Positions 1 through 64,000 of a DNA stretch of 64,000 bases are shown piece by piece. The translations under genes were made by a program, and so were the position numbers. Location of the stretch: assembly GCF_000948975.2 (NCBI RefSeq), contig NZ_CP059735.1:3224001-3288000 (forward strand), read 5' to 3'. The notes under the pieces were generated by a model, which was not told the DNA's origin, searched no databases, and worked only from the letters and a program-made list of their open reading frames with translations. This stretch comes from Thalassomonas actiniarum (lineage in GTDB: Bacteria; Pseudomonadota; Gammaproteobacteria; Enterobacterales; Alteromonadaceae). How positions within the stretch are numbered: position 1 is the first letter of the stretch; each line of letters begins with the position of its first letter.

Positions 1-536
1 CGGCGTAAAGTAATAGAGCAGGTTGCCACCGAGTTTTCACAATTAGTCCATAACCAGTCGCACTCTTTAAGCCAGCATTCGCGTTTGTTACAGCTTGCTT
101 GCAGGCCGTTAAATTCAAAACGGCTTTGCTTGTTTGCTTCACCTTCGGCAAAACTTAAACTGTCAGAGATGACAACTTGGGTTTGTGGAAAGCGGGCAAA
201 GATGTCAAGTTCAGCTTTGAATTTACCCTCGAGCCAGAGATCGTCCGAGTCCAGAAAGGCCAGAAAGGTGCCACTTGCCAGGGCAACCCCCTGATTGCGG
301 GCATAACCGCTGCCTTTTCTTTGTCTGAGCCTGCGATAGACAAGGGTACCGGCCTTTATCGGCCTGGCATAACGTTGTAGCAATAGTGTCCGGGTATCGT
401 CGCTGGAGGCATCATCTATGACGATCACTTCTATGCTGCCATCAGGGCCTTGGCGCAGTGCGCTGTCAATGGCATCACATACCCAGTTGGCGCGGTTCCA
501 GCTAGGTATGATCACGCTAAGCAAAGGAGCTGTCAT
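1..536 (-). CDS. Family 2 glycosyltransferase, 3' end missing
   Basis: The minus-strand frame is open from an ATG at 536 to the left edge, so about 178 N-terminal residues are present and the C-terminus lies outside. The protein starts with LLSVIIPSWNRANWV, continues with EVIVIDDASSDDT (the nucleotide-sugar binding DDxS/DD segment of GT-A family 2 enzymes) and has FLAFLDSDDLW, where the DxD-type motif coordinates the metal and sugar nucleotide. The family transfers sugars to surface glycans or lipids; the acceptor cannot be told here. Its ATG lies 16 bases beyond the stop of the PhyH-like gene, so the two are probably co-transcribed. The assignment is firm for family, open for substrate. Confidence 0.88.
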   Translation of the reverse strand, partial: MTAPLLSVIIPSWNRANWVCDAIDSALRQGPDGSIEVIVIDDASSDDTRTLLLQRYARPIKAGTLVYRRLRQRKGSGYARNQGVALASGTFLAFLDSDDLWLEGKFKAELDIFARFPQTQVVISDSLSFAEGEANKQSRFEFNGLQASCNKRECWLKECDWLWTNCENSVATCSITLR

Positions 537-552
537 CACTATGGGCCTGCGG

Positions 553-1419
553 TTAAACCGGGGAAGTATCTTCGGCTTCTTTTAACCGGCGAATGCTGTG
601 GCCAAGGACAAGTTGGTAATTGGCGATCGCTTTTCGGGTTGAGCAGGCCTTAGGTTCATAAATAAAATTAAGGGCCGGGCTTAACCTGGCATTGCCTGCT
701 ATACGGGCTACCGGACTTATGCTTTTTTGCAGCGCAGGTGTGGCATAGCTGGCGGAAAAACCTATGCGTGGTGATGAACTCAAGTTAGCTTGTGAGCCGT
801 GAACCATTAGCGGATGATGCACACTCATAGAGCCGGCAGGCATTTCGATATCGATGGCATTTTCAATCACCGTTTGCGCGGTAGTACCGCCATAGGTGAG
901 GTTATTGGCGTGGGGAATTTTAGGGTGAGGCAACAGGCCCTTTATATGTGAGCCGGGAATGAATTGCAGGCAACCATTTTGTGCATAACTGGGGGTCAGG
1001 CCAAGCCAGATAGTAGGAACGTCAGGACTTTCTTCCTGCTCGGTAAAGCCGTCCTGGTGCCAGCCGACAAAACTATCGCTGTTTGGATGTTTATAAAAAA
1101 AGCGTGTTGATTTGAGCAGGACATCTTCCCCAATCAGCTGTCGGATGATATGAATGATTGCCGGATGGGTGCTGAGCTGCCAGACCCAGGGAAAGATCTC
1201 ATGGGCGCCGTCAAAGCGGCTGATATTTCCCCCCAACTGATTACAGGTGAGCATAAGATGATGGCGGAAGTAGCTCAGCTCGGCTTTAGATAAAATCTCA
1301 ATGCCGCTGATATAACCTGACTGGTGATAATTTTGCAACTGACACTGACTGAGTGTCTTAGCAGGACGGGGTTGGCGAGTGAACTTAGCATTATTGGCTT
1401 GCTGGTTAGTATTTTCCAT
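553..1419 (-). CDS. Phytanoyl-CoA dioxygenase (PhyH) family protein
   Basis: About 288 residues. Fe(II)/2-oxoglutarate dioxygenase features are visible: WHQDG gives the His-x-Asp metal ligands, and VHHPLMVHGSQAN followed by an Arg (SSPRIGF) gives the distal His and the 2-oxoglutarate-binding Arg. A TTG 36 bases upstream would extend the frame, but the ATG at 1419 has a GAAGAAAA purine stretch in front and is preferred. Such enzymes hydroxylate small molecules, for example acyl thioesters, amino acids or natural-product intermediates. It precedes the glycosyltransferase in the same direction. A second PhyH-like gene lies at 4.0-4.9 kb; the substrate of neither is known. Confidence 0.85.
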   Translation of the reverse strand: MENTNQQANNAKFTRQPRPAKTLSQCQLQNYHQSGYISGIEILSKAELSYFRHHLMLTCNQLGGNISRFDGAHEIFPWVWQLSTHPAIIHIIRQLIGEDVLLKSTRFFYKHPNSDSFVGWHQDGFTEQEESPDVPTIWLGLTPSYAQNGCLQFIPGSHIKGLLPHPKIPHANNLTYGGTTAQTVIENAIDIEMPAGSMSVHHPLMVHGSQANLSSSPRIGFSASYATPALQKSISPVARIAGNARLSPALNFIYEPKACSTRKAIANYQLVLGHSIRRLKEAEDTSPV

Positions 1420-1641
1420 AATATTTTCTTCAATTATTATTGGTTGGTAGCTCAATAAGCAGAAAGATAAACCTTGTTTAAAAACACACCTTTATTTATC
1501 TGTACATTTTTTGTGCTGGCCGGGGCCGTCGATTTGATTATAGTTTATAATCAGGAATGCGACATTAATGACAGCCAGTCGTTAACCGGAAGTGAAAGCT
1601 GCTGTCAAATGGAATATTTAGGGATAAAACCAGGAGGGATC

Positions 1642-2100
1642 ATGAATTATTCATTATATCTATCATCCGAAGAGCAAGCTGCTCCCACTGAAAATGCTCC
1701 GGCCACTAGTGAAAAGATAAGCAAACCCCAAGGTTTTGCCTTGCTAGGTTCCTGGGCTAACACCAATAAAACCAGCCAGGAAATTAGAAGGTTTGAGATC
1801 CGGGAAAAAGTCCCCGGTGACAAGGATAATGTGTTGTTGCTCAGGGTGTATTCGGCAGCAGATGAAGGAGAGAAAAGCTGGGGCGAAACCGAGATCACTA
1901 CCTTATTTGAAGATGATATCAACAAGGCCGGTTTTGATGCTTTTGTTGCTGATTATCGTTTTGAACATGAACTGGTACGTTTGCAGGCCAATATGAACCT
2001 GGGCTTGATCATTATGACCGCCTTGCATACCTATAAAGGCGATGGCGACCACAAAAATTATTTTTCCAGAGAATATTTCAGACGGCAAAGCACAATTTAA
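1642..2100 (+). CDS. Unknown protein, first of a tandem paralogous pair
   Basis: 152 residues, family not recognised. The start is chosen at the ATG at 1642 because it follows a very strong AGGAGG ribosome-binding site; longer in-frame starts upstream are TTG or lack one. There is no signal peptide. The N-terminal ~35 residues are polar, then the segment LLGSWANT begins a domain ending in NYFSREYFRR. The same plan, LLGRWLNT at the start and NYFCREFFYAA at the end, occurs in the next gene, so the two arose by duplication. They are 20 bases apart and likely co-transcribed. Nothing in the sequence reveals the function; the compact conserved domain with charged beta-rich segments would suit a soluble single-domain protein. 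Confidence 0.75.
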   Translation: MNYSLYLSSEEQAAPTENAPATSEKISKPQGFALLGSWANTNKTSQEIRRFEIREKVPGDKDNVLLLRVYSAADEGEKSWGETEITTLFEDDINKAGFDAFVADYRFEHELVRLQANMNLGLIIMTALHTYKGDGDHKNYFSREYFRRQSTI

Positions 2101-2120
2101 ATCAGGGAAGTGAGAATCCA

Positions 2121-2648
2121 ATGTCAAAGCTAACCATAACCAATGTGATTTCGGGGCAACAAGTCATAAGCCGTAAAATAGCACCGCAGCAAGTAAAAGG
2201 TATCACCGAAGAAGGTAAGAGTAATAGCAAGCGAACATCCACCAATACCCGCAAACCAACTTTGGATAAAATATCGACAAGCGAGTTTGAACCAAACGTG
2301 GAGGAGCCGGTTTTACTTTTGGGGAGATGGCTTAATACCGAACCTGGGAGCAAAGGTTTTTGCGAGATTGAGTTTTTAGATGCCAGGCACCAGGTTAAAA
2401 TGCGCGCTTTTGGTTTGGATGAAAAGGGCAACAAGGTGGAATTAGCCGAAGTTGGCGTAGACATCTTTTTTGACAATGACATTTCTATCGGAAATAAATT
2501 TTCTGCCAACTTTGATTTCCCCTCAATTAAAGCCAGCCTGCACGGCTGGGTGAAACAAGGGGTGTTGGTGATATCTGTTTTTAATGTCTATAAAAACAGC
2601 GATAACGGTCGTAATTATTTTTGCCGGGAATTTTTCTATGCAGCCTAG
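2121..2648 (+). CDS. Unknown protein, second of a tandem paralogous pair
   Basis: 175 residues. It shares with the preceding gene an N-terminal variable linker, a domain opening with LLGRWLNTEPGSKGF and a C-terminal signature YKNSDNGRNYFCREFF; the preceding protein has YKGDGDHKNYFSREYF at the same place. Identity between the two is only partial, so the duplication is not recent. The N-terminal ~55 residues are basic and Ser/Thr-rich, without a hydrophobic signal. A GGGAAGTGAGA purine run precedes the ATG. The family is not one I recognise; nearby PhyH, RidA and glycosyltransferase genes give no clear functional hint. Confidence 0.75.
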   Translation: MSKLTITNVISGQQVISRKIAPQQVKGITEEGKSNSKRTSTNTRKPTLDKISTSEFEPNVEEPVLLLGRWLNTEPGSKGFCEIEFLDARHQVKMRAFGLDEKGNKVELAEVGVDIFFDNDISIGNKFSANFDFPSIKASLHGWVKQGVLVISVFNVYKNSDNGRNYFCREFFYAA

Positions 2649-2745
2649 CCTGGCCTGAAATTGTCCCGGTTTTGCTTTGTGTTTAAAGCAAGTCATATAT
2701 TGGCGCTGAAATTCAGGTCAATTCATGACTTGATTAACCTTCTGC

Positions 2746-3144
2746 TTATGTCGGACTGATCGCCGTTACCTCTATCATTAACAGTGCACCTGCCGGCAGG
2801 GCCGGAACCTGAAAGGCGGTACGGGTTGGTTTTGCCGGAGTCACCGTATCTCCCGGCAGCCAGGCGGCATATATCTGGTCTATTACCTTATAATCTTTAA
2901 TATTTGCCATTAATAAGGTGACTTTGGCGATATCTCCCCGGGTGCAACCGGCACTGTTGAGTACGGCATCAATATTAGCCAGTGTCCTGTGGGTTTGCGC
3001 TTCAATGCCTTTTTCCATTTCTCCGTCTTCATTACGCCCGGTTTGCCCGGATAAAAAGATAATATCGCCACTGGCACGGATGCCCTGGGAATAGGTGCCA
3101 AGCACAGGTGCGGCGGCATTGGTCTGGATACGAGTTTTATGCAT
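2746..3144 (-). CDS. RidA family enamine/imine deaminase
   Basis: 132 residues, the normal length of the family. Signature segments are GTYSQGIRASGDIIFLSGQTG near the N-terminus, LANIDAVLNSAG in the middle and PTRTAFQVPALPAGALLMIEV at the C-terminus. The Arg in PTRTAF corresponds to the catalytic Arg of true RidA proteins, which hydrolyse reactive enamine/imine intermediates released by PLP enzymes. The protein acts in the cytosol as a trimer in known members. It is downstream of the Rossmann-like gene at 3.2-4.0 kb, with a 50-base gap, and could belong to that operon. Confidence 0.92.
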   Translation of the reverse strand: MHKTRIQTNAAAPVLGTYSQGIRASGDIIFLSGQTGRNEDGEMEKGIEAQTHRTLANIDAVLNSAGCTRGDIAKVTLLMANIKDYKVIDQIYAAWLPGDTVTPAKPTRTAFQVPALPAGALLMIEVTAISPT

Positions 3145-3194
3145 GGAGTGTGTCCCTTATCTGTCTGTGCTGTTGTGCTTTTCTCTGGTGAAGG

Positions 3195-3983
3195 TTAAAC
3201 CGATTCGGTCTGTGCCAGGTATTCTGCGCTCAAAGGAATTTCGACATTTAATTTGACCGGCTTGCCTGCCATATCGCTCAGATCAAGCAATTGCGGTAAT
3301 TCCGGGTGAATGATCTGCAAAATGACCACATTGGCGGGATCGTTAAATTCCAGCTCAAAAAAATGAAATTGGCTGATGTTGGAAGCGTAAATCCACAGGT
3401 TGTCCTGCTCGCGGATATAGCGGCTGAAAGAGCCGCTTTCCATGGGCTCAGTGCGAATTTCCGTCGGTGTGTTTTTTAAGATGTCCTTGGTAAGCTGGAA
3501 GTTATCCAGGGCTATTTTCCAGCTTTGCTGATAGGAGCGTTTGCTCGAGCCCCGGGTGCGGGGCAACCTTCCTTCTTGTTTCAAGCGGATATTCTCACGG
3601 ATGAAGGCCTGTTGCTCATTTTCTACCGGGTAGTCGGCATCGGTTAACCGTTGCAGAAACACTTCCTGACTGTCGCTGCTCAGCCAGTTGTTGCGGATGA
3701 GATGGAAATAGCTGATTGCTGCCGGGTTAATATCAAAAAAAGTGAGTTTTTTTGGCCGCCATAAGGGCAGCAGGTTGAGGCCATATAAACCGCCGACCAC
3801 GCTGATCATATGGATATTATCACGGCGTTTGGGCTCGACCTGATAATAGTGATGTTCAAATTCTTTGAATTCTCCAAAACTACCGTCCTGATCGCCGTCA
3901 TCTGTGCCATAAAAAACGTTTTCAGGCACATCATGATAGATTTCGCGGTTAAAGGCCCTGGGGGCAAGTTTTTGCTTTTTCAT
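3195..3983 (-). CDS. Unknown protein with a SAM-binding-like Rossmann segment
   Basis: 262 residues. Residues around 55-95 read ISVVGGLYGLNLLPLW, then KKLTFFDINPAAISYF, a glycine-rich beta-alpha unit followed by an acidic strand end (FFDIN) as in SAM-dependent enzymes. The DINPAAI piece resembles the DLNPAQ motif of BtaA-type 3-amino-3-carboxypropyl transferases (DUF3419), but the rest is too different for me to assign it. The remaining sequence is soluble and has a basic middle (RTRGSSKRSYQQSWK). It lies between two genes of the same strand, a PhyH-like oxygenase 26 bases upstream and ridA downstream, so it may act on the same substrate as the oxygenase. Confidence 0.6.
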   Translation of the reverse strand: MKKQKLAPRAFNREIYHDVPENVFYGTDDGDQDGSFGEFKEFEHHYYQVEPKRRDNIHMISVVGGLYGLNLLPLWRPKKLTFFDINPAAISYFHLIRNNWLSSDSQEVFLQRLTDADYPVENEQQAFIRENIRLKQEGRLPRTRGSSKRSYQQSWKIALDNFQLTKDILKNTPTEIRTEPMESGSFSRYIREQDNLWIYASNISQFHFFELEFNDPANVVILQIIHPELPQLLDLSDMAGKPVKLNVEIPLSAEYLAQTESV

Positions 3984-4009
3984 GGTGTTTCATCCGTTAA
4001 TTATCGGGG

Positions 4010-4861
4010 TTATTCTTGTGTTTCGATATGCCAGGGGACTGGCTCGGGGTCAACCTTGTTTTTCTTTGCCCAGGTCTGCAATGCCCAGGCGGGGGTATCG
4101 ATGTCGGTATAACCCCCCAGCAATTGCCGGGTCACGGGATCAAAAGATCGCAAGCGTTTTTGATCCCGATTGTCCAGGTAAACTTCCTGTTTCATCCAGC
4201 GGTAGGCATACCCGAACATCAGCACCTTAGAGACGCGGGTACTGCGGTTCGGGGAAGCGGTGTGGTAGATGCGGTTATCGAATAAAAAGGCATCACCGGC
4301 GTTGAGTTTGAGGTCGCAAATTTCCAGGCCCTGGGGGTCTATTGCTCCTTTGGGTATCACCAGGGGGCCGTTGAGCTCCTGGCTGCCGCGGGCAAGTAAG
4401 GTTAAGCCGCTATTTTTTTCATGGAAATCGGTCAGGCAATAACATACTTTTATCCCCACCCGGGGGAGATTCTTGTGGCCTAAGTCCCGGGGGATACGGA
4501 TATCCCGGTGCCAGCCGCGGCGCATTGGCGGCAAGTTGGGATCGCTCGGGCGTTTGTAAATAAGCGCGGTGGAATGCAAATGAATATTCGGGCTGAGCAG
4601 CTGGGTCACTAAAGGCACAGTGCTGGCATTGGTGATCAGCTCTATTGTCTCGGGATATTTCAATAAACCCGGCCTGAGATCGAGCTGATTATACTCCGCC
4701 CTTAGCGGCACATCATGTTTGTCGAGAAAAGCCCGGGCTTTATTATCGGTAATTTCTGTCAGTGCGCTGACCTGCTGTTTTGACAGGGCATTGGCGACCA
4801 CCAGAAATCCGTCACAATCAAAAGCTTTGCGTTGCTGTGTTGTCAGTTGGCTAAAGTCCAT
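4010..4861 (-). CDS. Phytanoyl-CoA dioxygenase (PhyH) family protein, second copy
   Basis: 283 residues. It has WHRDIRIPRD for the His-x-Asp iron ligands, LLARGSQELNGPL and LFDNRIYHTASPNRSTRVSK for the distal His and the 2-oxoglutarate Arg. The ATG at 4861 sits eight bases after AAAGGAA; a GTG two codons earlier would be too close to it. It is not a close copy of the PhyH gene at 0.6-1.4 kb, only the same fold. It heads a likely operon with the Rossmann-like protein and ridA. The 200 bases upstream hold short inverted repeats and probably the promoter. Substrate unknown. Confidence 0.85.
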   Translation of the reverse strand: MDFSQLTTQQRKAFDCDGFLVVANALSKQQVSALTEITDNKARAFLDKHDVPLRAEYNQLDLRPGLLKYPETIELITNASTVPLVTQLLSPNIHLHSTALIYKRPSDPNLPPMRRGWHRDIRIPRDLGHKNLPRVGIKVCYCLTDFHEKNSGLTLLARGSQELNGPLVIPKGAIDPQGLEICDLKLNAGDAFLFDNRIYHTASPNRSTRVSKVLMFGYAYRWMKQEVYLDNRDQKRLRSFDPVTRQLLGGYTDIDTPAWALQTWAKKNKVDPEPVPWHIETQE

Positions 4862-5071
4862 ATTCACAGTTCCTTTGGATACGGGCGTTCAAAAAAGAGG
4901 GCATTGCAGCAGCAGAGCACAGTTAAAATAAGGTTGTTTTTGTGCCCATTTTTAAACATTACCTAGTTGAACTTAGGTAGGGATCCCGGATAAGTCAATG
5001 GCATATATGAATAAAACACAAGTGTAACCGTGTATGGCGACTGCCTTGTCTTAATAACAAGGGTTTAACCT

Positions 5072-5911
5072 TCAACCGTCCAGGGTTTTAAAGGATCTGA
5101 GCTTAATATTCATGGAGGCTGTCAGTTTGCCGAGGTCAAAGTTCATCAAAGCATGATACTCCGCCACCCTGTCTTGCGCCTGATAGGTGATAGTCGCCAA
5201 TTCTGTCCCCGGTTTTACCGGATGGGCATATAAATAATGCAGTCCTGCGGGCAGGTGACTGAAAAAGGCTTTGACTACCTGCTCGCCTTTATTTAGCGGC
5301 AGTCGGGAAATACTGTCAAACACAGGTAACCCCAGCTGCTTTAAGCGTTTGTCCCAGTGATGACAAACTTTTGCAGGCAAGCTATTTAACTGTTGCCGGC
5401 TAAAGACTGCAGGGATACGATGTTCCAGCGCCAAATCCAGCAGTACCGGTAAAAACTTGGCCTGCTGGCAGGTAAACATATGACCGTCGAGATGGCTGGG
5501 GACAAATCCCAGGTTTTGCGCCAGTTCAATTTGTCCATTGAGCTCGGTTGTGACCGTTTCAATGCTGGCCTGCTCACAGACATCAAGATTACATGGGTGG
5601 AAATATCGGCCACTGGTATCGGTTAAACCGGAGTTTTTTGCCACCGGTGTTACAGGTCCCCAGCGGTAGCCGGCCCATTCGCTGGTTAAGGTTAAGTGCA
5701 GGCCCAAGTCCGCTTCGGGGAGTTTTTGTTGTAACTGGACCGCCAAAGCAAACCAGGGGCAAGGGGCCATTAACGAACCGGAGATGATTTTTCCGCTGCG
5801 AAACAGTTTGGCAAAAGCACTGATGCCGCCCTGGACCATGCCGATATCATCGACATGTAAAATGACATTGACTTCATTCAAATCCATAGTCTTGGTTGTC
5901 AGAGTGATCAC
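5072..5911 (-). CDS. YdjC/ChbG-like carbohydrate deacetylase family protein
   Basis: 279 residues. The N-terminal VILHVDDIGM supplies the Asp pair, GLHLTLTSEW supplies a metal His, and LDGHMFTCQQ the second His-containing motif, all typical of the YdjC family, which removes acetyl groups from short N-acetylated sugars such as chitooligosaccharides. The GTG at 5911 is taken as start because AAGGAAAG lies five bases upstream; an internal ATG eight codons later is possible. It follows the cytochrome/binding-protein gene by 38 bases in the same direction. A CCTTGT/ACAAGG hairpin after the stop may end transcription. The true substrate is not evident. Confidence 0.82.
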   Translation of the reverse strand: MITLTTKTMDLNEVNVILHVDDIGMVQGGISAFAKLFRSGKIISGSLMAPCPWFALAVQLQQKLPEADLGLHLTLTSEWAGYRWGPVTPVAKNSGLTDTSGRYFHPCNLDVCEQASIETVTTELNGQIELAQNLGFVPSHLDGHMFTCQQAKFLPVLLDLALEHRIPAVFSRQQLNSLPAKVCHHWDKRLKQLGLPVFDSISRLPLNKGEQVVKAFFSHLPAGLHYLYAHPVKPGTELATITYQAQDRVAEYHALMNFDLGKLTASMNIKLRSFKTLDG

Positions 5912-5949
5912 TGTCTTTCCTTATTCTATCAAGTCTGATTTTTGGCCTT

Positions 5950-7593
5950 TCATTCAACTTCCAGCCAGTTTGATACCGGAATTATGGTTTTATTCACTAA
6001 ATCCAGGGAAACCACATAAGCGCCCGAGGTGCCCAGGCGGCGGTTAGGACCGTAACTTATCGGCCGGGTCAGCGAGGTTTCAAACTTGTATAACCCTTCC
6101 ATATTGGCGATGAGCTTTGTCGGGGTCAGCTCCCGTCCTGTGGTCATCAATCCCTGGCGCAGTAAAATGGCTGAGGCGAGTGCCAATAACTGACTGTTTT
6201 GGTAGTCCGGGCTTAACTGATATTTTTGTGACAACTGCCGAAATAAAGCGATGCCGCCTTTTTTATAATCAAAAGGCAGGTTCGGCAGGGCAATGAAAAT
6301 CTTTTCATTAAATTTCAATGGACTGGCGAGTAACGCGTTGCCAAATTGACTGCCCGGCAGCATCACATAAGGCCACCAGGCAAGGGCATTGGCCTGACTG
6401 ATAAAGCGCTGCTGGTTCACAGATGAGCCCAGCAGGTAAACCAGGTTATAATCTTGTTGTTTCAGCCGGGTTAAGATGTCTTTGAGCTTTTTATCTGAGA
6501 GCATGGTATCGAGCAAAACGATATGATTTTCCTCTGCGCTGAACTGCTGTTTCAGCGGCAGATAACCGGCACTTGCCTCGATTAAAATCACTGGCTTTAA
6601 TGTTTGCTGCTTCGGGCTGTTTTCTGCGTTTGAATGTTGTTTGAAATAATCTCCCCGGCTGAAGCTTTGCAGGGCGGATAACTGCCGGGATTGACCCGAT
6701 AATAAATAAAAGATATTCGGGTTGAGGGGAAATTGTGTTTCAGGCCTTGGAGAGAATGCGCCGATCACGGGGATGCCTGAGCTCAGGGTAAATTCTGCGA
6801 CCAGTTTTTCTATTTCTTTGAGCTCGCTGGCAACAAAGGCAAATAGCTGGCTGTTTATTAAGGCTTGCCTGAACCGGGCCAGCGCTTGTATGGAAAAATC
6901 TGCCGGCCCCGGGATAAAAACGGCTTCGATTTCCCGCTGGTAGATACCACCTTGCTGATTGATTTCGCGAAAGTAACTGTTAAGCAGTTGTTTAATCGCC
7001 TGTGATTTTGCTATTGAGCCTTTTTGTGACTTTTGCGGCAAGGCTTTTTTCGGCAAGATAATGCCGATACGGATCTTATCCTGCCAAACGCCGCTTACCC
7101 GGTAACTGCCCAAGCCAGTTAAAAAGGCGACTAAATCCTCCATATCCTGGTGGCTGAGCTGGTAACGGGGCATGATTTGACTCAGGGGGGCGCCCCCGGA
7201 ATCCACTCCCAGGCTAATGGCTTTTTTAATCGATTTGCGATCATAGGCCGGGGCCGTTTTACCTGTGTTATCTGTAGTGCCGTAGGGCCTGGTCAGGGTC
7301 GACCAGCGAATATCCGCAGGTGAAACACCGCCTTCTCTGGTGCCCTTGCCGTCATGCTGGTGACAGTTCACACAAGGCATCAAGCTTGCCGGCAGGCTTG
7401 CTCCGCTGCCTAGCCTGGCCTCAATATCCCGTCCGGAAAGGCTTTTCCCTGTCAGGTAGATGGCTTGCCCCCGGCGCTGCTGGGGGGTTAATTCAGCACT
7501 TTTTTCTTTTGCCGTGGTGACGATAAGGGCAGTGGTATCCGGGCAAAACATACTTGCCAGTATGGCCAGTACAAAAGGCATCAATTTGCTCAT
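5950..7593 (-). CDS. Periplasmic cytochrome c fused to an ABC-type substrate-binding domain
   Basis: 547 residues with an N-terminal signal peptide. Residues 35-165 form a class I cytochrome c: the heme site CVNCH is at 74-78, and IMPRYQLSHQDMEDLVAFL provides the likely Met ligand and closing helix. From about residue 173 (IRIGIILP) it is a type 1 periplasmic-binding fold of the Leu/Ile/Val or amide-sensor kind: NQQGGIYQREIEAVF and GIPVIGAFSP are typical. No permease genes are adjacent, so the binding domain may be a sensor or enzyme part rather than a transport protein. The gene follows two SCO-type copper/thiol proteins in one operon, suggesting a periplasmic electron-transfer unit. Confidence 0.85.
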   Translation of the reverse strand: MSKLMPFVLAILASMFCPDTTALIVTTAKEKSAELTPQQRRGQAIYLTGKSLSGRDIEARLGSGASLPASLMPCVNCHQHDGKGTREGGVSPADIRWSTLTRPYGTTDNTGKTAPAYDRKSIKKAISLGVDSGGAPLSQIMPRYQLSHQDMEDLVAFLTGLGSYRVSGVWQDKIRIGIILPKKALPQKSQKGSIAKSQAIKQLLNSYFREINQQGGIYQREIEAVFIPGPADFSIQALARFRQALINSQLFAFVASELKEIEKLVAEFTLSSGIPVIGAFSPRPETQFPLNPNIFYLLSGQSRQLSALQSFSRGDYFKQHSNAENSPKQQTLKPVILIEASAGYLPLKQQFSAEENHIVLLDTMLSDKKLKDILTRLKQQDYNLVYLLGSSVNQQRFISQANALAWWPYVMLPGSQFGNALLASPLKFNEKIFIALPNLPFDYKKGGIALFRQLSQKYQLSPDYQNSQLLALASAILLRQGLMTTGRELTPTKLIANMEGLYKFETSLTRPISYGPNRRLGTSGAYVVSLDLVNKTIIPVSNWLEVE

Positions 7594-7623
7594 TTGCTGT
7601 TGCTTCCTGGTTGGCGTATTAGA

Positions 7624-8259
7624 TCAGTCAAGGGCAGCGGTCACAGGTAATTTATCTGTTAACACTTCCCGTATCAGGGAGTCGAGGGCATCGGGTTTAG
7701 CCAGCAGGAAGGCCTTTTTCCATAAGCCGGTGGCTTCGTTTCCCAGGATCAGGGTATTTTTATGATCTTCGATGTCATCAACATAATGACCGAGTTTTTT
7801 CAGGGCAAATTCAACATTCTCCTTGCTACCTGAGATAAGCTGCCAACCGGGGCCGGTGTTGAGCTCCCTGGCATAGGCTTGCAGTTTCAGCGGCGTATCT
7901 GTTTCGGGATCCAATGAAAAAGATAAAATAAATAAGTTTTTCCCCATGTCATCGGCAAAGCGCTGCGCAATACCGGTCATCAGCTTCATGGACACCGGAC
8001 AGGCGCTTTTACAGGTGGTAAAAAAAGAATGAATGATCACCACCTTATCCTGTAGCAGATCCGTATATAATGCCTGTTGCCGGCCAGCCTGGTTTATCAG
8101 GGTGACATCGGTAAAGTACTGCCGGGCCGGTTTTTCACTTCCCCCGGAGCCGGCCTGGGCGCCAAAGATGAACAGCAAGGCCGCCATTGGCAGCACACGG
8201 GCGAAAAATACCGATGTTAGCCTGGATTTTACTCTGGTTGCAGCTATCAATACCGACAT
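7624..8259 (-). CDS. SCO1/SenC family protein
   Basis: 211 residues with a hydrophobic N-terminal segment (about 15-38) that should anchor it or export it. The thioredoxin-like domain holds CKSACP, the CxxxC copper/thiol site at 83 and 87, and a distal His in HYVDDIEDH. Family members deliver copper to cytochrome oxidase CuA sites or act as thiol reductases. ATG at 8259 follows AAAGGAAATCC. It lies 11 bases after the other SCO gene and 30 bases before the cytochrome/binding-protein fusion, so all three are probably one transcript. Having two different SCO proteins side by side points to a specialised redox partner. Confidence 0.9.
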   Translation of the reverse strand: MSVLIAATRVKSRLTSVFFARVLPMAALLFIFGAQAGSGGSEKPARQYFTDVTLINQAGRQQALYTDLLQDKVVIIHSFFTTCKSACPVSMKLMTGIAQRFADDMGKNLFILSFSLDPETDTPLKLQAYARELNTGPGWQLISGSKENVEFALKKLGHYVDDIEDHKNTLILGNEATGLWKKAFLLAKPDALDSLIREVLTDKLPVTAALD

Positions 8260-8270
8260 AAGGATTTCCT

Positions 8271-9077
8271 TTATTGTTGCGGACTCAGGTCTTTAGGGGA
8301 ATCTATATGGCTTGCTGCCAGAGGCGGCGGACTGTTGATAAGGGTATCGACAAGTTTTGCTATCGGGCGGGGAGAGCCAAGCCCGGAAAGCCGGGTCCAG
8401 GAGTTTTGGCTGACGCGCCCCACCAGGGTAATAGGGGTATGCTCCTGCAGATCCGGGGTAAAAAGGCCGGTAGCTTTTAATAATTTATCAATATTGGCCC
8501 TGGAGCCGGTTAACAGAGTCCAGCCCGGGCCTCCCTTAAACTTATTTTTAAAGGCGCGCAGCTGATTCGGTTCATCATTGACGGGATCTATGCTGACGGA
8601 TAATAATAAGACATCCCGGAGTACTTTTTCTTTGCCGAAACGGCGCTTTAACATGTGCTGCAGCCGGGTATATTGCACCCCCATCACGGGGCAAACCGTG
8701 GTACAGCGGGTGTAGATGGTGTTAATCACTACGATTTTATCCTTGATGACATCATCCATCAGCGCCACTTCTTGCCCTAATTCATTGGTCAGTGTGATAT
8801 TGGGGATAAAAACAAGCGGTTTGGCGGTGATTTCGGCTTCTTCTTCGGCCCGGTTCATCTGCGCCAAATGCTGACTGTGATCCAGTTGCTGCTGTAATTT
8901 CTTAGTGACCTTACCTTCCTGGGGCGCCAAATGGTTCACTTTGATATTTTCTGGTAGTGTAGCGGCGCTGCTATCAAGAGAGCAGAGTGCAAAGGCCATG
9001 GCCAGCATAAGGCTTAACCACACAGCCTCAGGAGTTGAAGACGATATATAGCTTTGATATTCGGTGTGCTGTTGCAT
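8271..9077 (-). CDS. SCO1/SenC family protein, second paralogue
   Basis: 268 residues, longer than its neighbour because of a polar, partly helical N-terminal region (residues 45-85) between the membrane segment (about 19-39) and the thioredoxin-like domain. CTTVCP at 125-129 is the metal/thiol site, and LQEHTPITLVG has the distal His. It is the first gene of the operon; the ~220 bases before it are shared with the TauD-like gene transcribed the other way and must hold both promoters. The role is inferred as copper insertion or disulfide reduction for a periplasmic cytochrome. Confidence 0.9.
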   Translation of the reverse strand: MQQHTEYQSYISSSTPEAVWLSLMLAMAFALCSLDSSAATLPENIKVNHLAPQEGKVTKKLQQQLDHSQHLAQMNRAEEEAEITAKPLVFIPNITLTNELGQEVALMDDVIKDKIVVINTIYTRCTTVCPVMGVQYTRLQHMLKRRFGKEKVLRDVLLLSVSIDPVNDEPNQLRAFKNKFKGGPGWTLLTGSRANIDKLLKATGLFTPDLQEHTPITLVGRVSQNSWTRLSGLGSPRPIAKLVDTLINSPPPLAASHIDSPKDLSPQQ

Positions 9078-9353
9078 GATGTCGCTTCCTGCGCCTGGCT
9101 GGTTTATTTCAGTTAACTTGCTTAATTGTTTTACGCCAGGTAAAGCTTCGCATTGTATTTATCTGGCTCATGTTAAGACTAGTACATGCACCGGGCGATT
9201 CCAAATTCCCCAAGGTGAATCCACAGCTAGATTAAGAGCTTGTTTCTCTGATATTTTTATCGTTTTTCCTGCAGTAATATTATTGTTATCTGTGCATTTA
9301 TGGTCTGTAATGTAGATATTCATGGATGTTTTTTAATCAAAGTTATCAATATC

Positions 9354-10259
9354 ATGAGATCTTTACCGGAAAGTGCCATTATCCAGGTGGCAGATAACAA
9401 AGCGGCCAGGCTGTTATCGGCCAGCGAACAAATGACCCCCTATAGCAACAGGGATTACTACCAGGCGCAAATTCAACTGGATGCTTATAACTGTTTACGG
9501 GGTAGCTGTCCGGATGAATTTGACACCCTGCAGGAGTTGATCAAAAGCGCCTTGCAACACCCTCCCTATAGCGTGCTGATCAAAGGGTTACAGTTTGATG
9601 ATCATTACCGTTTATTGGTGGCATTAAACCGCAGCTTGGGGAAACTGGTCGCCCGGCCATTTGATGAAAATACTCCCAGGGCACAGCTCATTCACCATGT
9701 ACAACCACAAACAGATATCAACAACCAGAATAAAACAACAGATGCCGTTGCCAAACTCAGTGAAAAATTGCACATCGACGGCGCCGACCGCCTGGTGCCG
9801 GTACGTTATGTGACTATGCAGTGCGTACGGGCAGACAGCCGGGGAGAAGGGCGCTCCCGCTTACTGGATATTACCGGTTTTAGAAGTCTGCTTGAGCACG
9901 GCGACATTAGCTCACAGCAAATCTCCCTGCTGGAACAAGAGCCTGTGCCCTGGCAAATAGCGGATTATCTTGGCGGAGGCGTCAGTTGGCGGACGATATT
10001 GAGTGACAATACCCTGAACTGGCGGCGTTATAGCATAGCTAGTGCTCTGGCAAGTGAGGATATCAGCTTATCCGAAAAGATGATGAGAACCCTGATACAG
10101 GTGGAACAAGTGATCGAACAGAGCAGCCGGCACCATTTTGAATTTTTAATGGTGCCGGGAGATTTTTTAATTGTTGATAATCTCAAGTGTTTACATGCCC
10201 GCTCAGGGATCAGCAACCCGGATACAAACCGGCTGATGTACCGAGCCTGGGTGGAATAA
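9354..10259 (+). CDS. TauD/TfdA-like Fe(II)/2-oxoglutarate oxygenase
   Basis: About 301 residues from the ATG at 9354; an ATG at 9300 would add 18 residues, and neither has a clear ribosome-binding site. The C-terminal GDFLIVDNLKCLHARSG matches the distal HxR region of clavaminate-synthase/TauD-like oxygenases, and LHIDGADRLVPVRYVTMQCV contains the first His-x-Asp pair. The protein resembles amino-acid hydroxylases of natural-product pathways more than taurine dioxygenases, but this is only by eye. It is followed after 73 bases by a methyltransferase in the same direction. Confidence 0.75.
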   Translation: MRSLPESAIIQVADNKAARLLSASEQMTPYSNRDYYQAQIQLDAYNCLRGSCPDEFDTLQELIKSALQHPPYSVLIKGLQFDDHYRLLVALNRSLGKLVARPFDENTPRAQLIHHVQPQTDINNQNKTTDAVAKLSEKLHIDGADRLVPVRYVTMQCVRADSRGEGRSRLLDITGFRSLLEHGDISSQQISLLEQEPVPWQIADYLGGGVSWRTILSDNTLNWRRYSIASALASEDISLSEKMMRTLIQVEQVIEQSSRHHFEFLMVPGDFLIVDNLKCLHARSGISNPDTNRLMYRAWVE

Positions 10260-10332
10260 ATGAAATATGCCAGCCGTTTGAGAAATTACAGGCGCAGCAA
10301 TATACAATTAACCTGGTTAACCGGAGCATACC

Positions 10333-11058
10333 ATGTCAGATCATAACTTTAGCAACTGCCCGTCCTTTTGCGGCGCCTTACAGCACCCCGGGCTTGCCGT
10401 TAACTTTGACCTTTATGTGGATTATTCCTGCCGGGAAACCACGGAAGATCAGCAGCGAATTGAAGCGGTACTTGAGACCATGATTGCCGAAAAGCAAATT
10501 GTCAAAGGCAGCCGGATATTACATGTAGGTGTCGGTAATTCCCAGCTTGCCGCCAAGTTTATCCCTCGGGGTCTGGTGGTTGACGGTGTCACGGTTTCCG
10601 GGTCCGAAAAGCATTTTGCCGAGTCTTTAAAGCTTAAAGGCTACCAGGTATATGTGACCAACAAATATCACCGGGACTTTGCCGGTTGTTTTGAACAAAA
10701 CCAGTTTGACTATATCGTCGATAACAATCTCGCCTCTTTTAGCTGTTGCCAATACCACTTTTACCAGATGCTGGAAAATTATCTTGGCTGCTTGAAAACC
10801 GGTGGGAAAATTCTCACCGACCAAAGAGGTATGGATTGGGCATTGGCGGGACCTGGTTTTATTCTTGGTTTTGATGAGCTGCGCCAGGCGGTGGCTCCTT
10901 TGCCGCTAAAAGTTAGCCGGTTAACCGATATGGTCTATGTCCTTGAATTGTTGCCGGCAAATAATAACAAGCGGCAGGAGTTGTCTGTTTATGCCAGGCG
11001 TTGTGATGACGGCGGCCAAGCCTATATTGAAACATTTATTCCTCAACAAGGCGAATAA
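10333..11058 (+). CDS. SAM-dependent methyltransferase-like protein
   Basis: 241 residues. RILHVGVGNSQLAAKFI is motif I of class I methyltransferases, VDGVTVSGSEKHF the following acidic strand, and FDYIVDNNLASF with CLKTGGKILTD the later motifs. The start follows CGGAGC at proper spacing. It probably forms a pair with the upstream oxygenase. The methyl acceptor is unknown. A short AATAAAG/CTTTATT inverted repeat lies 28 bases after the stop, between this gene and the convergent membrane protein. Confidence 0.82.
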   Translation: MSDHNFSNCPSFCGALQHPGLAVNFDLYVDYSCRETTEDQQRIEAVLETMIAEKQIVKGSRILHVGVGNSQLAAKFIPRGLVVDGVTVSGSEKHFAESLKLKGYQVYVTNKYHRDFAGCFEQNQFDYIVDNNLASFSCCQYHFYQMLENYLGCLKTGGKILTDQRGMDWALAGPGFILGFDELRQAVAPLPLKVSRLTDMVYVLELLPANNNKRQELSVYARRCDDGGQAYIETFIPQQGE

Positions 11059-11132
11059 AGGGCCTGCTCCCAATGCAGTTGCAACAATAAAGGCGCTTTA
11101 TTTATCATATAGCCGCAGCAATACCGGGGAGC

Positions 11133-12017
11133 TTAAGCACTGGTATCTGTTTGCGCAGGCTCTTGCACTTGCCTGGGGCCGTTAAGCCTTTGGCTGATAT
11201 TTTTTAACCTCGACCAGGTTTGCAGGGATACGGGCAATAAAATTGCCGCTTCAACATATTCCCAGGAATAACTGACAATGGAGAAGATTTTACCGCTGCT
11301 CAGCTCTAATAATCCTGCTGCCAGCCATAAGTTGGTCACCACAAAACCGCATGCCAGCAAAAAAATAAGCCCGTACACCAGGGCTTCGGTGTCGGAAAGC
11401 TTGACTTGATACTTTTTCAACCGCAGAAGGTGAGCCAGCAAGGGCCTTGAACCTGCTTTAATATTTGCCACCTGTTTTTCCATTTGCCCGTTAAGCTTGC
11501 CGTTTAGTAGGTAAAACCGCCTATCAAACAAGCCATAAATAAACAACATTGCCAAGGTCAGTGCCAGGGCGGCAGTGGCCAGCTGCCAGTGAAAGCTGCC
11601 AAGTACGACCAGGGTGACAGTGATCTGGATCACCGCCGTCATCAGTTGCGGCAGTTCATGCTCTAAAAAGTCCACTAATTCTCCCCCCATATCCAGCCGG
11701 GCGTTTCTTACCGAAACCGGCTGCAGATCATGCCGGTTATCGACGGCCATGCCTAAAGATACCCTGATATCGCCATAAACCCGGGTATCGTAAATACGCC
11801 TGAGCACAGAGATCAGGGTAAGCAATACCAGCAATGCCCCGACAAACAATAGTGCTTTTGTGCCGCCGGTAAGTAAATCGTCGATGGCAAAGCCTATATA
11901 CAGAGGCACCAGGGCCAAGAGGACATTTTCCAGTGCGACCAGCAGCCAGGTGCAGATTAATTTCACCGGGAAACGTTGAATAATAGCCAGGATACCTAGC
12001 TGCGTAGCTGACATCAT
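11133..12017 (-). CDS. ABC transporter six-transmembrane domain protein without ATPase
   Basis: 294 residues from the ATG at 12017, which has GGGAGC seven bases before it; an ATG at 12080 adds 21 residues but lacks a ribosome-binding site. Hydrophobic stretches (for example WLLVALENVLLALVPLYIGF, ALLFVGALLVLLTLI, IQITVTLVVLG, LATAALALTLAMLFIYGLF, LVYGLIFLLACGFVVTNLWL) form the six helices of an exporter half, yet no Walker A, signature or Walker B motif follows. This matches the stand-alone ABC_membrane_3-like family. Transport function without a nucleotide-binding partner is unclear. Directly upstream are GTGAGACA-type sites that may control it. Confidence 0.8.
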   Translation of the reverse strand: MMSATQLGILAIIQRFPVKLICTWLLVALENVLLALVPLYIGFAIDDLLTGGTKALLFVGALLVLLTLISVLRRIYDTRVYGDIRVSLGMAVDNRHDLQPVSVRNARLDMGGELVDFLEHELPQLMTAVIQITVTLVVLGSFHWQLATAALALTLAMLFIYGLFDRRFYLLNGKLNGQMEKQVANIKAGSRPLLAHLLRLKKYQVKLSDTEALVYGLIFLLACGFVVTNLWLAAGLLELSSGKIFSIVSYSWEYVEAAILLPVSLQTWSRLKNISQRLNGPRQVQEPAQTDTSA

Positions 12018-12119
12018 AAAGCAGCTCCCGGGAATTGTTGATAGCAGATGAGTACGGCTTTCATTGGTTTTCCTTTGCATAAATAGTGAGACACATGCGT
12101 ATCATACAGGTAAAATAAC

Positions 12120-12139
12120 AGTGAGACAATAATGTCTCA
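12120..12139. promoter_or_regulatory. 20-bp palindrome, likely repressor operator
   Basis: The sequence is two perfect 8-base arms, GTGAGACA and TGTCTCAC, around ATAA. Half-sites recur close by: AGTGAGACAC about 35 bases to the left and ATGAGACA near 12274. The site sits between the divergent membrane-protein and protease genes. Length and symmetry are typical of TetR-family operators, but no such regulator gene is adjacent. The call is based on symmetry only. Confidence 0.5.
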
Positions 12140-12353
12140 CTGGTGGTGTTTAAAATTGCCGTTCAGAAAAGACATGAACAAGGGAAAAGTTTATTAATCA
12201 TGATTAGCAATCAGATATTTACCAAGGAAGTGTCTGAAACTCTCCATTAACTCCTAAGAGACACTATACTCAATGAGACAGCTTGCCCGGCTGCTCACTG
12301 TGCCAGGCAAACAGATGTCACTGCCTTCATCCTTTGATCAATACGGAGCAGGT

Positions 12354-13829
12354 ATGAAAAGAGTCAGCGTCAGCATTCCCGCCACTTCCTTATTATTTCT
12401 ATTACTGTTTTTTATGACCCCGGTGCAAACAAGTAACAATGAAATCAAGTCATTGCAACAAACCGGTAAAGCCTTTGCGTCAATAGCGCGTGCGGTATCA
12501 CCCTCTGTGGTCTTTATTCAGGTGGAGGGCAAGGCGATATCACGCTCAGACCCCAGGTACTATTCTCCTTTTGGTGATGGTTGGCCTTTTGGCGAGGACT
12601 TTTTAAACGAATTTTTTGGCGATCGCTTTCGCGGCTTTCAACACCCCAAGCTACCTAAAGATCATCCAAAAATTATGGGGCAGGGGTCCGGCTTTATTTT
12701 TACCAACAAGCAAGACTCATCCGGCGATAAGAGTTATATTCTGACCAATTACCATGTGGTGAAAAATGCCGACAATATTCAAGTGACGCTCAAAGACGGG
12801 CGTAAGTTTTACGCTGAAATTACCGGCAGTGATCCGCAATCAGATCTTGCCGTGTTGGCAATCAAGGCTACTGATATACCGCCCCTGGTATTGGGGAACT
12901 CATCAAGTTTAGAAGTCGGTGAGTGGGTGGTGGCCATAGGCAACCCTTTTGGCTTAAGTCACAGCCTGACGGTCGGTGTGGTGAGCGCCATAGGACGCAA
13001 TAGCCTGGGGCTTAACGATTACGAGGACTTTATTCAAACCGATGCTGCTATTAATCCCGGCAATTCCGGCGGTCCCCTGGTGAATCTTAACAGCGAAGTG
13101 GTGGGGATAAATACCGCGATATTTTCAAGAAGCGGTGGTTATATGGGCATAGGTTTTGCCGTGCCAATCGATCTGGCAAAAAGTATCGCCCAACAACTGA
13201 CTGCTTCGGGTAAGGTTACCCGGGGTTATCTGGGGTTAGTGATCCAGGACTTATCTTTAGCCCTGGCAGAATCATTTGGGCTTGACGGTCAGGACGGCAT
13301 ATTGATCTCCCAGGTGATTCCTGATTCGCCGGCAGATGAAGCCGGGTTAAAGCAAGGTGATATCATCACCGCTTATCAGGATAAAGCGATCTCCGATGTC
13401 GGCACCTTCCGTAACCTGGTGGCGATGACAGCTCCCGGCAGTAAAGAAGCAATAACCATTATTCGAAATAGTAAAACACAAGCAATCCAGGTAAAAATAG
13501 GCAAGCAAAGTAAAACACAAAAAACGGCAGCCGAAATTCAAAGCAGTGAAGAGCTGGGATTACATGTTGAATCCATTACCCCCTATCTTGCCAGGAAATA
13601 TGATGTCACCCCGGGCAGAGGTGTGGTGGTCACCCGGATCATTCCCGGCTCTGTGGCGGCCATGGCAGGCATAGAGTCCGGCTCGGTTATTTTACAGGTA
13701 AACCGTAAAGATGTTGATACCGCTGGTGAATTTAAACGGGCAATAGATAAGAGCCGCAGCAATAAGTCGGTATTGCTGCTGGTAGAAAAAGATCATCAGC
13801 AGCGCTACCTGGTATTAAGCTGGCGATAA
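12354..13829 (+). CDS. Do/DegP-family periplasmic serine protease
   Basis: 491 residues from the ATG at 12354, chosen because GGAGCAGGT precedes it and a signal peptide (LLFLLLFFMTPVQT) follows; an ATG at 12273 would hide that signal. The trypsin-like domain has the catalytic His in TNYHVV, Asp in SDLAVL and Ser in GNSGGP. Two PDZ domains follow: GYLGLVIQDL to about KQSKTQK, and LGLHVESITPYLARKYDVTPG to the end. These proteases and chaperones clear misfolded envelope proteins. The gene is single and divergent from the ABC-like protein, sharing the palindromic region. Confidence 0.93.
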   Translation: MKRVSVSIPATSLLFLLLFFMTPVQTSNNEIKSLQQTGKAFASIARAVSPSVVFIQVEGKAISRSDPRYYSPFGDGWPFGEDFLNEFFGDRFRGFQHPKLPKDHPKIMGQGSGFIFTNKQDSSGDKSYILTNYHVVKNADNIQVTLKDGRKFYAEITGSDPQSDLAVLAIKATDIPPLVLGNSSSLEVGEWVVAIGNPFGLSHSLTVGVVSAIGRNSLGLNDYEDFIQTDAAINPGNSGGPLVNLNSEVVGINTAIFSRSGGYMGIGFAVPIDLAKSIAQQLTASGKVTRGYLGLVIQDLSLALAESFGLDGQDGILISQVIPDSPADEAGLKQGDIITAYQDKAISDVGTFRNLVAMTAPGSKEAITIIRNSKTQAIQVKIGKQSKTQKTAAEIQSSEELGLHVESITPYLARKYDVTPGRGVVVTRIIPGSVAAMAGIESGSVILQVNRKDVDTAGEFKRAIDKSRSNKSVLLLVEKDHQQRYLVLSWR

Positions 13830-13881
13830 TGCTTGCTGTTTAAACCGTTAATAAAAGATCGGCCGCAGGATGAGCCATGTT

Positions 13882-14817
13882 TTAATGCTCAATGGCCTGG
13901 TTTTTCGCCTTCAGGGCTAGAATATCGCAATTGACATGATCCACGATTTTCTCTGTAGTATTGCCGATAAAACCGAAATGATTGCGTACCCCCATGATTA
14001 ACAGATCTATTTTGTGTTTAATAATGCTTCGGGTTAAACGGTTGCCGGCAATGCCGGTATCAAGATGAATGTGCTTATCTTCAAAGGCATAATGATCGAT
14101 TAAACGGAAAAACTCGGTTCTGTGATAGGCCTCCAGTTGTTGTGGCGGCACCGGGCTGACATAAGAAGGAATGTTAAGCCCTGAGGTGGAAAGATTATTG
14201 CCTTGCCATAATTCATGCCCCTTAGGATCATAAATATGGCTGACATGTGCTTTGGCATCGAGCATGTCACCTAACATCACGCAACTATCAAGAACTTCTC
14301 TGTCCAAGATGGGCTCATCCCTGGTGCTTTTTTTCAGATCAACCGCCGCCATGATGCTTTGGTATTTTTCCCGGCCATTGGCCTTGGCCAGTAATAAAGG
14401 CACAGGGCAGGTGTTAAGAAAATGCCAGTCATTGGCGCTAAAGTTTAATTGTTCAATTGCACTATGCTGGTGGGTTGAAATAACCACCAGGTCGGTGCCC
14501 GACTCGGATATCTTCTTCAAAATTTCCCGGTGAAGGGGTTTATGCCAGCGCACTTCAGAGCTGATCGCGATATTTTCCTTGAGCCCTAAAGTTAAATAGC
14601 TGTCGAGCCAACGCTGCTTGGTTTTCAGGTATTCGGCAATCACATGTTCCTGGGGGTGCTCCCGGTTGAGCCAACTCGGGGTCAGGGCACTGTGGTGCAC
14701 CACCAAAAATAACTCTACGGCGGCATGACATCTTTTTGCCAGGGGAATGGCCTTTAATAAAGCCGGTTGCTCTTCTGTGGTGGGATCCATAATCACCAGA
14801 ATATGATTAATTTTCAT
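13882..14817 (-). CDS. Tandem universal stress protein (UspE-like)
   Basis: About 311 residues holding two Usp domains: NHILVIMDPTTEEQPAL opens the first, and KYQSIMAAVDLKKSTRDEP opens the second, which ends with LLIMGVRNHFGFIGNTTEKIVDHVNCDILALK. The G-x-x-G...S/T pattern there (GVRNHFGFIGNTTE) resembles the nucleotide-binding loop. The ATG at 14817 is preferred over a GTG two codons upstream because GAGGG is eight bases from it. Such proteins are cytosolic stress factors. It is convergent with the protease gene. Confidence 0.9.
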   Translation of the reverse strand: MKINHILVIMDPTTEEQPALLKAIPLAKRCHAAVELFLVVHHSALTPSWLNREHPQEHVIAEYLKTKQRWLDSYLTLGLKENIAISSEVRWHKPLHREILKKISESGTDLVVISTHQHSAIEQLNFSANDWHFLNTCPVPLLLAKANGREKYQSIMAAVDLKKSTRDEPILDREVLDSCVMLGDMLDAKAHVSHIYDPKGHELWQGNNLSTSGLNIPSYVSPVPPQQLEAYHRTEFFRLIDHYAFEDKHIHLDTGIAGNRLTRSIIKHKIDLLIMGVRNHFGFIGNTTEKIVDHVNCDILALKAKNQAIEH

Positions 14818-15095
14818 CGTCACAGCCCTCAGTCAGCTACGCGAATATCGTTTCCCTGTGCCTGCGTTTTGTTGCCGGCACATGTTAATTTTAGCAGCAT
14901 AAAATCACGGCGCAGCGCTATTTTCACGGATAGCAGGCGATAGTGAGCGCAGGAAAAAAAATGGTTATTAGCGCGAATAACGAATACACTATTAAACAAA
15001 TCTAAGTTGTTCTTAACTTTAAAAAATAAATTTCATTTGATAATCATTTTGCTGCTGGTGAAAGCTGCAGCAACCGCTATGGGGAAAGGCTTATT

Positions 15096-16808
15096 ATGGT
15101 GCAAAAAACATGGCTGAAATTGACACTGTTGGCATCTGTACTGACATTAGGTGCTTGCAGTACTTTAACTGGGGAAAATACCGGCAGCCAAAACCGGGCA
15201 GAACAACAAAAACGCCAGTTTACCATTCTGGCGGTGAACGATATTTATAATATTGAAGGCACAGATGCCGGAAAATCCGGCGGTATGGCGCGCCTGCGTA
15301 CCTTGCGGGAGCAATTAAGCACAGATAATGAAAATGTACTCTTGCTGCATGCCGGAGACTTTTTGTTTCCCTCGTCTATGAGCACGCAATATAAAGGCGA
15401 GCAAATGATAGATTTGATGAACCAGCTCGATGGCGAGGCTTCCGGTTTTGATGATCGCCTTTATGTGACCTTTGGCAACCATGAATTTGATAAGTCGGCA
15501 AAAAAATACGGCCCTATGCTGGCTAAACGCATTGAAGAATCTGACTTTTACTGGCTCGGCTCCAATGTTACCCTGGATAAAAACGCCAGCAACAGCAGCG
15601 CCGGGTTCAATAAATCGTTGCTCAGCAATGCGGTAACAACGATTAACGGCGTTAAGGTCGGCCTGTTCAGCATCACCACGGATATGGCGATCCCTGAGTA
15701 TGCCGCCATTGACAATAATTATCTGGCGGTAGCGAGAAAAAATATCAGCGCCTTAAAAGAGCAGGGGGCCGAGGTGATCATCGCCCTGACCCATTTACGG
15801 ATTTCAGAAGATGCCGAGCTGCTCAGGCAGCTGGGTGAAAACGGCCCTGATGTTATTTTCGGCGGTCATGAGCATAACCGCCAACATATATGTGTTGATG
15901 TCGGCAATGCAAAATCTTGTGTGATCAAAGCCGATGCCGATATTCGCAGCGCGGCCGTGGCTAAAGTGACAGTCTCGGCTTCGGGAGAGGTAGATATCAG
16001 CCACAGATACAGTATTGTTGAAGACTCTACCATAGCCTCGGATGATGCGGTTGCCAAACGCACACAGCACTGGATTAAACGTTATGAGAAAGAGTATTGC
16101 GACAAGCATCAGCAAGAACCAAGCTGTTTGCTGAAGGTGATAGGTAAAACCGATGTTGACCTTATTGCCGAAGAGCTGGAGATCCGCCGCTATGAAACCA
16201 ACCTGGGAGCCGGTATTGCCGATATCATGGTCAGTGCTTTTGATGATATCAAGCTCGAGCGTAAGGTGCAGATAGCCCTGATCAATTCCGGCAGCCTGAG
16301 GCTGAACCAGAATATTCCGGCAGGCAGTGAGCTTAATAACTGGTACATCAATGGTATTTTTCAGTACCCGGTGAGTATCCGTTTAATAGAAATGAGCGGT
16401 ATACAGCTTAAGCAAACCATAGCCCACAGCATAGAAGACTGGACCGGCAACGGCTGGTGGTTGCAAAGCTCGGGATTAGCCTTTCGCCATGACGTAAAAA
16501 ATAATAGTTTCAGTGAATTAAGCCTGATTGATAAATCAGGTAATATCACGCCGGTAAAAGATGAAGACGTGATAGTGGCAGCGGTGAGTGATTATATCGC
16601 CGATCCAAGCAATGGCGATCAGGACGGTTATACCATGCTCAACCTGGACAAGGAAATCGTTTACGGTGAAGCGCTGATCGATCTAAAAACCACGGTCACC
16701 AATGTTATCAAAGCACAATGGGCCAAGGGTGAAGCGATCAGTCCGGGTTTACCGGGCCGGGTTTGCAGCAGTGACCGGGCAAGTTTACCTTGTGTACTGA
16801 ATAAATAA
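15096..16808 (+). CDS. Lipoprotein 5'-nucleotidase/metallophosphatase (UshA-like)
   Basis: 570 residues. The signal peptide ends in the lipobox LGAC at about 18-21, so the protein is lipid-anchored. The metallophosphatase domain shows ILAVNDIYNIEG (variant of the DxH motif with Asn-Asp-Ile-Tyr, so the usual His is replaced), LLHAGDFLFPS, TFGNHEFD and GGHEHNR. The C-terminal 5'-nucleotidase domain includes ALINSGSLRLNQNIPAGS and ends in a possible disulfide. Family enzymes hydrolyse extracellular nucleotides. The Tyr in place of His at the first metal motif is worth noting. Gene is monocistronic, followed by a hairpin shared with the toxin gene. Confidence 0.88.
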   Translation: MVQKTWLKLTLLASVLTLGACSTLTGENTGSQNRAEQQKRQFTILAVNDIYNIEGTDAGKSGGMARLRTLREQLSTDNENVLLLHAGDFLFPSSMSTQYKGEQMIDLMNQLDGEASGFDDRLYVTFGNHEFDKSAKKYGPMLAKRIEESDFYWLGSNVTLDKNASNSSAGFNKSLLSNAVTTINGVKVGLFSITTDMAIPEYAAIDNNYLAVARKNISALKEQGAEVIIALTHLRISEDAELLRQLGENGPDVIFGGHEHNRQHICVDVGNAKSCVIKADADIRSAAVAKVTVSASGEVDISHRYSIVEDSTIASDDAVAKRTQHWIKRYEKEYCDKHQQEPSCLLKVIGKTDVDLIAEELEIRRYETNLGAGIADIMVSAFDDIKLERKVQIALINSGSLRLNQNIPAGSELNNWYINGIFQYPVSIRLIEMSGIQLKQTIAHSIEDWTGNGWWLQSSGLAFRHDVKNNSFSELSLIDKSGNITPVKDEDVIVAAVSDYIADPSNGDQDGYTMLNLDKEIVYGEALIDLKTTVTNVIKAQWAKGEAISPGLPGRVCSSDRASLPCVLNK

Positions 16809-16822
16809 AGTGTGCAGTATTG

Positions 16823-16863
16823 GCGGGAATCTTCTGTTTCACCTGAAAGCTGGAGATTCCCGC
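16823..16863. terminator. Hairpin between convergent genes
   Basis: Perfect 10-base arms GCGGGAATCT and AGATTCCCGC, with an inner TTTCA/TGAAA stem, lie directly between the nucleotidase stop and the ParE stop. There is no T-run on either side, so it may end transcription in both directions with help or stabilise the two 3' ends. Confidence 0.55.
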
Positions 16864-17160
16864 TTATGTTCTTTGCGGATCTAATCTGGCGTGAAGAATG
16901 CGAATGATCTCTATTTTATTTTCTAAGATCTGATAGAAGATATAGTGTTTTTCCACCGGAAAGACATATAAATTATTCATAATATCATCACGTTTGATGC
17001 CATTTTCCGGTGATAGGTTTAACCGCAGAAAAGCGGATTTAAAGCGGCTAAGGTATTGTGAAGCATGGGCTTGCCCCCAGTTAAGGGAGCCATATTGAAC
17101 TATTTTTTGCAGATCCTGGTGGGCGATTGGTGACATGAGCAAGGTATAGCTAGCCATCAT
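16864..17160 (-). CDS. parE: ParE/RelE-superfamily toxin
   Basis: 98 residues. The small basic protein has the ParE pattern: MSPIAHQDLQKIVQYGSLNWG at the N-terminus, and HYIFYQILENKIEIIRILHARLD at the C-terminus, the usual RILHxRxD ending. ParE proteins poison DNA gyrase, others cleave mRNA. The start codon lies inside the end of the antitoxin gene; two adjacent ATG codons (17160 and 17157) overlap its last codons, which indicates translational coupling. Confidence 0.9.
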   Translation of the reverse strand: MMASYTLLMSPIAHQDLQKIVQYGSLNWGQAHASQYLSRFKSAFLRLNLSPENGIKRDDIMNNLYVFPVEKHYIFYQILENKIEIIRILHARLDPQRT

Positions 17161-17428
17161 TTATCGAAGCCGAGTCTTGAAGCTCTTGAAAAAATGCAGT
17201 CAGGGCTTGTTCTGTAGAGAGCTCAAGTCCTTTGCCGCTATTAAGCTGGTTGAGTGCCGGCAACATCTGCTCCCTTAACCGGGAAAGTTTGACCTCACTG
17301 AGCCACTTTTCATGGCTGTCCATAAAACGCAGCGCTTCACGGATCACTTCACCGGCATCATCATATAGACCACTTTCAACCTTGGCTTTGATTTTGGCTT
17401 CAAGTTCAAGGGGGAGTGAGATCTGCAT
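17150..17428 (-). CDS. parD: ParD-family antitoxin
   Basis: 92 residues. The N-terminal MQISLPLELEAKIKAKVESG is a ribbon-helix-helix DNA-binding segment and DDAGEVIREALRFMD is the second helix region, as in ParD. The C-terminal part should wrap the toxin. CAGGAT precedes the ATG. The protein likely represses its own promoter in the 458-base region upstream. The pair stands next to a tyrosine recombinase transcribed the other way. Confidence 0.9.
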   Translation of the reverse strand: MQISLPLELEAKIKAKVESGLYDDAGEVIREALRFMDSHEKWLSEVKLSRLREQMLPALNQLNSGKGLELSTEQALTAFFQELQDSASINDG

Positions 17429-17886
17429 GTTTTATCCTGTCTCAAACCATCTAAGATAAATATGACATGGATACCGGGATAGTCAATATTTCCGTTGTAC
17501 TTGAATGTTGAATCCTGGCAAGTTCATCACAGGCTTATCTTACAGGTTATAGAAGTGGTACTTCTCTGAACTGGTAAGAAGTGCCAGGCAAGCGGGCACT
17601 GAATAGAGCTAAGACCTATTTTAAAAGCACCAGCTAAGGCAGAGGAAATTTAGCAAGGCTAATAATAAGCAGCAGATGAAGTTAACGATATCATTAAAGC
17701 TTAGCTTGCCGGCAGATGACTTTTTCTTAAAGCATAGGCAACAAACAGGGCTTTTGTGGCTATCTGAAAACACCCGCAATACTTCCGATAATTGTTATTA
17801 TCGGAAGTATTGCCATTGAGTGTTTATCCGGGTACACTAGGCCCTATATCCTGGCAAAATAAGAAAAACCAAGGCTTCAATAACTT
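17429..17886. other. Intergenic region between parD and recombinase
   Basis: No open frame of quality was found in these 458 bases. It holds the promoters of the divergent parDE and recombinase genes and a strong hairpin at 17776-17813, listed separately. Confidence 0.6.
17776..17813. repeat. Perfect 17-bp inverted repeat before the recombinase gene
   Basis: Arms GCAATACTTCCGATAAT and its exact complement flank a TGTT loop. It ends 73 bases before the recombinase ATG, is not followed by a T-run and sits in a divergent promoter region, so it is more likely an operator or recombinase-binding site than a terminator. Confidence 0.6.
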
Positions 17887-19179
17887 ATGGCAGCTAAACC
17901 GACACTCTCTGCGAAAATAAAACCTTTGCCTGTTTTTGACAATCTCACTTATCTGGACAACCCGTTCCAGTTAAAAAGTTTTAATGCCGGTCCGTTTATC
18001 AATTCTGCTTTATCCCCAGATAGCGAACTTGATCCCGAGCTGGCCAATGGCGAATACGAATATGCCTGGAAATTTATTTACAGCTACAACGGCAGCTCTG
18101 CCACCTTCAATGTCTACCGGCGTGAAACCGAACGTTTATTGCAATGGTCCTGGCTGGTCCACCGCAAGAATGTCCAGGCGCTTAAACGTGAAGACATCGA
18201 AAGCTATATTCATTTTTGCCAAGCGCCCCCCAAGCACTGGATCGGCACCAAAAACGTTGGCCGCTTCAAATCCAAAAACGGCCTGCGTATTCCAAATCCT
18301 GACTGGCGCCCCTTTGTCGCTTCGGTATCTAAGCTCGACAACAAAAAAGGCCTGAGCCCGGATATCAGAGACTTTGAATTATCCAAGGCTTCTGTCCAGT
18401 CAATTTTCGCGGTATTGTCTTCTTTTTTCAATTTCCTGATCCAGGAGCAGCTAATCGAGGCTAACCCCGTACTTTTGATCCGTCAAAAAAGCAAGTTTAT
18501 GCTGAAAAGCCAGCAAAGCGCACCGGTACGCCGGATAAGCAACCTTCAGTGGGATTATATCATTGAAACCGTTGAATTTATGGCTGCAGAAGACCCGGAA
18601 GTACACGAGCGTTCGCTGTTTATTTTAAACTGCTTGTTGGGCATGTATTTAAGGATTTCTGAGCTGGTGGCGGATGAAAGATCTTCACCGTCCATGGGAG
18701 ATTTCCAGCGCGACAGCGACGGTAACTGGTGGCTGCATGTGATAGGCAAAGGCAATAAATCGCGTAAAATTACCGTCAGCGATGAAATGATCGCCGCCTT
18801 GAAACGTTACCGCAGCTTCCTGAATCTACCGGCTATGCCAACCCTGGGCGATCATACGCCGCTGATAGCCAAGCAAAAAGGCAAAGGTCCGGTAACCAGC
18901 ACACGCCAGATACGTTCGATAGTGCAATTATGCTTTGATAACAGCTACCAGCGCATGAAAAACGACGGCCTGGCAGAAGATGCCGAAGATTTGAAACTGG
19001 CTACAGTACACTGGCTGCGTCATACCGGGATTTCTGAAGATGTTAAAACCCGACCACGGGAGCATGTGCGTGACGATGCCGGTCACTCTTCGATGCAAAC
19101 CACAGACAGATATATTGAAAGCGACTCCAGGGAGAGACATTTATCCGGACGAAAGAAAAAATTAAAAGAATTGGATTAA
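17887..19179 (+). CDS. Tyrosine recombinase/integrase
   Basis: 430 residues. The catalytic domain carries the first Arg in YLRISELV, HWLRHTG (His 375, Arg 378), GHSSM (His 400) and the nucleophile Tyr 409 in TDRYIE, so all active-site residues are present. The N-terminal ~200 residues contain a core-binding helical domain (NVYRRETERLLQWSWL). It is not an integron integrase as far as I can see: I do not find the extra IntI patch. No phage or conjugation genes accompany it. It stands alone between a toxin-antitoxin pair and an antiporter, with long hairpins on both sides. Confidence 0.9.
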   Translation: MAAKPTLSAKIKPLPVFDNLTYLDNPFQLKSFNAGPFINSALSPDSELDPELANGEYEYAWKFIYSYNGSSATFNVYRRETERLLQWSWLVHRKNVQALKREDIESYIHFCQAPPKHWIGTKNVGRFKSKNGLRIPNPDWRPFVASVSKLDNKKGLSPDIRDFELSKASVQSIFAVLSSFFNFLIQEQLIEANPVLLIRQKSKFMLKSQQSAPVRRISNLQWDYIIETVEFMAAEDPEVHERSLFILNCLLGMYLRISELVADERSSPSMGDFQRDSDGNWWLHVIGKGNKSRKITVSDEMIAALKRYRSFLNLPAMPTLGDHTPLIAKQKGKGPVTSTRQIRSIVQLCFDNSYQRMKNDGLAEDAEDLKLATVHWLRHTGISEDVKTRPREHVRDDAGHSSMQTTDRYIESDSRERHLSGRKKKLKELD

Positions 19180-19257
19180 CCATAGTCAAGAATGAAGCTT
19201 TATTTCTCTTAAAACAGCGCTGAACAATAATCGTGCAATACCTTCCATAAAAACAGT

Positions 19258-19316
19258 ACGCTACGTAAAATCTAACGGGTAATCCCAGGCGAGATACTTC
19301 AGATTTTACGTAGCGT
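19258..19316. repeat. Perfect 16-bp inverted repeat after the recombinase gene
   Basis: ACGCTACGTAAAATCT and its exact complement are separated by 27 bases. The outer flank adds a few more pairs with one bulge. No T-run follows. It is 78 bases beyond the recombinase stop and could be an attachment site, a site bound by the recombinase, or a 3'-end structure. Confidence 0.55.
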
Positions 19317-19341
19317 TACGTTAAATTAAGCTCGAATAACT

Positions 19342-19370
19342 CTAAAAGCCTTATAAAATAAGGCTTTTAG
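19342..19370. terminator. 13-bp hairpin between convergent genes
   Basis: CTAAAAGCCTTAT and its complement surround AAA; the + strand continues CTGGTTTTTG. It lies between the recombinase and antiporter genes, which converge, and probably serves as a terminator. The rest of the 317-base gap (19180-19496) holds no gene. Confidence 0.6.
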
Positions 19371-19496
19371 CTGGTTTTTGAAGGGAATATACCCCAGGTA
19401 TAAAAGCTTAGATTGATGAAGTCAGGTGGTTTTTCATGCAAAGTTTGCAGAAACGGGCATTATTTTCCAATTTTTGCTAAGCGCTAAGCTTTTATG

Positions 19497-20708
19497 TTAT
19501 TCCTCTTTAAGCTGATGTCCGAAGCGTTTATAAAACTGCCGCAACCAAAAAGGAGTAAATAAAGTGGTATAGGCGATTACGATCACTATGGTGGCGTAAA
19601 TCTCATGATTGAACAGTCCGGCAGTGCGTCCCAGCTCCGCAAAGACCAGACCGACTTCCCCCCTGGGCACCATGGCTAAGCCGATCACCACTTTACTCGC
19701 CAGTTTTTCCTTGAGCAGCAGCGAGCCGCCGAGCTTGGAGACGATCGCCAGGGCGGTCATAGATAAGGAAAAAAACCAGAAAAATGACGAGGTCCAGTCA
19801 ATCTCACTCAGGTTGAGAGAAAGCCCGACCGAGACGAAAAAAATCGGTGTAAACAACTGAATAATAGGTTTCATTTGCTGGTGTACATGATTGGAAAAGT
19901 CTTCATCAACCCTCAGCGCCATACCAAATGGGATCACGAAACGGCGTGACAATGCCAGCCCGGTCGCAAAGCCGCCGAGCAATTCCGGTATACCGATGGC
20001 ATGGGATAACCAGGCAAGAAATAACACCAGAGACACTATGGTGGTTGGCACCAAACCAGGCAATGAACTTTGCGGTTCGAATTTTCTGATCAGGTAGCTG
20101 ATGGCTTTGGCCACGGTTGGCGCCACCAGGAAAAAGATCATCATAAAGAGTAGGATGCGTGAGGCGCTGGTGATATCGATTCTAGCCGTGATGGAAAAAT
20201 CAAATAAAATAGCCAGTAAAATTACGCCCATAATATCATCGAGTACGGCGGCCCCTAAGATAATCTGGCCTTCTTTGCTATTATGCTGGCCGATATCTTT
20301 CATTGAACGCATGGTAATGCCTATGCTGGTAGCGGTCATGGTGCCGGCAACCATCAAGGCAGAGAGAATATTTAAGCCAAAGCCGTAATAACTGAGCGTA
20401 TAGCAAAGAATAAACGGCAGAAAAAACCCACCGATGGCAACAATCACCGACTTAGCGCCGGTTTTGATCAAATTGCCGATATTGGTTTCTAACCCTATCT
20501 GGAACAGTAACAGAATAATGCCAACCTCAGCAAAAACCCGGATCAGTTCATCGGGCTGAATTAAGCCCAAAAGCGAAGGCCCCAAAATAACCCCGGCAAG
20601 GATTTCACCTATTACTGTCGGTATTTGAAAATATCCGGCAATTTCACCAAAAATCCGCGCCAGAATAAGAATGACGGCTATTTGCAATAAGGCGGTGGTG
20701 GTATCCAT
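19497..20708 (-). CDS. Kef-type cation/proton antiporter membrane subunit
   Basis: 403 residues from ATG 20708, which follows TGGAGC. The protein is highly hydrophobic with about 12 transmembrane segments; GEILAGVILGPSLLGLI, GMTATSIGITMRSM-like and AAVLDDIMGVILLAILFDF are typical of the CPA2 sodium/potassium-proton exchanger domain, with the ion-binding Asp pair at LDD. No cytosolic TrkA-N domain follows, so it is shorter than KefB/KefC. It likely exports potassium or sodium in exchange for protons. Confidence 0.92.
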   Translation of the reverse strand: MDTTTALLQIAVILILARIFGEIAGYFQIPTVIGEILAGVILGPSLLGLIQPDELIRVFAEVGIILLLFQIGLETNIGNLIKTGAKSVIVAIGGFFLPFILCYTLSYYGFGLNILSALMVAGTMTATSIGITMRSMKDIGQHNSKEGQIILGAAVLDDIMGVILLAILFDFSITARIDITSASRILLFMMIFFLVAPTVAKAISYLIRKFEPQSSLPGLVPTTIVSLVLFLAWLSHAIGIPELLGGFATGLALSRRFVIPFGMALRVDEDFSNHVHQQMKPIIQLFTPIFFVSVGLSLNLSEIDWTSSFFWFFSLSMTALAIVSKLGGSLLLKEKLASKVVIGLAMVPRGEVGLVFAELGRTAGLFNHEIYATIVIVIAYTTLFTPFWLRQFYKRFGHQLKEE

Positions 20709-20995
20709 CAAGCTCCAGTTATCAAATGCTAAAGTATAAACTTACAGCATTTCCAGTATAATCCCTGAATAATATAGAAGCCCGGACATCAATAGGATTT
20801 TCTTGAGGTAAATCAATATATATTATCTTTTAAAATAGTGATTTTAATAAGTAATAAATTAACTTTTATTATAGCGGTATGGCGAATTTTGCAGACGTGT
20901 CTGTTAGCTGTTTTTGAGAAATTTTTATTGTTATTTAATCTGGACTTAGAATATGTCGCTTATAGATTAAGAACTATGAAATCGACCCGGGGCCG

Positions 20996-21997
20996 ATGCC
21001 GGTCTGGAGACTTAATCAATTAAGTCCGTTTACCAGCAGCCCTGATATCATCATCAGTATAATCTTTAAAGGAAATAATGGTTTGTCACAATCAGATTCC
21101 CTTGCGCAGGCACCTGACCCCGATGAAAACAGCCCAATACCTGATGAGTCCGTTTTTACCATGGATTATCAGCCTGAAAACATGACCATGGCCCGGTCAT
21201 ACTTAAGCGTGCCTTGTGAGCTAGCTTACAAATTTATCTGGATCGAACAAGGGCTTGGCAGTCACACTATCGAGAATATCGCATACCCGCTTATGAAAAA
21301 TCGTCTCTATCTGGTTTATCCCGGCCAGCAGCACCGCTGGCATGAAAACAGTTGTTTTAGCGGGGCTGTCTGCACCTTCTCTGCCGACATCTTAACAGCC
21401 ACCTACCTCAATGTAATACCAAAAAGTGAACTGCTCTCCCCGCACTCTCCGTGTCCCTACCTGGAGATCCCCGAGCAAGAGCTGCCAGCCTTGAAGCATC
21501 TGATACAAGCCGTGCAACAGGAATATCAGCGGCCACGCCCTGCCTGCATTATCCTCAGGAGTTTGCTCACCGCCCTGTTGACGGCTTTAACCCGCTTAAG
21601 TAACCGCCTGCACGACAAGGTAAACAATGCCAACAGCAAACGCGTCAAGCAGTTGAAGCAACTCATTGAAGAAAACTATACCCGGGAAACCTCAGCAGAA
21701 TATTATGCCAGTGTACTTGGACTTACCAGTCGTCATCTTAACGAAATTGCCAAGGCGAATTTGAGTAAAACGGTTTCCGGCTTGGTTCATGACCGTTTAA
21801 TACTGGAAGCCAAACGTAAACTCTTGTTTACCGGGCATAGCATCAAAAACATTGCCTACCAATTGGGGTTTGATGACCCGGCTTATTTTGCTCGCTTTTT
21901 CCGGCGTAATGAAGGCCAGTCTCCTAATGCTTACCGGGATTCTAAACGTCAACTGGAGAAAATGCCGCATGATATTGAAGATGTACATACACTCTAA
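20996..21997 (+). CDS. AraC-family transcriptional regulator
   Basis: 333 residues if the ATG at 20996 is used; a TTG at 21083 with AAAGGAAA before it is an alternative. The C-terminal domain has two helix-turn-helix motifs: SAEYYASVLGLTSRHLNEIAK and SIKNIAYQLGFDDPAYFARFFRRNEGQSPNAYR, the second being the classic AraC signature. The N-terminal part (MKNRLYLVYPGQQHRWHE) resembles a cupin sensor domain. It lies 200 bases before the fibronectin/peroxidase gene in the same direction, which it may control. Confidence 0.9.
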   Translation: MPVWRLNQLSPFTSSPDIIISIIFKGNNGLSQSDSLAQAPDPDENSPIPDESVFTMDYQPENMTMARSYLSVPCELAYKFIWIEQGLGSHTIENIAYPLMKNRLYLVYPGQQHRWHENSCFSGAVCTFSADILTATYLNVIPKSELLSPHSPCPYLEIPEQELPALKHLIQAVQQEYQRPRPACIILRSLLTALLTALTRLSNRLHDKVNNANSKRVKQLKQLIEENYTRETSAEYYASVLGLTSRHLNEIAKANLSKTVSGLVHDRLILEAKRKLLFTGHSIKNIAYQLGFDDPAYFARFFRRNEGQSPNAYRDSKRQLEKMPHDIEDVHTL

Positions 21998-22198
21998 TGC
22001 CCGGCCGTTGCAAAAAGTACCCGATATTCTCTTAATCGTCCATTCCCGGCATTCATAGCGGCTTGCTACCATACAGGTGTTAAAAGCCGGGCTTTTGACA
22101 CCTATCAAACCGTCACTGTTATCACCGGAGTTTGGGGAGTAAGTTCCGGGTTTGAAAAACAGTTAAGCTACAAAATAAGAGATGTAAGGATTCTATCT

Positions 22199-24019
22199 AT
22201 GGACATATATTCAAGATTACAACCGGTCAGGGCAAAAGCGATCAAATTGCTTGCTCCTATGGCATTACTGCTGGCCGGAGACGCTCTGGCTGATATCAGC
22301 TCCCCGCCACAGCAGCTTATTGTCGACACCCTGTCGGCCAGTGAAATACGCCTGTCCTGGAAGGCGCCGCAGGGAGCGGATAATATCAAGGGATATCATG
22401 TTTTTCGTGACAACAAGCGCATTACAAACACCCGCAGAACTTCCTTTATCGATGAGGGACTCGATGTTAATACCCGCTATAGCTACCATGTGGTGGCATT
22501 TGATCCTGAAAAAAATACCAGTCCGCGCTCAAATAGCGACAGTGCCAAAACCCTGGCGCATGCCGACAACGACGGCATGCGCAACGGATCTGTACTCAGG
22601 ACCGGTATTTTAAATTTACAAGAGGTTTGTGGCGTCAGAACCATTGCCGAAGTGCCTGCAGAAAAGCTTGATAGCTGCCTGGACACGGTTATCCAAGACT
22701 ACACGCTAAAAGAAGGACTTGAAGATATTCGGGCTTATGTCGCCCGCTTAAGAAAACAAGAAGATCCGGCATTGATTGACCTTGGGATGCGTCTTTTTCA
22801 CAGTAAATCCTTAAGCCAGAACGATGATACCTCCTGCTCTTCCTGTCACCACCCGGCACTGGGATGCGGTGGCGACGGCCTTTCACTGCCCATAGGTGTT
22901 AATGCCGATAATCCTGATCTGCTGGGGCCAGGTCGCTCTGATGGTAATGCTGTTCCCCTGGTTGGTCGACACTCGCCACATATATGTAATTCTGCCCTCT
23001 GGGTTGATAGCATGTTCTGGGATCAACGGGTCGCCACAGAAGGATCTGGTGGTAAAGCATCGACCAGCGGGGCTGTTTCCACAGCGGATGTAAGAACTCC
23101 AGAGGCAGACGTAACAGCAAGCTTAAAAGAGCAAGTTGATAATACCGACCCATTAAGACTGCTTATTGCACAAGCGCATTTTCCGGTCACGGCCGATGCC
23201 GAAATGGGCAGCAGCGCCGGCTTTGCATCGCCACAGTCATACAGAGCCCATATTGCAACCAAATTAGAACAAGACTGGTCACAAGGCTTTAATGAAGCCT
23301 TTGGCAGCGAAGAGATATCTTTCATGCGCATAGCCAGGGCAATAGCAGCCTATGAAGCGTCATTCCTCTTTATCGATAACCCCTTCTTCGATTATATCGA
23401 CGGTAACCGCGACAGTTTAAATGAAGCCCAAAAGCGCGGCGCACTGTTTTTCTATACCGGCTCAGGCTGTGCTAACTGCCATGACGGGGTCTTTTTTACC
23501 CCGGAAGCAACCCGTGGCCCTGTGTATCCGCAACTGGGGATACATGCCGGGAGTGACGGTAACGCCAAGGGCCAGTTTAGAATGCCAAGTTTGTTAAATG
23601 TAGGCATTACTGCGCCTTATGGGGATAAAGGGGTTTTTACCACACTTGAGCGGGTGATTGAACATTATAACGATACCAATGGCTCCCTTATTGGCTTTTA
23701 TGAAAACAACGAAGCTTGCCAACTCCCCCAGTTTAAGGGTTTAACTGACGAAGAATGCCGGAGTGTTGTTGGTGAGGGGGAAGAGCGTGTGATGGCACTT
23801 CAGGAGGCAAGAAGGGCTGAGTCTGATCGTAACAATGATAATCCGACCAAGAATTTAACCGCTGATGAAATAAGTTATCTCGCAGCATTCCTGCACACCC
23901 TGACTGATAAAAGTGCGCTGGCCGGCAGCAATGAAATCAATGCTTTGATTCCGCCAAGAGATGGTGGCCCGGATGGCAATCAACTTGATGCGGTCGATAA
24001 GGAAGGTAAAGCATTATAG
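22199..24019 (+). CDS. Fibronectin-III domain fused to di-heme cytochrome c peroxidase
   Basis: 606 residues. After a signal peptide (to about Ala 31), a fibronectin type III domain spans roughly 36-118 (IRLSWKAPQ, YHVFRDN, YSYHVVAFD). The peroxidase part follows with heme sites CSSCH at 213-217 and CANCH at 424-428. This matches bacterial cytochrome-c peroxidase/MauG-like proteins, which use two c-hemes in the periplasm to reduce peroxide or oxidise a partner. The fibronectin module is unusual and may bind surface polymer or protein. Start ATG follows TAAGGA. Neighbour: AraC regulator upstream. Confidence 0.9.
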   Translation: MDIYSRLQPVRAKAIKLLAPMALLLAGDALADISSPPQQLIVDTLSASEIRLSWKAPQGADNIKGYHVFRDNKRITNTRRTSFIDEGLDVNTRYSYHVVAFDPEKNTSPRSNSDSAKTLAHADNDGMRNGSVLRTGILNLQEVCGVRTIAEVPAEKLDSCLDTVIQDYTLKEGLEDIRAYVARLRKQEDPALIDLGMRLFHSKSLSQNDDTSCSSCHHPALGCGGDGLSLPIGVNADNPDLLGPGRSDGNAVPLVGRHSPHICNSALWVDSMFWDQRVATEGSGGKASTSGAVSTADVRTPEADVTASLKEQVDNTDPLRLLIAQAHFPVTADAEMGSSAGFASPQSYRAHIATKLEQDWSQGFNEAFGSEEISFMRIARAIAAYEASFLFIDNPFFDYIDGNRDSLNEAQKRGALFFYTGSGCANCHDGVFFTPEATRGPVYPQLGIHAGSDGNAKGQFRMPSLLNVGITAPYGDKGVFTTLERVIEHYNDTNGSLIGFYENNEACQLPQFKGLTDEECRSVVGEGEERVMALQEARRAESDRNNDNPTKNLTADEISYLAAFLHTLTDKSALAGSNEINALIPPRDGGPDGNQLDAVDKEGKAL

Positions 24020-24030
24020 CCCCAAATGCT

Positions 24031-24069
24031 ATGGGAGTGACTGAGGCATATTGCTTCAGTCACTCCCAT
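24031..24069. terminator. Long hairpin after the peroxidase gene
   Basis: ATGGGAGTGACTGA and its complement, continued by GCA/TGC around TAT with one G-T pair, form an 18-pair stem starting 12 bases after the stop. There is no T-run; probably a transcript-end structure. Confidence 0.55.
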
Positions 24070-24092
24070 TGGCAGCTGCCTGCAGCAAAGAG

Positions 24093-24141
24093 AGTATCAA
24101 CAGCCGGGAGCAAACTCAGCCTGCTCCCGGCTGTTGATACT
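24093..24141. terminator. Second long hairpin, 20 perfect pairs
   Basis: Arms AGTATCAACAGCCGGGAGCA and its exact complement around a 9-base loop, ending nine bases before the stop of the minus-strand secreted protein gene. It likely acts as its terminator or as part of a double structure between convergent genes. Confidence 0.6.
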
Positions 24142-24149
24142 TCAAGGGG

Positions 24150-24395
24150 TTACGGGTTTACCCACTGACCATCATGCAAGGTATAGATATGGTTATAACG
24201 TACCCCGTTCACATAAATATACATAGGGCACTGCTGATAGCCCTGGCTGCTGGTGTAAGCTCTTTCTACCGGATCAAAAATCTGCGTCGGATTAAATCCA
24301 CATGTGGTGACATAGGTTTTAGCTGAAATGGCACTGGTACTGAGTAATAGGCTTGATGCTAAAACGAGTGAAACACCTGCTTTTATTATTTTCAT
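24150..24395 (-). CDS. Small secreted protein, unknown
   Basis: 81 residues. A clear signal peptide, MKIIKAGVSLVLASSLLLS followed by TSAISA, precedes a mature part of about 56 residues with two Cys (TTCGFNP and YQQCPMYI), which could form one disulfide. It has Tyr-rich segments such as YIYVNGVRYNHIYTL. AAGGAG lies before the ATG at 24395; a longer frame starts nine codons upstream without one. Function not recognised. The gene is convergent with the peroxidase gene. Confidence 0.75.
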   Translation of the reverse strand: MKIIKAGVSLVLASSLLLSTSAISAKTYVTTCGFNPTQIFDPVERAYTSSQGYQQCPMYIYVNGVRYNHIYTLHDGQWVNP

Positions 24396-24637
24396 ATTTA
24401 ACTCCTTGTAATGTAACTGCAAAAATTTGCAGTTTATTCAATCTAGCAAGAAAGGTTTACAATCGCAATATTTTGTTACATTGTGTTAACCTAGAGTTTA
24501 CCTTTAAAGGTTCTAAAAGCATTATCAGAGCATCACTTACCGATAAGTGGTAGAAATGGCGATAAGCTTGTCAGGGTAATGGACAGACATGTACAGGCGG
24601 AATTTTTATTCCTGTATGCCCTGCGCATGAAAACCTG

Positions 24638-24824
24638 TTACAGATTATCCCGAATATGCCCGTTATTACTTTGTACTCTGGAGACCTGGGTTAAGAATAA
24701 AGCCGATAAGGCAACAGCAATCAACCCCGCGCCGGAGACAATAAACAAGGTGCCGGGAGCAATATACGTCATGACAAGACCACAAAGGCCCGTGCTTAAC
24801 GGCGCCAGGCGGAGCGGTTTAACC
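24638..24824 (-). pseudogene. C-terminal remnant of an MFS-type transporter
   Basis: Read on the minus strand, the frame ending at 24638 gives about 61 residues, including PGTLFIVSGAGLIAVALSAL followed by FLTQVSRVQ: a last transmembrane helix and a short tail, as at the end of major-facilitator permeases. An in-frame stop lies just upstream and there is no start signal, so only a 3' fragment is left. It abuts a P450 fragment pointing the other way. Confidence 0.5.
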
Positions 24825-24930
24825 CGTTACGCTGGCAGCGCAACCGGGACTGGCTGATATCGCCGAACTGGACAAGGATAAACCTTTTATCCCCTTTGGC
24901 TGGGGAGAGCATATTTGCCCTGCAAAATAA
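24809..24930 (+). pseudogene. C-terminal remnant of a cytochrome P450, frameshifted
   Basis: One frame reads AERFNPLRWQ, the conserved F-x-P-x-R-W segment of P450s; after a shift of frame the sequence reads LADIAELDKDKPFIPFGWGE followed by HICPAK and a stop. PFGWGEHIC matches the heme-binding loop PFGxGxHxC. The rest of the gene is gone. The MFS remnant on the opposite strand touches it, as if one deletion removed the 5' parts of two divergent genes. Confidence 0.6.
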
Positions 24931-24971
24931 AATGAAGGGATTTTGAGCCGCGGGAAAACTGTCGCTTTTGA

Positions 24972-25547
24972 TTAAAGTTCTAATTTATGCAGTAATTCTT
25001 CATCAACGGCTATACCGGAAACCTTGGCCTGCATATTTATCATGAAGGTCAAATCAACCACCGCCAATAGTTCAGGTACCTGCTCCTGGCTAAAGCCTAA
25101 AGCAAGGAGCTGATCACAGTAAACTTGCGTATCCGGTGTTTTTTCCGCCGCCATGGCGGCCAGCAGCTCAGCCGCACCTTCCTGCTCCCGGGTTAAATAA
25201 CAAGCTTGCCCTATGCTCTTATCTTTGCCTTTTAATCGCTGTATTTTGGCCTGTAAATCCTCAATGATCTTGCTGTGGACATACATGCAATAACGACAGT
25301 TTTGCTGTTTGGAAATGCGGTAGATGATTTCTTCTTTAAGCAGCCTGGGTACTGTGCCATGAAAAAGCACACTCTTAATTTTTTCCCAGTTTCCCTTTAA
25401 CAAGGCAATATTACCACCCTGGGCCTTAAAGTAATTGAGCACAAAATCGACATTAAAATGTGCCATCACATCATCGTACAAAGCCCTTAGCTCAGGCCCG
25501 GCATCGCTATAGGCGATCATGGGAAAATAACGGTTTCTGCTGTGCAT
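24972..25547 (-). CDS. AhpD-like/carboxymuconolactone decarboxylase family protein
   Basis: 191 residues from ATG 25547 (GAGGTGGG before it; a GTG lies two codons upstream). KEEIIYRISKQQNCRYCMYVHSK has the CxxC and His of the AhpD-type proton relay, which reduces peroxides or peroxiredoxins. The remaining sequence is helical and lacks other catalytic signs. It follows directly on the P450/MFS scar, so its original neighbourhood was probably different. Soluble, likely cytosolic. Confidence 0.85.
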   Translation of the reverse strand: MHSRNRYFPMIAYSDAGPELRALYDDVMAHFNVDFVLNYFKAQGGNIALLKGNWEKIKSVLFHGTVPRLLKEEIIYRISKQQNCRYCMYVHSKIIEDLQAKIQRLKGKDKSIGQACYLTREQEGAAELLAAMAAEKTPDTQVYCDQLLALGFSQEQVPELLAVVDLTFMINMQAKVSGIAVDEELLHKLEL

Positions 25548-25706
25548 ACCCACCTCAACTCCTGTGCTTATTTATATTTTAGTTGAACTTTGTTTTTGAG
25601 TTTATAACCGCAAAGGGGTTAACCCGGATGAATTATATACCCTTTTTCGTGTAATCCCCTGATATGGTATAAAATTAGGGCTAAACGGACTTTAGTGTTA
25701 ACCATA

Positions 25707-26189
25707 ATGATAAAAAACATCGCCGCCCTGTTTGTGGTTTTACTCGCCACCGGAACCGGGCTCACCCTCTACCTGCCCCAGTTTCAACCTGGCAGCGACG
25801 GCGCTGATAAACACCTTGGTTATTTGATTAACCAGGACTCATTAAAAAAACCTTTGCTGATGTCCGCCACTTTACTTAACCCCCTGGAGCAGGGTACTGC
25901 GGACTTTGGTTTGCGTCTGGGACTGTTTAGCCAGTTAGCGCAAGCGGTTGATCAGGGGCAAAAATATGCTTTGGCGCAAACTCCGGATATTATCAAGGTG
26001 AGCGATCAGCAACGTTACTGGTATTTGCTTATTCTTGGCCCCTACCCCAACCAGGCACAGGCAAATTTTCAAAGCCGGCAGCTGGAAGAAAAACATGGAA
26101 TTTCAACTACACTGATCAGGTGGCCCTTTTCTGACAATAAAAAAGGTGATGGCAAAGCAGGCGAGGCAAAAACGCCGACGGCGCCATAA
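25707..26189 (+). CDS. Membrane-anchored SPOR-like protein
   Basis: About 160 residues. The N-terminus MIKNIAALFVVLLATGTGL is a signal anchor. The region from about 65 to 145 (FGLRLGLFSQLAQAVDQGQ, YWYLLILGPYPNQAQANF, LEEKHGISTTLIRW) follows the SPOR fold, which binds denuded peptidoglycan glycan strands at division sites. The start could also be a GTG at 25695. The C-terminal tail is Lys/Gly-rich. The next gene begins 58 bases later in the same direction. Confidence 0.65.
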   Translation: MIKNIAALFVVLLATGTGLTLYLPQFQPGSDGADKHLGYLINQDSLKKPLLMSATLLNPLEQGTADFGLRLGLFSQLAQAVDQGQKYALAQTPDIIKVSDQQRYWYLLILGPYPNQAQANFQSRQLEEKHGISTTLIRWPFSDNKKGDGKAGEAKTPTAP

Positions 26190-26247
26190 ACCGGGTCTAA
26201 ACGTTTACTTGCCAAAGTATTATAGCCAAGTACAGGGAGCCGGGCTT

Positions 26248-26781
26248 ATGAACTACCAGCCGATTTTACGCAATTATCACCAGATGGTACGCATTGTCCG
26301 GGATAAGGGAAATTCTGCCACCAGTTTTAAACTGGGTAATGCCTACGGCGATAACCACGGAGCCAAAGACGATATTTTTGCCCGTAACGGCGTCACCCCC
26401 ACCGAATTGCAAATTCGCACCTTAAATGAAATGAACCTGCCCAGTACCTCGCTCCGTCGCCCGGAAAAGCCCGCGGTAGACGGTTTTTTACCCACCAGGG
26501 CCGGCTCCGGTCTTTACCATAAGTTAAACAGCTCCAGCCAGGACTACTTTAACGGTTTAGGCTCAGGCCTGGATTATATTCAGGCGGTGGGCCGCGGCGA
26601 TGCCAAGCCGGGCACCAAATTAAGAACCGAACTCGGGCAAGGAGCCATCAATAGGAAGGTTTTTACCCGGGTGCCGTTTCAGATCTCCGCCAATCACCTG
26701 GCACAAACAAACGACCAGCGCACCGGACACAGAGAAAGCAAACATCTGGATAAGTCAGGGCAATTTAGCGCCTTTAAATAA
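26248..26781 (+). CDS. Unknown protein next to the type VI tip module
   Basis: 177 residues; start at ATG 26248 after AGGGAGCC. No signal peptide or membrane segment. The sequence is polar with many Asn, Gly and Arg (SATSFKLGNAYGDNHGAK, RAGSGLYHKLNSSSQDYF) and no motif I can place. It converges on the DUF4150 gene with 17 bases between the stops. The position at the end of the vgrG module makes an effector-associated role conceivable, but the strand is opposite and nothing in the protein supports it directly. Confidence 0.6.
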   Translation: MNYQPILRNYHQMVRIVRDKGNSATSFKLGNAYGDNHGAKDDIFARNGVTPTELQIRTLNEMNLPSTSLRRPEKPAVDGFLPTRAGSGLYHKLNSSSQDYFNGLGSGLDYIQAVGRGDAKPGTKLRTELGQGAINRKVFTRVPFQISANHLAQTNDQRTGHRESKHLDKSGQFSAFK

Positions 26782-26798
26782 AGCTTTACTTAAAACAA

Positions 26799-27197
26799 TC
26801 AGGACAAAATCATTACCTTTACCTGACACGGGCTTAACGTCATGCCCGGCACATTAAGCGCCATGCCGTTTTGTCCGGTCGGAGATAACATCTTGGTGGC
26901 CGGCATCACAGATTTAAAGACCTTTACACTGCCGAACATATGGCGCACCGGGCCGATGATCATGCTCGATACCACCCCCATGGCCACACCCGCTTCATCG
27001 CCGTTGGATAAAGGCACAGTCGTCATCAGGTTATGATCCGGCATTGCCATGGTAAACAGATTGAAAATATTGGGAATGGCGGTTGAGGTGGTGGCGATAT
27101 TGGGATACGGGATCGGCACCACCGCCGGACCGACTATGGTTTTACAGACATCGGGAAAACCCAGGTTAATGGCACTCATTTGGGTATTGGCAAACAT
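26799..27197 (-). CDS. DUF4150 PAAR-like type VI tip protein
   Basis: 132 residues. FANTQMSAINLGFPDVCKTI, VPIPYPNIA and CQVKVMILS are features of the DUF4150 family, PAAR-related proteins that cap the VgrG spike. It is rich in Met and Pro, without a C-terminal toxin extension, so it is a bare tip. It is the last gene of the minus-strand module that starts with VgrG. Metal-binding residues of PAAR are not obvious. Confidence 0.85.
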   Translation of the reverse strand: MFANTQMSAINLGFPDVCKTIVGPAVVPIPYPNIATTSTAIPNIFNLFTMAMPDHNLMTTVPLSNGDEAGVAMGVVSSMIIGPVRHMFGSVKVFKSVMPATKMLSPTGQNGMALNVPGMTLSPCQVKVMILS

Positions 27198-27231
27198 AAA
27201 CAGCTCCTTTTATTCTTGTTGGTGAATACAG

Positions 27232-27756
27232 CTAACCCATATTGATGCGTTCGCCATCGATGCGGACATCTTTTTCTGCGGTGATCACCTGGTGTTTGGC
27301 GCTTTGTTTCAATAGCCCCCTGGCTGTCAGGGATAAATGTCCCAGTTGCTGGATCATATGCTCGGCATGTAGCACCATGGAACTGGCCGCCGACATCAGA
27401 TAATCTTTCCCGGTCAGTGCCAGTTTGTTCAGTGAGATCAGTTCAAGCTTGTCAAAGGCGGTGAAACGTAATCTTGGCGCGATCCAATGCACATTTTTGC
27501 CCGACTCCAGCACCAACTCCTGGTATTCACGGCTTCGAGCCAGTAACTGCACCAGGTAATAGTGGTCATCAACTTCAATAAAACACACTTTGTCGCCGAT
27601 CTCAGGCTTTACCAGCAAACTCACGGCGCAGCTTGCATCAAATTGCCGATCCAGCTGCCAGCTCTGTCTTTGGGCGTCATAACCGGTGATCTCTCCGGTA
27701 AACACTGTGCTTAACTGAGGCTGGATATTGGCGTTAAAGCTTAGTTTTGCATTCAT
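27232..27756 (-). CDS. DUF3540 protein of the type VI tip module
   Basis: 174 residues. The central part (VHWIAPRLRFTAFDKLELIS, HAEHMIQQLGHLSLTARG) is a regular beta-strand pattern, as in DUF3540 proteins that are found with DUF2169, pentapeptide and DUF4150 genes beside vgrG. They are thought to form part of an adaptor that loads tip or effector. The start ATG overlaps the stop of the upstream pentapeptide gene by 4 bases, so translation is coupled. Confidence 0.82.
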   Translation of the reverse strand: MNAKLSFNANIQPQLSTVFTGEITGYDAQRQSWQLDRQFDASCAVSLLVKPEIGDKVCFIEVDDHYYLVQLLARSREYQELVLESGKNVHWIAPRLRFTAFDKLELISLNKLALTGKDYLMSAASSMVLHAEHMIQQLGHLSLTARGLLKQSAKHQVITAEKDVRIDGERINMG

Positions 27757-28820
27757 GGGGTCACTCCGGATTCGATCAGTTTTTCGTCCATGGCTTGTTG
27801 CTCTTCATCTGTGGTCAGCAACTGGCTCTTGTCTGCACCTTTATAGCTGCAGTCATCTTGCTTAACCGCATGGAAGTTGGTGCGCAAAAAGGTACTCTTG
27901 TTGAAGTTACACTTGTTCAACTGGGCATAACTGAAATTGGCATAGCTTAAATCGCACTGGCTAAAATCAAGCCCGGTGCCTTTGATGCCTTTGAACCAGG
28001 CCATGGCAAGCGGACAAGCGGCAAACTTGCTGTCTTTTATCTCAGCCTGCTGGAAGTTGGCGCTGGATAAATCCGCCTGCTCAAAGATACAGGCGGTAAT
28101 TTTACTTTCGATAAACAATGCCTGGGTCAGCAAGGCGCCGCTAAAGTCGGTGCCGGTTAATACGCATTTTGAGAAATTGGACGATTGCAAGTCCGCTTTG
28201 GCCAGTTTGGTGCCCACCAGCAAGCTGTCGTTGCAGGTGCATTGTTTAAAAACCGTCGCCGTCAGGTCCTGGCCGCTGAGGTCGCAACCTAATAACAAGG
28301 CCTGGGTAAAAGCGCATTGTGTCAACAAGATGGTTTTAAAATCGGTATTGTTCCAGACGATATTGGTAAAAATACAGCCGCTGTAACTGGCCTTGGTCAC
28401 TTCAATATCCGTCAGGGTCACGGTATGGAACTGGCATTGGTTGAATTTAACCCCGGCGAAATTGCATTGATTTAAGGTGCAGGACTGTACCTTGATTTCC
28501 TGCCAGCTGCCGCCGCTAAAATCGCACTCGCTCAGCATGGCCATTTCACAATGACTTTGCCAATTCGCTTCTTTAAAATCGCACTGGATAAAGTTGGCCT
28601 GGCAAAGGGAACAATCTGCTACCTTGGCCCGGCTAAAGTTACATTGGGTAAAAACAGCCCTGTTTAGCTGGCACGATTCAAGGCTGACGCCGGTAAAGTT
28701 ACAGTTAATAAAGATCGCCCCGGTTAAATCCTGTTGCTGTAAAACCTCACCGGATAAATCCAGTCCCATCACCGGCTGACAGCTGGCTAATTTTTCCCGG
28801 ATAGTGTCTAATGTGCTCAT
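27753..28820 (-). CDS. Pentapeptide-repeat protein of the type VI module
   Basis: 355 residues, almost wholly built of A(D/N)LxX-like pentapeptides from about residue 20 to 325 (for example LTGAIFINCNFTGVSLESC, DLSSANFQQAEIKDSKF), which fold into a right-handed quadrilateral beta-helix. Cys is frequent at the central position. Such proteins accompany VgrG in some systems and may act as scaffold or adaptor. Located between the DUF2169 fusion and DUF3540 genes. No enzymatic motif is visible. Confidence 0.88.
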   Translation of the reverse strand: MSTLDTIREKLASCQPVMGLDLSGEVLQQQDLTGAIFINCNFTGVSLESCQLNRAVFTQCNFSRAKVADCSLCQANFIQCDFKEANWQSHCEMAMLSECDFSGGSWQEIKVQSCTLNQCNFAGVKFNQCQFHTVTLTDIEVTKASYSGCIFTNIVWNNTDFKTILLTQCAFTQALLLGCDLSGQDLTATVFKQCTCNDSLLVGTKLAKADLQSSNFSKCVLTGTDFSGALLTQALFIESKITACIFEQADLSSANFQQAEIKDSKFAACPLAMAWFKGIKGTGLDFSQCDLSYANFSYAQLNKCNFNKSTFLRTNFHAVKQDDCSYKGADKSQLLTTDEEQQAMDEKLIESGVTP

Positions 28821-28869
28821 TTACTCTCCTTAGGCATCTGGTGACCAACAAAACCTGCTTTATAGAGGC

Positions 28870-31521
28870 TTATTTTATTGAAGGCACCGGCCTTTGTTTA
28901 AAATCCCGGGTCTGGCAATGGCTGAACTCGGCTTCGGTGAGGTCGGCATTGACGATCTCCCCCTGACGTAAGTCCACCTTATTAAACAGACACTTGCGCA
29001 ATGCCGTTTCATTGATCAATATGCCCCGGCAATCGCTTTTATCAAACCTGGCCTGGCTCATAATGCAGTTGTCCAGCAAGACTTCATTAAGCTGGCAGCC
29101 GCTGAGATCTGCTTCGCCAAAGTCACAGTTTTTAAATACCGAGCCGCGAAAATCCGATAAGCTCAGATCCAGACCGCGAAAACCGCAGCCAAGCCACTTG
29201 CCCCCGGAAATATCTGCCCGGGAAAACTGTGCCACACTGCTGAACTGGACTTTTTCGGCATGTACCCCGCAACAGTTGATGCCTTGTGCGCTGCCTTCAA
29301 CCATCAAGGTCTTGGTTAATGTCGCCTGTTGCCAGTTGCTCTTGTCCATCACCGGCTGTAAAAAAATGCAGTTTTTAATCTCTGCCTGCAACCAGTCGCT
29401 GCCCACCAGTTTGGCCTGGACAAAATGTCCTTTTTCACAGCTCACCCTATGTAACAGGCTGCAACTTAAGTCCACTTCGGTGGCCAGCACCCGGTTTAAG
29501 CGGGCATCGCTGAAATCACAATGCTTTAAGGAAGTGTGCATAAGGTTAGCCTGGGTTAAATCGGCCTTGTTAAAATTGACTTGCTTGCCTTTTGCCGAGG
29601 CCAGGTTGGCCTTAAGCAAGGAACAGCCGGTAAATATTGCTTTATCTAAAATGGCTTGGGTGAAAACGGCGCCGTCCAACCGGCAGGCGGTAAAATTACA
29701 GCCGGTTAAGTCCGCCTGCTCCAGCATCACATCCCGCATATCCCGGCCGCTGAAATCAATACCCGATAAATCGGCCCCGGCGAGATCCCTGCCTGCCAGC
29801 GAAGTCCCTGACTGCAATAGTTCCATTACCCAGCGACGCATTTTTATCGGCCCCTGCGAAGGCAAAGGTACGGGGAAAACCGTAACTTGAGGGGAATTTT
29901 GCCTGGTTTGCCTGTCGTTGCCCGAGGCTATATTGGCGGCTTGCTTGATATGATCTGATTGCGGTAAATCGCAAGGCAACAATCCCGCCCATTGGGGCTT
30001 TTTCTGCTGGCTTTTGTCTTTGGCTGCTTTTTCGGCTAAGTCGGTGGCGAGCACATAAACCACATTGTTCACCCTGGCCTGCATACTTTCTACCGATTCG
30101 CTGGCTTTTGGCGCTGCCTTGGCATGTTGCTGCTTTAGCTGCTGTGCCTCAGCCAGTTTTTTCTCCATATCGGCTCTGGCTTTTGCCTGCAAGCTATCGG
30201 TAAATTTGAGATAAGGAGATAAGTCGATATCCCCTTTAGCCAAGAGTTCTTGCGGAATGGGATCCGGTTCATCTTCAACGGGCTGAGGCTGGGCTTTAGT
30301 TTCAGAGATAGCCGTATCCGGATGTGATGATTGCAGTTTCTTCAGCTGTAATGCCTGCATCTCTTCAACTCTTTGTTGCTGCTGTTCTTTCGCCTTGGCA
30401 TAAAGCTCGGCTTCTTGTGCCTGCTGTACTTTGTTTTTTGCCGGCATCAGTTGTGATTCGTTAAAGATATGGGCAAGTGCGGTTTTGCTATCGGACTTTA
30501 GCGCCATTACCTGCTGAAAGTAACTGGCCTCCCTGGGAGGATCCTGTGCGCCATCACAGCCAAGCAACAGCTTTTTCACATCCAGGCCGTCTGAGTCATT
30601 AACTTGAGCGACACCGCGGTAAATGGCAACCCCGAGTAACAGCTCGGGAAAGAACCATACGGTATCAATGGCGGTGTTAACCTCTTTAAAGTGTTCATCG
30701 CCCCCTTGCAACTGGCTGATAAAAGCCCGTACGTGAATGTCAGGCAGCAGGCCTTCAATCACGGGAAAATCGGCATGCATGCCTTCAAGGCGGTAACTGT
30801 CGCCGGGATTAAAAAAGCCTTTTATTTGCTGATCCTTTGGCGCAGCATTAAATAATTGCGCCCGGGTATCGTTTGGAAAGCCGGGATGAATCTCTTTCAA
30901 CCATTGCTGATCATAAGTGCCCTGGTATTTGGCCCTTTGCGGCCAGCAAATATCCAAAGGGCCAAAACCGGCAACCCTGCGCTTTTGCCTGTCGGCACCG
31001 GTACTTTCTTTGTGATGATAAAGGTTGGCCAGGTGATAATAGCCGCTTTTGGCATCTTTGCTTTTTTTGTCGATCACCCCTTTACCGAGCGGATTTTCAG
31101 CAAAGGTTTCACCGCCATAGGCATTTTGATAGGTTAACGGCATTTGCTTAAAAGGGGCCGGATAACTTGCCGGACTTAACAGTCCCCCGTCCCAGTGTCT
31201 GTTGCCTATGACTTTCAGGCGCTTTTTAACCTTACCGATACCGGCGGATACCTTCATTTTTGTCACAGGTTGCCGGTTTGGCGCACAGGCGCTGCCGGCG
31301 ATCAAAAACTCGCCGTGAGGCTTAGCAAACCCCATGTCCAATATGCTGTTGTTCAGGTATGCGCTGATCAGCGGCCATTGGCTGTTTTCCGTTAACAGCT
31401 CCGCTTTTGCTTTTTGGCTGCCCAGGCGAAAGAAGCATATGGCGCCGATGGCAAACCGGTTGCCATGAAAGCCATAGGTTTTACTGATCAGGCTCAGCTT
31501 GGCGGGCTTAATGATCTGCAT
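28870..31521 (-). CDS. DUF2169 domain fused to a pentapeptide-repeat domain
   Basis: 883 residues. The N-terminal ~330 residues are a DUF2169 domain (FHGNRFAIGAICFFRLG, TYQNAYGGETFAENPLGKG, RVAGFGPLDICWPQRAKY), a type VI accessory domain linked with effector loading. Residues about 380-540 are a charged, Gln/Lys/Glu-rich helix and linker (QQQQRVEEMQALQLKKLQ). From about 590 to 880 there are pentapeptide repeats (GRDLAGADLSGIDFSGRD). The gene follows vgrG directly (2 bases) in the same direction. The combination makes a large adaptor with its own beta-helix. Confidence 0.88.
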   Translation of the reverse strand: MQIIKPAKLSLISKTYGFHGNRFAIGAICFFRLGSQKAKAELLTENSQWPLISAYLNNSILDMGFAKPHGEFLIAGSACAPNRQPVTKMKVSAGIGKVKKRLKVIGNRHWDGGLLSPASYPAPFKQMPLTYQNAYGGETFAENPLGKGVIDKKSKDAKSGYYHLANLYHHKESTGADRQKRRVAGFGPLDICWPQRAKYQGTYDQQWLKEIHPGFPNDTRAQLFNAAPKDQQIKGFFNPGDSYRLEGMHADFPVIEGLLPDIHVRAFISQLQGGDEHFKEVNTAIDTVWFFPELLLGVAIYRGVAQVNDSDGLDVKKLLLGCDGAQDPPREASYFQQVMALKSDSKTALAHIFNESQLMPAKNKVQQAQEAELYAKAKEQQQQRVEEMQALQLKKLQSSHPDTAISETKAQPQPVEDEPDPIPQELLAKGDIDLSPYLKFTDSLQAKARADMEKKLAEAQQLKQQHAKAAPKASESVESMQARVNNVVYVLATDLAEKAAKDKSQQKKPQWAGLLPCDLPQSDHIKQAANIASGNDRQTRQNSPQVTVFPVPLPSQGPIKMRRWVMELLQSGTSLAGRDLAGADLSGIDFSGRDMRDVMLEQADLTGCNFTACRLDGAVFTQAILDKAIFTGCSLLKANLASAKGKQVNFNKADLTQANLMHTSLKHCDFSDARLNRVLATEVDLSCSLLHRVSCEKGHFVQAKLVGSDWLQAEIKNCIFLQPVMDKSNWQQATLTKTLMVEGSAQGINCCGVHAEKVQFSSVAQFSRADISGGKWLGCGFRGLDLSLSDFRGSVFKNCDFGEADLSGCQLNEVLLDNCIMSQARFDKSDCRGILINETALRKCLFNKVDLRQGEIVNADLTEAEFSHCQTRDFKQRPVPSIK

Positions 31522-31523
31522 GG

Positions 31524-34500
31524 TCAGAGTATCATGCTCATGGTTACGATTTCCGCCGTGGTGCCCGATAATTTGGCGATTAACTCTTCTTTGGTTTCAA
31601 CCGCCATCGGCCCTTCGCTAATTTGTGCCTTAACCCCTAAGTTGTTTTCACAATTCACCGAGACTCCCATGTTGGTGGAATTATTCACATTGATCCCCAT
31701 GCTGGTGGTCGTGGAAATATTGGCCCCCATGGTGGTAGCACTTGAAATACTGGCAGAAAGGTTCATCGCATCGCTCATCGAAGCGCCGATATTGACACTG
31801 CTGCTGTTACTGGCTGCCAATCTGAGCGAGGTTTCGTTGGTGGCGCCGATAAAGACATTGGTGCTGTTGGTGGCGGCCAAACTGGTGGAGGTCATATTTT
31901 TTGCGCCGATAAAAGTCTCGGTATTATTGGTGGCCCCTATGGTGGTAGAAGTACTGTTGCTGGCACTGATATTGGTCACTGTACTGTTACTGGCCCCGAT
32001 GTTAGTGGCGACCTGGTTACTGGCGGATATATTGGTACTCAGGGTATTGCTGGCCGCAATATTGGTACTGATGGTATTACTGGCGGCAATACTGGTGCTG
32101 ATATTGTTTTTCGCACCGATATAGGTCTCGATGTTATTACTCACCCCTAAGGTGGTGCTGATAGTGTTAGTAGCGGAAATATTGGTGGCTATGGTATTGG
32201 CGGCAGAAATATTGGTTACCAATGAGTTGGTGGCGCTGATATTGGTTTGCACCTCATCCTTGGTGCCGATAAACAAACTGTTGCTTGTGGTATTGCCGAT
32301 TTGCTTGCTGGTGGAGTCGTTATCGCCTATATGGGTGTTTGAGCTTTTGCTGTTACCTATCTGGGTATTGCTGCTGTCTGTATTGCCGGTTTGCTTTGAT
32401 GTACTTGTGGTATCCCCCGTAGTGGTGGACTCACTGATAGTATCACCGGTGAGTTCATTTGTATTCATCACTTTGCCTACGGTAATAGAGTGGGAATAAA
32501 CGGTGGCAGAATCATCATAACTGGTCGGCGGCGCTGTACCCGTTCCGCTTAAACTGATGGTTTTGCCGGTAAGGTGGTTCTGGCTATAGGTGGAGCCGTC
32601 CGCCAGTGCGTCGCAGATATCGATGATCGACTGCTGTGGAATCTTGCCGTTGATAAAGCTGGGTTCGTCATAATTGATAGTATCGCTGAAAGTGCCCTGG
32701 TAAGAAACATTCACGCTTTTATTGGTTTTGGAAAAGCCCTGGCTGGCCCCGGTGAAGCTGACATTGTAATTTTGCTTGCTGTGACTTTCACTGAAATTGC
32801 AGCCCGCGGAAACGCTGGCATTGGATAAGCCGCTTTCATCATTATCACTGACGGAAAAGCCAAAAGAGCTGCCTTTGTTAAAACTGCTGTTGCCGTAGTT
32901 GGTGGCCAGGACCCCGGGATTATCATAGGCGCTTTCAACGATTTTAATCGACTGGGGCAAGTCCACCACAGATTCGTTGCCGTAACGTATGCTGATACCA
33001 TCGCCGAAACTGGTGGAATAGTTGCTGCCCCAGGAGGTATTGGCGGTCCAGTGGTTGGCGCGCCGCTCCGGCGGCTGTATCGTTTTCTGGCCGTGGGAAG
33101 AGATCACCTGCTGGATTTCCGGCAGCTCACTTTCATTGCCCGCGCGCCCTATCATCACCATGGCATTGACCTCGGGCGCGGTTTGCGAAGCCGAAGAAAG
33201 GGCCACCCAATGGGTATCATCGGCGCCGGTGGCGGTGGCGAACTGGACGATGCAGCCGATCCTGCGGTCGACATCCTGATCAAAAGTGGCGGACGACATT
33301 TCTGTCTGGAAATTGTTTTTATTGCGGTAGCGCCAGTCTTTGGGGACTGCGGTTTTTAATACTTTGGCGAGCACGCTGCCCTGCTGGGTGCCCTGCATAT
33401 CAAAAGGCGTGATCAGGGTATCCTTGTTGGCATCTTCGCTGATATTGACTTCCGTGGCTTCCACCGTGCCGGTATAACTTTCACTGTCGCTGGCTTTATG
33501 GCTGATTTTGGTGACGACAAAAGTGCGGCCGTTAAACTGGGCCGGCATGCGGCTGGCCGATACGGTATCGCTTACCGCCGCTTGTATCAGGGTAAAAGTA
33601 TATCCAGGGCTGAGCAAGGCCGAGCTAGCAGTACCGCTTAAGGTGCCTTCTTCCGTGGCCAGTTGCTGGCAAACCTTTTGTTCCTGCCCCTGCACTTCGT
33701 CATCGTCTACCCCGTAGGCATAACAACGGTGCCTGAGATAATCGACACTGGCGCTACCGGGATCGTTAGTCTCATCATAACTGGTGTACTTGGCCACCTG
33801 GTTGGTTTCCCATACAGATTGCTGCCGCGTCAGTACGGTACGCACCGTTTGCTGCACCATTTTTACTTCATATTTAAGCTCAGTGAAAAGATCATCTTGC
33901 TGCAACCCCAGGGTTTTAATGTCGGTGTAGCTGTAACGCAACCCGACTTGTCCGTTTTCGGCCCCGGGAATGGTAACTTCCTGCAAGCTGGTGGTTTGGT
34001 TGGAAAACACCAGCGTCAGTTGATTAATGTCATGAATAAAATAAAAATGTATGGTGGCCTTGGCCAGTACCCGCTGCAGAAAAGCAAAATCTGACTCCCC
34101 TGCCTGCAGCCAGTCCTGGCGCCGGGTAATGGTTTGGCCGCTGAGTTTAAATTTCAGCGACAGATGGCTGTGATAATTCAGGGTTTCCGGTACCAGCAAG
34201 GCATTGACCACTTCCTCTATCGACATATCCTTGTAGATAAAATAGCGGTTACGTAAGGTCAGCGGATAAAGCGGTGATTGTATCGATAACTGGTAGGCGC
34301 CGGGAGCGCTATGGCTGACGGAGGTCACTATGCCGTTGAAAAATCGCGACGGGGTATCATCTTCCCAACCGGGGGCGGCGTCGAGCGGTTTATGGCTGAA
34401 ACGATCGAGATCATAAGGCAGCCCCATGCGCAGCTGGGCCCACTTTCCCAATAAATCCGCCCCCATACCTTGTGCCAGCTGCTCATTAGCGCTGCGGGCA

Positions 34501-34742
34501 AATTGCTTTGAAGTATCTATACTGGCAACACTGGCGGGATTGTCTTCATTGGCTTTTAGTTCAAGATTAAACTGGTACAAGCCGGAGACACTTTCCTGCC
34601 CCTGAAAGGAAGATACCCGCAGATAATCATCATTAAGATTGCTGTCGCTGTTACCCAGTTCAATTTTTATCGCCAAAGGCCGGGTTTGCCGCCGCTCTGG
34701 CACTATTGCCATCAAGTCTAAAGGTTGCCGGCTCTCTGTCAT
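31524..34742 (-). CDS. vgrG: VgrG spike protein with very long C-terminal repeat tail
   Basis: 1072 residues against about 600-700 for a standard VgrG. The N-terminal ~440 residues are the gp27-like base (YLRVSSFQGQESVSGLYQF, DFAFLQRVLAKATIHFYFIHD), followed by the gp5 OB-fold region (VDRRIGCIVQFATATGADDTHWVAL, NAMVMIGRAGNESELPEI). After about residue 600 an atypical low-complexity part rich in Ser, Asn and Gly leads into 28 decapeptide repeats (listed separately) and a final helix-like 28 residues. The protein should form a trimeric spike whose needle is greatly extended. No catalytic effector domain is recognised. Confidence 0.9.
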   Translation of the reverse strand: MTESRQPLDLMAIVPERRQTRPLAIKIELGNSDSNLNDDYLRVSSFQGQESVSGLYQFNLELKANEDNPASVASIDTSKQFARSANEQLAQGMGADLLGKWAQLRMGLPYDLDRFSHKPLDAAPGWEDDTPSRFFNGIVTSVSHSAPGAYQLSIQSPLYPLTLRNRYFIYKDMSIEEVVNALLVPETLNYHSHLSLKFKLSGQTITRRQDWLQAGESDFAFLQRVLAKATIHFYFIHDINQLTLVFSNQTTSLQEVTIPGAENGQVGLRYSYTDIKTLGLQQDDLFTELKYEVKMVQQTVRTVLTRQQSVWETNQVAKYTSYDETNDPGSASVDYLRHRCYAYGVDDDEVQGQEQKVCQQLATEEGTLSGTASSALLSPGYTFTLIQAAVSDTVSASRMPAQFNGRTFVVTKISHKASDSESYTGTVEATEVNISEDANKDTLITPFDMQGTQQGSVLAKVLKTAVPKDWRYRNKNNFQTEMSSATFDQDVDRRIGCIVQFATATGADDTHWVALSSASQTAPEVNAMVMIGRAGNESELPEIQQVISSHGQKTIQPPERRANHWTANTSWGSNYSTSFGDGISIRYGNESVVDLPQSIKIVESAYDNPGVLATNYGNSSFNKGSSFGFSVSDNDESGLSNASVSAGCNFSESHSKQNYNVSFTGASQGFSKTNKSVNVSYQGTFSDTINYDEPSFINGKIPQQSIIDICDALADGSTYSQNHLTGKTISLSGTGTAPPTSYDDSATVYSHSITVGKVMNTNELTGDTISESTTTGDTTSTSKQTGNTDSSNTQIGNSKSSNTHIGDNDSTSKQIGNTTSNSLFIGTKDEVQTNISATNSLVTNISAANTIATNISATNTISTTLGVSNNIETYIGAKNNISTSIAASNTISTNIAASNTLSTNISASNQVATNIGASNSTVTNISASNSTSTTIGATNNTETFIGAKNMTSTSLAATNSTNVFIGATNETSLRLAASNSSSVNIGASMSDAMNLSASISSATTMGANISTTTSMGINVNNSTNMGVSVNCENNLGVKAQISEGPMAVETKEELIAKLSGTTAEIVTMSMIL
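31611..32450 (-). repeat. 28 decapeptide (30-base) repeats in the VgrG tail
   Basis: Residues about 765-1044 of VgrG divide without gaps into 28 units of ten residues starting with Ile/Leu/Met/Thr then Gly/Ser/Ala, for example ISATNTISTT, IGAKNNISTS and IAASNTLSTN. The consensus is roughly [ILMT][GSA]A[ST]N[xx]x[ST][NT]. The unit lengths and spacing fit a triple-stranded beta-helix needle like that of phage gp5, which uses eight-residue repeats. At DNA level the repeats are degenerate, so they are old. Confidence 0.85.
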
Positions 34743-35111
34743 ACTGTTAAACCCATTTTATTTACCCGGGAGTGCTGTTAACCGTTATCAGGCATGATTG
34801 ATGCCAAGGTAATAAAAATGCTGCAAGCCCTGAAAGCCGGACCCTGTGTACGACTTGCTGCATTCGTTTTTCCTGTCAGCAGCTTTTAATGACCGTCAAC
34901 CGGGGAATATTTGACCCACAAGTTCCCTGATTGACCCGGAAAACCTCCTTCAGCTAAGCAGACGGCTAAAAAACGGAACACTTGTTCCCCGGGCATATTT
35001 GGGCGACCGATATCGATATAACTGCTTGATACTAACCGGCCTTTTTTATTAGGATAAATAAACCGCTACAATTAGCGCTATTGCCATAACCAAATACCTT
35101 TAGGATCCCAG
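34743..35111. other. Intergenic region between vgrG and an FMN reductase gene
   Basis: 369 bases without a gene. It must hold the divergent promoters. TTGACCC occurs twice (near 34908 and 34932) and GGAACACTTGTTCC forms a short palindrome near 34975; I see no clear sigma-54 site. Confidence 0.5.
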
Positions 35112-35645
35112 ATGAAAATTATTGCCTTTGCCGCGAGCAACCATAAGAAATCCATCAATAAACAATTAGTGGCATACGCCGCACAGCTACTGACCAAAAG
35201 TGAAGTTGAGCTCCTGGATTTAAATGATTATGAATTACCCCTGTACAGCCAGGACAAGGAAGAAGAACTGGGGCACCCTCAACTGGCAAAGGCTTTTTTG
35301 GCCAAAATAACCGAAAGTGACGGCATACTCATTTCTTTTGCCGAGCATAACGGCTCTTATACCGTCGCCTATAAAAACCTGTTTGACTGGTGCTCCCGTA
35401 TCGAACCTAAGGTATTTCAAAACAAACCTATGGTGCTGCTGTCAACCTCTCCGGGATCTATGGGGGCTTCCAGCGTACTGGCCACAGCAATACAGTCGGC
35501 CCCGTATTTTAACGGCATTGTTAAGGCCAGCTTATCGATTCCGAGCTTTTTTGACAATTTTGACAGTGAGAAACAACAGCTCAAACACCAAGAGCTGGAT
35601 GAGCAGTTAAAAGATGCCGTCAGCCACCTCAATCACCTCAAGTAA
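35112..35645 (+). CDS. NAD(P)H-dependent FMN reductase family protein
   Basis: 177 residues, flavodoxin-like. IIAFAASNHKKSINKQLV is the phosphate-binding loop, ISFAEHNGSYTVAYKNLFDW the flavin segment with the family's NGSY(T), and LLSTSPGSMGASSVL the later loop. Members reduce FMN or quinones in the cytosol. It is monocistronic, read away from vgrG, and ended by a hairpin. Confidence 0.9.
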   Translation: MKIIAFAASNHKKSINKQLVAYAAQLLTKSEVELLDLNDYELPLYSQDKEEELGHPQLAKAFLAKITESDGILISFAEHNGSYTVAYKNLFDWCSRIEPKVFQNKPMVLLSTSPGSMGASSVLATAIQSAPYFNGIVKASLSIPSFFDNFDSEKQQLKHQELDEQLKDAVSHLNHLK

Positions 35646-35663
35646 GCATTCTGCTCAAGAAGT

Positions 35664-35693
35664 GGACATCAATGGTTTTCACTATTGATGTCC
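35664..35693. terminator. Hairpin between convergent genes
   Basis: GGACATCAAT and its complement enclose 10 bases, 18 bases after the FMN reductase stop. No T-run. Confidence 0.55.
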
Positions 35694-35736
35694 AGGAAGT
35701 GTCATTAACAAATAGTTGAAACATTTTATAAAATGG

Positions 35737-35970
35737 TTATTTGTTATTTTGACTATTGCCGGAGTTAAACGCAGGATATTGATTTGGCTGTGGGTAATGT
35801 ATCCTTGGCTGTGACTGCTGCATTTTGCCAAAGACATAATTGCCAACAAGACCGCCCGCCGTACTACCTGCCGAAGGCCGGGTATTGACCTTCTGGCCGG
35901 TGGCATGTTCAAAGCCAGATTGTGCAAACCCGCCGGCAAAATCTGAGGTAAATTGCCTTAATTTATTCAT
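35737..35970 (-). CDS. Small Gly/Gln-rich protein, unknown
   Basis: 77 residues from ATG 35970 after AAAGGAG. The N-terminal half is helical (NKLRQFTSDFAGGFAQSGFE), the middle has GSTAGGLVGNYVFGKM, which resembles a glycine-zipper, and the tail is rich in Gln, Pro and Asn (QPRIHYPQPNQYPAF). It could associate with membranes. It is transcribed after the 88-residue gene and the GNAT gene in the same direction, with gaps of about 210 bases. Function unknown. Confidence 0.6.
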   Translation of the reverse strand: MNKLRQFTSDFAGGFAQSGFEHATGQKVNTRPSAGSTAGGLVGNYVFGKMQQSQPRIHYPQPNQYPAFNSGNSQNNK

Positions 35971-36180
35971 TTGCTCTCCTTTGTTGATCCGGGGCATGCC
36001 CGATTGCTGCCCCGCCTGACGAACACCGCTTTTATTCGGCATTTAAAATGCCTGCCAAATAGGATGAATGAACCGGGTTCTGATGAGATGAATTGCATAT
36101 TTTCAGGGAGTTTTCTCCCCGGTAATGCGGGTAACAACTCATAAAATCCCGGTTTCAACAACCCTCTTTGCCGGATAATA

Positions 36181-36447
36181 TTAATTAGTGGTTCGGCTAT
36201 GATAGCTGCCCTGTTGATGGGTATGAACATCATAGGTTGAGCCACTATTACTGCGTACCCGGATGATCTGCGAGTTTTGATTGCTGCTGCTGGTCATCCC
36301 GGAAGCCTGATCCTGGGCACTGTTATAGTGATGGACATTAAGCACCGTATCAGAAGCAAAGACAGAGCCGTTACTCTGGGCATTACTCAGTACCCTCTGA
36401 CTGAGGGCACTATTGCCTATACTGTTTCGTCTGTGTGCATTTGACAT
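36181..36447 (-). CDS. Small Ser/Asn-rich protein, unknown
   Basis: 88 residues; AAGGTG lies before the ATG. Polar, low-complexity sequence rich in Ser, Asn, Gln and His (NHHYNSAQ-like, SSSNQNSQIIRVRSN). The central segment resembles short beta-strands. No signal peptide. Real coding is supported mainly by the ribosome-binding site and reading-frame length. It lies between the GNAT gene and the 77-residue gene. Confidence 0.5.
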   Translation of the reverse strand: MSNAHRRNSIGNSALSQRVLSNAQSNGSVFASDTVLNVHHYNSAQDQASGMTSSSNQNSQIIRVRSNSGSTYDVHTHQQGSYHSRTTN

Positions 36448-36649
36448 AAATTTTCACCTTATTTGCTGATAAAAATAGAGGTTAATACCTTACATGAAGG
36501 TACTAACCTCAAAGGCAGAAACTGTGCCAGTTACGCACTTAAACTCCAGGGTTTAACATACTGTTATTTATGCATATTTTTATTTTATTATTGATATAAA
36601 TGTCCCTTTAAACGGCCAAGTTGTGCTCAGGGTGAAAATTGACCCGTCT

Positions 36650-37777
36650 TCATTTGCACGGAGCAAAGTATTTTTCTTCCAGCTCAAGCTCTGAGTCCTG
36701 AGCCTGCAACAACCAATTCAGCTCCCGGTATAAGTCCCATTGGCTTTTCTCCGGCCCCAGGTAATAAAAGGTCTCATTGGCAAAAGGCGGTTTTATTTCG
36801 AAATTCAGCGGGGTAAAGCCCAGCTTGGCCATGGCCTTTTGCGACGGGACATTATGGTGATAAACCTTGGCATAACAGCAGTCCTGGGCAAAATAACGTT
36901 GTGCAAGGGCCAGCAATCTCGCCACTGCTTTAGGGCCATAACCCTGTCCCTGAAAATCGGCCCCGAGCCAGTAATAAAAAAAGCCAACCCCCTGATAGAC
37001 TTCCAGGGAAACTGAGCCGATAAAACCCCATTCGATATGCATCACCGCAAACAGGTAAAGCCCCCGCTCTTGCCGGCAGCTGTTAAGCCACTGCAGCCAC
37101 TGCTCGTTTGAGGTAAATTTCGGTAAGTTACATAATTTTCGGATACGGGAGTCGGCATATTGCCAGCTGAAGTTTTCCAGGTGCTGTTCGCTAAGCGGCA
37201 GTAACATCAGCGGATCATCTTGCAAATCCGTCAGGGCAAACGGCAGCTGCTGCCGTTGCGATTTGCAGTATTCATAGTTGGTGATCAGTTCGGGGTCAAA
37301 TGGCCGGGCCAGCAGCTGGTTCTCCAGTACCGCCAGTGCCTCGCTATACAAGCCCATTTGCTCCAGGCAATAACTTTGTTTGATGCAAAGTTCGTTGATA
37401 TTTAAAGTTTCGGTGCCGGACGGATTGAGGTTTGTTTTGCTACCGCCCTGATTTATTTCAAGCAACTTGCCGCAAATCGAGGCCAGTAAGGGCCAGTCAC
37501 TCAAGTAACCGGCCAAATCACTGGCCAGTAATAATTGTGCTTGGGATAATGCTGGACTTTCCGGTGCCAGGGCCTGGCGCATCTGTAACATCAGCTCCAG
37601 TCTTTGCCCTGCCCCTACCTGGTTATGTGCAAGCATATCGGCGGCTTGCAGCCAGTTAACGGCCCGGCCAGCGGTTGACAGAGCCGACAAAGCATTTAAT
37701 TCCGCCGTTTGTTGATAGGCAGAAACACTGTTAACTTGATTACGTTCGCTCGTTGGGATCAGGGACGCCGTTGCCAT
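36650..37777 (-). CDS. GNAT N-acetyltransferase with helical N-terminal domain
   Basis: 375 residues. Residues about 40-170 are helical, TPR-like (ALSALSTAGRAVNWLQAADM, CIKQSYCLEQMGLYSEALAV). The C-terminal 170 residues are a GNAT acetyltransferase: GFIGSVSLEVYQGV, GADFQGQGYGPKAVARLLAL (the acetyl-CoA-binding Q/RxxGxG/A motif) and NVPSQKAMAKLGF. The family includes ribosomal-protein and small-molecule acetylases. The extra N-terminal domain may select the substrate. Two small unknown genes follow on the same strand. Confidence 0.82.
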   Translation of the reverse strand: MATASLIPTSERNQVNSVSAYQQTAELNALSALSTAGRAVNWLQAADMLAHNQVGAGQRLELMLQMRQALAPESPALSQAQLLLASDLAGYLSDWPLLASICGKLLEINQGGSKTNLNPSGTETLNINELCIKQSYCLEQMGLYSEALAVLENQLLARPFDPELITNYEYCKSQRQQLPFALTDLQDDPLMLLPLSEQHLENFSWQYADSRIRKLCNLPKFTSNEQWLQWLNSCRQERGLYLFAVMHIEWGFIGSVSLEVYQGVGFFYYWLGADFQGQGYGPKAVARLLALAQRYFAQDCCYAKVYHHNVPSQKAMAKLGFTPLNFEIKPPFANETFYYLGPEKSQWDLYRELNWLLQAQDSELELEEKYFAPCK

Positions 37778-37974
37778 GACATTTCCTGTTAATTCATTTT
37801 GTTACCCATACATAAGCTTTAAATGGCAAATTCAGTGCCAGCAGACAACCTCATTGAAAGAGTAAGCTAATCGATTGTTTTATAAGATATTAGTGAGAAG
37901 ATGCAGCTCGTTTTCCCGGCAAGTTTTAATCGGCTGCATACTTTTTGACCCTGAATTGGGCTGTTTCGGGTTAA

Positions 37975-37996
37975 AAGCAACCCGAATTTCATCCGT
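37975..37996 (-). terminator. Hairpin after the cupin/NTF2 gene pair
   Basis: TTCGGGTT and AACCCGAA enclose six bases, about 30 bases beyond the NTF2-like gene. This structure argues against a small overlapping frame in the same stretch. Confidence 0.5.
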
Positions 37997-38025
37997 AAGC
38001 GTCGCTTCAACAGCGCTGATATCTA

Positions 38026-38403
38026 CTAAAAGGTAATATCTGCCAGGGCATACATTTTCCACCCTTCGCTGGTACGGCTAAAGGCATAAAAGCCGTGTAC
38101 CGACTCTATTTTTGAGCCGTCTGCACGGCGCCGCACGGCAAAAGCCACCGCATGTGCTTCTTTATCATTAATGCCCTGGATCTCAAATTGCCAATCGGTT
38201 GAGTGATCCCATGCCTTTTCCGCTTTGAGTTTTTGCGGGTCAATCGGGTATTGCTCACATAAGATCATTTTCCCGTCTTTAAGATAAGTGAGCGGGTATT
38301 TAACCATGTGATCGATTAGAGCAACATTGTTGGTTTTAAACCCCTCGACATAATACTGCATATAAGTTTCAAGTAATTCTTCTTTGAGCTGACTCTCAGT
38401 CAC
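38026..38403 (-). CDS. NTF2/SnoaL-like protein
   Basis: 125 residues from a GTG at 38403 that follows AAGGAG with correct spacing; an upstream ATG pair lies inside the preceding gene and has none. The pattern LLETYMQYYVEGFKTNNVALIDHMVKYP at the start and VHGFYAFSRTSEGWKMYALADI at the end is that of NTF2-like folds, which hold small-molecule pockets. No catalytic residues are evident. It overlaps the end of the cupin gene closely, so both are one operon. Confidence 0.7.
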   Translation of the reverse strand: MTESQLKEELLETYMQYYVEGFKTNNVALIDHMVKYPLTYLKDGKMILCEQYPIDPQKLKAEKAWDHSTDWQFEIQGINDKEAHAVAFAVRRRADGSKIESVHGFYAFSRTSEGWKMYALADITF

Positions 38404-38413
38404 CTTTTTCTCC

Positions 38414-38788
38414 TTAAATCCAAACATCATTTTCTGCGGTAAGTGCCCCGCCGGTATCCCCTGTATTGATCACACCTTGGGGTTCGATGATCATCACCTG
38501 ACACAGCTCTTGTGCGTAAGGTTTGTGCTCAACCCCTTTGGGAATAACAAACATCTCACCGGCGGATAACGCTATGGTCTTGTCACGAAGTTCAATGGTC
38601 ATATGGCCGGAAATTACCATGAATACTTCATCTGTGTGCTCATGGCTGTGCCAGGTAAACTCTCCGTGAATTTTCACCAGTTTAAATTGCACCTGGTTCA
38701 TTTGCGCGATGACTTTCGGCGTCCACAATTCATCAAATAATGAAAATTTGTCCGCGATATTAACCTTATCTGTTCCTTTCGTTGTCAT
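38414..38788 (-). CDS. Cupin-domain protein
   Basis: 124 residues with one cupin barrel: FTWHSHEHTDEVFMVISGHMTIEL holds the His-x-His...Glu metal ligands and KGVEHKPYAQE the last His. GGAG stands before the ATG. Single-domain cupins bind metal and can be dioxygenases, isomerases or sensors; which one is not visible. The following NTF2-like gene starts within 11 bases of its stop. Confidence 0.85.
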   Translation of the reverse strand: MTTKGTDKVNIADKFSLFDELWTPKVIAQMNQVQFKLVKIHGEFTWHSHEHTDEVFMVISGHMTIELRDKTIALSAGEMFVIPKGVEHKPYAQELCQVMIIEPQGVINTGDTGGALTAENDVWI

Positions 38789-38926
38789 CGTAATTCTCCG
38801 TATTTAGTTAAAAACTGCTCACGGCATACTGGTAATGAAGCAAACTGAAATTAAATAAGGAGAGCTATGCCCTTCCCCTGCATGTCAATAACGTCGGCAA
38901 TTTGCTACACGCCAGAGCAATGGATG

Positions 38927-39649
38927 TTAATCACCACCACCTCCACAGCTACTTCCCCCGCCACCGCAACCTAAACCGCCGGAGTCCCCCGAACCACCCG
39001 AGCATCCGCCACCACCAAAGCCGGTATCAGATGAACAGCCAATATGTGTGACACAGAATGCTGCGCCGGAGGATTGGCTTGTATGTGCTCCCTTATATGA
39101 GCCTGACGATACCACACCGGATCTCATACAATTAAGCTCATAGCTAAAACCGTCTTCAATTTTCAAACGGGCATCGAGCGCAAAAACCAGGGGAAGTTTT
39201 TTCGGGGAACGCGGGTTGATCGTTTCTCTTAAACAGGCTAAACGCCAGATATGTTTGATCCCGGCCTGGGCAATGACCTGTGATTGCATCGCCTCTGCCG
39301 GAGTATGATGTAAAAAACGGCCGAAAGCATGCTTACAAAAGGTCTGATAGTTGCGGGTAAAAAGAATAAATTCATGCCAGGCAACATCTATTACCTGGGA
39401 CGGCATAGCGATCATCTTGCCGGCGGCTAAGTTGTTCAAATGGAAATATTCACGCAGGCCTTTAATAACCTGCGCTAACTCTCCGTCATTAAGGTGAGGA
39501 TAAGTTTGTGCCACCTTTTTGCTAACGGCATCGGGAAATTGATAACTGTTGATATAACTCATTCGCCTTTTGGCCCTGGCTTTGAAATAAAACAAACCTG
39601 CCGCCGTGACTAAAAGGCAAATGACGATAATGTAAAAGACTAGTTCCAT
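38927..39649 (-). CDS. Membrane-anchored protein with glycine/cysteine-rich tail
   Basis: 240 residues from ATG 39649 (GGAG upstream). An N-terminal helix (ELVFYIIVICLLVTAAGLFY) anchors it. The middle segment IDVAWHEFILFTRNYQTFCKHAFGRFLHH matches the conserved D-x-x-WH...Y...C...HH pattern of glycine-rich-domain (GRDP-like) proteins. The C-terminal 50 residues are Gly, Ser and Cys rich (SSDTGFGGGGCSGGSGDSGG), a flexible tail possibly binding metal. Function unknown. Confidence 0.75.
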   Translation of the reverse strand: MELVFYIIVICLLVTAAGLFYFKARAKRRMSYINSYQFPDAVSKKVAQTYPHLNDGELAQVIKGLREYFHLNNLAAGKMIAMPSQVIDVAWHEFILFTRNYQTFCKHAFGRFLHHTPAEAMQSQVIAQAGIKHIWRLACLRETINPRSPKKLPLVFALDARLKIEDGFSYELNCMRSGVVSSGSYKGAHTSQSSGAAFCVTHIGCSSDTGFGGGGCSGGSGDSGGLGCGGGGSSCGGGGD

Positions 39650-39890
39650 CTTTGAGTGCTCCGGGAGATATACAGCTAAATTAAATCCATCGCGCCAATA
39701 TACCCCCTTAGCAGGCAGCAGGCAAAAAGAATATCGAATGAGCACAGTAATCACCGCCGTAAACGGAGGGGTAGGCTCCCGGATAAAGTCATAAAACTTT
39801 TATGTTACTGAAATGTTTTTGAAATTATTCCTCTGCAAACTGCACCGCGCTTTATCGGGAAGCCAACTTCATACTTTTCAGGGAATAATC

Positions 39891-41591
39891 ATGCGATACC
39901 TTACCACCTTAACCTTGCTGGCAATAAGCGGCATCAGCCATGCGGCGCCGGAAGTTCACTACGACCAATGCAAGAGCAGTTTTAACTACAAGCTAAATAC
40001 TTATTTGGGCACCACAGATGCCGATAATTCAGGCCAGCAGTGGTGTTACCTGAAATCTCCGGTTGACGGCTCCAGCTGGGGGATGGTACGCGAAGAAACC
40101 ATACCCCTGCAACAGACCCAGGGGGGCGAAAACTGTAATGCGGTAACCGAATACCAGGGAGAGAAAATTCACGGCTGTACCTCAAAAAACCACACTTCTC
40201 CCTGGTGTTATAAGCCTTCCGGCGGCTGGGACGAATGTAAGCTGCCCGCCGGGGAGCCCCTGCTGGCCCATAAGCAGTTAAATACGAGCAAAAGACTCGA
40301 TACCATCAGCGCAGGCTCCTGTTTTAAGGTGAAAGGCGATATGCCGGCGGCCATGAGCAGGGTTATAGCTCAACAGCCGGATCTGTTCTTATGGCTCGGG
40401 GATAATATCTATGCCGATACCACAGATATGGCCCTGATGGCGCAAAAATACGATGATAAAAAACAAAACGCTGATTACAAGCGTTTCCTTGAGGCTGATA
40501 TCCCTGTGATGGCCACCTGGGACGATCATGACTTTGGTGCCAATAATGACGGCAAGTATTATCCCAAACGGGCACAAAGTCAGCAGGCGTTTTTACACCA
40601 TTACGATGTGCCCGCCGATGACCCGCGTTTTCATGGCCAACAAGGAATTTACAGCGCAAAAATGGCCGGTCCCGCCAATGAAACGACCCATGTGATCATG
40701 CTTGATGCCCGCTATTTCCGTTCGCCGACTTTTTCCGGCTACGGCCAGTGTGAAGGCGAGAACTCCACTATACTCGGCCAGCAGCAATGGGCCTGGTTGC
40801 AGGCCGAGCTAAACAAAAAATCCGAAGTAAAAATTATTGTCAGCGGCATTCAGGTATTGCCGCCGTTAAACCAGGAGCGCAATAAATCAAGCTATTGTGC
40901 CTACGGTGACGGCAAGCAATTTGACCAGGCTATCAGTAATCTGCAAGAGCAGGATATGTCGGGCACCAACTACGAATCCTGGGCGGAAATGCCCCAGCAG
41001 CGGGAAAAACTGCTGCGAATGGCGCAAAAGTCCATGAATGACGGCAATGCCACAGCGATCATTTTTGTCTCAGGCGACCAACATTGGGGTGAACTGCTGC
41101 AAAAGAACATGCCGCCATCAACAGAGCACGGCGCTGCGGTAGCCTTGTATGAAGTTACTGCTTCCGGCTTTGGTCAAAACTGGCCCTATCATATTCCCAA
41201 CCCGCTACGACTGCCGGTTTATGCCGATAGTGCAGGCAACGGAAATTTTGATAACCAGTGTAAACTGCCGTTTAAATATGGCGGTATTGAATATAAGGGC
41301 TGCATTACCCGGGATAATACTAAGCCCTGGTGTTATACCGAGTTAGACAGCAGCGGCAAGGGTATCGAAGGGAAATGGGGTAATTGTGCCCCCTCAGGTG
41401 CTGCTATTCCCACAGGGAAAGTAGGGGTTGTTTCAGCCGATATTGCCGCATTAACCACAGATGATCGTCATCTGGTAAACAAGTCCGGCAGTAACTACGG
41501 TAAAATTGATATCGACTGGCAAAAACGGACAATAAAAATGGCAATAGAAACAGCAAGCGAAGAAGCCGTTTCAACCGTGATTAATTTCTAG
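39891..41591 (+). CDS. PhoD-like phosphoesterase with fibronectin type II-like modules
   Basis: 566 residues with signal peptide (cleavage near HAA at 18-20). The catalytic domain shows LWLGDNIYAD, ATWDDHDFG and VSGDQHWGE, the metal-binding motifs of PhoD/alkaline phosphatase D enzymes. At about 457-499 lies a fibronectin type II-like module with CKLPFKYGGIEYKGC, PWCYTEL and WGNC, all four Cys and aromatic positions kept. Two poorer copies lie before the enzyme domain, around 27-52 and 82-116 (GCTSKNHTSPWCYKPSGGWD). In animals such modules bind collagen or gelatin. AGGGA stands before the ATG. Confidence 0.85.
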   Translation: MRYLTTLTLLAISGISHAAPEVHYDQCKSSFNYKLNTYLGTTDADNSGQQWCYLKSPVDGSSWGMVREETIPLQQTQGGENCNAVTEYQGEKIHGCTSKNHTSPWCYKPSGGWDECKLPAGEPLLAHKQLNTSKRLDTISAGSCFKVKGDMPAAMSRVIAQQPDLFLWLGDNIYADTTDMALMAQKYDDKKQNADYKRFLEADIPVMATWDDHDFGANNDGKYYPKRAQSQQAFLHHYDVPADDPRFHGQQGIYSAKMAGPANETTHVIMLDARYFRSPTFSGYGQCEGENSTILGQQQWAWLQAELNKKSEVKIIVSGIQVLPPLNQERNKSSYCAYGDGKQFDQAISNLQEQDMSGTNYESWAEMPQQREKLLRMAQKSMNDGNATAIIFVSGDQHWGELLQKNMPPSTEHGAAVALYEVTASGFGQNWPYHIPNPLRLPVYADSAGNGNFDNQCKLPFKYGGIEYKGCITRDNTKPWCYTELDSSGKGIEGKWGNCAPSGAAIPTGKVGVVSADIAALTTDDRHLVNKSGSNYGKIDIDWQKRTIKMAIETASEEAVSTVINF

Positions 41592-41681
41592 GTATTAAGC
41601 ATCAGGCTGTGCAGGAAGCACACCGGCGAGCGTTCCTTGAGCACAGTTACCTGATATCAGGGTAATCGATAATCTTGTGAG

Positions 41682-41707
41682 CTGGTCCGGTAAGTTTACC
41701 GGGCCAG
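41682..41707. terminator. Hairpin between convergent genes
   Basis: CTGGTCCGGTAA pairs with TTACCGGGCCAG with one G-T pair and a tight turn. It lies between the phosphoesterase gene and the GFA gene. Confidence 0.5.
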
Positions 41708-41712
41708 GGCTG

Positions 41713-42120
41713 TTACGAAGGAAATTTATCAACCTTAGCGATATTTTCCAAGTTATCGTCCCAGTCAGCTTTACTTGAAACGAAAATATGGGCATTAGGC
41801 TGAATCGACACTTCATCATCCAGGCTCCCGGCCGGAACCACCAGTAATTGCCCGTCCATCTGAATATTAGGCATGGCTGAGCCACAAGTTAAGCAAAAAC
41901 TCTTTACATGTCGGGTTTGGGGCAGATTAAAGGTTTGGATGTTATCTTGCCCGGATAACCAGTTTAGCTTGGCACTGGTTGAAAATAGGCTGGCGGCATG
42001 GGCCGAGCCGGTATCCTTTTGGCAGTATTGGCAATGACAAAGAAAGAAATTGTCAAACTCCCCTGCTATCTCAAAATTTACCTTACCGCAAAGGCAAGAG
42101 CCTGTTTTTTTTGAACTCAT
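41713..42120 (-). CDS. GFA/CENP-V family zinc protein
   Basis: 135 residues. CLCGKVNFEI, CHCQYCQKDTGSAHAASLF and CLTCGSAMPN supply the Cys ligands for two zinc ions, typical of the glutathione-dependent formaldehyde-activating (GFA) family. Many members have no known substrate. Genes of this family are frequent in integron cassettes. It is downstream of the second GFA-like gene with a 58-base gap. Confidence 0.9.
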   Translation of the reverse strand: MSSKKTGSCLCGKVNFEIAGEFDNFFLCHCQYCQKDTGSAHAASLFSTSAKLNWLSGQDNIQTFNLPQTRHVKSFCLTCGSAMPNIQMDGQLLVVPAGSLDDEVSIQPNAHIFVSSKADWDDNLENIAKVDKFPS

Positions 42121-42178
42121 GTTATTTCCCTAAACATAGATTTAATTTTCTAATTGATGTTTTTTTGTGATGAGTGAA

Positions 42179-42589
42179 CTAATCACAAAACTCAACCTTT
42201 AACCAAACCGTATTCCAGCGGTTAAGTTTTTCTTCCGGAGCCAAAGTTTTTGGTGACACGGAAACCGCAGGTTTCAAATTGTATTGCTTCTCAAACATGC
42301 GTGCATTTATTGCTCCTTTTGTGTGATTATCAATTTCACAAGTGACAACAACCAAGTCATGGCAGGATGAACATTGCCAAAACGAAGCTTGCTCTGAGCC
42401 TTGCTTAAATGGTTCAAGTTCACTTGAGTGATAAACTTTCAGTTGACCATTTGAATCTGATAAATATGACAAACTTCTTGCCATGCAAAAATCGCAATCA
42501 CATGCTCTTGGTTCGTATTCTTCAATATTCTTCGGTAGTGAAATTTTAATCGCTACCTTGCCACAACTACAAGTGCTTGAATAATTCAT
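42179..42589 (-). CDS. GFA-like zinc protein, divergent
   Basis: 136 residues. CSCGKVAIKISLP, ACDCDFCMARSLSY and CSSCHDLVVVTC follow the Cys pattern of GFA proteins but with less similarity to the neighbour. It keeps seven or more Cys. It follows the YdeI gene, separated by an attC-like sequence, and may be a cassette of its own. Confidence 0.8.
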   Translation of the reverse strand: MNYSSTCSCGKVAIKISLPKNIEEYEPRACDCDFCMARSLSYLSDSNGQLKVYHSSELEPFKQGSEQASFWQCSSCHDLVVVTCEIDNHTKGAINARMFEKQYNLKPAVSVSPKTLAPEEKLNRWNTVWLKVEFCD

Positions 42590-42615
42590 ATATTTCTATC
42601 TCCGATGGCTTCGAT

Positions 42616-42684
42616 CACATAACATTTTTCAGCCCCCGTGGTGTACTTGTACGCGGAGCTTGGATTGACCGGCTTTGTTATGTC
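42616..42684 (-). other. attC-like site after the YdeI gene
   Basis: On the minus strand the stretch begins ACATAACAAAGCC and ends AATGTTATGT; the two ends are complementary (ACATAACA/TGTTATGT, 8 of 8). Between them lie a variable core and GGGGGC, which also occurs in the other sites of this region. Core consensus (GTTRRRY) is only approximate. Confidence 0.45.
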
Positions 42685-42694
42685 TTTTTGAAGG

Positions 42695-43270
42695 CTAAGC
42701 AGGCTTTTCTTCGCTGGCAAGCATGTCCATGAACTTTTCGAATCGCCTCTGCCTGGTTTCTGGTTTTTTCGCACTGGTTAACCCGTAGGCGATAACATAA
42801 CGACTCGATTTAGTAAGCGTTTCAAAAAACAGTTTCGCTTTTGGCCTGCTCTCAAGTGCCGCTAAGAAATCCGCAGGCACTGTCATTTCACTTGCCGCAT
42901 AGGCATTCTCCCAGCGGCCATCTTCTTTGGCAGAACGTACATGCACGAGTCCGGGCTCTTTCATCCGGCCCTCACTTATCAGACGCTCTGCATGTTCTCT
43001 GTTTCTCTTCGACCAGTTGCTCCGCGTTTTCCTGGGAGTGATCCGCTGGATATAGGCTTGGGCATCAAGTGACTTCTTGATGCCATCAATCCAGCCCCAG
43101 CACAACGATTCAATCACGACATCGTCCCAAGTCACGCTCACAATCCCGGTCCCTTTTTTGAAGATCTTCACCCACAGTTCATTTTCGGTGGCGTGATTTA
43201 CCTTGAGCCACCGGCCGAGATCTTGCGGCAATGCAAAGGTCATGATTTTCGCTAAATCGGGGTCAGGCAT
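42695..43270 (-). CDS. YdeI/OmpD-associated family protein
   Basis: 191 residues. LPQDLGRWLKVNHATENELW, SVTWDDVVIESLCWGWIDG and RITPRKTRSNWSKRN are the family's signature; the C-terminus ends with the usual helical segment. Members were linked to resistance to cationic peptides or polymyxin and are common in cassettes. Cytosolic, no membrane segment. Flanked on both sides by attC-like sequence. Confidence 0.88.
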   Translation of the reverse strand: MPDPDLAKIMTFALPQDLGRWLKVNHATENELWVKIFKKGTGIVSVTWDDVVIESLCWGWIDGIKKSLDAQAYIQRITPRKTRSNWSKRNREHAERLISEGRMKEPGLVHVRSAKEDGRWENAYAASEMTVPADFLAALESRPKAKLFFETLTKSSRYVIAYGLTSAKKPETRQRRFEKFMDMLASEEKPA

Positions 43271-43280
43271 GAACTAGATT

Positions 43281-43344
43281 CTCTTTGGCATAATGCTTTG
43301 AACAGCGAAGAGTGCGTAACGACTCCGCTGGTTTAATTTATTAG
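43281..43344 (-). other. attC-like site between a secreted protein and YdeI
   Basis: On the minus strand it starts GCCTAATAAA, contains AGCGGAGT and ACTCTTCGCT as an imperfect stem around CGTTACGC, and ends GCATTATGCC. The inverse core is degenerate. Confidence 0.35.
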
Positions 43345-43345
43345 G

Positions 43346-43783
43346 CTACTTTACTACGGAAATATCCAGATGAGTACCTTCTAAATACGACATTTTCATT
43401 TTATTTGGATGGGAAAACAAAACGTTACCGTCTTGAGACATTTTACCGCTCTTTTTATGAATAAATATCGCTTCTCCTGGAGTCGCGGAAAAGCCTTCAT
43501 ATGTTGCTACTTTCCAATACGCACCATAATCGACAATGATACCGGTAGCTCCACAACTGGCAGCTTTAGGTGTGAAAGCAAAGTTCTTGATAATAATATT
43601 CGCTTCTTGATAATCAATGCCATTGGAATAATCAATATTTTCTAATTCAAACTTCCATGATTCGTATAGGTATTTATTATCAACTTGGTGAACCTCTATG
43701 ACATTTTGCTCACTTAGCACTTGCTGCTCATGAGCGCTTACCCAAAAAGTAACAATGAATGTCATTAAGATAAAATATCGCAT
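43346..43783 (-). CDS. Secreted protein of unknown function
   Basis: 145 residues. The signal peptide MRYFILMTFIVTFWVSAHE precedes a soluble domain with single Cys (KAASCGATGII) and beta-strand-like segments (EAIFIHKKSGKMSQDGNVLF). No family recognised. Single gene between two attC-like stretches, which fits a cassette. Confidence 0.7.
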   Translation of the reverse strand: MRYFILMTFIVTFWVSAHEQQVLSEQNVIEVHQVDNKYLYESWKFELENIDYSNGIDYQEANIIIKNFAFTPKAASCGATGIIVDYGAYWKVATYEGFSATPGEAIFIHKKSGKMSQDGNVLFSHPNKMKMSYLEGTHLDISVVK

Positions 43784-43791
43784 ACTTATCC

Positions 43792-43850
43792 ACGCCCCCT
43801 AACCCATACAGCTGCGGAGAAAGTAACCCGTCGGCTACACTTGTTAAGGC
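43792..43850 (-). other. attC-like site before the secreted protein gene
   Basis: Minus-strand reading starts GCCTTAACAAG at the stop of the upstream gene and ends GTTAGGGGGCGTGG just before the next ATG. GGGGGCG recurs in other sites here, and the two ends are partly complementary. Confidence 0.45.
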
Positions 43851-44347
43851 TTTTTGCAAATATCTGAGATTGCATTTTTCCAATGCTCCATTTCTTTAAC
43901 ATTAACCGCTATGGAATCGTCTTCGCCATTTTCATTGATAAACATGATACGCAGCATTTTCCTAACAGGTGAAACACCTTTTAAACGGCGAACAAACTCT
44001 ACGCCTTGAAGCCTTGCTGTTGGGACTGCAATGACCAGATCGAGAAGAATAAGTTCAAAATACAGGAAATCTTCAGTGAGTGCGATATAACCCATACCAC
44101 TTGCTTGAGAATAGCCGGATGACTCTAAAGCTCTAAGCATAATATGTTCTGTCGGCATGATGACTTTCTGTCCCGCTATTTTTCTTTCAACCCGCTCCTG
44201 TACAAGTTGCTGCCGACGCCATAAAAAGTAAAAAAACCATACAAGTAATGAAATGGCGATCAAAATTGCAATATACATATGGCTCATAAATAAAAAAGTA
44301 AGCACAAGTATTAATACATTGATCGCTAAAGCCAATGTAATTCTCAC
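43844..44347 (-). CDS. Small membrane protein, unknown
   Basis: About 167 residues from a GTG at 44347 following GCGAGG; a longer frame upstream runs through attC-like sequence and is not believed. ITLALAINVLILVLTFLFMS and MYIAILIAISLLVWFFYFLW are two transmembrane helices, then a cytosolic domain of about 115 residues that resembles a PH-like/GRAM fold (GYIALTEDFLYFELILLDLV, IPTAR-like AVPTARLQGVEFV). Family not recognised; no partner gene. Confidence 0.65.
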   Translation of the reverse strand: MRITLALAINVLILVLTFLFMSHMYIAILIAISLLVWFFYFLWRRQQLVQERVERKIAGQKVIMPTEHIMLRALESSGYSQASGMGYIALTEDFLYFELILLDLVIAVPTARLQGVEFVRRLKGVSPVRKMLRIMFINENGEDDSIAVNVKEMEHWKNAISDICKKP

Positions 44348-44373
44348 TGAATATACCTCGCAACTCAAGCAGA

Positions 44374-44501
44374 GCACATAGCGCCGATTTAGGGGCAGTG
44401 ACATATGCCTCTTACTCACAAGGAGCAGCGCCCCCGTTTTTCATATTTACCCATTCAATTATTGAAACTAGATAGCTCGCATAAAGTTGAACAAGTTAGG
44501 T
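44374..44501 (-). other. attC-like site after the AbgT transporter gene
   Basis: On the minus strand it starts ACCTAAC (matching RYYYAAC), contains CGGGGGCGCTG, and ends GGCGCTATGTGC. About 128 bases. The ACATAGCGCC end sequence, in + orientation, is seen again upstream of the Nudix gene. Confidence 0.45.
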
Positions 44502-44515
44502 TTGACCTGGCCAAA

Positions 44516-46051
44516 TCAATTAGCAAAATATTCATAACTACTTTGTAAACCAAGCGGTAGGCCAAGTTGCCAGTAGAGCAATAAAAATAGACTCCAGACG
44601 ACGATAAATACGACGGAGTAAGGCAGCATCAATGCCGTTAAAGTACCAATGCCCGAGCTGGTAACATAGCGCTGACAATAGACCACAACTAAGGGAAAGT
44701 ATGGCATCAACGGAGTTATGATATTCGTACTGGAGTCACCAATACGGTAGGCAGCCTGTGCTAAATCAGGCGAGATGCCCAGCTGCATCAGCATGGGGAT
44801 GAATATCGGGGCTAACAATGCCCATTTGGCAGAAGCCGAACCGACGAATAAGTTAATAAATCCCGTAAGAAATATAATACCGACGATGGTAAACTGTGCC
44901 GGAAGCGCCATAGCCTTTAAGAACTCAGCTCCTTCAACCGCCAATAACACCCCTAAGTTAGATTGCCCAAACGCGTAAATAAACTGAGCAATAAAAAACA
45001 TGATGACTAAGTAATATCCCATACTCGACATGGCTTTACTCATGCCTTCAATGGCTTGTTTTGAATTACGTATCTTGCCTATGGCAATGCCATACACCAG
45101 GCCAGGAATGAAAAACAGCAAGAAAATTAATGGCACAATGGATTTCATTAACGGCGACGAAAAAGACGTGAGTGAGCCATTGTCATCTCGCCAGGGAGAA
45201 GTATCAACACTTGCACTGAATACCATAACCACAGTACCAACTACTATGGCAAGTAATGCCCAACGCAACGCCATGCGTTCTTCTTGTTGTAATGGCTCCA
45301 TGGTTGGCAAGTCACTGAGATCGCCATCGAGTTTATTTTCTGTCAACTTAGGTTCGATAATTTTGTCGGTAATCGCCCAGCCAAGCACTGTAATCACTAT
45401 TGAAGAGACCGCTGTGAAATAGTAATTATTCAATGGGTTTAATAAAATATTAGGGTCTAGTAATTGAGCACCCGCTTGCGATATTCCCTGCAACATGGGG
45501 TCGAGCGCTGAAGGAACAAAGTTTGCCGAAAAACCGCCCGATACACCGGCAAAGGCCGCAGCGATGCCTGCTAAGGGGTGGCGACCTGCAGCATAAAATA
45601 TTACACCGCCCAGAGGGATCACCAATACATAGCCCGCATCTACCGCCGAGTGACTGACAATACCGACTAAAATCACCATAGGAGTCAACAGCCAAGTGGC
45701 GGTTTTGGCCATGATTGCCCTCAGGCCTGCATTGATAAAGCCGCTATATTCGGCGACACCAATACCAAGCATGGCAACTAAAACCACGCCAACCGGATGA
45801 AAGTGTGAAAAGTTGTTTACCATGACTGAGAAGAACTGAGTAAGGGCCGGGCCACTCAATTGGTTGATTACCTGTATTCCTTGGCCAGATCTTGGATCGA
45901 CGGCTTCAAAACTGACGCCGGACAGTGCCCAGGATAAGCCCCATACCAACAACAATAAAAAGACAAATAATGCAGCAGGATCTGGCAATCGATTACCAAT
46001 TATTTCTACGCGATTAAGAATGCGCTGCACTCTTGACGGTTTTGCGTCCAT
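44516..46051 (-). CDS. AbgT-family transporter
   Basis: 511 residues, about 11-13 transmembrane helices. GVSGGFSANFVPSALDPML and GDSSTNIITPLMPYFPLVVV are the two hairpin motifs of the AbgT family, to which the p-aminobenzoyl-glutamate carrier and the MtrF/YdaH drug exporters belong. It should exchange substrate with protons or sodium. N-terminal residues are cytosolic. The gene lies between the IS110 element and an attC-like stretch. Long for a cassette gene but not excluded. Confidence 0.9.
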   Translation of the reverse strand: MDAKPSRVQRILNRVEIIGNRLPDPAALFVFLLLLVWGLSWALSGVSFEAVDPRSGQGIQVINQLSGPALTQFFSVMVNNFSHFHPVGVVLVAMLGIGVAEYSGFINAGLRAIMAKTATWLLTPMVILVGIVSHSAVDAGYVLVIPLGGVIFYAAGRHPLAGIAAAFAGVSGGFSANFVPSALDPMLQGISQAGAQLLDPNILLNPLNNYYFTAVSSIVITVLGWAITDKIIEPKLTENKLDGDLSDLPTMEPLQQEERMALRWALLAIVVGTVVMVFSASVDTSPWRDDNGSLTSFSSPLMKSIVPLIFLLFFIPGLVYGIAIGKIRNSKQAIEGMSKAMSSMGYYLVIMFFIAQFIYAFGQSNLGVLLAVEGAEFLKAMALPAQFTIVGIIFLTGFINLFVGSASAKWALLAPIFIPMLMQLGISPDLAQAAYRIGDSSTNIITPLMPYFPLVVVYCQRYVTSSGIGTLTALMLPYSVVFIVVWSLFLLLYWQLGLPLGLQSSYEYFAN

Positions 46052-46229
46052 GTTGAGCCCCGAATTTGATTGAATTTTACTCTACCGATATTAACGAACA
46101 TATCGAAAAATTAAAGAGAAATTATAGGATTATGTAAACATTATCAATTCATGGAGCCGGGTCGGTAAACACGACTGAGTATGAGAAAACAGTGGAGTAG
46201 CCCATTAGCCAGCATATAACATTAACTTA

Positions 46230-46473
46230 TAGTTTGACCGTTTCATTTATTTATAGATTTACCTTTTCCTTAAATGGGTGGAACATGCTTCTGTTGGCTA
46301 CGAATAGTGAGGCGCGAACAGACTATGTTCATAACAAGACGTTCGAGCCAACAGAAGTGACTTGTTTCAAAACGCATACTCAGGGATTTTCGTTGCACCG
46401 ACTATCTATAAGACCTGCGAGAAACGAGTTTTCAGCATATTCCAGTAGTTACTTTACGCCGAGGAGGTTAGAA
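46230..46473 (+). ncRNA. Candidate bridge RNA in the IS110 left end
   Basis: The transposase gene is preceded by a leader with a perfect 12-base stem (CTTCTGTTGGCT at 46288-46299, AGCCAACAGAAG at 46346-46357) around a 46-base loop, then further short inverted pieces up to GAGGAGG. In IS110 elements of this layout the left end is transcribed as a bridge RNA whose loops pair with target and donor DNA. The assignment rests on place and fold. Confidence 0.5.
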
Positions 46474-47736
46474 ATGAAAGCCCCTACTGTCGATGATTTC
46501 GCTGCTTTAATTGGAATTGATTGGGCAGATCAAAAACATGATATCTGCGAGAACCCTACCGGTTCTAAAAAGTACCTTCATTCCGTTGTTTCGAGTAAGC
46601 CAGAATCCATTGATAATTGGGCTATGAACCTAAAAATACGTTATCCAAACAAGCAAGTTGCCATCGCTTGTGAACTTCAAAAAGGACCACTCATTAATGC
46701 TTTGAGCAAGTATTCTCATCTTACGATATTTCCTCTCAACCCTTCTAGCGTCGCCAAATATCGGCAAGCATTTACACCTAGTGGAGCCAAAGACGACCCT
46801 TCAGATGCTTATTTACAGGCTGAAATCTTGGCGCTTCACATGGATAAATTAACGGTAATTCAGCCAGAATCAGCAGAAATCAGAGCATTGTCACAACTTG
46901 TGGAGTATCGTCGAAAGATAGTGCAAGACCGTGTCGATTTAACAAATAAAATTACAGCAACACTAAAAAACTATTATCCACAGGTACTTGAGTGGTTTTC
47001 TGAAAAAGACACGATTATTTTTTGTGACTTTATCAAGAAATGGCCATCATTGATGCAGGCAAAGAAAGCTAAAAAACAGTCCTTACAGACTTTCTTCAAT
47101 CAACATAATTCCCGATACCCGGAAGTAAATGCAACTAGAATTTCGTTAATAAAAAAGGCGACTACGCTAACCGATGATCTGGGAGTTATTGAACCTAATA
47201 AGATCTTGATTGAGATTTTAATACCCCAACTCAAAGTACTGATTAAAGGGATTGAACAGCTGGACAGTGAAATAAAGCAACGTTATAAAAAGCAAAAGGA
47301 TAGGGTTATTTTTGATAGTTTCCCTGGAGCTGGGCCTCAATTAGCCCCTCGCTTACTTGCTGCATTTGGCACAAAACGTGACCGATATACTGATGCATCG
47401 GCACTTCAAAAATATGCAGGCATTGCCCCTGTTATTGAGCGCAGTGGTAAACAAAAGTGGGTACATTGGCGGTATAGTTGCCCAAAATTTTTAAGGCAGA
47501 CATTTGTGGAATGGGCAGGGTTATCTGTACGCTTTTCATTTTGGGCAAAAGCTTATTATGAACAACAAAAAAGCAAAGGTAAGCCACATAATGTGATTAT
47601 CAGATCACTGGCTTTCAAATGGATAAGGATCGCATTCAGGTGTTGGAAAACCCGAACACCTTACAATGAATCTATGTACCTGGAAGCTTTAAAAAGACGG
47701 GACTCACCGCTGTTAAAGTTTGCTGTTGGCGCTTAA
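46474..47736 (+). CDS. IS110-family DEDD transposase
   Basis: 420 residues from ATG 46474, which follows GAGGAGG at seven bases; frames further up lack a start signal. LIGIDWADQKHDICE gives the first Asp, ACELQKG the Glu and KDDPSDAYLQAE the Asp pair of the RuvC-like DEDD domain. A coiled-coil middle (YRRKIVQDRVDLTNKITATL) leads to the Transposase_20 domain with FDSFPGAGPQLAPRLLAAFG and RSGKQKWVHWRYSCP, whose Ser is the presumed nucleophile. All catalytic parts are intact, so the element may still be active. Confidence 0.92.
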   Translation: MKAPTVDDFAALIGIDWADQKHDICENPTGSKKYLHSVVSSKPESIDNWAMNLKIRYPNKQVAIACELQKGPLINALSKYSHLTIFPLNPSSVAKYRQAFTPSGAKDDPSDAYLQAEILALHMDKLTVIQPESAEIRALSQLVEYRRKIVQDRVDLTNKITATLKNYYPQVLEWFSEKDTIIFCDFIKKWPSLMQAKKAKKQSLQTFFNQHNSRYPEVNATRISLIKKATTLTDDLGVIEPNKILIEILIPQLKVLIKGIEQLDSEIKQRYKKQKDRVIFDSFPGAGPQLAPRLLAAFGTKRDRYTDASALQKYAGIAPVIERSGKQKWVHWRYSCPKFLRQTFVEWAGLSVRFSFWAKAYYEQQKSKGKPHNVIIRSLAFKWIRIAFRCWKTRTPYNESMYLEALKRRDSPLLKFAVGA

Positions 47737-47753
47737 TTTTTAGTTGTGGTCCA

Positions 47754-47774
47754 CCTCAGGGCGTGTTGTTAGGC
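47754..47774 (-). other. Half attC-like site abutting the IS110 element
   Basis: The minus strand reads GCCTAACAACACGCCC from the stop of the next gene. GCCTAAC fits the RYYYAAC inverse core exactly and AACAACACGCCC looks like the left arm of an attC. After CTGAGG the match stops, as expected if the insertion sequence interrupted the site. The other half is not clear, unless TGTTATATGC near 46206 is its end. Confidence 0.5.
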
Positions 47775-48170
47775 ATATTTTTCTAATACTTCGGGAATAG
47801 AGAATATCGGCAACAAGCCGTTGGCATTCTTGATCTGTTCATCTTGAGTAAGGAAAATCCCATCATTTCCTCTTTCACAGCATAAATTAATAAACATTTG
47901 TAGTTCTTTGTTTTGCTTTCTTTGCTGCTTGGAGGTCAGTTGAAGGATTAGATACAAAGCCAAAGGGGTACCGGTATAAAGGGTATACTGATGAGAAAAA
48001 ATATCCCAAAGACCATCATTTATTGCGTCTAGTTGCTCATCTTCGTCAGCATTTTCATCAACCATCAAGTTAATAAGTTTAGTAAAATACTTTCTATCAG
48101 CAGGACCTCTACAAGTGTTGTATTTGCTGAAGTCTGCATTTTCTATATCTCCGATATTAGCTAGTTCCAA
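47769..48170 (-). CDS. Unknown cassette-type protein
   Basis: 133 residues, soluble, acidic N-terminus (GDIENADFSKYNTCRGPADR) and mainly helical. No signal peptide, no known motif. It probably starts with TTG at 48170, since the only purine-rich ribosome-binding candidate (AGGGGGCG) lies in the preceding attC-like end. This placement, gene start joined to one site and stop joined to another, is the format of an integron cassette. Confidence 0.6.
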   Translation of the reverse strand: MELANIGDIENADFSKYNTCRGPADRKYFTKLINLMVDENADEDEQLDAINDGLWDIFSHQYTLYTGTPLALYLILQLTSKQQRKQNKELQMFINLCCERGNDGIFLTQDEQIKNANGLLPIFSIPEVLEKYA

Positions 48171-48256
48171 TAACGCCCCCTGCTATGCCTAATGCCAGCC
48201 ATAATTTGCTGCCTGAAGCGTAGCGTAAGGCGCTCAAATGGATAGTCTTGTTATGT
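48169..48256 (-). other. attC-like site between two unknown genes
   Basis: Minus strand: CATAACAAG ... GCATTAGGCATAGCAGGGGG followed by CGTTAT. The start resembles the TAACAA opening of Vibrio repeats and the end TTAGGC...GGGCGTTA is close to the end of those repeats. Length 88. The best full-length candidate in the window. Confidence 0.5.
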
Positions 48257-48260
48257 TTCA

Positions 48261-48689
48261 TCACCACACATTAAATGAAAAATGAAACGCAATTGCAATC
48301 AAGAATAAGATGAAACCAGTAAGCCTGATACGCTTTCCAAACTTATAATACTGATGTTCATTATCTCGCTTATCATAATGATCTATGACAACTGACAAAA
48401 GATATGCGCATAAACAAATCATACCGGCATACACTAACCATGCTGCAAGACCTGAAAAATGGAAAATATCACGTCTACTTGGAATATAAAGATCATCCGT
48501 ATAAACTCCATATGCACCATAAAATAGTAACGATATTGAAAGTATTATGTGGAGCAAACGATTACCAATCGATATTGAGTTGGGAATGTAATTCCCCTCA
48601 CCATCTACTTGCCTAACAGGCGCATCAAGGTCTACCTCTGACTGTAGTTCCGATGCTCTTTGACTATCATCCATATTTTTACTCTTCAT
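48261..48689 (-). CDS. Small three-helix membrane protein, unknown
   Basis: About 142 residues. A polar N-terminus of 40 residues precedes helices LHIILSISLLFYGAYGVY, FSGLAAWLVYAGMICLCAYLL and IRLTGFILFLIAIAFHFSF. The start is uncertain (ATG 48689 chosen; ATG 48674 and an upstream GTG are possible) because there is no good ribosome-binding site. Not recognised. Its stop touches the attC-like site. Confidence 0.6.
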   Translation of the reverse strand: MKSKNMDDSQRASELQSEVDLDAPVRQVDGEGNYIPNSISIGNRLLHIILSISLLFYGAYGVYTDDLYIPSRRDIFHFSGLAAWLVYAGMICLCAYLLSVVIDHYDKRDNEHQYYKFGKRIRLTGFILFLIAIAFHFSFNVW

Positions 48690-48701
48690 CTGTATAACCA
48701 C

Positions 48702-49281
48702 AAAAATACGCTTAGAGCGTAAAAAATATTTTTAACAGTCAATAACTTCGTAAATATCATATAAATTATTTTTCGAGAAACTATTATAATTTGGCTCCAT
48801 TCGATATCACAAGCTGAAACATATCGCAATAATCGACGGGAGGTACTAGCGCCCAGCGATATTGGCGCGCAATTAATTTATAGCCTTGAATACGCCCAGT
48901 ATGAGCATGGACTAATGAGGTGAAATACCTCTGTAGGAAGAACACCATTTATTAACTTATTATTAGACGCTAAAGACCAGCGAATGGCAAGAACTTATCC
49001 GCGAGCGCCAGCAAAACTATGTACTAATGAACAAGAGCATCATATGAGGCGTAGGCTGGAGAGCGAGTACTTCGCAGTATCGGTCAGTTCATTGAAAAAT
49101 GCCTGAAACTGGTGGTGACTGCACTTCACTATCCTAAATGAAGCGCCCGGTGTAAACCCGCATGAAGGATGCTATTGGTAAGGGCTGGCTAGTGCCAACC
49201 CTTACCCGATTAAAATTGATTGCAACGACCTCTAATATGGTTACTTAACCATAGCTGAGCAATACAACTTACCACAGGCTC
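48702..49281. other. 580-base region with no intact gene; possible retroelement remnant
   Basis: No convincing reading frame. The right part has GAAGCGCCCGGTG, AACCCGCATGAAGG, then the hairpin GTAAGGG...CCCTTAC (49178-49205) followed by CCGATTA. This order resembles the last two domains of some group II introns, but the first of these is degenerate. The left part is AT-rich and probably holds the promoter of the membrane protein gene. Confidence 0.35.
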
Positions 49282-50664
49282 TTAACGTGAAAACCAAACA
49301 CCGATTTGTGAGCCAATATTGGTTACATTCTCCCCTGCCCCTGAACTGTTCGTTGCCCCTTCGGGGCGTTGCGGGTAGTGATTACCTTGATCGTCCATGA
49401 AGACAAGCTGCTTGTCTGGAAGGTTTTGGAAAATAATCACAAAAGAAGAGCCGCCATAGTTGAACATCCCCATTTCCTGGCCCTTGGTGACGGTAGCCCC
49501 TGCTGTCATCTGATCATTGAATGTAATTGTTGACACTTCGCTCATGCCCAAGGGAATGCAGCAAATATAACCGTAATCAGGGGTTTCAATCACCATCAAA
49601 CCACGAGCATTGACTTCAGCAAGATATGGTAATGAGGCCGTTGTTGCACCGCCAAAATCCGGCAGAACGAGCTTATTAAAATAGGCTCCAGGAATACTGA
49701 TTGGATCAAACAAAATCTTACCGTTTGCCGGCACCCACCAACGGTGGAAATTATAAGGATTGAGATATGTCTGGAACACGTATCCGCCCTCAAAGAGTGA
49801 AGGCAAATCATATTCATCAATGACACTCTGTTGCTCCGGCAGTGGAGAGCTGAGGATATCGTGCAACGAGTAGTTCATGTCTTTGAACCAAAAAGTGTCA
49901 TCCTTATTCACCTGCCAATCCCAGCGGAACAAGGAGCCGTCATTAGGACAATTTACGATTTGGTTATTGTCAGGAGCGGCAATAGGACGAGCGCTGGCAG
50001 AATCTTTGAATTGACGCGTAAAAAACGAATTCCAGGATGACCAGTAAGGAAGTGTTGGGCTGTCCTTCTTCCACAGATCAAATTGATAAGAAGCTTTAGC
50101 TTTTCTTGACAACCATTGCTCTCCCTCGACGGAGAATCCCTGTGCGGAGGCTGCTGTGCCGAGGAATTCATGCCATTTGTTCAATACCGCTCCCATCTTT
50201 TGATTAAACTCAGGCAGTCCCAAAAGCTGAGAACCTGGCAAGGTTGGATCAATTCCCACCGTGAACCCGGAAAAAGGCAAACCAACAAGATCATCATTAA
50301 TGTAACGGGGCCACCAAGTCAGCAGATAATTGCATACAAGTGCGAAAAAAGCAGCATTAGGAATCAAAGGGATCGGTACACCATCCGTATCTAAATCTGG
50401 GGTGTCCCGCATAGTTTTATTCTGGCGACAGGCCGTAGTCATCAAATAGGACACTGTAGGATCATTTGTAAGATATTCGAATAGCGCTATCACGGTAGGA
50501 TCAATCCAACATTCATCTCCCTGAATTGTTTCGACTGTTCCGGCTGCTTCACTCACTTCCGCATGAAACTTTAACCAACTTTCGCTTCCGGGCTCAGGAA
50601 GCCACCCGTGTCTATAACTGCTTGGGTATGGTAGCGCTTTGGCTGAATTGTATAAACTGCTCAT
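49282..50664 (-). CDS. Phosphatidylserine decarboxylase-family protein
   Basis: 460 residues from ATG 50664 after AGGGAGAAGG. An N-terminal helical domain of about 190 residues (the PSDC-type extension) precedes the decarboxylase fold. FFTRQFK, GGYVFQTYLNPYNFHRWWVP and MGMFNYGGSSFVIIFQ are the typical motifs; the GGSS segment is where the family self-cleaves to make its pyruvoyl group (usually LGST or GGSS-like). It may act on phosphatidylserine or on a tryptophan-like small substrate, as some members with this extension do. Membrane insertion is not evident. Confidence 0.85.
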   Translation of the reverse strand: MSSLYNSAKALPYPSSYRHGWLPEPGSESWLKFHAEVSEAAGTVETIQGDECWIDPTVIALFEYLTNDPTVSYLMTTACRQNKTMRDTPDLDTDGVPIPLIPNAAFFALVCNYLLTWWPRYINDDLVGLPFSGFTVGIDPTLPGSQLLGLPEFNQKMGAVLNKWHEFLGTAASAQGFSVEGEQWLSRKAKASYQFDLWKKDSPTLPYWSSWNSFFTRQFKDSASARPIAAPDNNQIVNCPNDGSLFRWDWQVNKDDTFWFKDMNYSLHDILSSPLPEQQSVIDEYDLPSLFEGGYVFQTYLNPYNFHRWWVPANGKILFDPISIPGAYFNKLVLPDFGGATTASLPYLAEVNARGLMVIETPDYGYICCIPLGMSEVSTITFNDQMTAGATVTKGQEMGMFNYGGSSFVIIFQNLPDKQLVFMDDQGNHYPQRPEGATNSSGAGENVTNIGSQIGVWFSR

Positions 50665-50910
50665 ATAAACCTTCTCCCTTATAATGCTTAACGATATAAA
50701 TAGAAATCTTAAGCCATCCATTTTCCATTGATGTATTGCAAAGGAATTATAGTATGAGGAAGAAAAAACTCCATGACACCAGACAGTTAATACGATGTGT
50801 CCAGCTGCTAACATCCGCCTGAACAGCGAACCGCTTGTGGCCAAGCTGCTGCGCCTGCACACAGCTTGGCTTTTATTTGACCGTTATTGGCCGGTTTATT
50901 TCTCCGTTAT

Positions 50911-51174
50911 TTACCTATCCTGCTTAGGGCTGATGAGAAGTTCACCCTGATTTACCGTAATACTAACCTTTTGTCCAATGGGAAAACCGGCCAGCTTAAG
51001 CCACTTTCCCCTGAGCACGATGCAAGGTTCAAGTTTTACCGGCACATAGTTAATACCTATGCCGCGGGTTTTCGAAGCCGTGCAACAAACAGTTTCTTGC
51101 ACGGTAAGTTGCCGATAAATAGGATATTTTACTTTTGCCGAGCCAAGCTCTGACGTATGATGACATTCAGCCAT
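50911..51174 (-). CDS. SymE-like type I toxin
   Basis: 87 residues. The C-terminal half, CIVLRGKWLKLAGFPIGQKV followed by SITVNQGELLISP, matches SymE, an AbrB-fold protein that in E. coli acts as an SOS-induced RNA-targeting or nucleoid-condensing toxin controlled by the antisense RNA SymR. AGGAG precedes the ATG. A matching antisense gene cannot be seen by eye; the 298-base gap upstream (51175-51472) holds no gene, and the partial CTGTA half-sites there do not make a proper LexA box. Confidence 0.8.
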   Translation of the reverse strand: MAECHHTSELGSAKVKYPIYRQLTVQETVCCTASKTRGIGINYVPVKLEPCIVLRGKWLKLAGFPIGQKVSITVNQGELLISPKQDR

Positions 51175-51472
51175 GACGTACTCCTGGTTAGTTCGTTGTG
51201 GTTAGCGACCTCTGGGTGTTGGTAGCACTCAGGGGTTGCGCCTTTGCTTGCTGCATAAATAGCAGCCGTTGACTATTGAAGGTACTGGAAGTGGTGCTCT
51301 CCTGATGTCGGTGGATTGCACTATTAAATAAAGACCTTTTTGGCGGATAAATCAGGCCGGGGTTGTATTTAGTATTGGGCTTACTTATACATACTGTATG
51401 GATTGCTGTACACAGGATTAAACACTTTGGAAAACATTGTATTATTGAGTTAACACAATCGCGGCACTCTTG

Positions 51473-51919
51473 TCAGGTTGATTCGCTTCTTATCTCGTTT
51501 CTCAACTGCATCAGAAGTACGCCTAGTCGGTTTTTACCATTCCCCTTTGGGCCAATTCCCCAATATTTATCAAATGGTGAATTTTCAACTAACTCTTTTT
51601 TGCCGGTGCCAAGCAATACCGCTTTCAGTTCAGGTTTTTTAAACTTTTCTCTCAGCCCAGCGAGCATGATCTCTTCTTTGACTGCGTCCCAATCCCGGCG
51701 GATAGGCACGGCTCGCGACTGTCCTAAGTCTTTCGCTTGCTTTGGAGAGCCACAATTTAAAATTTTATCAAATTGCTCTGTCCCCTCAAATTTCATGGCC
51801 TGAAAATAATGCTCCATAGTTCGCCATTTATGTCCATCAAGCACAAAACCAAATCCGGCAAAGTTTGATAGCTGATAATATTTGTCTTCTTTATTAAAGA
51901 AGTAGATCGTTTTCGCCAT
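51473..51919 (-). CDS. NADAR family protein (YbiA-like)
   Basis: 148 residues from ATG 51919. YYQLSNFAGFGFVLDGHKW, TMEHYFQAMKFEG, GSPKQAKDLGQSR and NRLGVLLMQLR are the signature segments of NADAR proteins, N-glycosidases acting on riboflavin intermediates or, in anti-phage systems, ADP-ribosylated molecules. The gene is preceded by GGCTGTTAGGC on its strand, an attC-like end. Cytosolic. Confidence 0.9.
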   Translation of the reverse strand: MAKTIYFFNKEDKYYQLSNFAGFGFVLDGHKWRTMEHYFQAMKFEGTEQFDKILNCGSPKQAKDLGQSRAVPIRRDWDAVKEEIMLAGLREKFKKPELKAVLLGTGKKELVENSPFDKYWGIGPKGNGKNRLGVLLMQLRNEIRSEST

Positions 51920-51930
51920 ATATTCCCGGA

Positions 51931-51985
51931 GCCTAACAGCCAACAAATCTTTCGCTGGTGTTGTTTTGGTTAATTTAACTGTTTC
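51931..51985 (-). other. attC-like end before the NADAR gene
   Basis: The minus strand reads CAGCGAAAGATTTGTTGGCT followed by GTTAGGC twelve bases before the NADAR ATG. GTTAGGC matches the core GTTRRRY exactly. The left half of the site is not recognisable. Confidence 0.4.
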
Positions 51986-52065
51986 TTGGACTTCATTCTT
52001 AAACGAATTTGAAAAATAGCAGCGAGGATAATCTCAAGGATACCAAACCCTGGTGCAGCAGTGCT

Positions 52066-52111
52066 GTGTTAGCGTGCCTTTATAAAAGCTTTACAATAAG
52101 CACGCTAACAC
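52066..52111. terminator. 12-bp perfect hairpin after the OsmC-YcaO gene
   Basis: GTGTTAGCGTGC and its exact complement are separated by 22 bases, 13 bases from the YcaO stop. It may end ycaO transcription. The GTTAGC/GCTAAC ends are reminiscent of recombination cores but alone do not prove one. Confidence 0.5.
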
Positions 52112-52123
52112 TAGTTCACCGCT

Positions 52124-54310
52124 TTACTTGGCGGCTAACACCCGGCGGGCCTGATGAAGCTTTTTATAGCTTTCAATCAGTCTCAAGTGTTTGTCCAGCC
52201 CTTCAAGCTTCATGCTGGTTTTGGTCAGGCCAAAGAATTTCACTTCGCCGGTTACCGAGCCAACAACATTCTCCATGTTCTCTTTACCGAACATTCTGCC
52301 AAGGTTGTCAATAAAGTGCTCCAGCTCCAGTTCTTCGTCCAGCACAATCTCAAGTACGGTATGAACGGCTTGATAGAACAAACCGCGCTCTACCGTGTTG
52401 TCGTTATACTGCAAGAACTCTTCTACCAGCTCAATCGCCTGGTCAAGCTCACCTAATGCCAAGTAAATAAGAATTTTCAGCTCAAGAATGGTTAGCTGGC
52501 CCCACACGGTATTTTCGTCGAACTCAATACCAATTAAGGTGCGGATATCGATATAAGCGTCCAGCTGGCTTTCTTCCAGGCGCTCCACCAAACTTACCAG
52601 GGCATCATCGCTTAATGAGTGGAGATTGAGGATATCTTCACGGTAATGTAGCGCCTTGTTGGTATTGTCCCAAATAAGGTCTTCAACCGGATATACTTCG
52701 GAATATCCCGGCACCAGAATACGACAAGCACTGGCGCCGAGCTCATTAAATTCGGCAATATACACTTCTTTGTCCAGCTGCTTTAAAATGGCCAGCAAGC
52801 TTTCGTTTTCTTCGGCATTGCTGCCGGAGAAATCCCACTCGCAGAATTCATAATCATGCTTGGCGCTAAAGAAGCGCCAGGAGATCACGCCGGTTGAATC
52901 GATAAAGTGATCAACAAAGTTTTCCGGCTCAGTAACCGCCATGCTGTTAAAGGTTGGTTTGGGTACGTCATTTAACCCTTCAAAGCTGCGGCCTTGCAAC
53001 AGCTCGGTTAAACTGCGCTCCAGCGCCACTTCAAAGCTGGGGTGGGCACCGAAAGAGGCAAATACCCCGCCGGTTTTCGGGTTCATCAAGGTGACACACA
53101 TCACCGGGAACTGTCCGCCCAATGAGGCATCTTTAATCACCACAGGGAAGCCCTGCTCTTCTAAACCTTTAATGCCCGCTAAAATGCCCGGGTACTTTTC
53201 CAGCACCTGCATCGGCACATCCGGCAGCACAATTTCTTGCTCGATAATTTGCTTTTTCACTGCCCGCTCGAAAATTTCCGACAAGCACTGCACCTGCGCT
53301 TCATGCTGGTTATTACCCGCACTCATGCCGTTGCTTAAGAATAAATTCTCAATCAGGTTAGAGGGGAAATATACGGTTTTGCCGTCGGAATGACGTACGT
53401 AGGGAATTGAACAGATGCCGCGCTCAGCCATGCCCGAGTTGGTATCGATAAGGTGTGAACCGCGCAGTTCACCGTCCGGGTTGTAGATGCCCAGGCAGTA
53501 ATCATCCAAAATGCCCTGAGGTAATTCGTCATTTTCGTCCGGCTTAAACCATTTTTCATTCGGGTAATGAACAAAGTCACTGTTGGCAATTTCTTCGCCG
53601 AAAAACTGGTCGTTATAGAAGAAATTGCAGTTAAGGCGTTCGATAAATTCGCCTAATGCCGAGCACAGCGCGCTCTCTTTGGTTGCGCCTTTACCATTGG
53701 TAAAACACATCGGTGAGGCGGCATCGCGAATATGCAGCGACCACACGTTGGGCACTATGTTACGCCAGGAAGAAATTTCGATTTTCATGCCAAGGTCGGC
53801 CAAAATGCCGGTCATGTTGGCAATGGTTTTTTCAAGCGGCAGATCTTTACCCAGAATATAAGTGCTGGCATCCTCTCCCGGGTGTCCCATCAGCATCGCC
53901 TGTGCGTCATCTTCCAGGCTTTCAACCGCTTCAACCTTAAACTCGGGGCCGGTTTGTACCACTTTTTTCACGGTGCAGCGGTCAATGGATCTTAAAATGC
54001 CCTGGCGATCTTTTTCAGAAATGCTTTCCGGCAGCTCTACCTGAATTTGGAAAATTTGGTTATAGCGGTTTTCAGGGTCAACAATGTTGTTCTGCGACAG
54101 TCTGATGTTGTCGGTAGAAATATCGCGGGCCGCACAATAGACCTTGACAAAATAAGCCGCACACAGGGCGGACGAAGCCAGGAAATAGTCAAACGGGCTG
54201 GGGGCCGAGCCATCACCTTTGTAGCGGATCGGCTGATCAGCGATAACAGAAAATTCGTCAAACTTAGCTTCAATTCTAAGGTTGTCGAGATAATTAACTT
54301 TGATTTCCAT
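52124..54310 (-). CDS. ycaO: OsmC-YcaO fusion protein
   Basis: About 728 residues from ATG 54310; an ATG at 54349 adds 13. The first ~140 residues are OsmC-like (SPFDYFLASSALCAAYFVKVY, with the Cys of the family). From about 150 follows the YcaO part with SYILGKD-like TYILGKDLPLEKTIANMTG, NVWSLHIRD, CFTNGKGATKESALCSALGE and FIERLNCNFFYND. This matches E. coli YcaO, the ATP-dependent enzyme linked to beta-methylthiolation of ribosomal protein S12; the C-terminal TPR-like helices are also present. The OsmC fusion occurs in other gammaproteobacteria. No RiPP recognition domain is apparent. Confidence 0.9.
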   Translation of the reverse strand: MEIKVNYLDNLRIEAKFDEFSVIADQPIRYKGDGSAPSPFDYFLASSALCAAYFVKVYCAARDISTDNIRLSQNNIVDPENRYNQIFQIQVELPESISEKDRQGILRSIDRCTVKKVVQTGPEFKVEAVESLEDDAQAMLMGHPGEDASTYILGKDLPLEKTIANMTGILADLGMKIEISSWRNIVPNVWSLHIRDAASPMCFTNGKGATKESALCSALGEFIERLNCNFFYNDQFFGEEIANSDFVHYPNEKWFKPDENDELPQGILDDYCLGIYNPDGELRGSHLIDTNSGMAERGICSIPYVRHSDGKTVYFPSNLIENLFLSNGMSAGNNQHEAQVQCLSEIFERAVKKQIIEQEIVLPDVPMQVLEKYPGILAGIKGLEEQGFPVVIKDASLGGQFPVMCVTLMNPKTGGVFASFGAHPSFEVALERSLTELLQGRSFEGLNDVPKPTFNSMAVTEPENFVDHFIDSTGVISWRFFSAKHDYEFCEWDFSGSNAEENESLLAILKQLDKEVYIAEFNELGASACRILVPGYSEVYPVEDLIWDNTNKALHYREDILNLHSLSDDALVSLVERLEESQLDAYIDIRTLIGIEFDENTVWGQLTILELKILIYLALGELDQAIELVEEFLQYNDNTVERGLFYQAVHTVLEIVLDEELELEHFIDNLGRMFGKENMENVVGSVTGEVKFFGLTKTSMKLEGLDKHLRLIESYKKLHQARRVLAAK

Positions 54311-54581
54311 CGAACGGTTTCCGAAGTTGTGCGCTGCAATCGGAAGCATTTCAAACCTGATGTTTGAGGTTTTTGCCGGCTGCCAATTAGCGGATTGATC
54401 TTAATTGGGGGATTATCCTTGTTTTTGCGCCAATAGTCTTGGGTAAATTGCATTAATTGGTGAAATAGGTGTTTTTAAGGGGGGAACTATGGCGCACAGC
54501 GCGGGACTTGGATAGTCACTTATTTTTTTAGCCCGTTTTTATGAATGGGTTAACAATAGTAATAATTTCATCTCCCTAGTA

Positions 54582-54938
54582 TTATTGAGGAATTGGCAGA
54601 CCATGCTGCTTTAAAAATGACAGCTTATCCCAATAGCCCCTTTGAAACTGAATTTTGCCATTTATGATGTGAAAAAAACCACAACCGCGTAAGCCAAGCG
54701 GATCTTTCCACTCTAATATCGCCCATTCGCCATCTTCAAAAATATTCTCGACAATGCAAACCATGTCGGCTGTTGCAAACTCTTGTTCAAACTTGGCCCG
54801 AATAGCTTCTTTACCGACAACTTCACCATCAGCGACTTGATGATTGGTTGCATCATCACTGTAAAAGCTTGAAATAAGATCGGCATCGGCTTTATTAAAT
54901 GCCTCAACCCATGCTGCTACAACTTTTCGTGGTTTCAT
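54582..54938 (-). CDS. SnoaL/NTF2-like protein
   Basis: 118 residues. VVAAWVEAFNKADADLISSFYSDDA and WAILEWKDPLGLRGCGFFHI are typical of the SnoaL-like polyketide-cyclase fold. GAGGG lies before the ATG. Common small accessory gene; possible ligand or enzyme not determined. Upstream of the OsmC-YcaO gene with a 270-base gap. Confidence 0.85.
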   Translation of the reverse strand: MKPRKVVAAWVEAFNKADADLISSFYSDDATNHQVADGEVVGKEAIRAKFEQEFATADMVCIVENIFEDGEWAILEWKDPLGLRGCGFFHIINGKIQFQRGYWDKLSFLKQHGLPIPQ

Positions 54939-55035
54939 GATCCAACCCTCTTGAGTTTAAAGTTTTTAGAGTAGGAAAATGATAGTTGCTTAAATGCGCA
55001 CCGGCTAGGGATTATTTTTCTTATTTATTAAACCG

Positions 55036-55479
55036 TTATGCTTCAGTCCGCTCGGTAGCAATTTCTCTCAATGAGAATGGGTTTGAAAAGTCTGCCTGCT
55101 GATCCAAAGCCAGCGGTATTAGCCATTTAAGGTTTGGAATAAGGTTAGCGGGTAACTCATTCACTTCAAATATATGAACTTGTTCTTTTTCAATGGTACG
55201 CGCTTCAAAAGCAAGATCTGAAAGTGCAAAGTAAACATCTAAATCATAATAACCGGGGCGATGTATTTGCGTATAACAAGTCCAGTTTTCTTTAGCTATG
55301 GTAACCCCCGTTTCTTCTTTGAACTCTCTTACCATGGCATCGGGTGACAATTCGTTTTCTTCTATTTTTCCGCCGACACCATTAAATAATCCTTTTTGCC
55401 ATTGCGGATTTAGTTTTTGTATTAAAACGACATGGGAGGAGTCTTTTGAGAACAGAAATCCCGCTACATATTTTTTCAC
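55036..55479 (-). CDS. Nudix hydrolase
   Basis: 147 residues, start GTG 55479 after AAGGGAAG. The Nudix box GGKIEENELSPDAMVREFKE followed by ETGV is complete (GX5EX7REUXEEXGU). It should hydrolyse a nucleoside diphosphate derivative or 8-oxo-nucleotide. Directly upstream is an attC-like end. Confidence 0.92.
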   Translation of the reverse strand: MKKYVAGFLFSKDSSHVVLIQKLNPQWQKGLFNGVGGKIEENELSPDAMVREFKEETGVTIAKENWTCYTQIHRPGYYDLDVYFALSDLAFEARTIEKEQVHIFEVNELPANLIPNLKWLIPLALDQQADFSNPFSLREIATERTEA

Positions 55480-55492
55480 TTAACTTCCCTTG

Positions 55493-55531
55493 GAACATAG
55501 CGCCACATCAAGCGGCATAAAAACGCCAGAT
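55493..55531 (-). other. attC-like end before the Nudix gene
   Basis: On the minus strand CTGGCGTTTTTATGCCGCTT is followed by GATGTGGCGCTATGTTCC. The end GGCGCTATG is also found at the site downstream of AbgT. Only partial agreement with attC. Confidence 0.35.
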
Positions 55532-55623
55532 TACACTTTACCAGGTAAAAAACCTATGGATATTTGTCTTTTTGATATCTCTTGGGCAAGCTGTCGGGTG
55601 GATGTTCAATTAAGAAAAAGCCA

Positions 55624-55649
55624 ATAAAAAGCCCCATAAAAATGAGGCT
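55624..55649 (-). terminator. Rho-independent terminator of the small peptide gene
   Basis: On the minus strand AGCCTCAT, TTTT, ATGGGGCT form an eight-pair stem followed by TTTTTATT. It lies 24 bases beyond the peptide stop, so the peptide gene is an independent unit. Confidence 0.65.
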
Positions 55650-55672
55650 CAATTCAATACAACTGGGTAAAT

Positions 55673-55843
55673 TTAGATTTCCTTACAGGCATGTCTGCCG
55701 TCGGTCCAGCTACATGCCGGCGCATCCGTTAACTGATATGTGGTGGGGTTGCCGCCACCAACTTGTGGTGTCATGCCTAGGGGAAGCGATTTCGCATCTT
55801 TAGAGAGGTTTTTTAATTTTTCTTTTGTTAGTTTGAGTTTCAT
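55673..55843 (-). CDS. Small peptide with double-glycine leader, RiPP-precursor-like
   Basis: 56 residues, too short for most gene finders. AAAGGAC stands seven bases before the ATG and a T-tailed terminator follows the stop. The first 31 residues are Lys/Leu-rich and helical (MKLKLTKEKLKNLSKDAK) and end in TPQVGGG, like leaders cut after a double glycine. The remaining 25 residues, beginning NPTTYQLTDAPACSW and ending GRHACKEI, have two Cys plus Thr, Ser and Asp. This is the shape of a bacteriocin or ribosomally made modified peptide. No lanthionine synthetase or peptidase-transporter is adjacent; an OsmC-YcaO gene is 1.4 kb away on the same strand. Confidence 0.7.
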   Translation of the reverse strand: MKLKLTKEKLKNLSKDAKSLPLGMTPQVGGGNPTTYQLTDAPACSWTDGRHACKEI

Positions 55844-55995
55844 CTCTAAGTCCTTTTTTGTGATTAATTGTTGATGTCTGTTATTAACACTGACATCAAC
55901 AAATTACGGTTAAAGTGGTTAAAAGTCAAACAACAAGAAGGTTTTTTATTTACCTTTGGGAGTGATATCAACGACAGAAAAAAGGGGCGCTCTTG

Positions 55996-56430
55996 TTACA
56001 TCTTCTGCCCCTGCTTTTCTACAGCCGAACTTGATTGACCGGTTAAATTTTTAACTTGCTCAAGCTCAGATTCAGTGAGTTTCCCGTAAAGGCGCGGATA
56101 TGGCCAGCCATAACCCCACCTGAACTTGGTCGGTAAAAACGGTGTGCCGCCAATCCTTACACCAGCCAGCATCAGCAGTGCTATTTCGGGTTCTCCAACC
56201 TTAGCTACACAAGATTCTAAAGCTTTATCGGATTCCAGACGTTCTTGATAGGTACCACCTTTCCAGTAGTCATAGTCATGTTGATAGCAGCAAGACAGCC
56301 ACAGTTCGTTTTGTTCAAGTGTGCCATCAGGGAAGGCGCTGCAGCCATCACTTACGAACGGCTTTAAAGTATCAGCTTTACTTGAAAGGGAAATAAGGGC
56401 CACTATGGCCAAAACTAAAATTTTCTTCAT
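55996..56430 (-). CDS. Secreted phospholipase A2-like protein
   Basis: About 144 residues from ATG 56430 (an ATG at 56451 is possible). The signal peptide MKKILVLAIVALISLSSKA is followed by DGCSAFPDGT and CCYQHDYDYWKGGT, in which the HD pair after Cys matches the catalytic helix of the phospholipase A2 fold, and further Cys (ESCVAKVG). Calcium-dependent lipase activity is possible but the usual calcium loop is not obvious. It follows a hypothetical gene closely on the same strand. Confidence 0.7.
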   Translation of the reverse strand: MKKILVLAIVALISLSSKADTLKPFVSDGCSAFPDGTLEQNELWLSCCYQHDYDYWKGGTYQERLESDKALESCVAKVGEPEIALLMLAGVRIGGTPFLPTKFRWGYGWPYPRLYGKLTESELEQVKNLTGQSSSAVEKQGQKM

Positions 56431-56466
56431 CTGGTTGTAGTGCTGATTCATGGTGAAAGGTTTTGC

Positions 56467-56850
56467 TTACTCAATGACTGGCGCTTCTTTTTGTCCGCCA
56501 TTTAGTATATTTTCTGGAATATTGCTGTAATTGTTTACTTCGGTATAGTGAGTTAAATAGAAACAAACCTGACAAAGGTAATCTATAGCAACTGTTCGAT
56601 AACATTCAGTATTTGGCTTCGGCGAACGTACTTTAATTTCAGCGCTAGCTCGTCTGATGAATGTAGGAATGTTTTCATAATTTTTACTTTCAAACAATGC
56701 CACGATAGTGTTTACATAACTGACCATAGGGAAACTCACATCATTTCTCCGATAACATTGCTCGGGAACATAGCTTGGATGATTGAGTACGCGGTGGAAT
56801 TTTTTGATTTCCTTCACTGCTTTCTTGGCACCGTCTAATGGTGATGACAT
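56467..56850 (-). CDS. Unknown protein before the PLA2-like gene
   Basis: About 127 residues; AGGGGAGGG directly precedes two adjacent ATG codons, the second (56850) has the better spacing. No signal peptide. The sequence is helical with several Cys (CYRRNDVSFPM, ECYRTVAIDYLCQVCFYL). It ends 37 bases before the PLA2-like start, so they could be co-transcribed. No family recognised. The 310 bases upstream (56851-57160) contain no clear gene. Confidence 0.6.
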   Translation of the reverse strand: MSSPLDGAKKAVKEIKKFHRVLNHPSYVPEQCYRRNDVSFPMVSYVNTIVALFESKNYENIPTFIRRASAEIKVRSPKPNTECYRTVAIDYLCQVCFYLTHYTEVNNYSNIPENILNGGQKEAPVIE

Positions 56851-57160
56851 CATCCCTCCCCTGAGGTGCAACTGAGTTAAACGACAAACTCTTAGTAGCT
56901 CCTAATTAAAGCACCGGAGTATGTTCGAGCGACTTATATCAAATTTGTAATTGGGTCACTTTAGCATTTGTTATCCGCCAATAGCTAGGTTTCTTGAGGA
57001 TCAACCTGCCCGTGATTTTAATTTGAAGCAAGAGCAGGCGCACCTCTATAGAGCCAAACCCATCAATCCGTTTTTCTCAATACAACACACCAACGAATTG
57101 GCAGGGCTATGATCTCCCCTATCACTGCCTAGCTTTGACTGTCCTAAATGTTCGGCTCTG

Positions 57161-57466
57161 CTAGGCGATTTTGAAATACACAATGCTAATCACTAAAACC
57201 AACATAACGTAAGATAAGAATTGAATACCAGCTTGTCGGTGTCTACGTGCAAGCTCACATATAGCGTTATTTGAAATGCTTTGTAAAAGCTTTGAACCTT
57301 TAGGGGATATAAATACTAAAGGGATCATTAAAAACTTTGGAGAGCCTAATTTTTCCCATATCTCCGGCTCAAGAGTTTTTACCGATTGATAATACTTATA
57401 TTCAGCGGCAGCTGAACGAAACATAAGTAATGCCCAAATAGAAACGAGAACAATTGAAAGTAACAT
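57161..57466 (-). CDS. Small two-helix membrane protein, unknown
   Basis: 101 residues. GGAGGG precedes the ATG. Helices at the N-terminus (LLSIVLVSIWALLMFRSAA) and C-terminus (FLSYVMLVLVISIVYFKI) flank a cytosolic central segment (YYQSVKTLEPEIWEKLGSPK). Not recognised; no obvious partner. Lies between the accessory array and the type VI cluster. Confidence 0.65.
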   Translation of the reverse strand: MLLSIVLVSIWALLMFRSAAAEYKYYQSVKTLEPEIWEKLGSPKFLMIPLVFISPKGSKLLQSISNNAICELARRHRQAGIQFLSYVMLVLVISIVYFKIA

Positions 57467-57620
57467 AATCCCTCCAAACTATCTGATTATACTATCTATG
57501 ATAAAAAACCTAACATTGCAAAGCTGCCAATGAAATTAGGACAAGACTAGCCACCACGAATAAGCGGTAAGTATTAGTAATTAAGAATAAGCTGTTAGTG
57601 AAATCTTTTGATTGTTATAT

Positions 57621-58256
57621 CTATTTACGCCATTTCTCATTATGCAATTCTACCTGCTTATCTGCATGATTTTTACTAAGATATTTTGGCGATTTGGGGA
57701 GTGATAAAAATACTCCGTCATGCAAGTTATTAATATTCTCATCGTAAAACGCATGTGGATTATATTTATATAGTGCCATTAGAGTTTGGTTGGTGGTAAC
57801 ACCATTTGGGCTTAATTCTTCTGCAATTGAAGTGAGAGTATCCCCCTGTTGTACAGGACCGTAACATAAACCTCTTTTCGCAAATCCTAGCATGTGTACA
57901 TTGCATGGTTCACTGTAATCGCTTTGAATTATGTATTCACTAATTACATATTCAAGTTTCTCACGAACGACCTCAGCTGCTTCTGTATCCATGAACGTAG
58001 CGGTTGCCGCAATAATTGCAAAAATTGATGCCGTAATTTGAAGGCGAATATTGATGCTTCCCGGCTCAATACTGACAACGTCAAATTCAATTCCGTGGTC
58101 ATTAATTAGTGACTCGCGCAACTTATTAAGTAGCTCTTCTATAAACTCATCTCTGTGAGGCCAAATACGTTGATGCCCAAGACAATTAGGAGTATCAATT
58201 GATATAAGTGCGGTAGCAATGCTAATACTAGCAGTATTTACTTTATTCTTTATCAT
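57621..58256 (-). CDS. FimV-type LysM-domain protein at the type VI cluster edge
   Basis: 211 residues. Residues about 130-190 carry GPVQQGDTLTSIAEELSPNG followed by VTTNQTLMALYKYNPHAF, the extended LysM of FimV/TspA proteins that binds peptidoglycan. The N-terminal 125 residues (helical, FIEELLNKLRESLINDHG) with a hydrophobic stretch ITASIFAIIAATATF are unlike FimV. Its start is not preceded by a strong ribosome-binding site. It is the first gene after tssA (90-base gap) in the same direction and may help the secretion baseplate cross the cell wall. Confidence 0.65.
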   Translation of the reverse strand: MIKNKVNTASISIATALISIDTPNCLGHQRIWPHRDEFIEELLNKLRESLINDHGIEFDVVSIEPGSINIRLQITASIFAIIAATATFMDTEAAEVVREKLEYVISEYIIQSDYSEPCNVHMLGFAKRGLCYGPVQQGDTLTSIAEELSPNGVTTNQTLMALYKYNPHAFYDENINNLHDGVFLSLPKSPKYLSKNHADKQVELHNEKWRK

Positions 58257-58344
58257 GTTCCACCTTATGTAAGATACTGCTTGCAGCGATTAAAATGTAA
58301 CGACCTAAACAACAGGCTTAACTAACTGAAAAATTCTTCTAACA

Positions 58345-59490
58345 TCAATGTTCCCGCTCAACATTCAGTCCCATAATTTCAAAAATATTCAATTGCCCCC
58401 CCTTAGCCAAAAATAACTCCTGATAGAGATCCGGCGCCGACTTTTCTCCCCATTCACAGGCGGTATACACCAAATAAGGCACAGGACTATGCGGATCATC
58501 CTGCATTAAAAATTCCGCCGCCTTACGCAAGCAAATAAAAGCATCACTGCGATCTCGGATCGGGCCGTCTCCCGAGCCGCTGCCGCCGGGTTTGCCCATA
58601 TCATCCTGCCCTTTCCCTGCATCGCCAGCATCCCCCTCCCCTTTACCGGCAGCAAGCAGCTCTTTCTCTGGCTCCCGGGCCAGGGATATGCCGCGACGGG
58701 TAAGCTCTTTACTGAGCATGTCATCAATTTGTCGCAGCAATTCGCTGATATCGCTCAAATTAGGACTGTCATTGCCGCAACAGTTATCCAGCCAGTCTTG
58801 CAAATGATTTAATGCCAGCAAGCCGTCTTCAAGCTGATAAACCAGCTTGAGCAATTCATCCGGTGGCGTCGCGGCCAGGCGCTGTTTAATGCTTTGCGGA
58901 GTCGCCCCGTCCCATTCAGTATCCACTTGTTGCTGGTTTTTAAGCTTGTCGTAATGGCAGGCGCTTTCCCAGTCGTTCCAGCAATACTCTTCGCCGTCAA
59001 GCTGGGCTTGGGTGATAGGGATTAATCCCAAAACCGGCAGCAGTTTTTTATTGAGCCAGTTTAGAGCGTTGGTGCGATATTCTATGTCGCCATCCACCAT
59101 TTCCGGATGCATATTGGGCCAGTATTTTTCACATAATGCTTCTATCAGTAACGCCGCCGGTGCTATACCGGCAAAACCGTTAAGATGAATACTCGCTTCA
59201 AATAACCAGACCCCCAGCTGCAGATCTTTGCTTTTTTCTGCCAGAGCTTCCAGGGCGAGTTCCTTTACCTTTTGCCAGTCGGCGGTTTTTAATTCATGGG
59301 TCCATACCCCCATCGGCAGCGTCGGATCATCGGCCTCACGGGCTTGCTTGATGTTAAAATACACCCCGTTATGGCGCACCGACTCGCCTACCTGCTCCTT
59401 GCCTATAGGTGCCAGTAATTCTGTTAAGGTATAGCCATAAAAATGCTGGATATATTCATCTGGTGATTGCTCTGCTGTTGCTAATCTCAT
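58345..59490 (-). CDS. tssA: Type VI secretion protein TssA
   Basis: 381 residues. The ImpA-type N-terminal domain includes LLAPIGKEQVGESVRHNGVYF and LQLGVWLFEASIHLNGFAGI, then EKYWPNMHPEMVDGDIEYRTNA. The middle linker is Gly/Asp-rich (GKGQDDMGKPGGSG) and the C-terminal part (AFICLRKAAEFLMQDDPHSP) forms the TssA oligomerisation helices. TssA guides baseplate assembly and sheath growth. Follows tssM by 32 bases. Confidence 0.92.
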   Translation of the reverse strand: MRLATAEQSPDEYIQHFYGYTLTELLAPIGKEQVGESVRHNGVYFNIKQAREADDPTLPMGVWTHELKTADWQKVKELALEALAEKSKDLQLGVWLFEASIHLNGFAGIAPAALLIEALCEKYWPNMHPEMVDGDIEYRTNALNWLNKKLLPVLGLIPITQAQLDGEEYCWNDWESACHYDKLKNQQQVDTEWDGATPQSIKQRLAATPPDELLKLVYQLEDGLLALNHLQDWLDNCCGNDSPNLSDISELLRQIDDMLSKELTRRGISLAREPEKELLAAGKGEGDAGDAGKGQDDMGKPGGSGSGDGPIRDRSDAFICLRKAAEFLMQDDPHSPVPYLVYTACEWGEKSAPDLYQELFLAKGGQLNIFEIMGLNVEREH

Positions 59491-59522
59491 CTTGGCACCA
59501 TTTTCCTTCGTTCAGCGGAGGA

Positions 59523-62500
59523 TTAATCATTAAACCCCGGGGCATGGGCAGGTAACACGCCCGGCAAAGGCAGCTTTTTCGCATCCCCCTGCTTGTCCGT
59601 TACTTCTACCCACACCAATAAATTCGAGCGGCTTAAATAAGCCTGCTTTTTCGTTTGCTTGCCCGGTTCGGGCGCGGTTTTTAACTGCACCGGCACCTGA
59701 AATGCCAGTAAGGTTTCGTCCTGGCGGCTGGCTTTTAATCCGCTCATGCCTTTGTTGGTATAACGGGCCAGCCATTCAAATAACCCCCAGTTGCCCTGGC
59801 TGTTAAAGGTAGCGCTAAATTGCTGCTGATCCACCATCAAGGGAGGATTTACCCGGGTATCCAAATCACCGCTTTGCTCGGGCATCAGCGGTTTAAACGC
59901 CGAACCTGTCGCCCAGCGCAAATCCAGACTTAACGGCTCACCTACCTGCCATAACAGCAAGTTTTCACCGTTGGGAAAACTCGCTTGCTGCTTGCCGCTT
60001 TGCAATAGCCAGTTGATGATTTGATCACTGCCCTTGGCATATTGCGGCAAGGCAGAAAATTCTATGGTCAGCGGCACTTGCCATTGTTTTTGTTTACTGT
60101 TCCAGCTTTGGCTGAAAAAGTCGCTGATGGTGTTCATCTGGCTGATAAACTCCCGCCAGGAAGCCGGTAGCGGCTGTGTTGAAGTGCGTTTTTTGGTCTG
60201 CTTATCTGATTTAGCCTGAGCATCTGAAGTCTTAGCACCTTTTGCCGTGCTTGCGGCACTGGCAGACTCAGTTACCGGTTTAGCATCGCCTTTATCTTGT
60301 TGCAGTTTATCCAGGGTGTTCATATCTGCCAGCAGGTTTTTCGAGGCCTGACGGTAATAGTTAAAGAAACGCTGCAGCTGTTTGCTGCTGACATCCCTGA
60401 TGCCCGCCTTGTCAACCGAGCTGAAGGGAAAACGACCGGCAAGCTGCTGATTGAACCTGTCCCGTATCGCCAGGTAACGGTCTATCACTTCCTTATCCCC
60501 GGCGTCGAGGCATTGTACGCTCACCTGGCGCTGCAATTGAATTCTGCGGGTGACAAACCAGCCGGTATTGGGGGCCTGGTTATCAAATGCCGTTTTATCA
60601 TAACAGTTGCTGGTGGTTAAACCCGCCAGGGTTTCGCTGACAAAGTTTTCCAGCGCCAAGGCCTGATTATCCGGCTCATTGCGCTGGTAGCGGCCAAGAT
60701 CGCTTAGGGTATAAAACCAGCGCTGCGCCAGTTTATCGCTTAATCCTGAGCTGTTTTGTAAAAAACCAATCAACGGCTCGGCATAGTTATAAGCCAAATA
60801 ACTAAGCCTCTGCCGCTGATTGGTGAGGTAACTGGTAATTTGCTTGTCTGTGTCCAGGTTAAATAAAATACGGGCAAAATCCCGGCTGTCCCAACGGGGT
60901 GTCAACACAGGCGTATATAACTGGTTTTGAGCCACCAGCTTTTCCAGCTGCTCCAGTTGCTCCAGGGCAAAGGTATGGCTGGCCTGCTGCAAACGTATGG
61001 CATTGCCGTTATCCCCCAGCTGTTTGAGCAAGCTGTTAATTTGCAGCAGTAAGCTACTGACCCCCTTAAAGCTGGCGACCGATTTGCCTATTGCAGACTC
61101 TGTCGCCGTTGCCGGATCGGCAATAAGATAACTCGACGGGGTTTGTTCATAGGGACGCACCATGGCTTCGCTCAGCAACCGCTCTGTTACCCGCTGCAAA
61201 CGCCGGTTCAGGGCATTGCTGAAAAACGGCTTTTGCTCCTGGCTGAAGCGGGAAAGAAACTCCTGATAACTCAGCAGATTATTGAGCAGCTCCTGCAAGG
61301 TACTTTCTTCCCAGGCAACGACGGACTCGGCCGCATCCGAAACCGCGGCATATTGGTTTTTCATGTAGGCCAATGCCTTGGCCGCTTCTATCTGCTCGGC
61401 TAAACCTTCTATTGTCGGGGAGAAACTTAACCGTCCCTGATCATTTTTAATAAACAAGGGGCCAAACGGCGGCACATTGAGATCTGCCAGTTTGTGCCTG
61501 ACCTGTTGATCGCAGCTTTTCTCGGAAAAGCGCTCCACCATAGCCGCCAAACGGTCTTTATCAAAACCCACTGCCACCAACTCCTGGCGCAGCCGCCCCA
61601 TCAGCTGGTAGACATTGCCGCAGGGACTGGTAAAGGCGGTGGCGGAAAGCCAGTCTCTTTTGGTTCTATCCAGCCACAATTGAAATTCGTTGATATTGTC
61701 CACCAGCTTTGATGGCGGCAGTACTTTATCAGAAGGTAGCACCCTGATTTTTTCGCTGATCTTCTGCAGTTTTACCAGGGGCACTTGCTGGGTATATTCG
61801 GTCAATTCGGTACGTAATGCCTGAGTCAGGTAATCAAGGTGGCTTAGCAGCTTATCCTGACTGATCAGGCTGTTGTTTTTTTCGTCCCAATCGACATTAT
61901 AATTGAGCAGCACCAGGCCTCCGGTGATCAAACTGGCACTGGTATCTACCGCCTCTGGCACAGGACGGGCATAAAGATAATTTAACAGTTCCTTAAACTT
62001 TTTTCCGAGTCCATGGGGATTGGCAACAGGCTCTGCCAGACTTAAAAAGCGTTCGCGATTGACCTGGTATTCACGCAGCAGGTGACTGAAGGTGGTAATG
62101 TCAGTGATAACCTCACGGTAAGTATCTCCGAGAGCTTTTTTTTCCATTTCCAGACTTAAAGTTTGCGCCTTAAGTTTTAACCGGCATTCCAGGCCGGCAA
62201 ACAGGATTTTCTTAAATAAATCGTTGGCAACAAGTTGCTGTTCCTTATGGGCCTGAATATTAAATAAGGACAAAGGCATCGACATCAGCAGCGGCCGTTC
62301 GCTGATTTCGGTGAGATCGCTTAACAAGCGGTAACTGTCGAGTCCTTCGCGGGTACAGTCTTGCTCGGCGCTTACCAGGGTGCGCAACTTGCCCTGCACC
62401 ACATCGGTATAAAGATTAAAGCGGATACCGTCAAAAGCCAGCAACAGGGTCAGTAATACCGCTGCCGCCATCGAACCCAGTTGAAAACGGCGCAGGGTTT

Positions 62501-63938
62501 TCTGGGTGGAAAAATACCTTTGCTCCAGCGGAAAGGCCAAGTGCTTTTCCCCGAAGATTTTGCGGTTGACCACATCATTGACAAAGCTGACCTTGTTTTC
62601 CAACGCGCCGCTAAAATAGATGCCCCTGAGCGGCAAGGCTTCCTGAAAACTGCTGCGGGCAAAGGCACTGCTGATCACTGCCTTTAACGGCTTAAATAAA
62701 GCGCAGAAATTATGGCGGAACAGCATAAAACGGTCGATATCACCTATTTCCTGGCCGCTAGCCGCCACCTGCAACTGGGCCGCTTGCAGGTTTTCCATGA
62801 CCTGATGAAGCGCTTCGTTGATCCAGTCTTTGCTAAAGGCGCTGTCGAGGCGGTAAGGATTAGACCAGCCGATCATTTCATCCCGCCTTGCTATAGGCTG
62901 GGCCTGCCAAAAGGCATCAAAACCTTCAATACCGTCGCACTGGGTAACGATCAGGTATACCGGCAGCACAAAACCGGTTTGTTTTTGTACCTGCCATAAT
63001 TGCTGGAATAAATCTTCCCCCAGCGCCAGTAGGGTTGCCGGTTCGCGGCATTTCAGCAAGGTTTTGGCGGAGACCGTTAAAATAATACCGTCTACCGGTC
63101 TTTCCGGGCGATACCAGTGTAAGAGTTCGATCAGGTAGCTAAAACGTTTGTTTCTTTGCTGCGGGCTCAGCTCGGGTTCATGAAAGCTTGAGGCTTCCCG
63201 CTCCAGGGGATCGCTGAGCTCGGCGCTGCAGCCGGGAGCTTTATTGTCCTGATCGATGACCACGGCATGATCAAAAAAGTGCCAGCCGCTGCCGGGATCC
63301 TTTAATTTTTTCTCCCTCGGCTGCAGCTGCGCCCGGCGCCCCTTGGTAACGGCTTTGATTAGCGCACTTTTACCGCTGCCCTGCTCGCCGATAAGCAAAA
63401 ACCAGGGCATGTTATAGCGCCAGTCGCGCTTGGTGGTGAGGTATTTCATGGCATTGACGGCGCGGCGCACCTGGCCCAGATGCAACCATTGCCAGCGGGA
63501 TTTTTTCCGTTTGGCCTTACTAAACTTGCTCAGCCACTCGGACAGCAAACGAAACGGTGCCAGCAGCCAGGCAAAACCCTTTTTAATACCGGCAACCAAC
63601 AAGCCAAATAAATATTGCAGCAACTGGTTGCCGCTTTTAAGCAGCCATAACACCAGTAAAAGCGCCAATACCGCCAATAAAATCAATGCCAGTGCCTGCC
63701 ACAGCGGATCTTGCCAGATAGGCCTGAGCTGCTCCACCATGGGCAAGAGTCTATCCATCAGTGCCTGTTTAAGCTCCAGCGCCAACAGGCTGAGCTGCGC
63801 CAGGAGTTCATTAAACCTTTCCTTAAGCTGCTCAATTAACGAGCCCGCTTCGGTATTCGCGAACACGTTTATTACAGCCCCCGGAAAAGCATCAAGCTTT
63901 GCCAAAATAACGCTAAAAACCTCACTGAGCCATGACAT
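59523..63938 (-). CDS. tssM: Type VI secretion membrane complex protein TssM (IcmF)
   Basis: 1471 residues. Start ATG 63938 overlaps the tssL stop by one base; an ATG five codons upstream is inside tssL. Two helices (WQALALILLAVLALLLVLWL and YLFGLLVAGIKKGFAWLLAP) precede the cytosolic ATPase-like domain with Walker A GEQGSGKSALIKAV at about 184-197. A third helix (LGSMAAAVLLTLLLAFDGI) leads to the large periplasmic domain ending in a beta-rich C-terminus (VGEPLSLDLRWATGSAFKPL). It forms the envelope channel with TssL and TssJ. Walker A is intact. Confidence 0.94.
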   Translation of the reverse strand: MSWLSEVFSVILAKLDAFPGAVINVFANTEAGSLIEQLKERFNELLAQLSLLALELKQALMDRLLPMVEQLRPIWQDPLWQALALILLAVLALLLVLWLLKSGNQLLQYLFGLLVAGIKKGFAWLLAPFRLLSEWLSKFSKAKRKKSRWQWLHLGQVRRAVNAMKYLTTKRDWRYNMPWFLLIGEQGSGKSALIKAVTKGRRAQLQPREKKLKDPGSGWHFFDHAVVIDQDNKAPGCSAELSDPLEREASSFHEPELSPQQRNKRFSYLIELLHWYRPERPVDGIILTVSAKTLLKCREPATLLALGEDLFQQLWQVQKQTGFVLPVYLIVTQCDGIEGFDAFWQAQPIARRDEMIGWSNPYRLDSAFSKDWINEALHQVMENLQAAQLQVAASGQEIGDIDRFMLFRHNFCALFKPLKAVISSAFARSSFQEALPLRGIYFSGALENKVSFVNDVVNRKIFGEKHLAFPLEQRYFSTQKTLRRFQLGSMAAAVLLTLLLAFDGIRFNLYTDVVQGKLRTLVSAEQDCTREGLDSYRLLSDLTEISERPLLMSMPLSLFNIQAHKEQQLVANDLFKKILFAGLECRLKLKAQTLSLEMEKKALGDTYREVITDITTFSHLLREYQVNRERFLSLAEPVANPHGLGKKFKELLNYLYARPVPEAVDTSASLITGGLVLLNYNVDWDEKNNSLISQDKLLSHLDYLTQALRTELTEYTQQVPLVKLQKISEKIRVLPSDKVLPPSKLVDNINEFQLWLDRTKRDWLSATAFTSPCGNVYQLMGRLRQELVAVGFDKDRLAAMVERFSEKSCDQQVRHKLADLNVPPFGPLFIKNDQGRLSFSPTIEGLAEQIEAAKALAYMKNQYAAVSDAAESVVAWEESTLQELLNNLLSYQEFLSRFSQEQKPFFSNALNRRLQRVTERLLSEAMVRPYEQTPSSYLIADPATATESAIGKSVASFKGVSSLLLQINSLLKQLGDNGNAIRLQQASHTFALEQLEQLEKLVAQNQLYTPVLTPRWDSRDFARILFNLDTDKQITSYLTNQRQRLSYLAYNYAEPLIGFLQNSSGLSDKLAQRWFYTLSDLGRYQRNEPDNQALALENFVSETLAGLTTSNCYDKTAFDNQAPNTGWFVTRRIQLQRQVSVQCLDAGDKEVIDRYLAIRDRFNQQLAGRFPFSSVDKAGIRDVSSKQLQRFFNYYRQASKNLLADMNTLDKLQQDKGDAKPVTESASAASTAKGAKTSDAQAKSDKQTKKRTSTQPLPASWREFISQMNTISDFFSQSWNSKQKQWQVPLTIEFSALPQYAKGSDQIINWLLQSGKQQASFPNGENLLLWQVGEPLSLDLRWATGSAFKPLMPEQSGDLDTRVNPPLMVDQQQFSATFNSQGNWGLFEWLARYTNKGMSGLKASRQDETLLAFQVPVQLKTAPEPGKQTKKQAYLSRSNLLVWVEVTDKQGDAKKLPLPGVLPAHAPGFND

Positions 63939-64000
63939 TAGCCGCCCATCCATTGGTTAAGGCTCCAGGTCAGGGAGTACCACAGGCCTGCCCCGAAAAT
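63938..64000 (-). CDS. tssL: 3' end of the type VI membrane protein gene tssL
   Basis: The last 20 codons before the TAA at 63938 read IFGAGLWYSLTWSLNQWMGG, the end of a transmembrane helix and short tail, as in DotU/TssL. The stop shares one base with the tssM ATG, the usual tssL-tssM coupling. Only this end is in the window; the identity rests mainly on gene order. Confidence 0.7.
   Translation of the reverse strand: MFGAGLWYSLTWSLNQWMGG

Follow-up and report, generated by a model that had tools for sequence, protein, structure and literature searches.

A dispersed family of probable class I lanthipeptide precursors in Thalassomonas actiniarum

A short open reading frame in the genome of Thalassomonas actiniarum has the look of a RiPP precursor; is it a gene, and which enzymes would act on its product? 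The window analysed here is a stretch of 64,000 nucleotides (C1:3224001-3288000) of the 7.49-Mb genome (G000; contigs C1 and C2), and within it no match to LanB, LanC or C39 came up when the whole genome was searched for these families. The first-pass annotation had seen no maturation enzyme or C39 transporter close to the frame; such genes do exist at other places in the genome. Our analysis points to a class I lanthipeptide precursor, one of 29, that would be matured in trans by the genome's single LanB and the LanC beside it. To this reading we assign a probability of roughly 0.86, because of the leader family, its co-occurrence with LanB, the polarity of Ser/Thr and Cys in the cores, and selection on the core.

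The Precursor Gene and Its Signals

The gene (P0001; minus strand, 55673..55843) encodes 56 amino acids and a stop, as the first-pass annotation had proposed and translation confirms. Its product consists of a leader of 31 residues, MKLKLTKEKLKNLSKDAKSLPLGMTPQVGGG (minus strand, 55751..55843), which is the conserved block of the family alignment (A1) and ends in TPQVGGG, and a core of 25 residues, NPTTYQLTDAPACSWTDGRHACKEI (minus strand, 55676..55750). The GGG leader end had been remarked on at first pass, and a GG-type end is conserved in alignment A1. The ribosome-binding site and T-tailed terminator claimed there are likewise present: a ribosome-binding region, AAAAAGGACTTAGAG (minus strand, 55844..55858), also found in the orthologue of another Thalassomonas genome (G013), places AAAAAAGGAC 6 bases ahead of the ATG, and a hairpin search with folding located, 3′ of the stop, a hairpin that resembles an intrinsic terminator and carries a T tail (minus strand, 55650-55629; −14.2 kcal/mol, with a weak z of −1.8). 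A search for a sigma-70-like promoter recognised none. Neither Pfam nor NCBIfam contains a match to P0001; a peptide 98% identical to it occurs in Thalassomonas sp. RHCl1. The core contains two T-D-x(2-3)-A-C units, which suggest two methyllanthionine rings.

A Leader Family Scattered over the Genome

With P0001 as query (E up to 10), 29 leader matches were found in the genome, P0001 included; the weakest two lie near E 1, and most matches cover no more than the first 40 or so residues. The profile A1 was built from 28 members, without L032, in which no ATG or GTG stands at the aligned start. It brought back the full set of 29, each with E < 1e-8, and one extra chance match inside LanB (E 0.87). 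The genes occupy 22 sites, separated from one another by over 20 kb and distributed over both contigs, and GGA stands within 20 bases before the start in 26 of them. Open reading frames were first counted at 30, and dropping one 21-residue fragment gave 29 cores. The leader/core cut was fixed at residue 31; L032, with its longer start, keeps six leader residues in its core.

Mean pairwise identity between paralogues is 62% in the leaders and 21% in the cores, the latter to be compared with 20% for shuffled cores; the exception to unrelated cores is RYCASD, common to three of four tandem genes on C2. Short proteins thus share a TPQVGGG-type leader while their cores vary, which supports the RiPP-precursor interpretation given at first pass. 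Many scattered precursors with a constant leader and a variable core are a prochlorosin-type trait; the usual class I arrangement, in which a precursor is clustered with its enzymes, is absent at P0001, which lies 2.0 Mb from them.

The class I leader model NF038158 (lant_leader_L1b; cut-off 27 bits) does not match P0001, and gives weak matches to 2 of 28 own-genome members (E up to 0.1). Among ten other precursors (nine from relatives) three match at E up to 1, the best with 18.8 of the 27 bits. No Nif11 model is among the Pfam matches of 28 family members (E up to 0.1).

An all-against-all comparison of reading frames of at least 80 residues in 23 own-genome stretches revealed no common dedicated enzyme. 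The few shared neighbour families are ABC ATPases (including a C39 pair), an HlyD pair, a LanC pair, secreted peptidases with PPC domains, chemotaxis receptors and other pairs. Two of the secreted-peptidase-like frames with a PPC domain, one reprolysin-like (L067:10128-11732) and one M9 collagenase-like (L045:6564-9200), are each separated by roughly 0.2 kb from a precursor of the same orientation; in three other Thalassomonas genomes (G013, G061 and G095) the first also stands beside precursors, with 92-97% conservation.

Composition and Polarity of the Cores

The 29 cores (747 residues) hold 9.2% Cys, compared with 0.90% in reading frames above 250 residues of the fetched stretches; the corresponding values are 11.9% and 5.35% for Thr, and 5.5% and 6.98% for Ser. 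Cys is present in 27 of the 29 and Ser or Thr in all, and the number of Cys is odd in nine.

Dehydrated Ser or Thr usually precedes its Cys in a lanthionine. Every Cys of the cores (69/69) has a Ser or Thr 2-12 residues to its N-terminal side, a value that none of 2,000 shuffles reached (51.9 ± 3.8), and on the C-terminal side the count is 44 of 69 (shuffles, 51.7). Since the dehydrated residue usually comes first, an excess confined to the N-terminal side is what lanthionine chemistry would select. Ser or Thr likewise lies upstream of Cys in 45/45 cases in G013 and 60/60 in G095 (14 and 21 Cys-containing cores; 15 and 22 reading frames were recovered from 16 and 23 profile matches). Among 51 precursors from other genera, the 45 with a clear V/I-x-GG boundary were used and six dropped; their cores give 173 of 180, with shuffles at 142.7 ± 6.2 and none of 2,000 reaching the observed count.

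Modification Enzymes and Exporters

The genome encodes a single LanB, found by family search (C1:5278339-5281461; 1040 residues, with N and C domains present), next to a LanC (C1:5281472-5282671, family search). Two family members adjoin this pair on the same strand; LanB lies 2.0 Mb from P0001. It aligns to 9g04 and, from residue 35 to 1033, to NisB, and keeps R83, R87, T89, R784, R786, E823 and R826 (counted on the NisB alignment), positions that we take to have functional roles. The LanC carries WCYG and CHG motifs and aligns to 8byk. A second LanC (L046; C1:2734928-2736148) has no LanB beside it; two precursors lie at distances of about 10 and 13 kb. The only LanM of the genome, a class II enzyme (L054), is at C2:773089-776439, with no family member within 50 kb.

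Five reading frames have a C39 domain, and two of them have HlyD-like neighbours (neighbours were read for two of the five). The best exporter candidate is the HlyD and C39-ABC pair at C1:88848-92308, in which the C39 transporter itself occupies C1:90092-92308. Two family members without Cys, L032 and L028, lie near two such pairs (C1:88848-92308, L048; C1:6392912-6396370, L049); peptides like L028 also occur in G061, G013 and G095. These may be unmodified peptides that use the common leader.

Co-occurrence with LanB in Relatives

The family was represented by 295 genomes, of which 26 match the precursor profile at E ≤ 1e-4 and 32 match PF04738. The PF04738 match is present in all 26 leader-bearing genomes and in 6 of the 269 others (Fisher p 7e-32, a value that ignores relatedness; the counts are not independent because the 26 genomes fall in 11 genera). 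The matches in the six leader-free genomes (G037, G044, G082, G116, G144 and G245) are weak, with E between 1e-18 and 1e-35; G040, which does carry the leader, has a weak match too, made of LanB fragments only (E 1e-27). Precursor matches number 29, 29, 16 and 23 in the Thalassomonas genomes G000, G061, G013 and G095, and 1, 6, 9, 16, 19, at least 22 and at least 22 in seven genomes of another genus (g18).

LanB neighbourhoods were compared in 24 relatives and the own genome, with G040 and the six weak-match genomes left out. A leader-bearing gene is present in 21 of the 25 (20 by leader model, G042 by profile match), LanC in 24 and a C39-ABC transporter in 20. The order in g17 (G017 and G063) is precursors, LanC, LanB, HlyD, C39-ABC, and several others are similar. 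Four g18 neighbourhoods (G018, G201, G230 and G242) have LanB, LanC, C39 and HlyD, but the leader model recognised no precursor in the stretches read. The leader family thus occurs beside modification and export genes, in the genome and in the LanB neighbourhoods of relatives, as the first-pass annotation had asked to be checked. The own C39 transporter shares 51-63% identity with 18 of the 20 transporters in these neighbourhoods and 27-28% with the remaining two (G080 and G127); the closeness to the 18 suggests a common exporter, in Thalassomonas now unlinked from LanB.

Some precursors in relatives are unusual. One in G096 (L171:6856-7248), beside LanC and LanB, has a core of near-identical four-residue repeats (TCGS, TCGA, TCGV) that could form a run of small rings. 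In two others (L159:10776-10970 and L166:12117-12365) a VLPNEL/LTP stretch is nearly duplicated inside the leader, before the GG.

Across 394 genomes sampled from the order, the profile matched five; one of these belongs to another family, and its precursor is L243 (G385:C411:2515-2676). A1 confirmed no relative in IMG/VR (600 stretches, one pattern), and tblastn of P0001 confirmed none in plasmids or in phages.

The first-pass annotation had likened P0001 to double-glycine bacteriocins and to the leaders of modified peptides. The genome has C39 exporters that could act on a GG-type leader end; a plain unmodified bacteriocin, whose core would be exported by a C39 transporter with its two Cys as a disulfide and without LanB, is made less likely by the Thr/Ser-to-Cys polarity and the co-occurrence with LanB. 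Such a peptide would draw on the C39/HlyD pairs of the genome, and the Cys-free L028 and L032 near them show the leader on peptides unable to form lanthionine; nevertheless, neither Ser/Thr placed before Cys nor a LanB in 26 of 26 leader-bearing genomes is expected of disulfide peptides, and an odd number of Cys in 9 of 29 cores fits them poorly. We regard this explanation as unlikely.

It is also conceivable, with a probability that we put at a few percent, that LanM modifies the dispersed precursors and that LanB and LanC serve only their two neighbours. LanM is present in the genome, scattered precursors are the known prochlorosin pattern (PMC10783134), and LanM is enriched in leader-bearing genomes (7 of 295 genomes in all; 5/26 as against 2/269, p 7e-5). 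However, 21 of the 26 leader-bearing genomes have no LanM match, G013 among them with its 16 precursor matches; LanM has no family member nearby, and the LanB-adjacent precursors carry the same leader as the rest.

Orthologues, Selection and the History of the Site

Orthologues of P0001 were found in two other Thalassomonas genomes, G061 and G013, by a core-score threshold; in G095 none was recognised by core score. The core is identical in G061; in G013 the core is 92% and the leader 81% identical, and the core keeps T3, T4, T8, C13, T16 and C22, with S14 changed to G. The dN/dS of the whole reading frame is about 0.04 against G061 (seven changes only) and 0.18 against G013. Across 21 pairs with G061 it is 0.07 for cores and 0.09 for leaders, and core values for four pairs each are 0.08 with G013 and 0.15 with G095; all pairs are of equal length with at least 60% core identity, a choice that favours conserved pairs. 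Cores are mostly unrelated between paralogues, and those with orthologues are maintained under purifying selection, as the low core dN/dS between species indicates. Together with the 29 genome-wide matches to the leader, the orthologues and their low dN/dS establish as genuine what had been put forward as an overlooked gene.

The same data bear on whether P0001 is a relic or a non-expressed copy. The failure to recognise a promoter would agree with this, but low dN/dS in core and leader, and a start, ribosome-binding site and terminator that are intact here, in G061 and in G013, make it improbable. The hairpin stretch is almost unchanged in both orthologues.

A 231-bp unit running from ribosome-binding site to terminator (minus strand, 55628..55858) is 86% identical to the G013 locus; beyond it, the ycaO side is the sole other part of the 3.2-kb G013 locus that aligns. 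Differing flanks in G013 had raised the suspicion that the precursor had moved between sites, which is ruled out: ycaO lies directly next to the precursor in G013 and is 91.6% identical to the ycaO of the window, so the site is the same. The SnoaL-like, Nudix and PLA2-like neighbours have been gained or lost there. The PLA2-like gene, considered as a partner of P0001, was rejected since it occurs in only two of the four genomes of the genus; the reading frame so described at first pass (55996-56451, 151 residues) and the next one (56467-56871, 134 residues) match no model of Pfam or NCBIfam at E ≤ 0.001. That the YcaO (52124-54349) turns Cys and Thr of the P0001 core into azolines is hardly credible, for despite the proximity of ycaO and precursor here and in G013, the protein meets the cut-offs of the equivalogs TIGR03549 (OsmC/YcaO) and NF040716 (ribosomal S12 methylthiotransferase factor), falls below that of the azole-forming SagD family, and has the other 28 family members elsewhere.

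Proposed Maturation and Its Significance

Leader binding and glutamyl-tRNA-dependent dehydration by LanB, ring closure by LanC and cleavage by C39 peptidases are established biochemistry. For P0001 as a class I precursor, the 31-residue leader would be recognised by LanB (C1:5278339-5281461), which would dehydrate Thr and Ser of the core; because the gene lies 2.0 Mb away, we infer that LanB acts in trans. Both Cys would then be joined into rings by LanC (C1:5281472-5282671); the simplest pattern, Thr8-Cys13 and Thr16-Cys22 in core numbering, is favoured by the paired T-D-x(2-3)-A-C units and by the replacement of S14 with G in G013. Cleavage behind the double glycine and export would fall to an ABC transporter with a C39 peptidase domain and an HlyD partner, whose genes lie elsewhere; C1:88848-92308 is the best candidate. 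One enzyme set could in this way serve 29 precursors at 22 sites and yield many products, which may be secreted antagonists or signals. Counting against the reading are the distance between P0001 and LanB, the two of 29 cores without Cys, the LanM of the genome and its enrichment in leader-bearing genomes, the lack of a recognised promoter, the relatedness of the genomes counted and a leader below the NF038158 cut-off.

What this adds to the first-pass description is the membership of P0001 in a large and scattered family, most likely of class I lanthipeptides that are modified in trans. If so, one tRNA-Glu-dependent dehydratase of class I accepts about 29 natural cores, its substrate tolerance can be tested with natural substrates, and the question of why large sets of lanthipeptides are maintained in marine bacteria gains a second example. 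The arrangement also matters for genome mining. One large study restricted its search to seven genes either side of a LanC-domain gene (PMC7268733). Under such a rule about 25 to 27 of these 29 genes would go unnoticed: two adjoin LanB, and two more are about 10 and 13 kb from the second LanC.

Comparison with Known Systems

Class I lanthipeptides have been described from this genus: thalassomonasins A (25 residues, three Cys) and B (26 residues, two Cys) of T. actiniarum, and the viridisins of T. viridans, as summarised in a review (PMC11433236). The own LanB-adjacent cores fit the thalassomonasins in length and number of Cys (25 residues with three Cys; 26 with two), a match to the published description. 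Their precursors belong to the same leader family as P0001. The review (PMC11433236) gives the thalassomonasin leaders 29 residues, whereas 31 are counted here, and describes thalassomonasin and viridisin precursors as clustered; P0001, in contrast, lies 2.0 Mb off and has an unrelated core.

Other marine class I lanthipeptides are the pseudorosins of Pseudoalteromonas flavipulchra (PMC12819058) and PciA of P. citrea (PMC9993889), which resemble the P0001 family in marine origin and in its probable class. The leader model NF038158 is approached by some family members, which match weakly below its cut-off, and by P0001 not at all. Among the papers listed by text searches, no title or abstract opening reported dispersed class I precursors, a scope outside which the primary Thalassomonas and pseudorosin papers lie.

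The closest parallel in organisation is that of the prochlorosins and synechococsins, in which one enzyme (ProcM or SyncM) is reported to act on tens of hypervariable precursors that can be scattered over the genome (PMC10783134). Like them, the P0001 family appears to pair one enzyme set with many scattered precursors of variable core; unlike them, it combines LanB and LanC with a short Lys/Leu-rich leader, where the described systems use a class II LanM and Nif11-family precursors. It is probable that Thalassomonas and at least one other genus of its family (g18) possess a class I 'natural library', in which a LanB/LanC hub matures many dispersed precursors, most of whose cores no longer resemble one another, and the prochlorosin arrangement has been reached independently.
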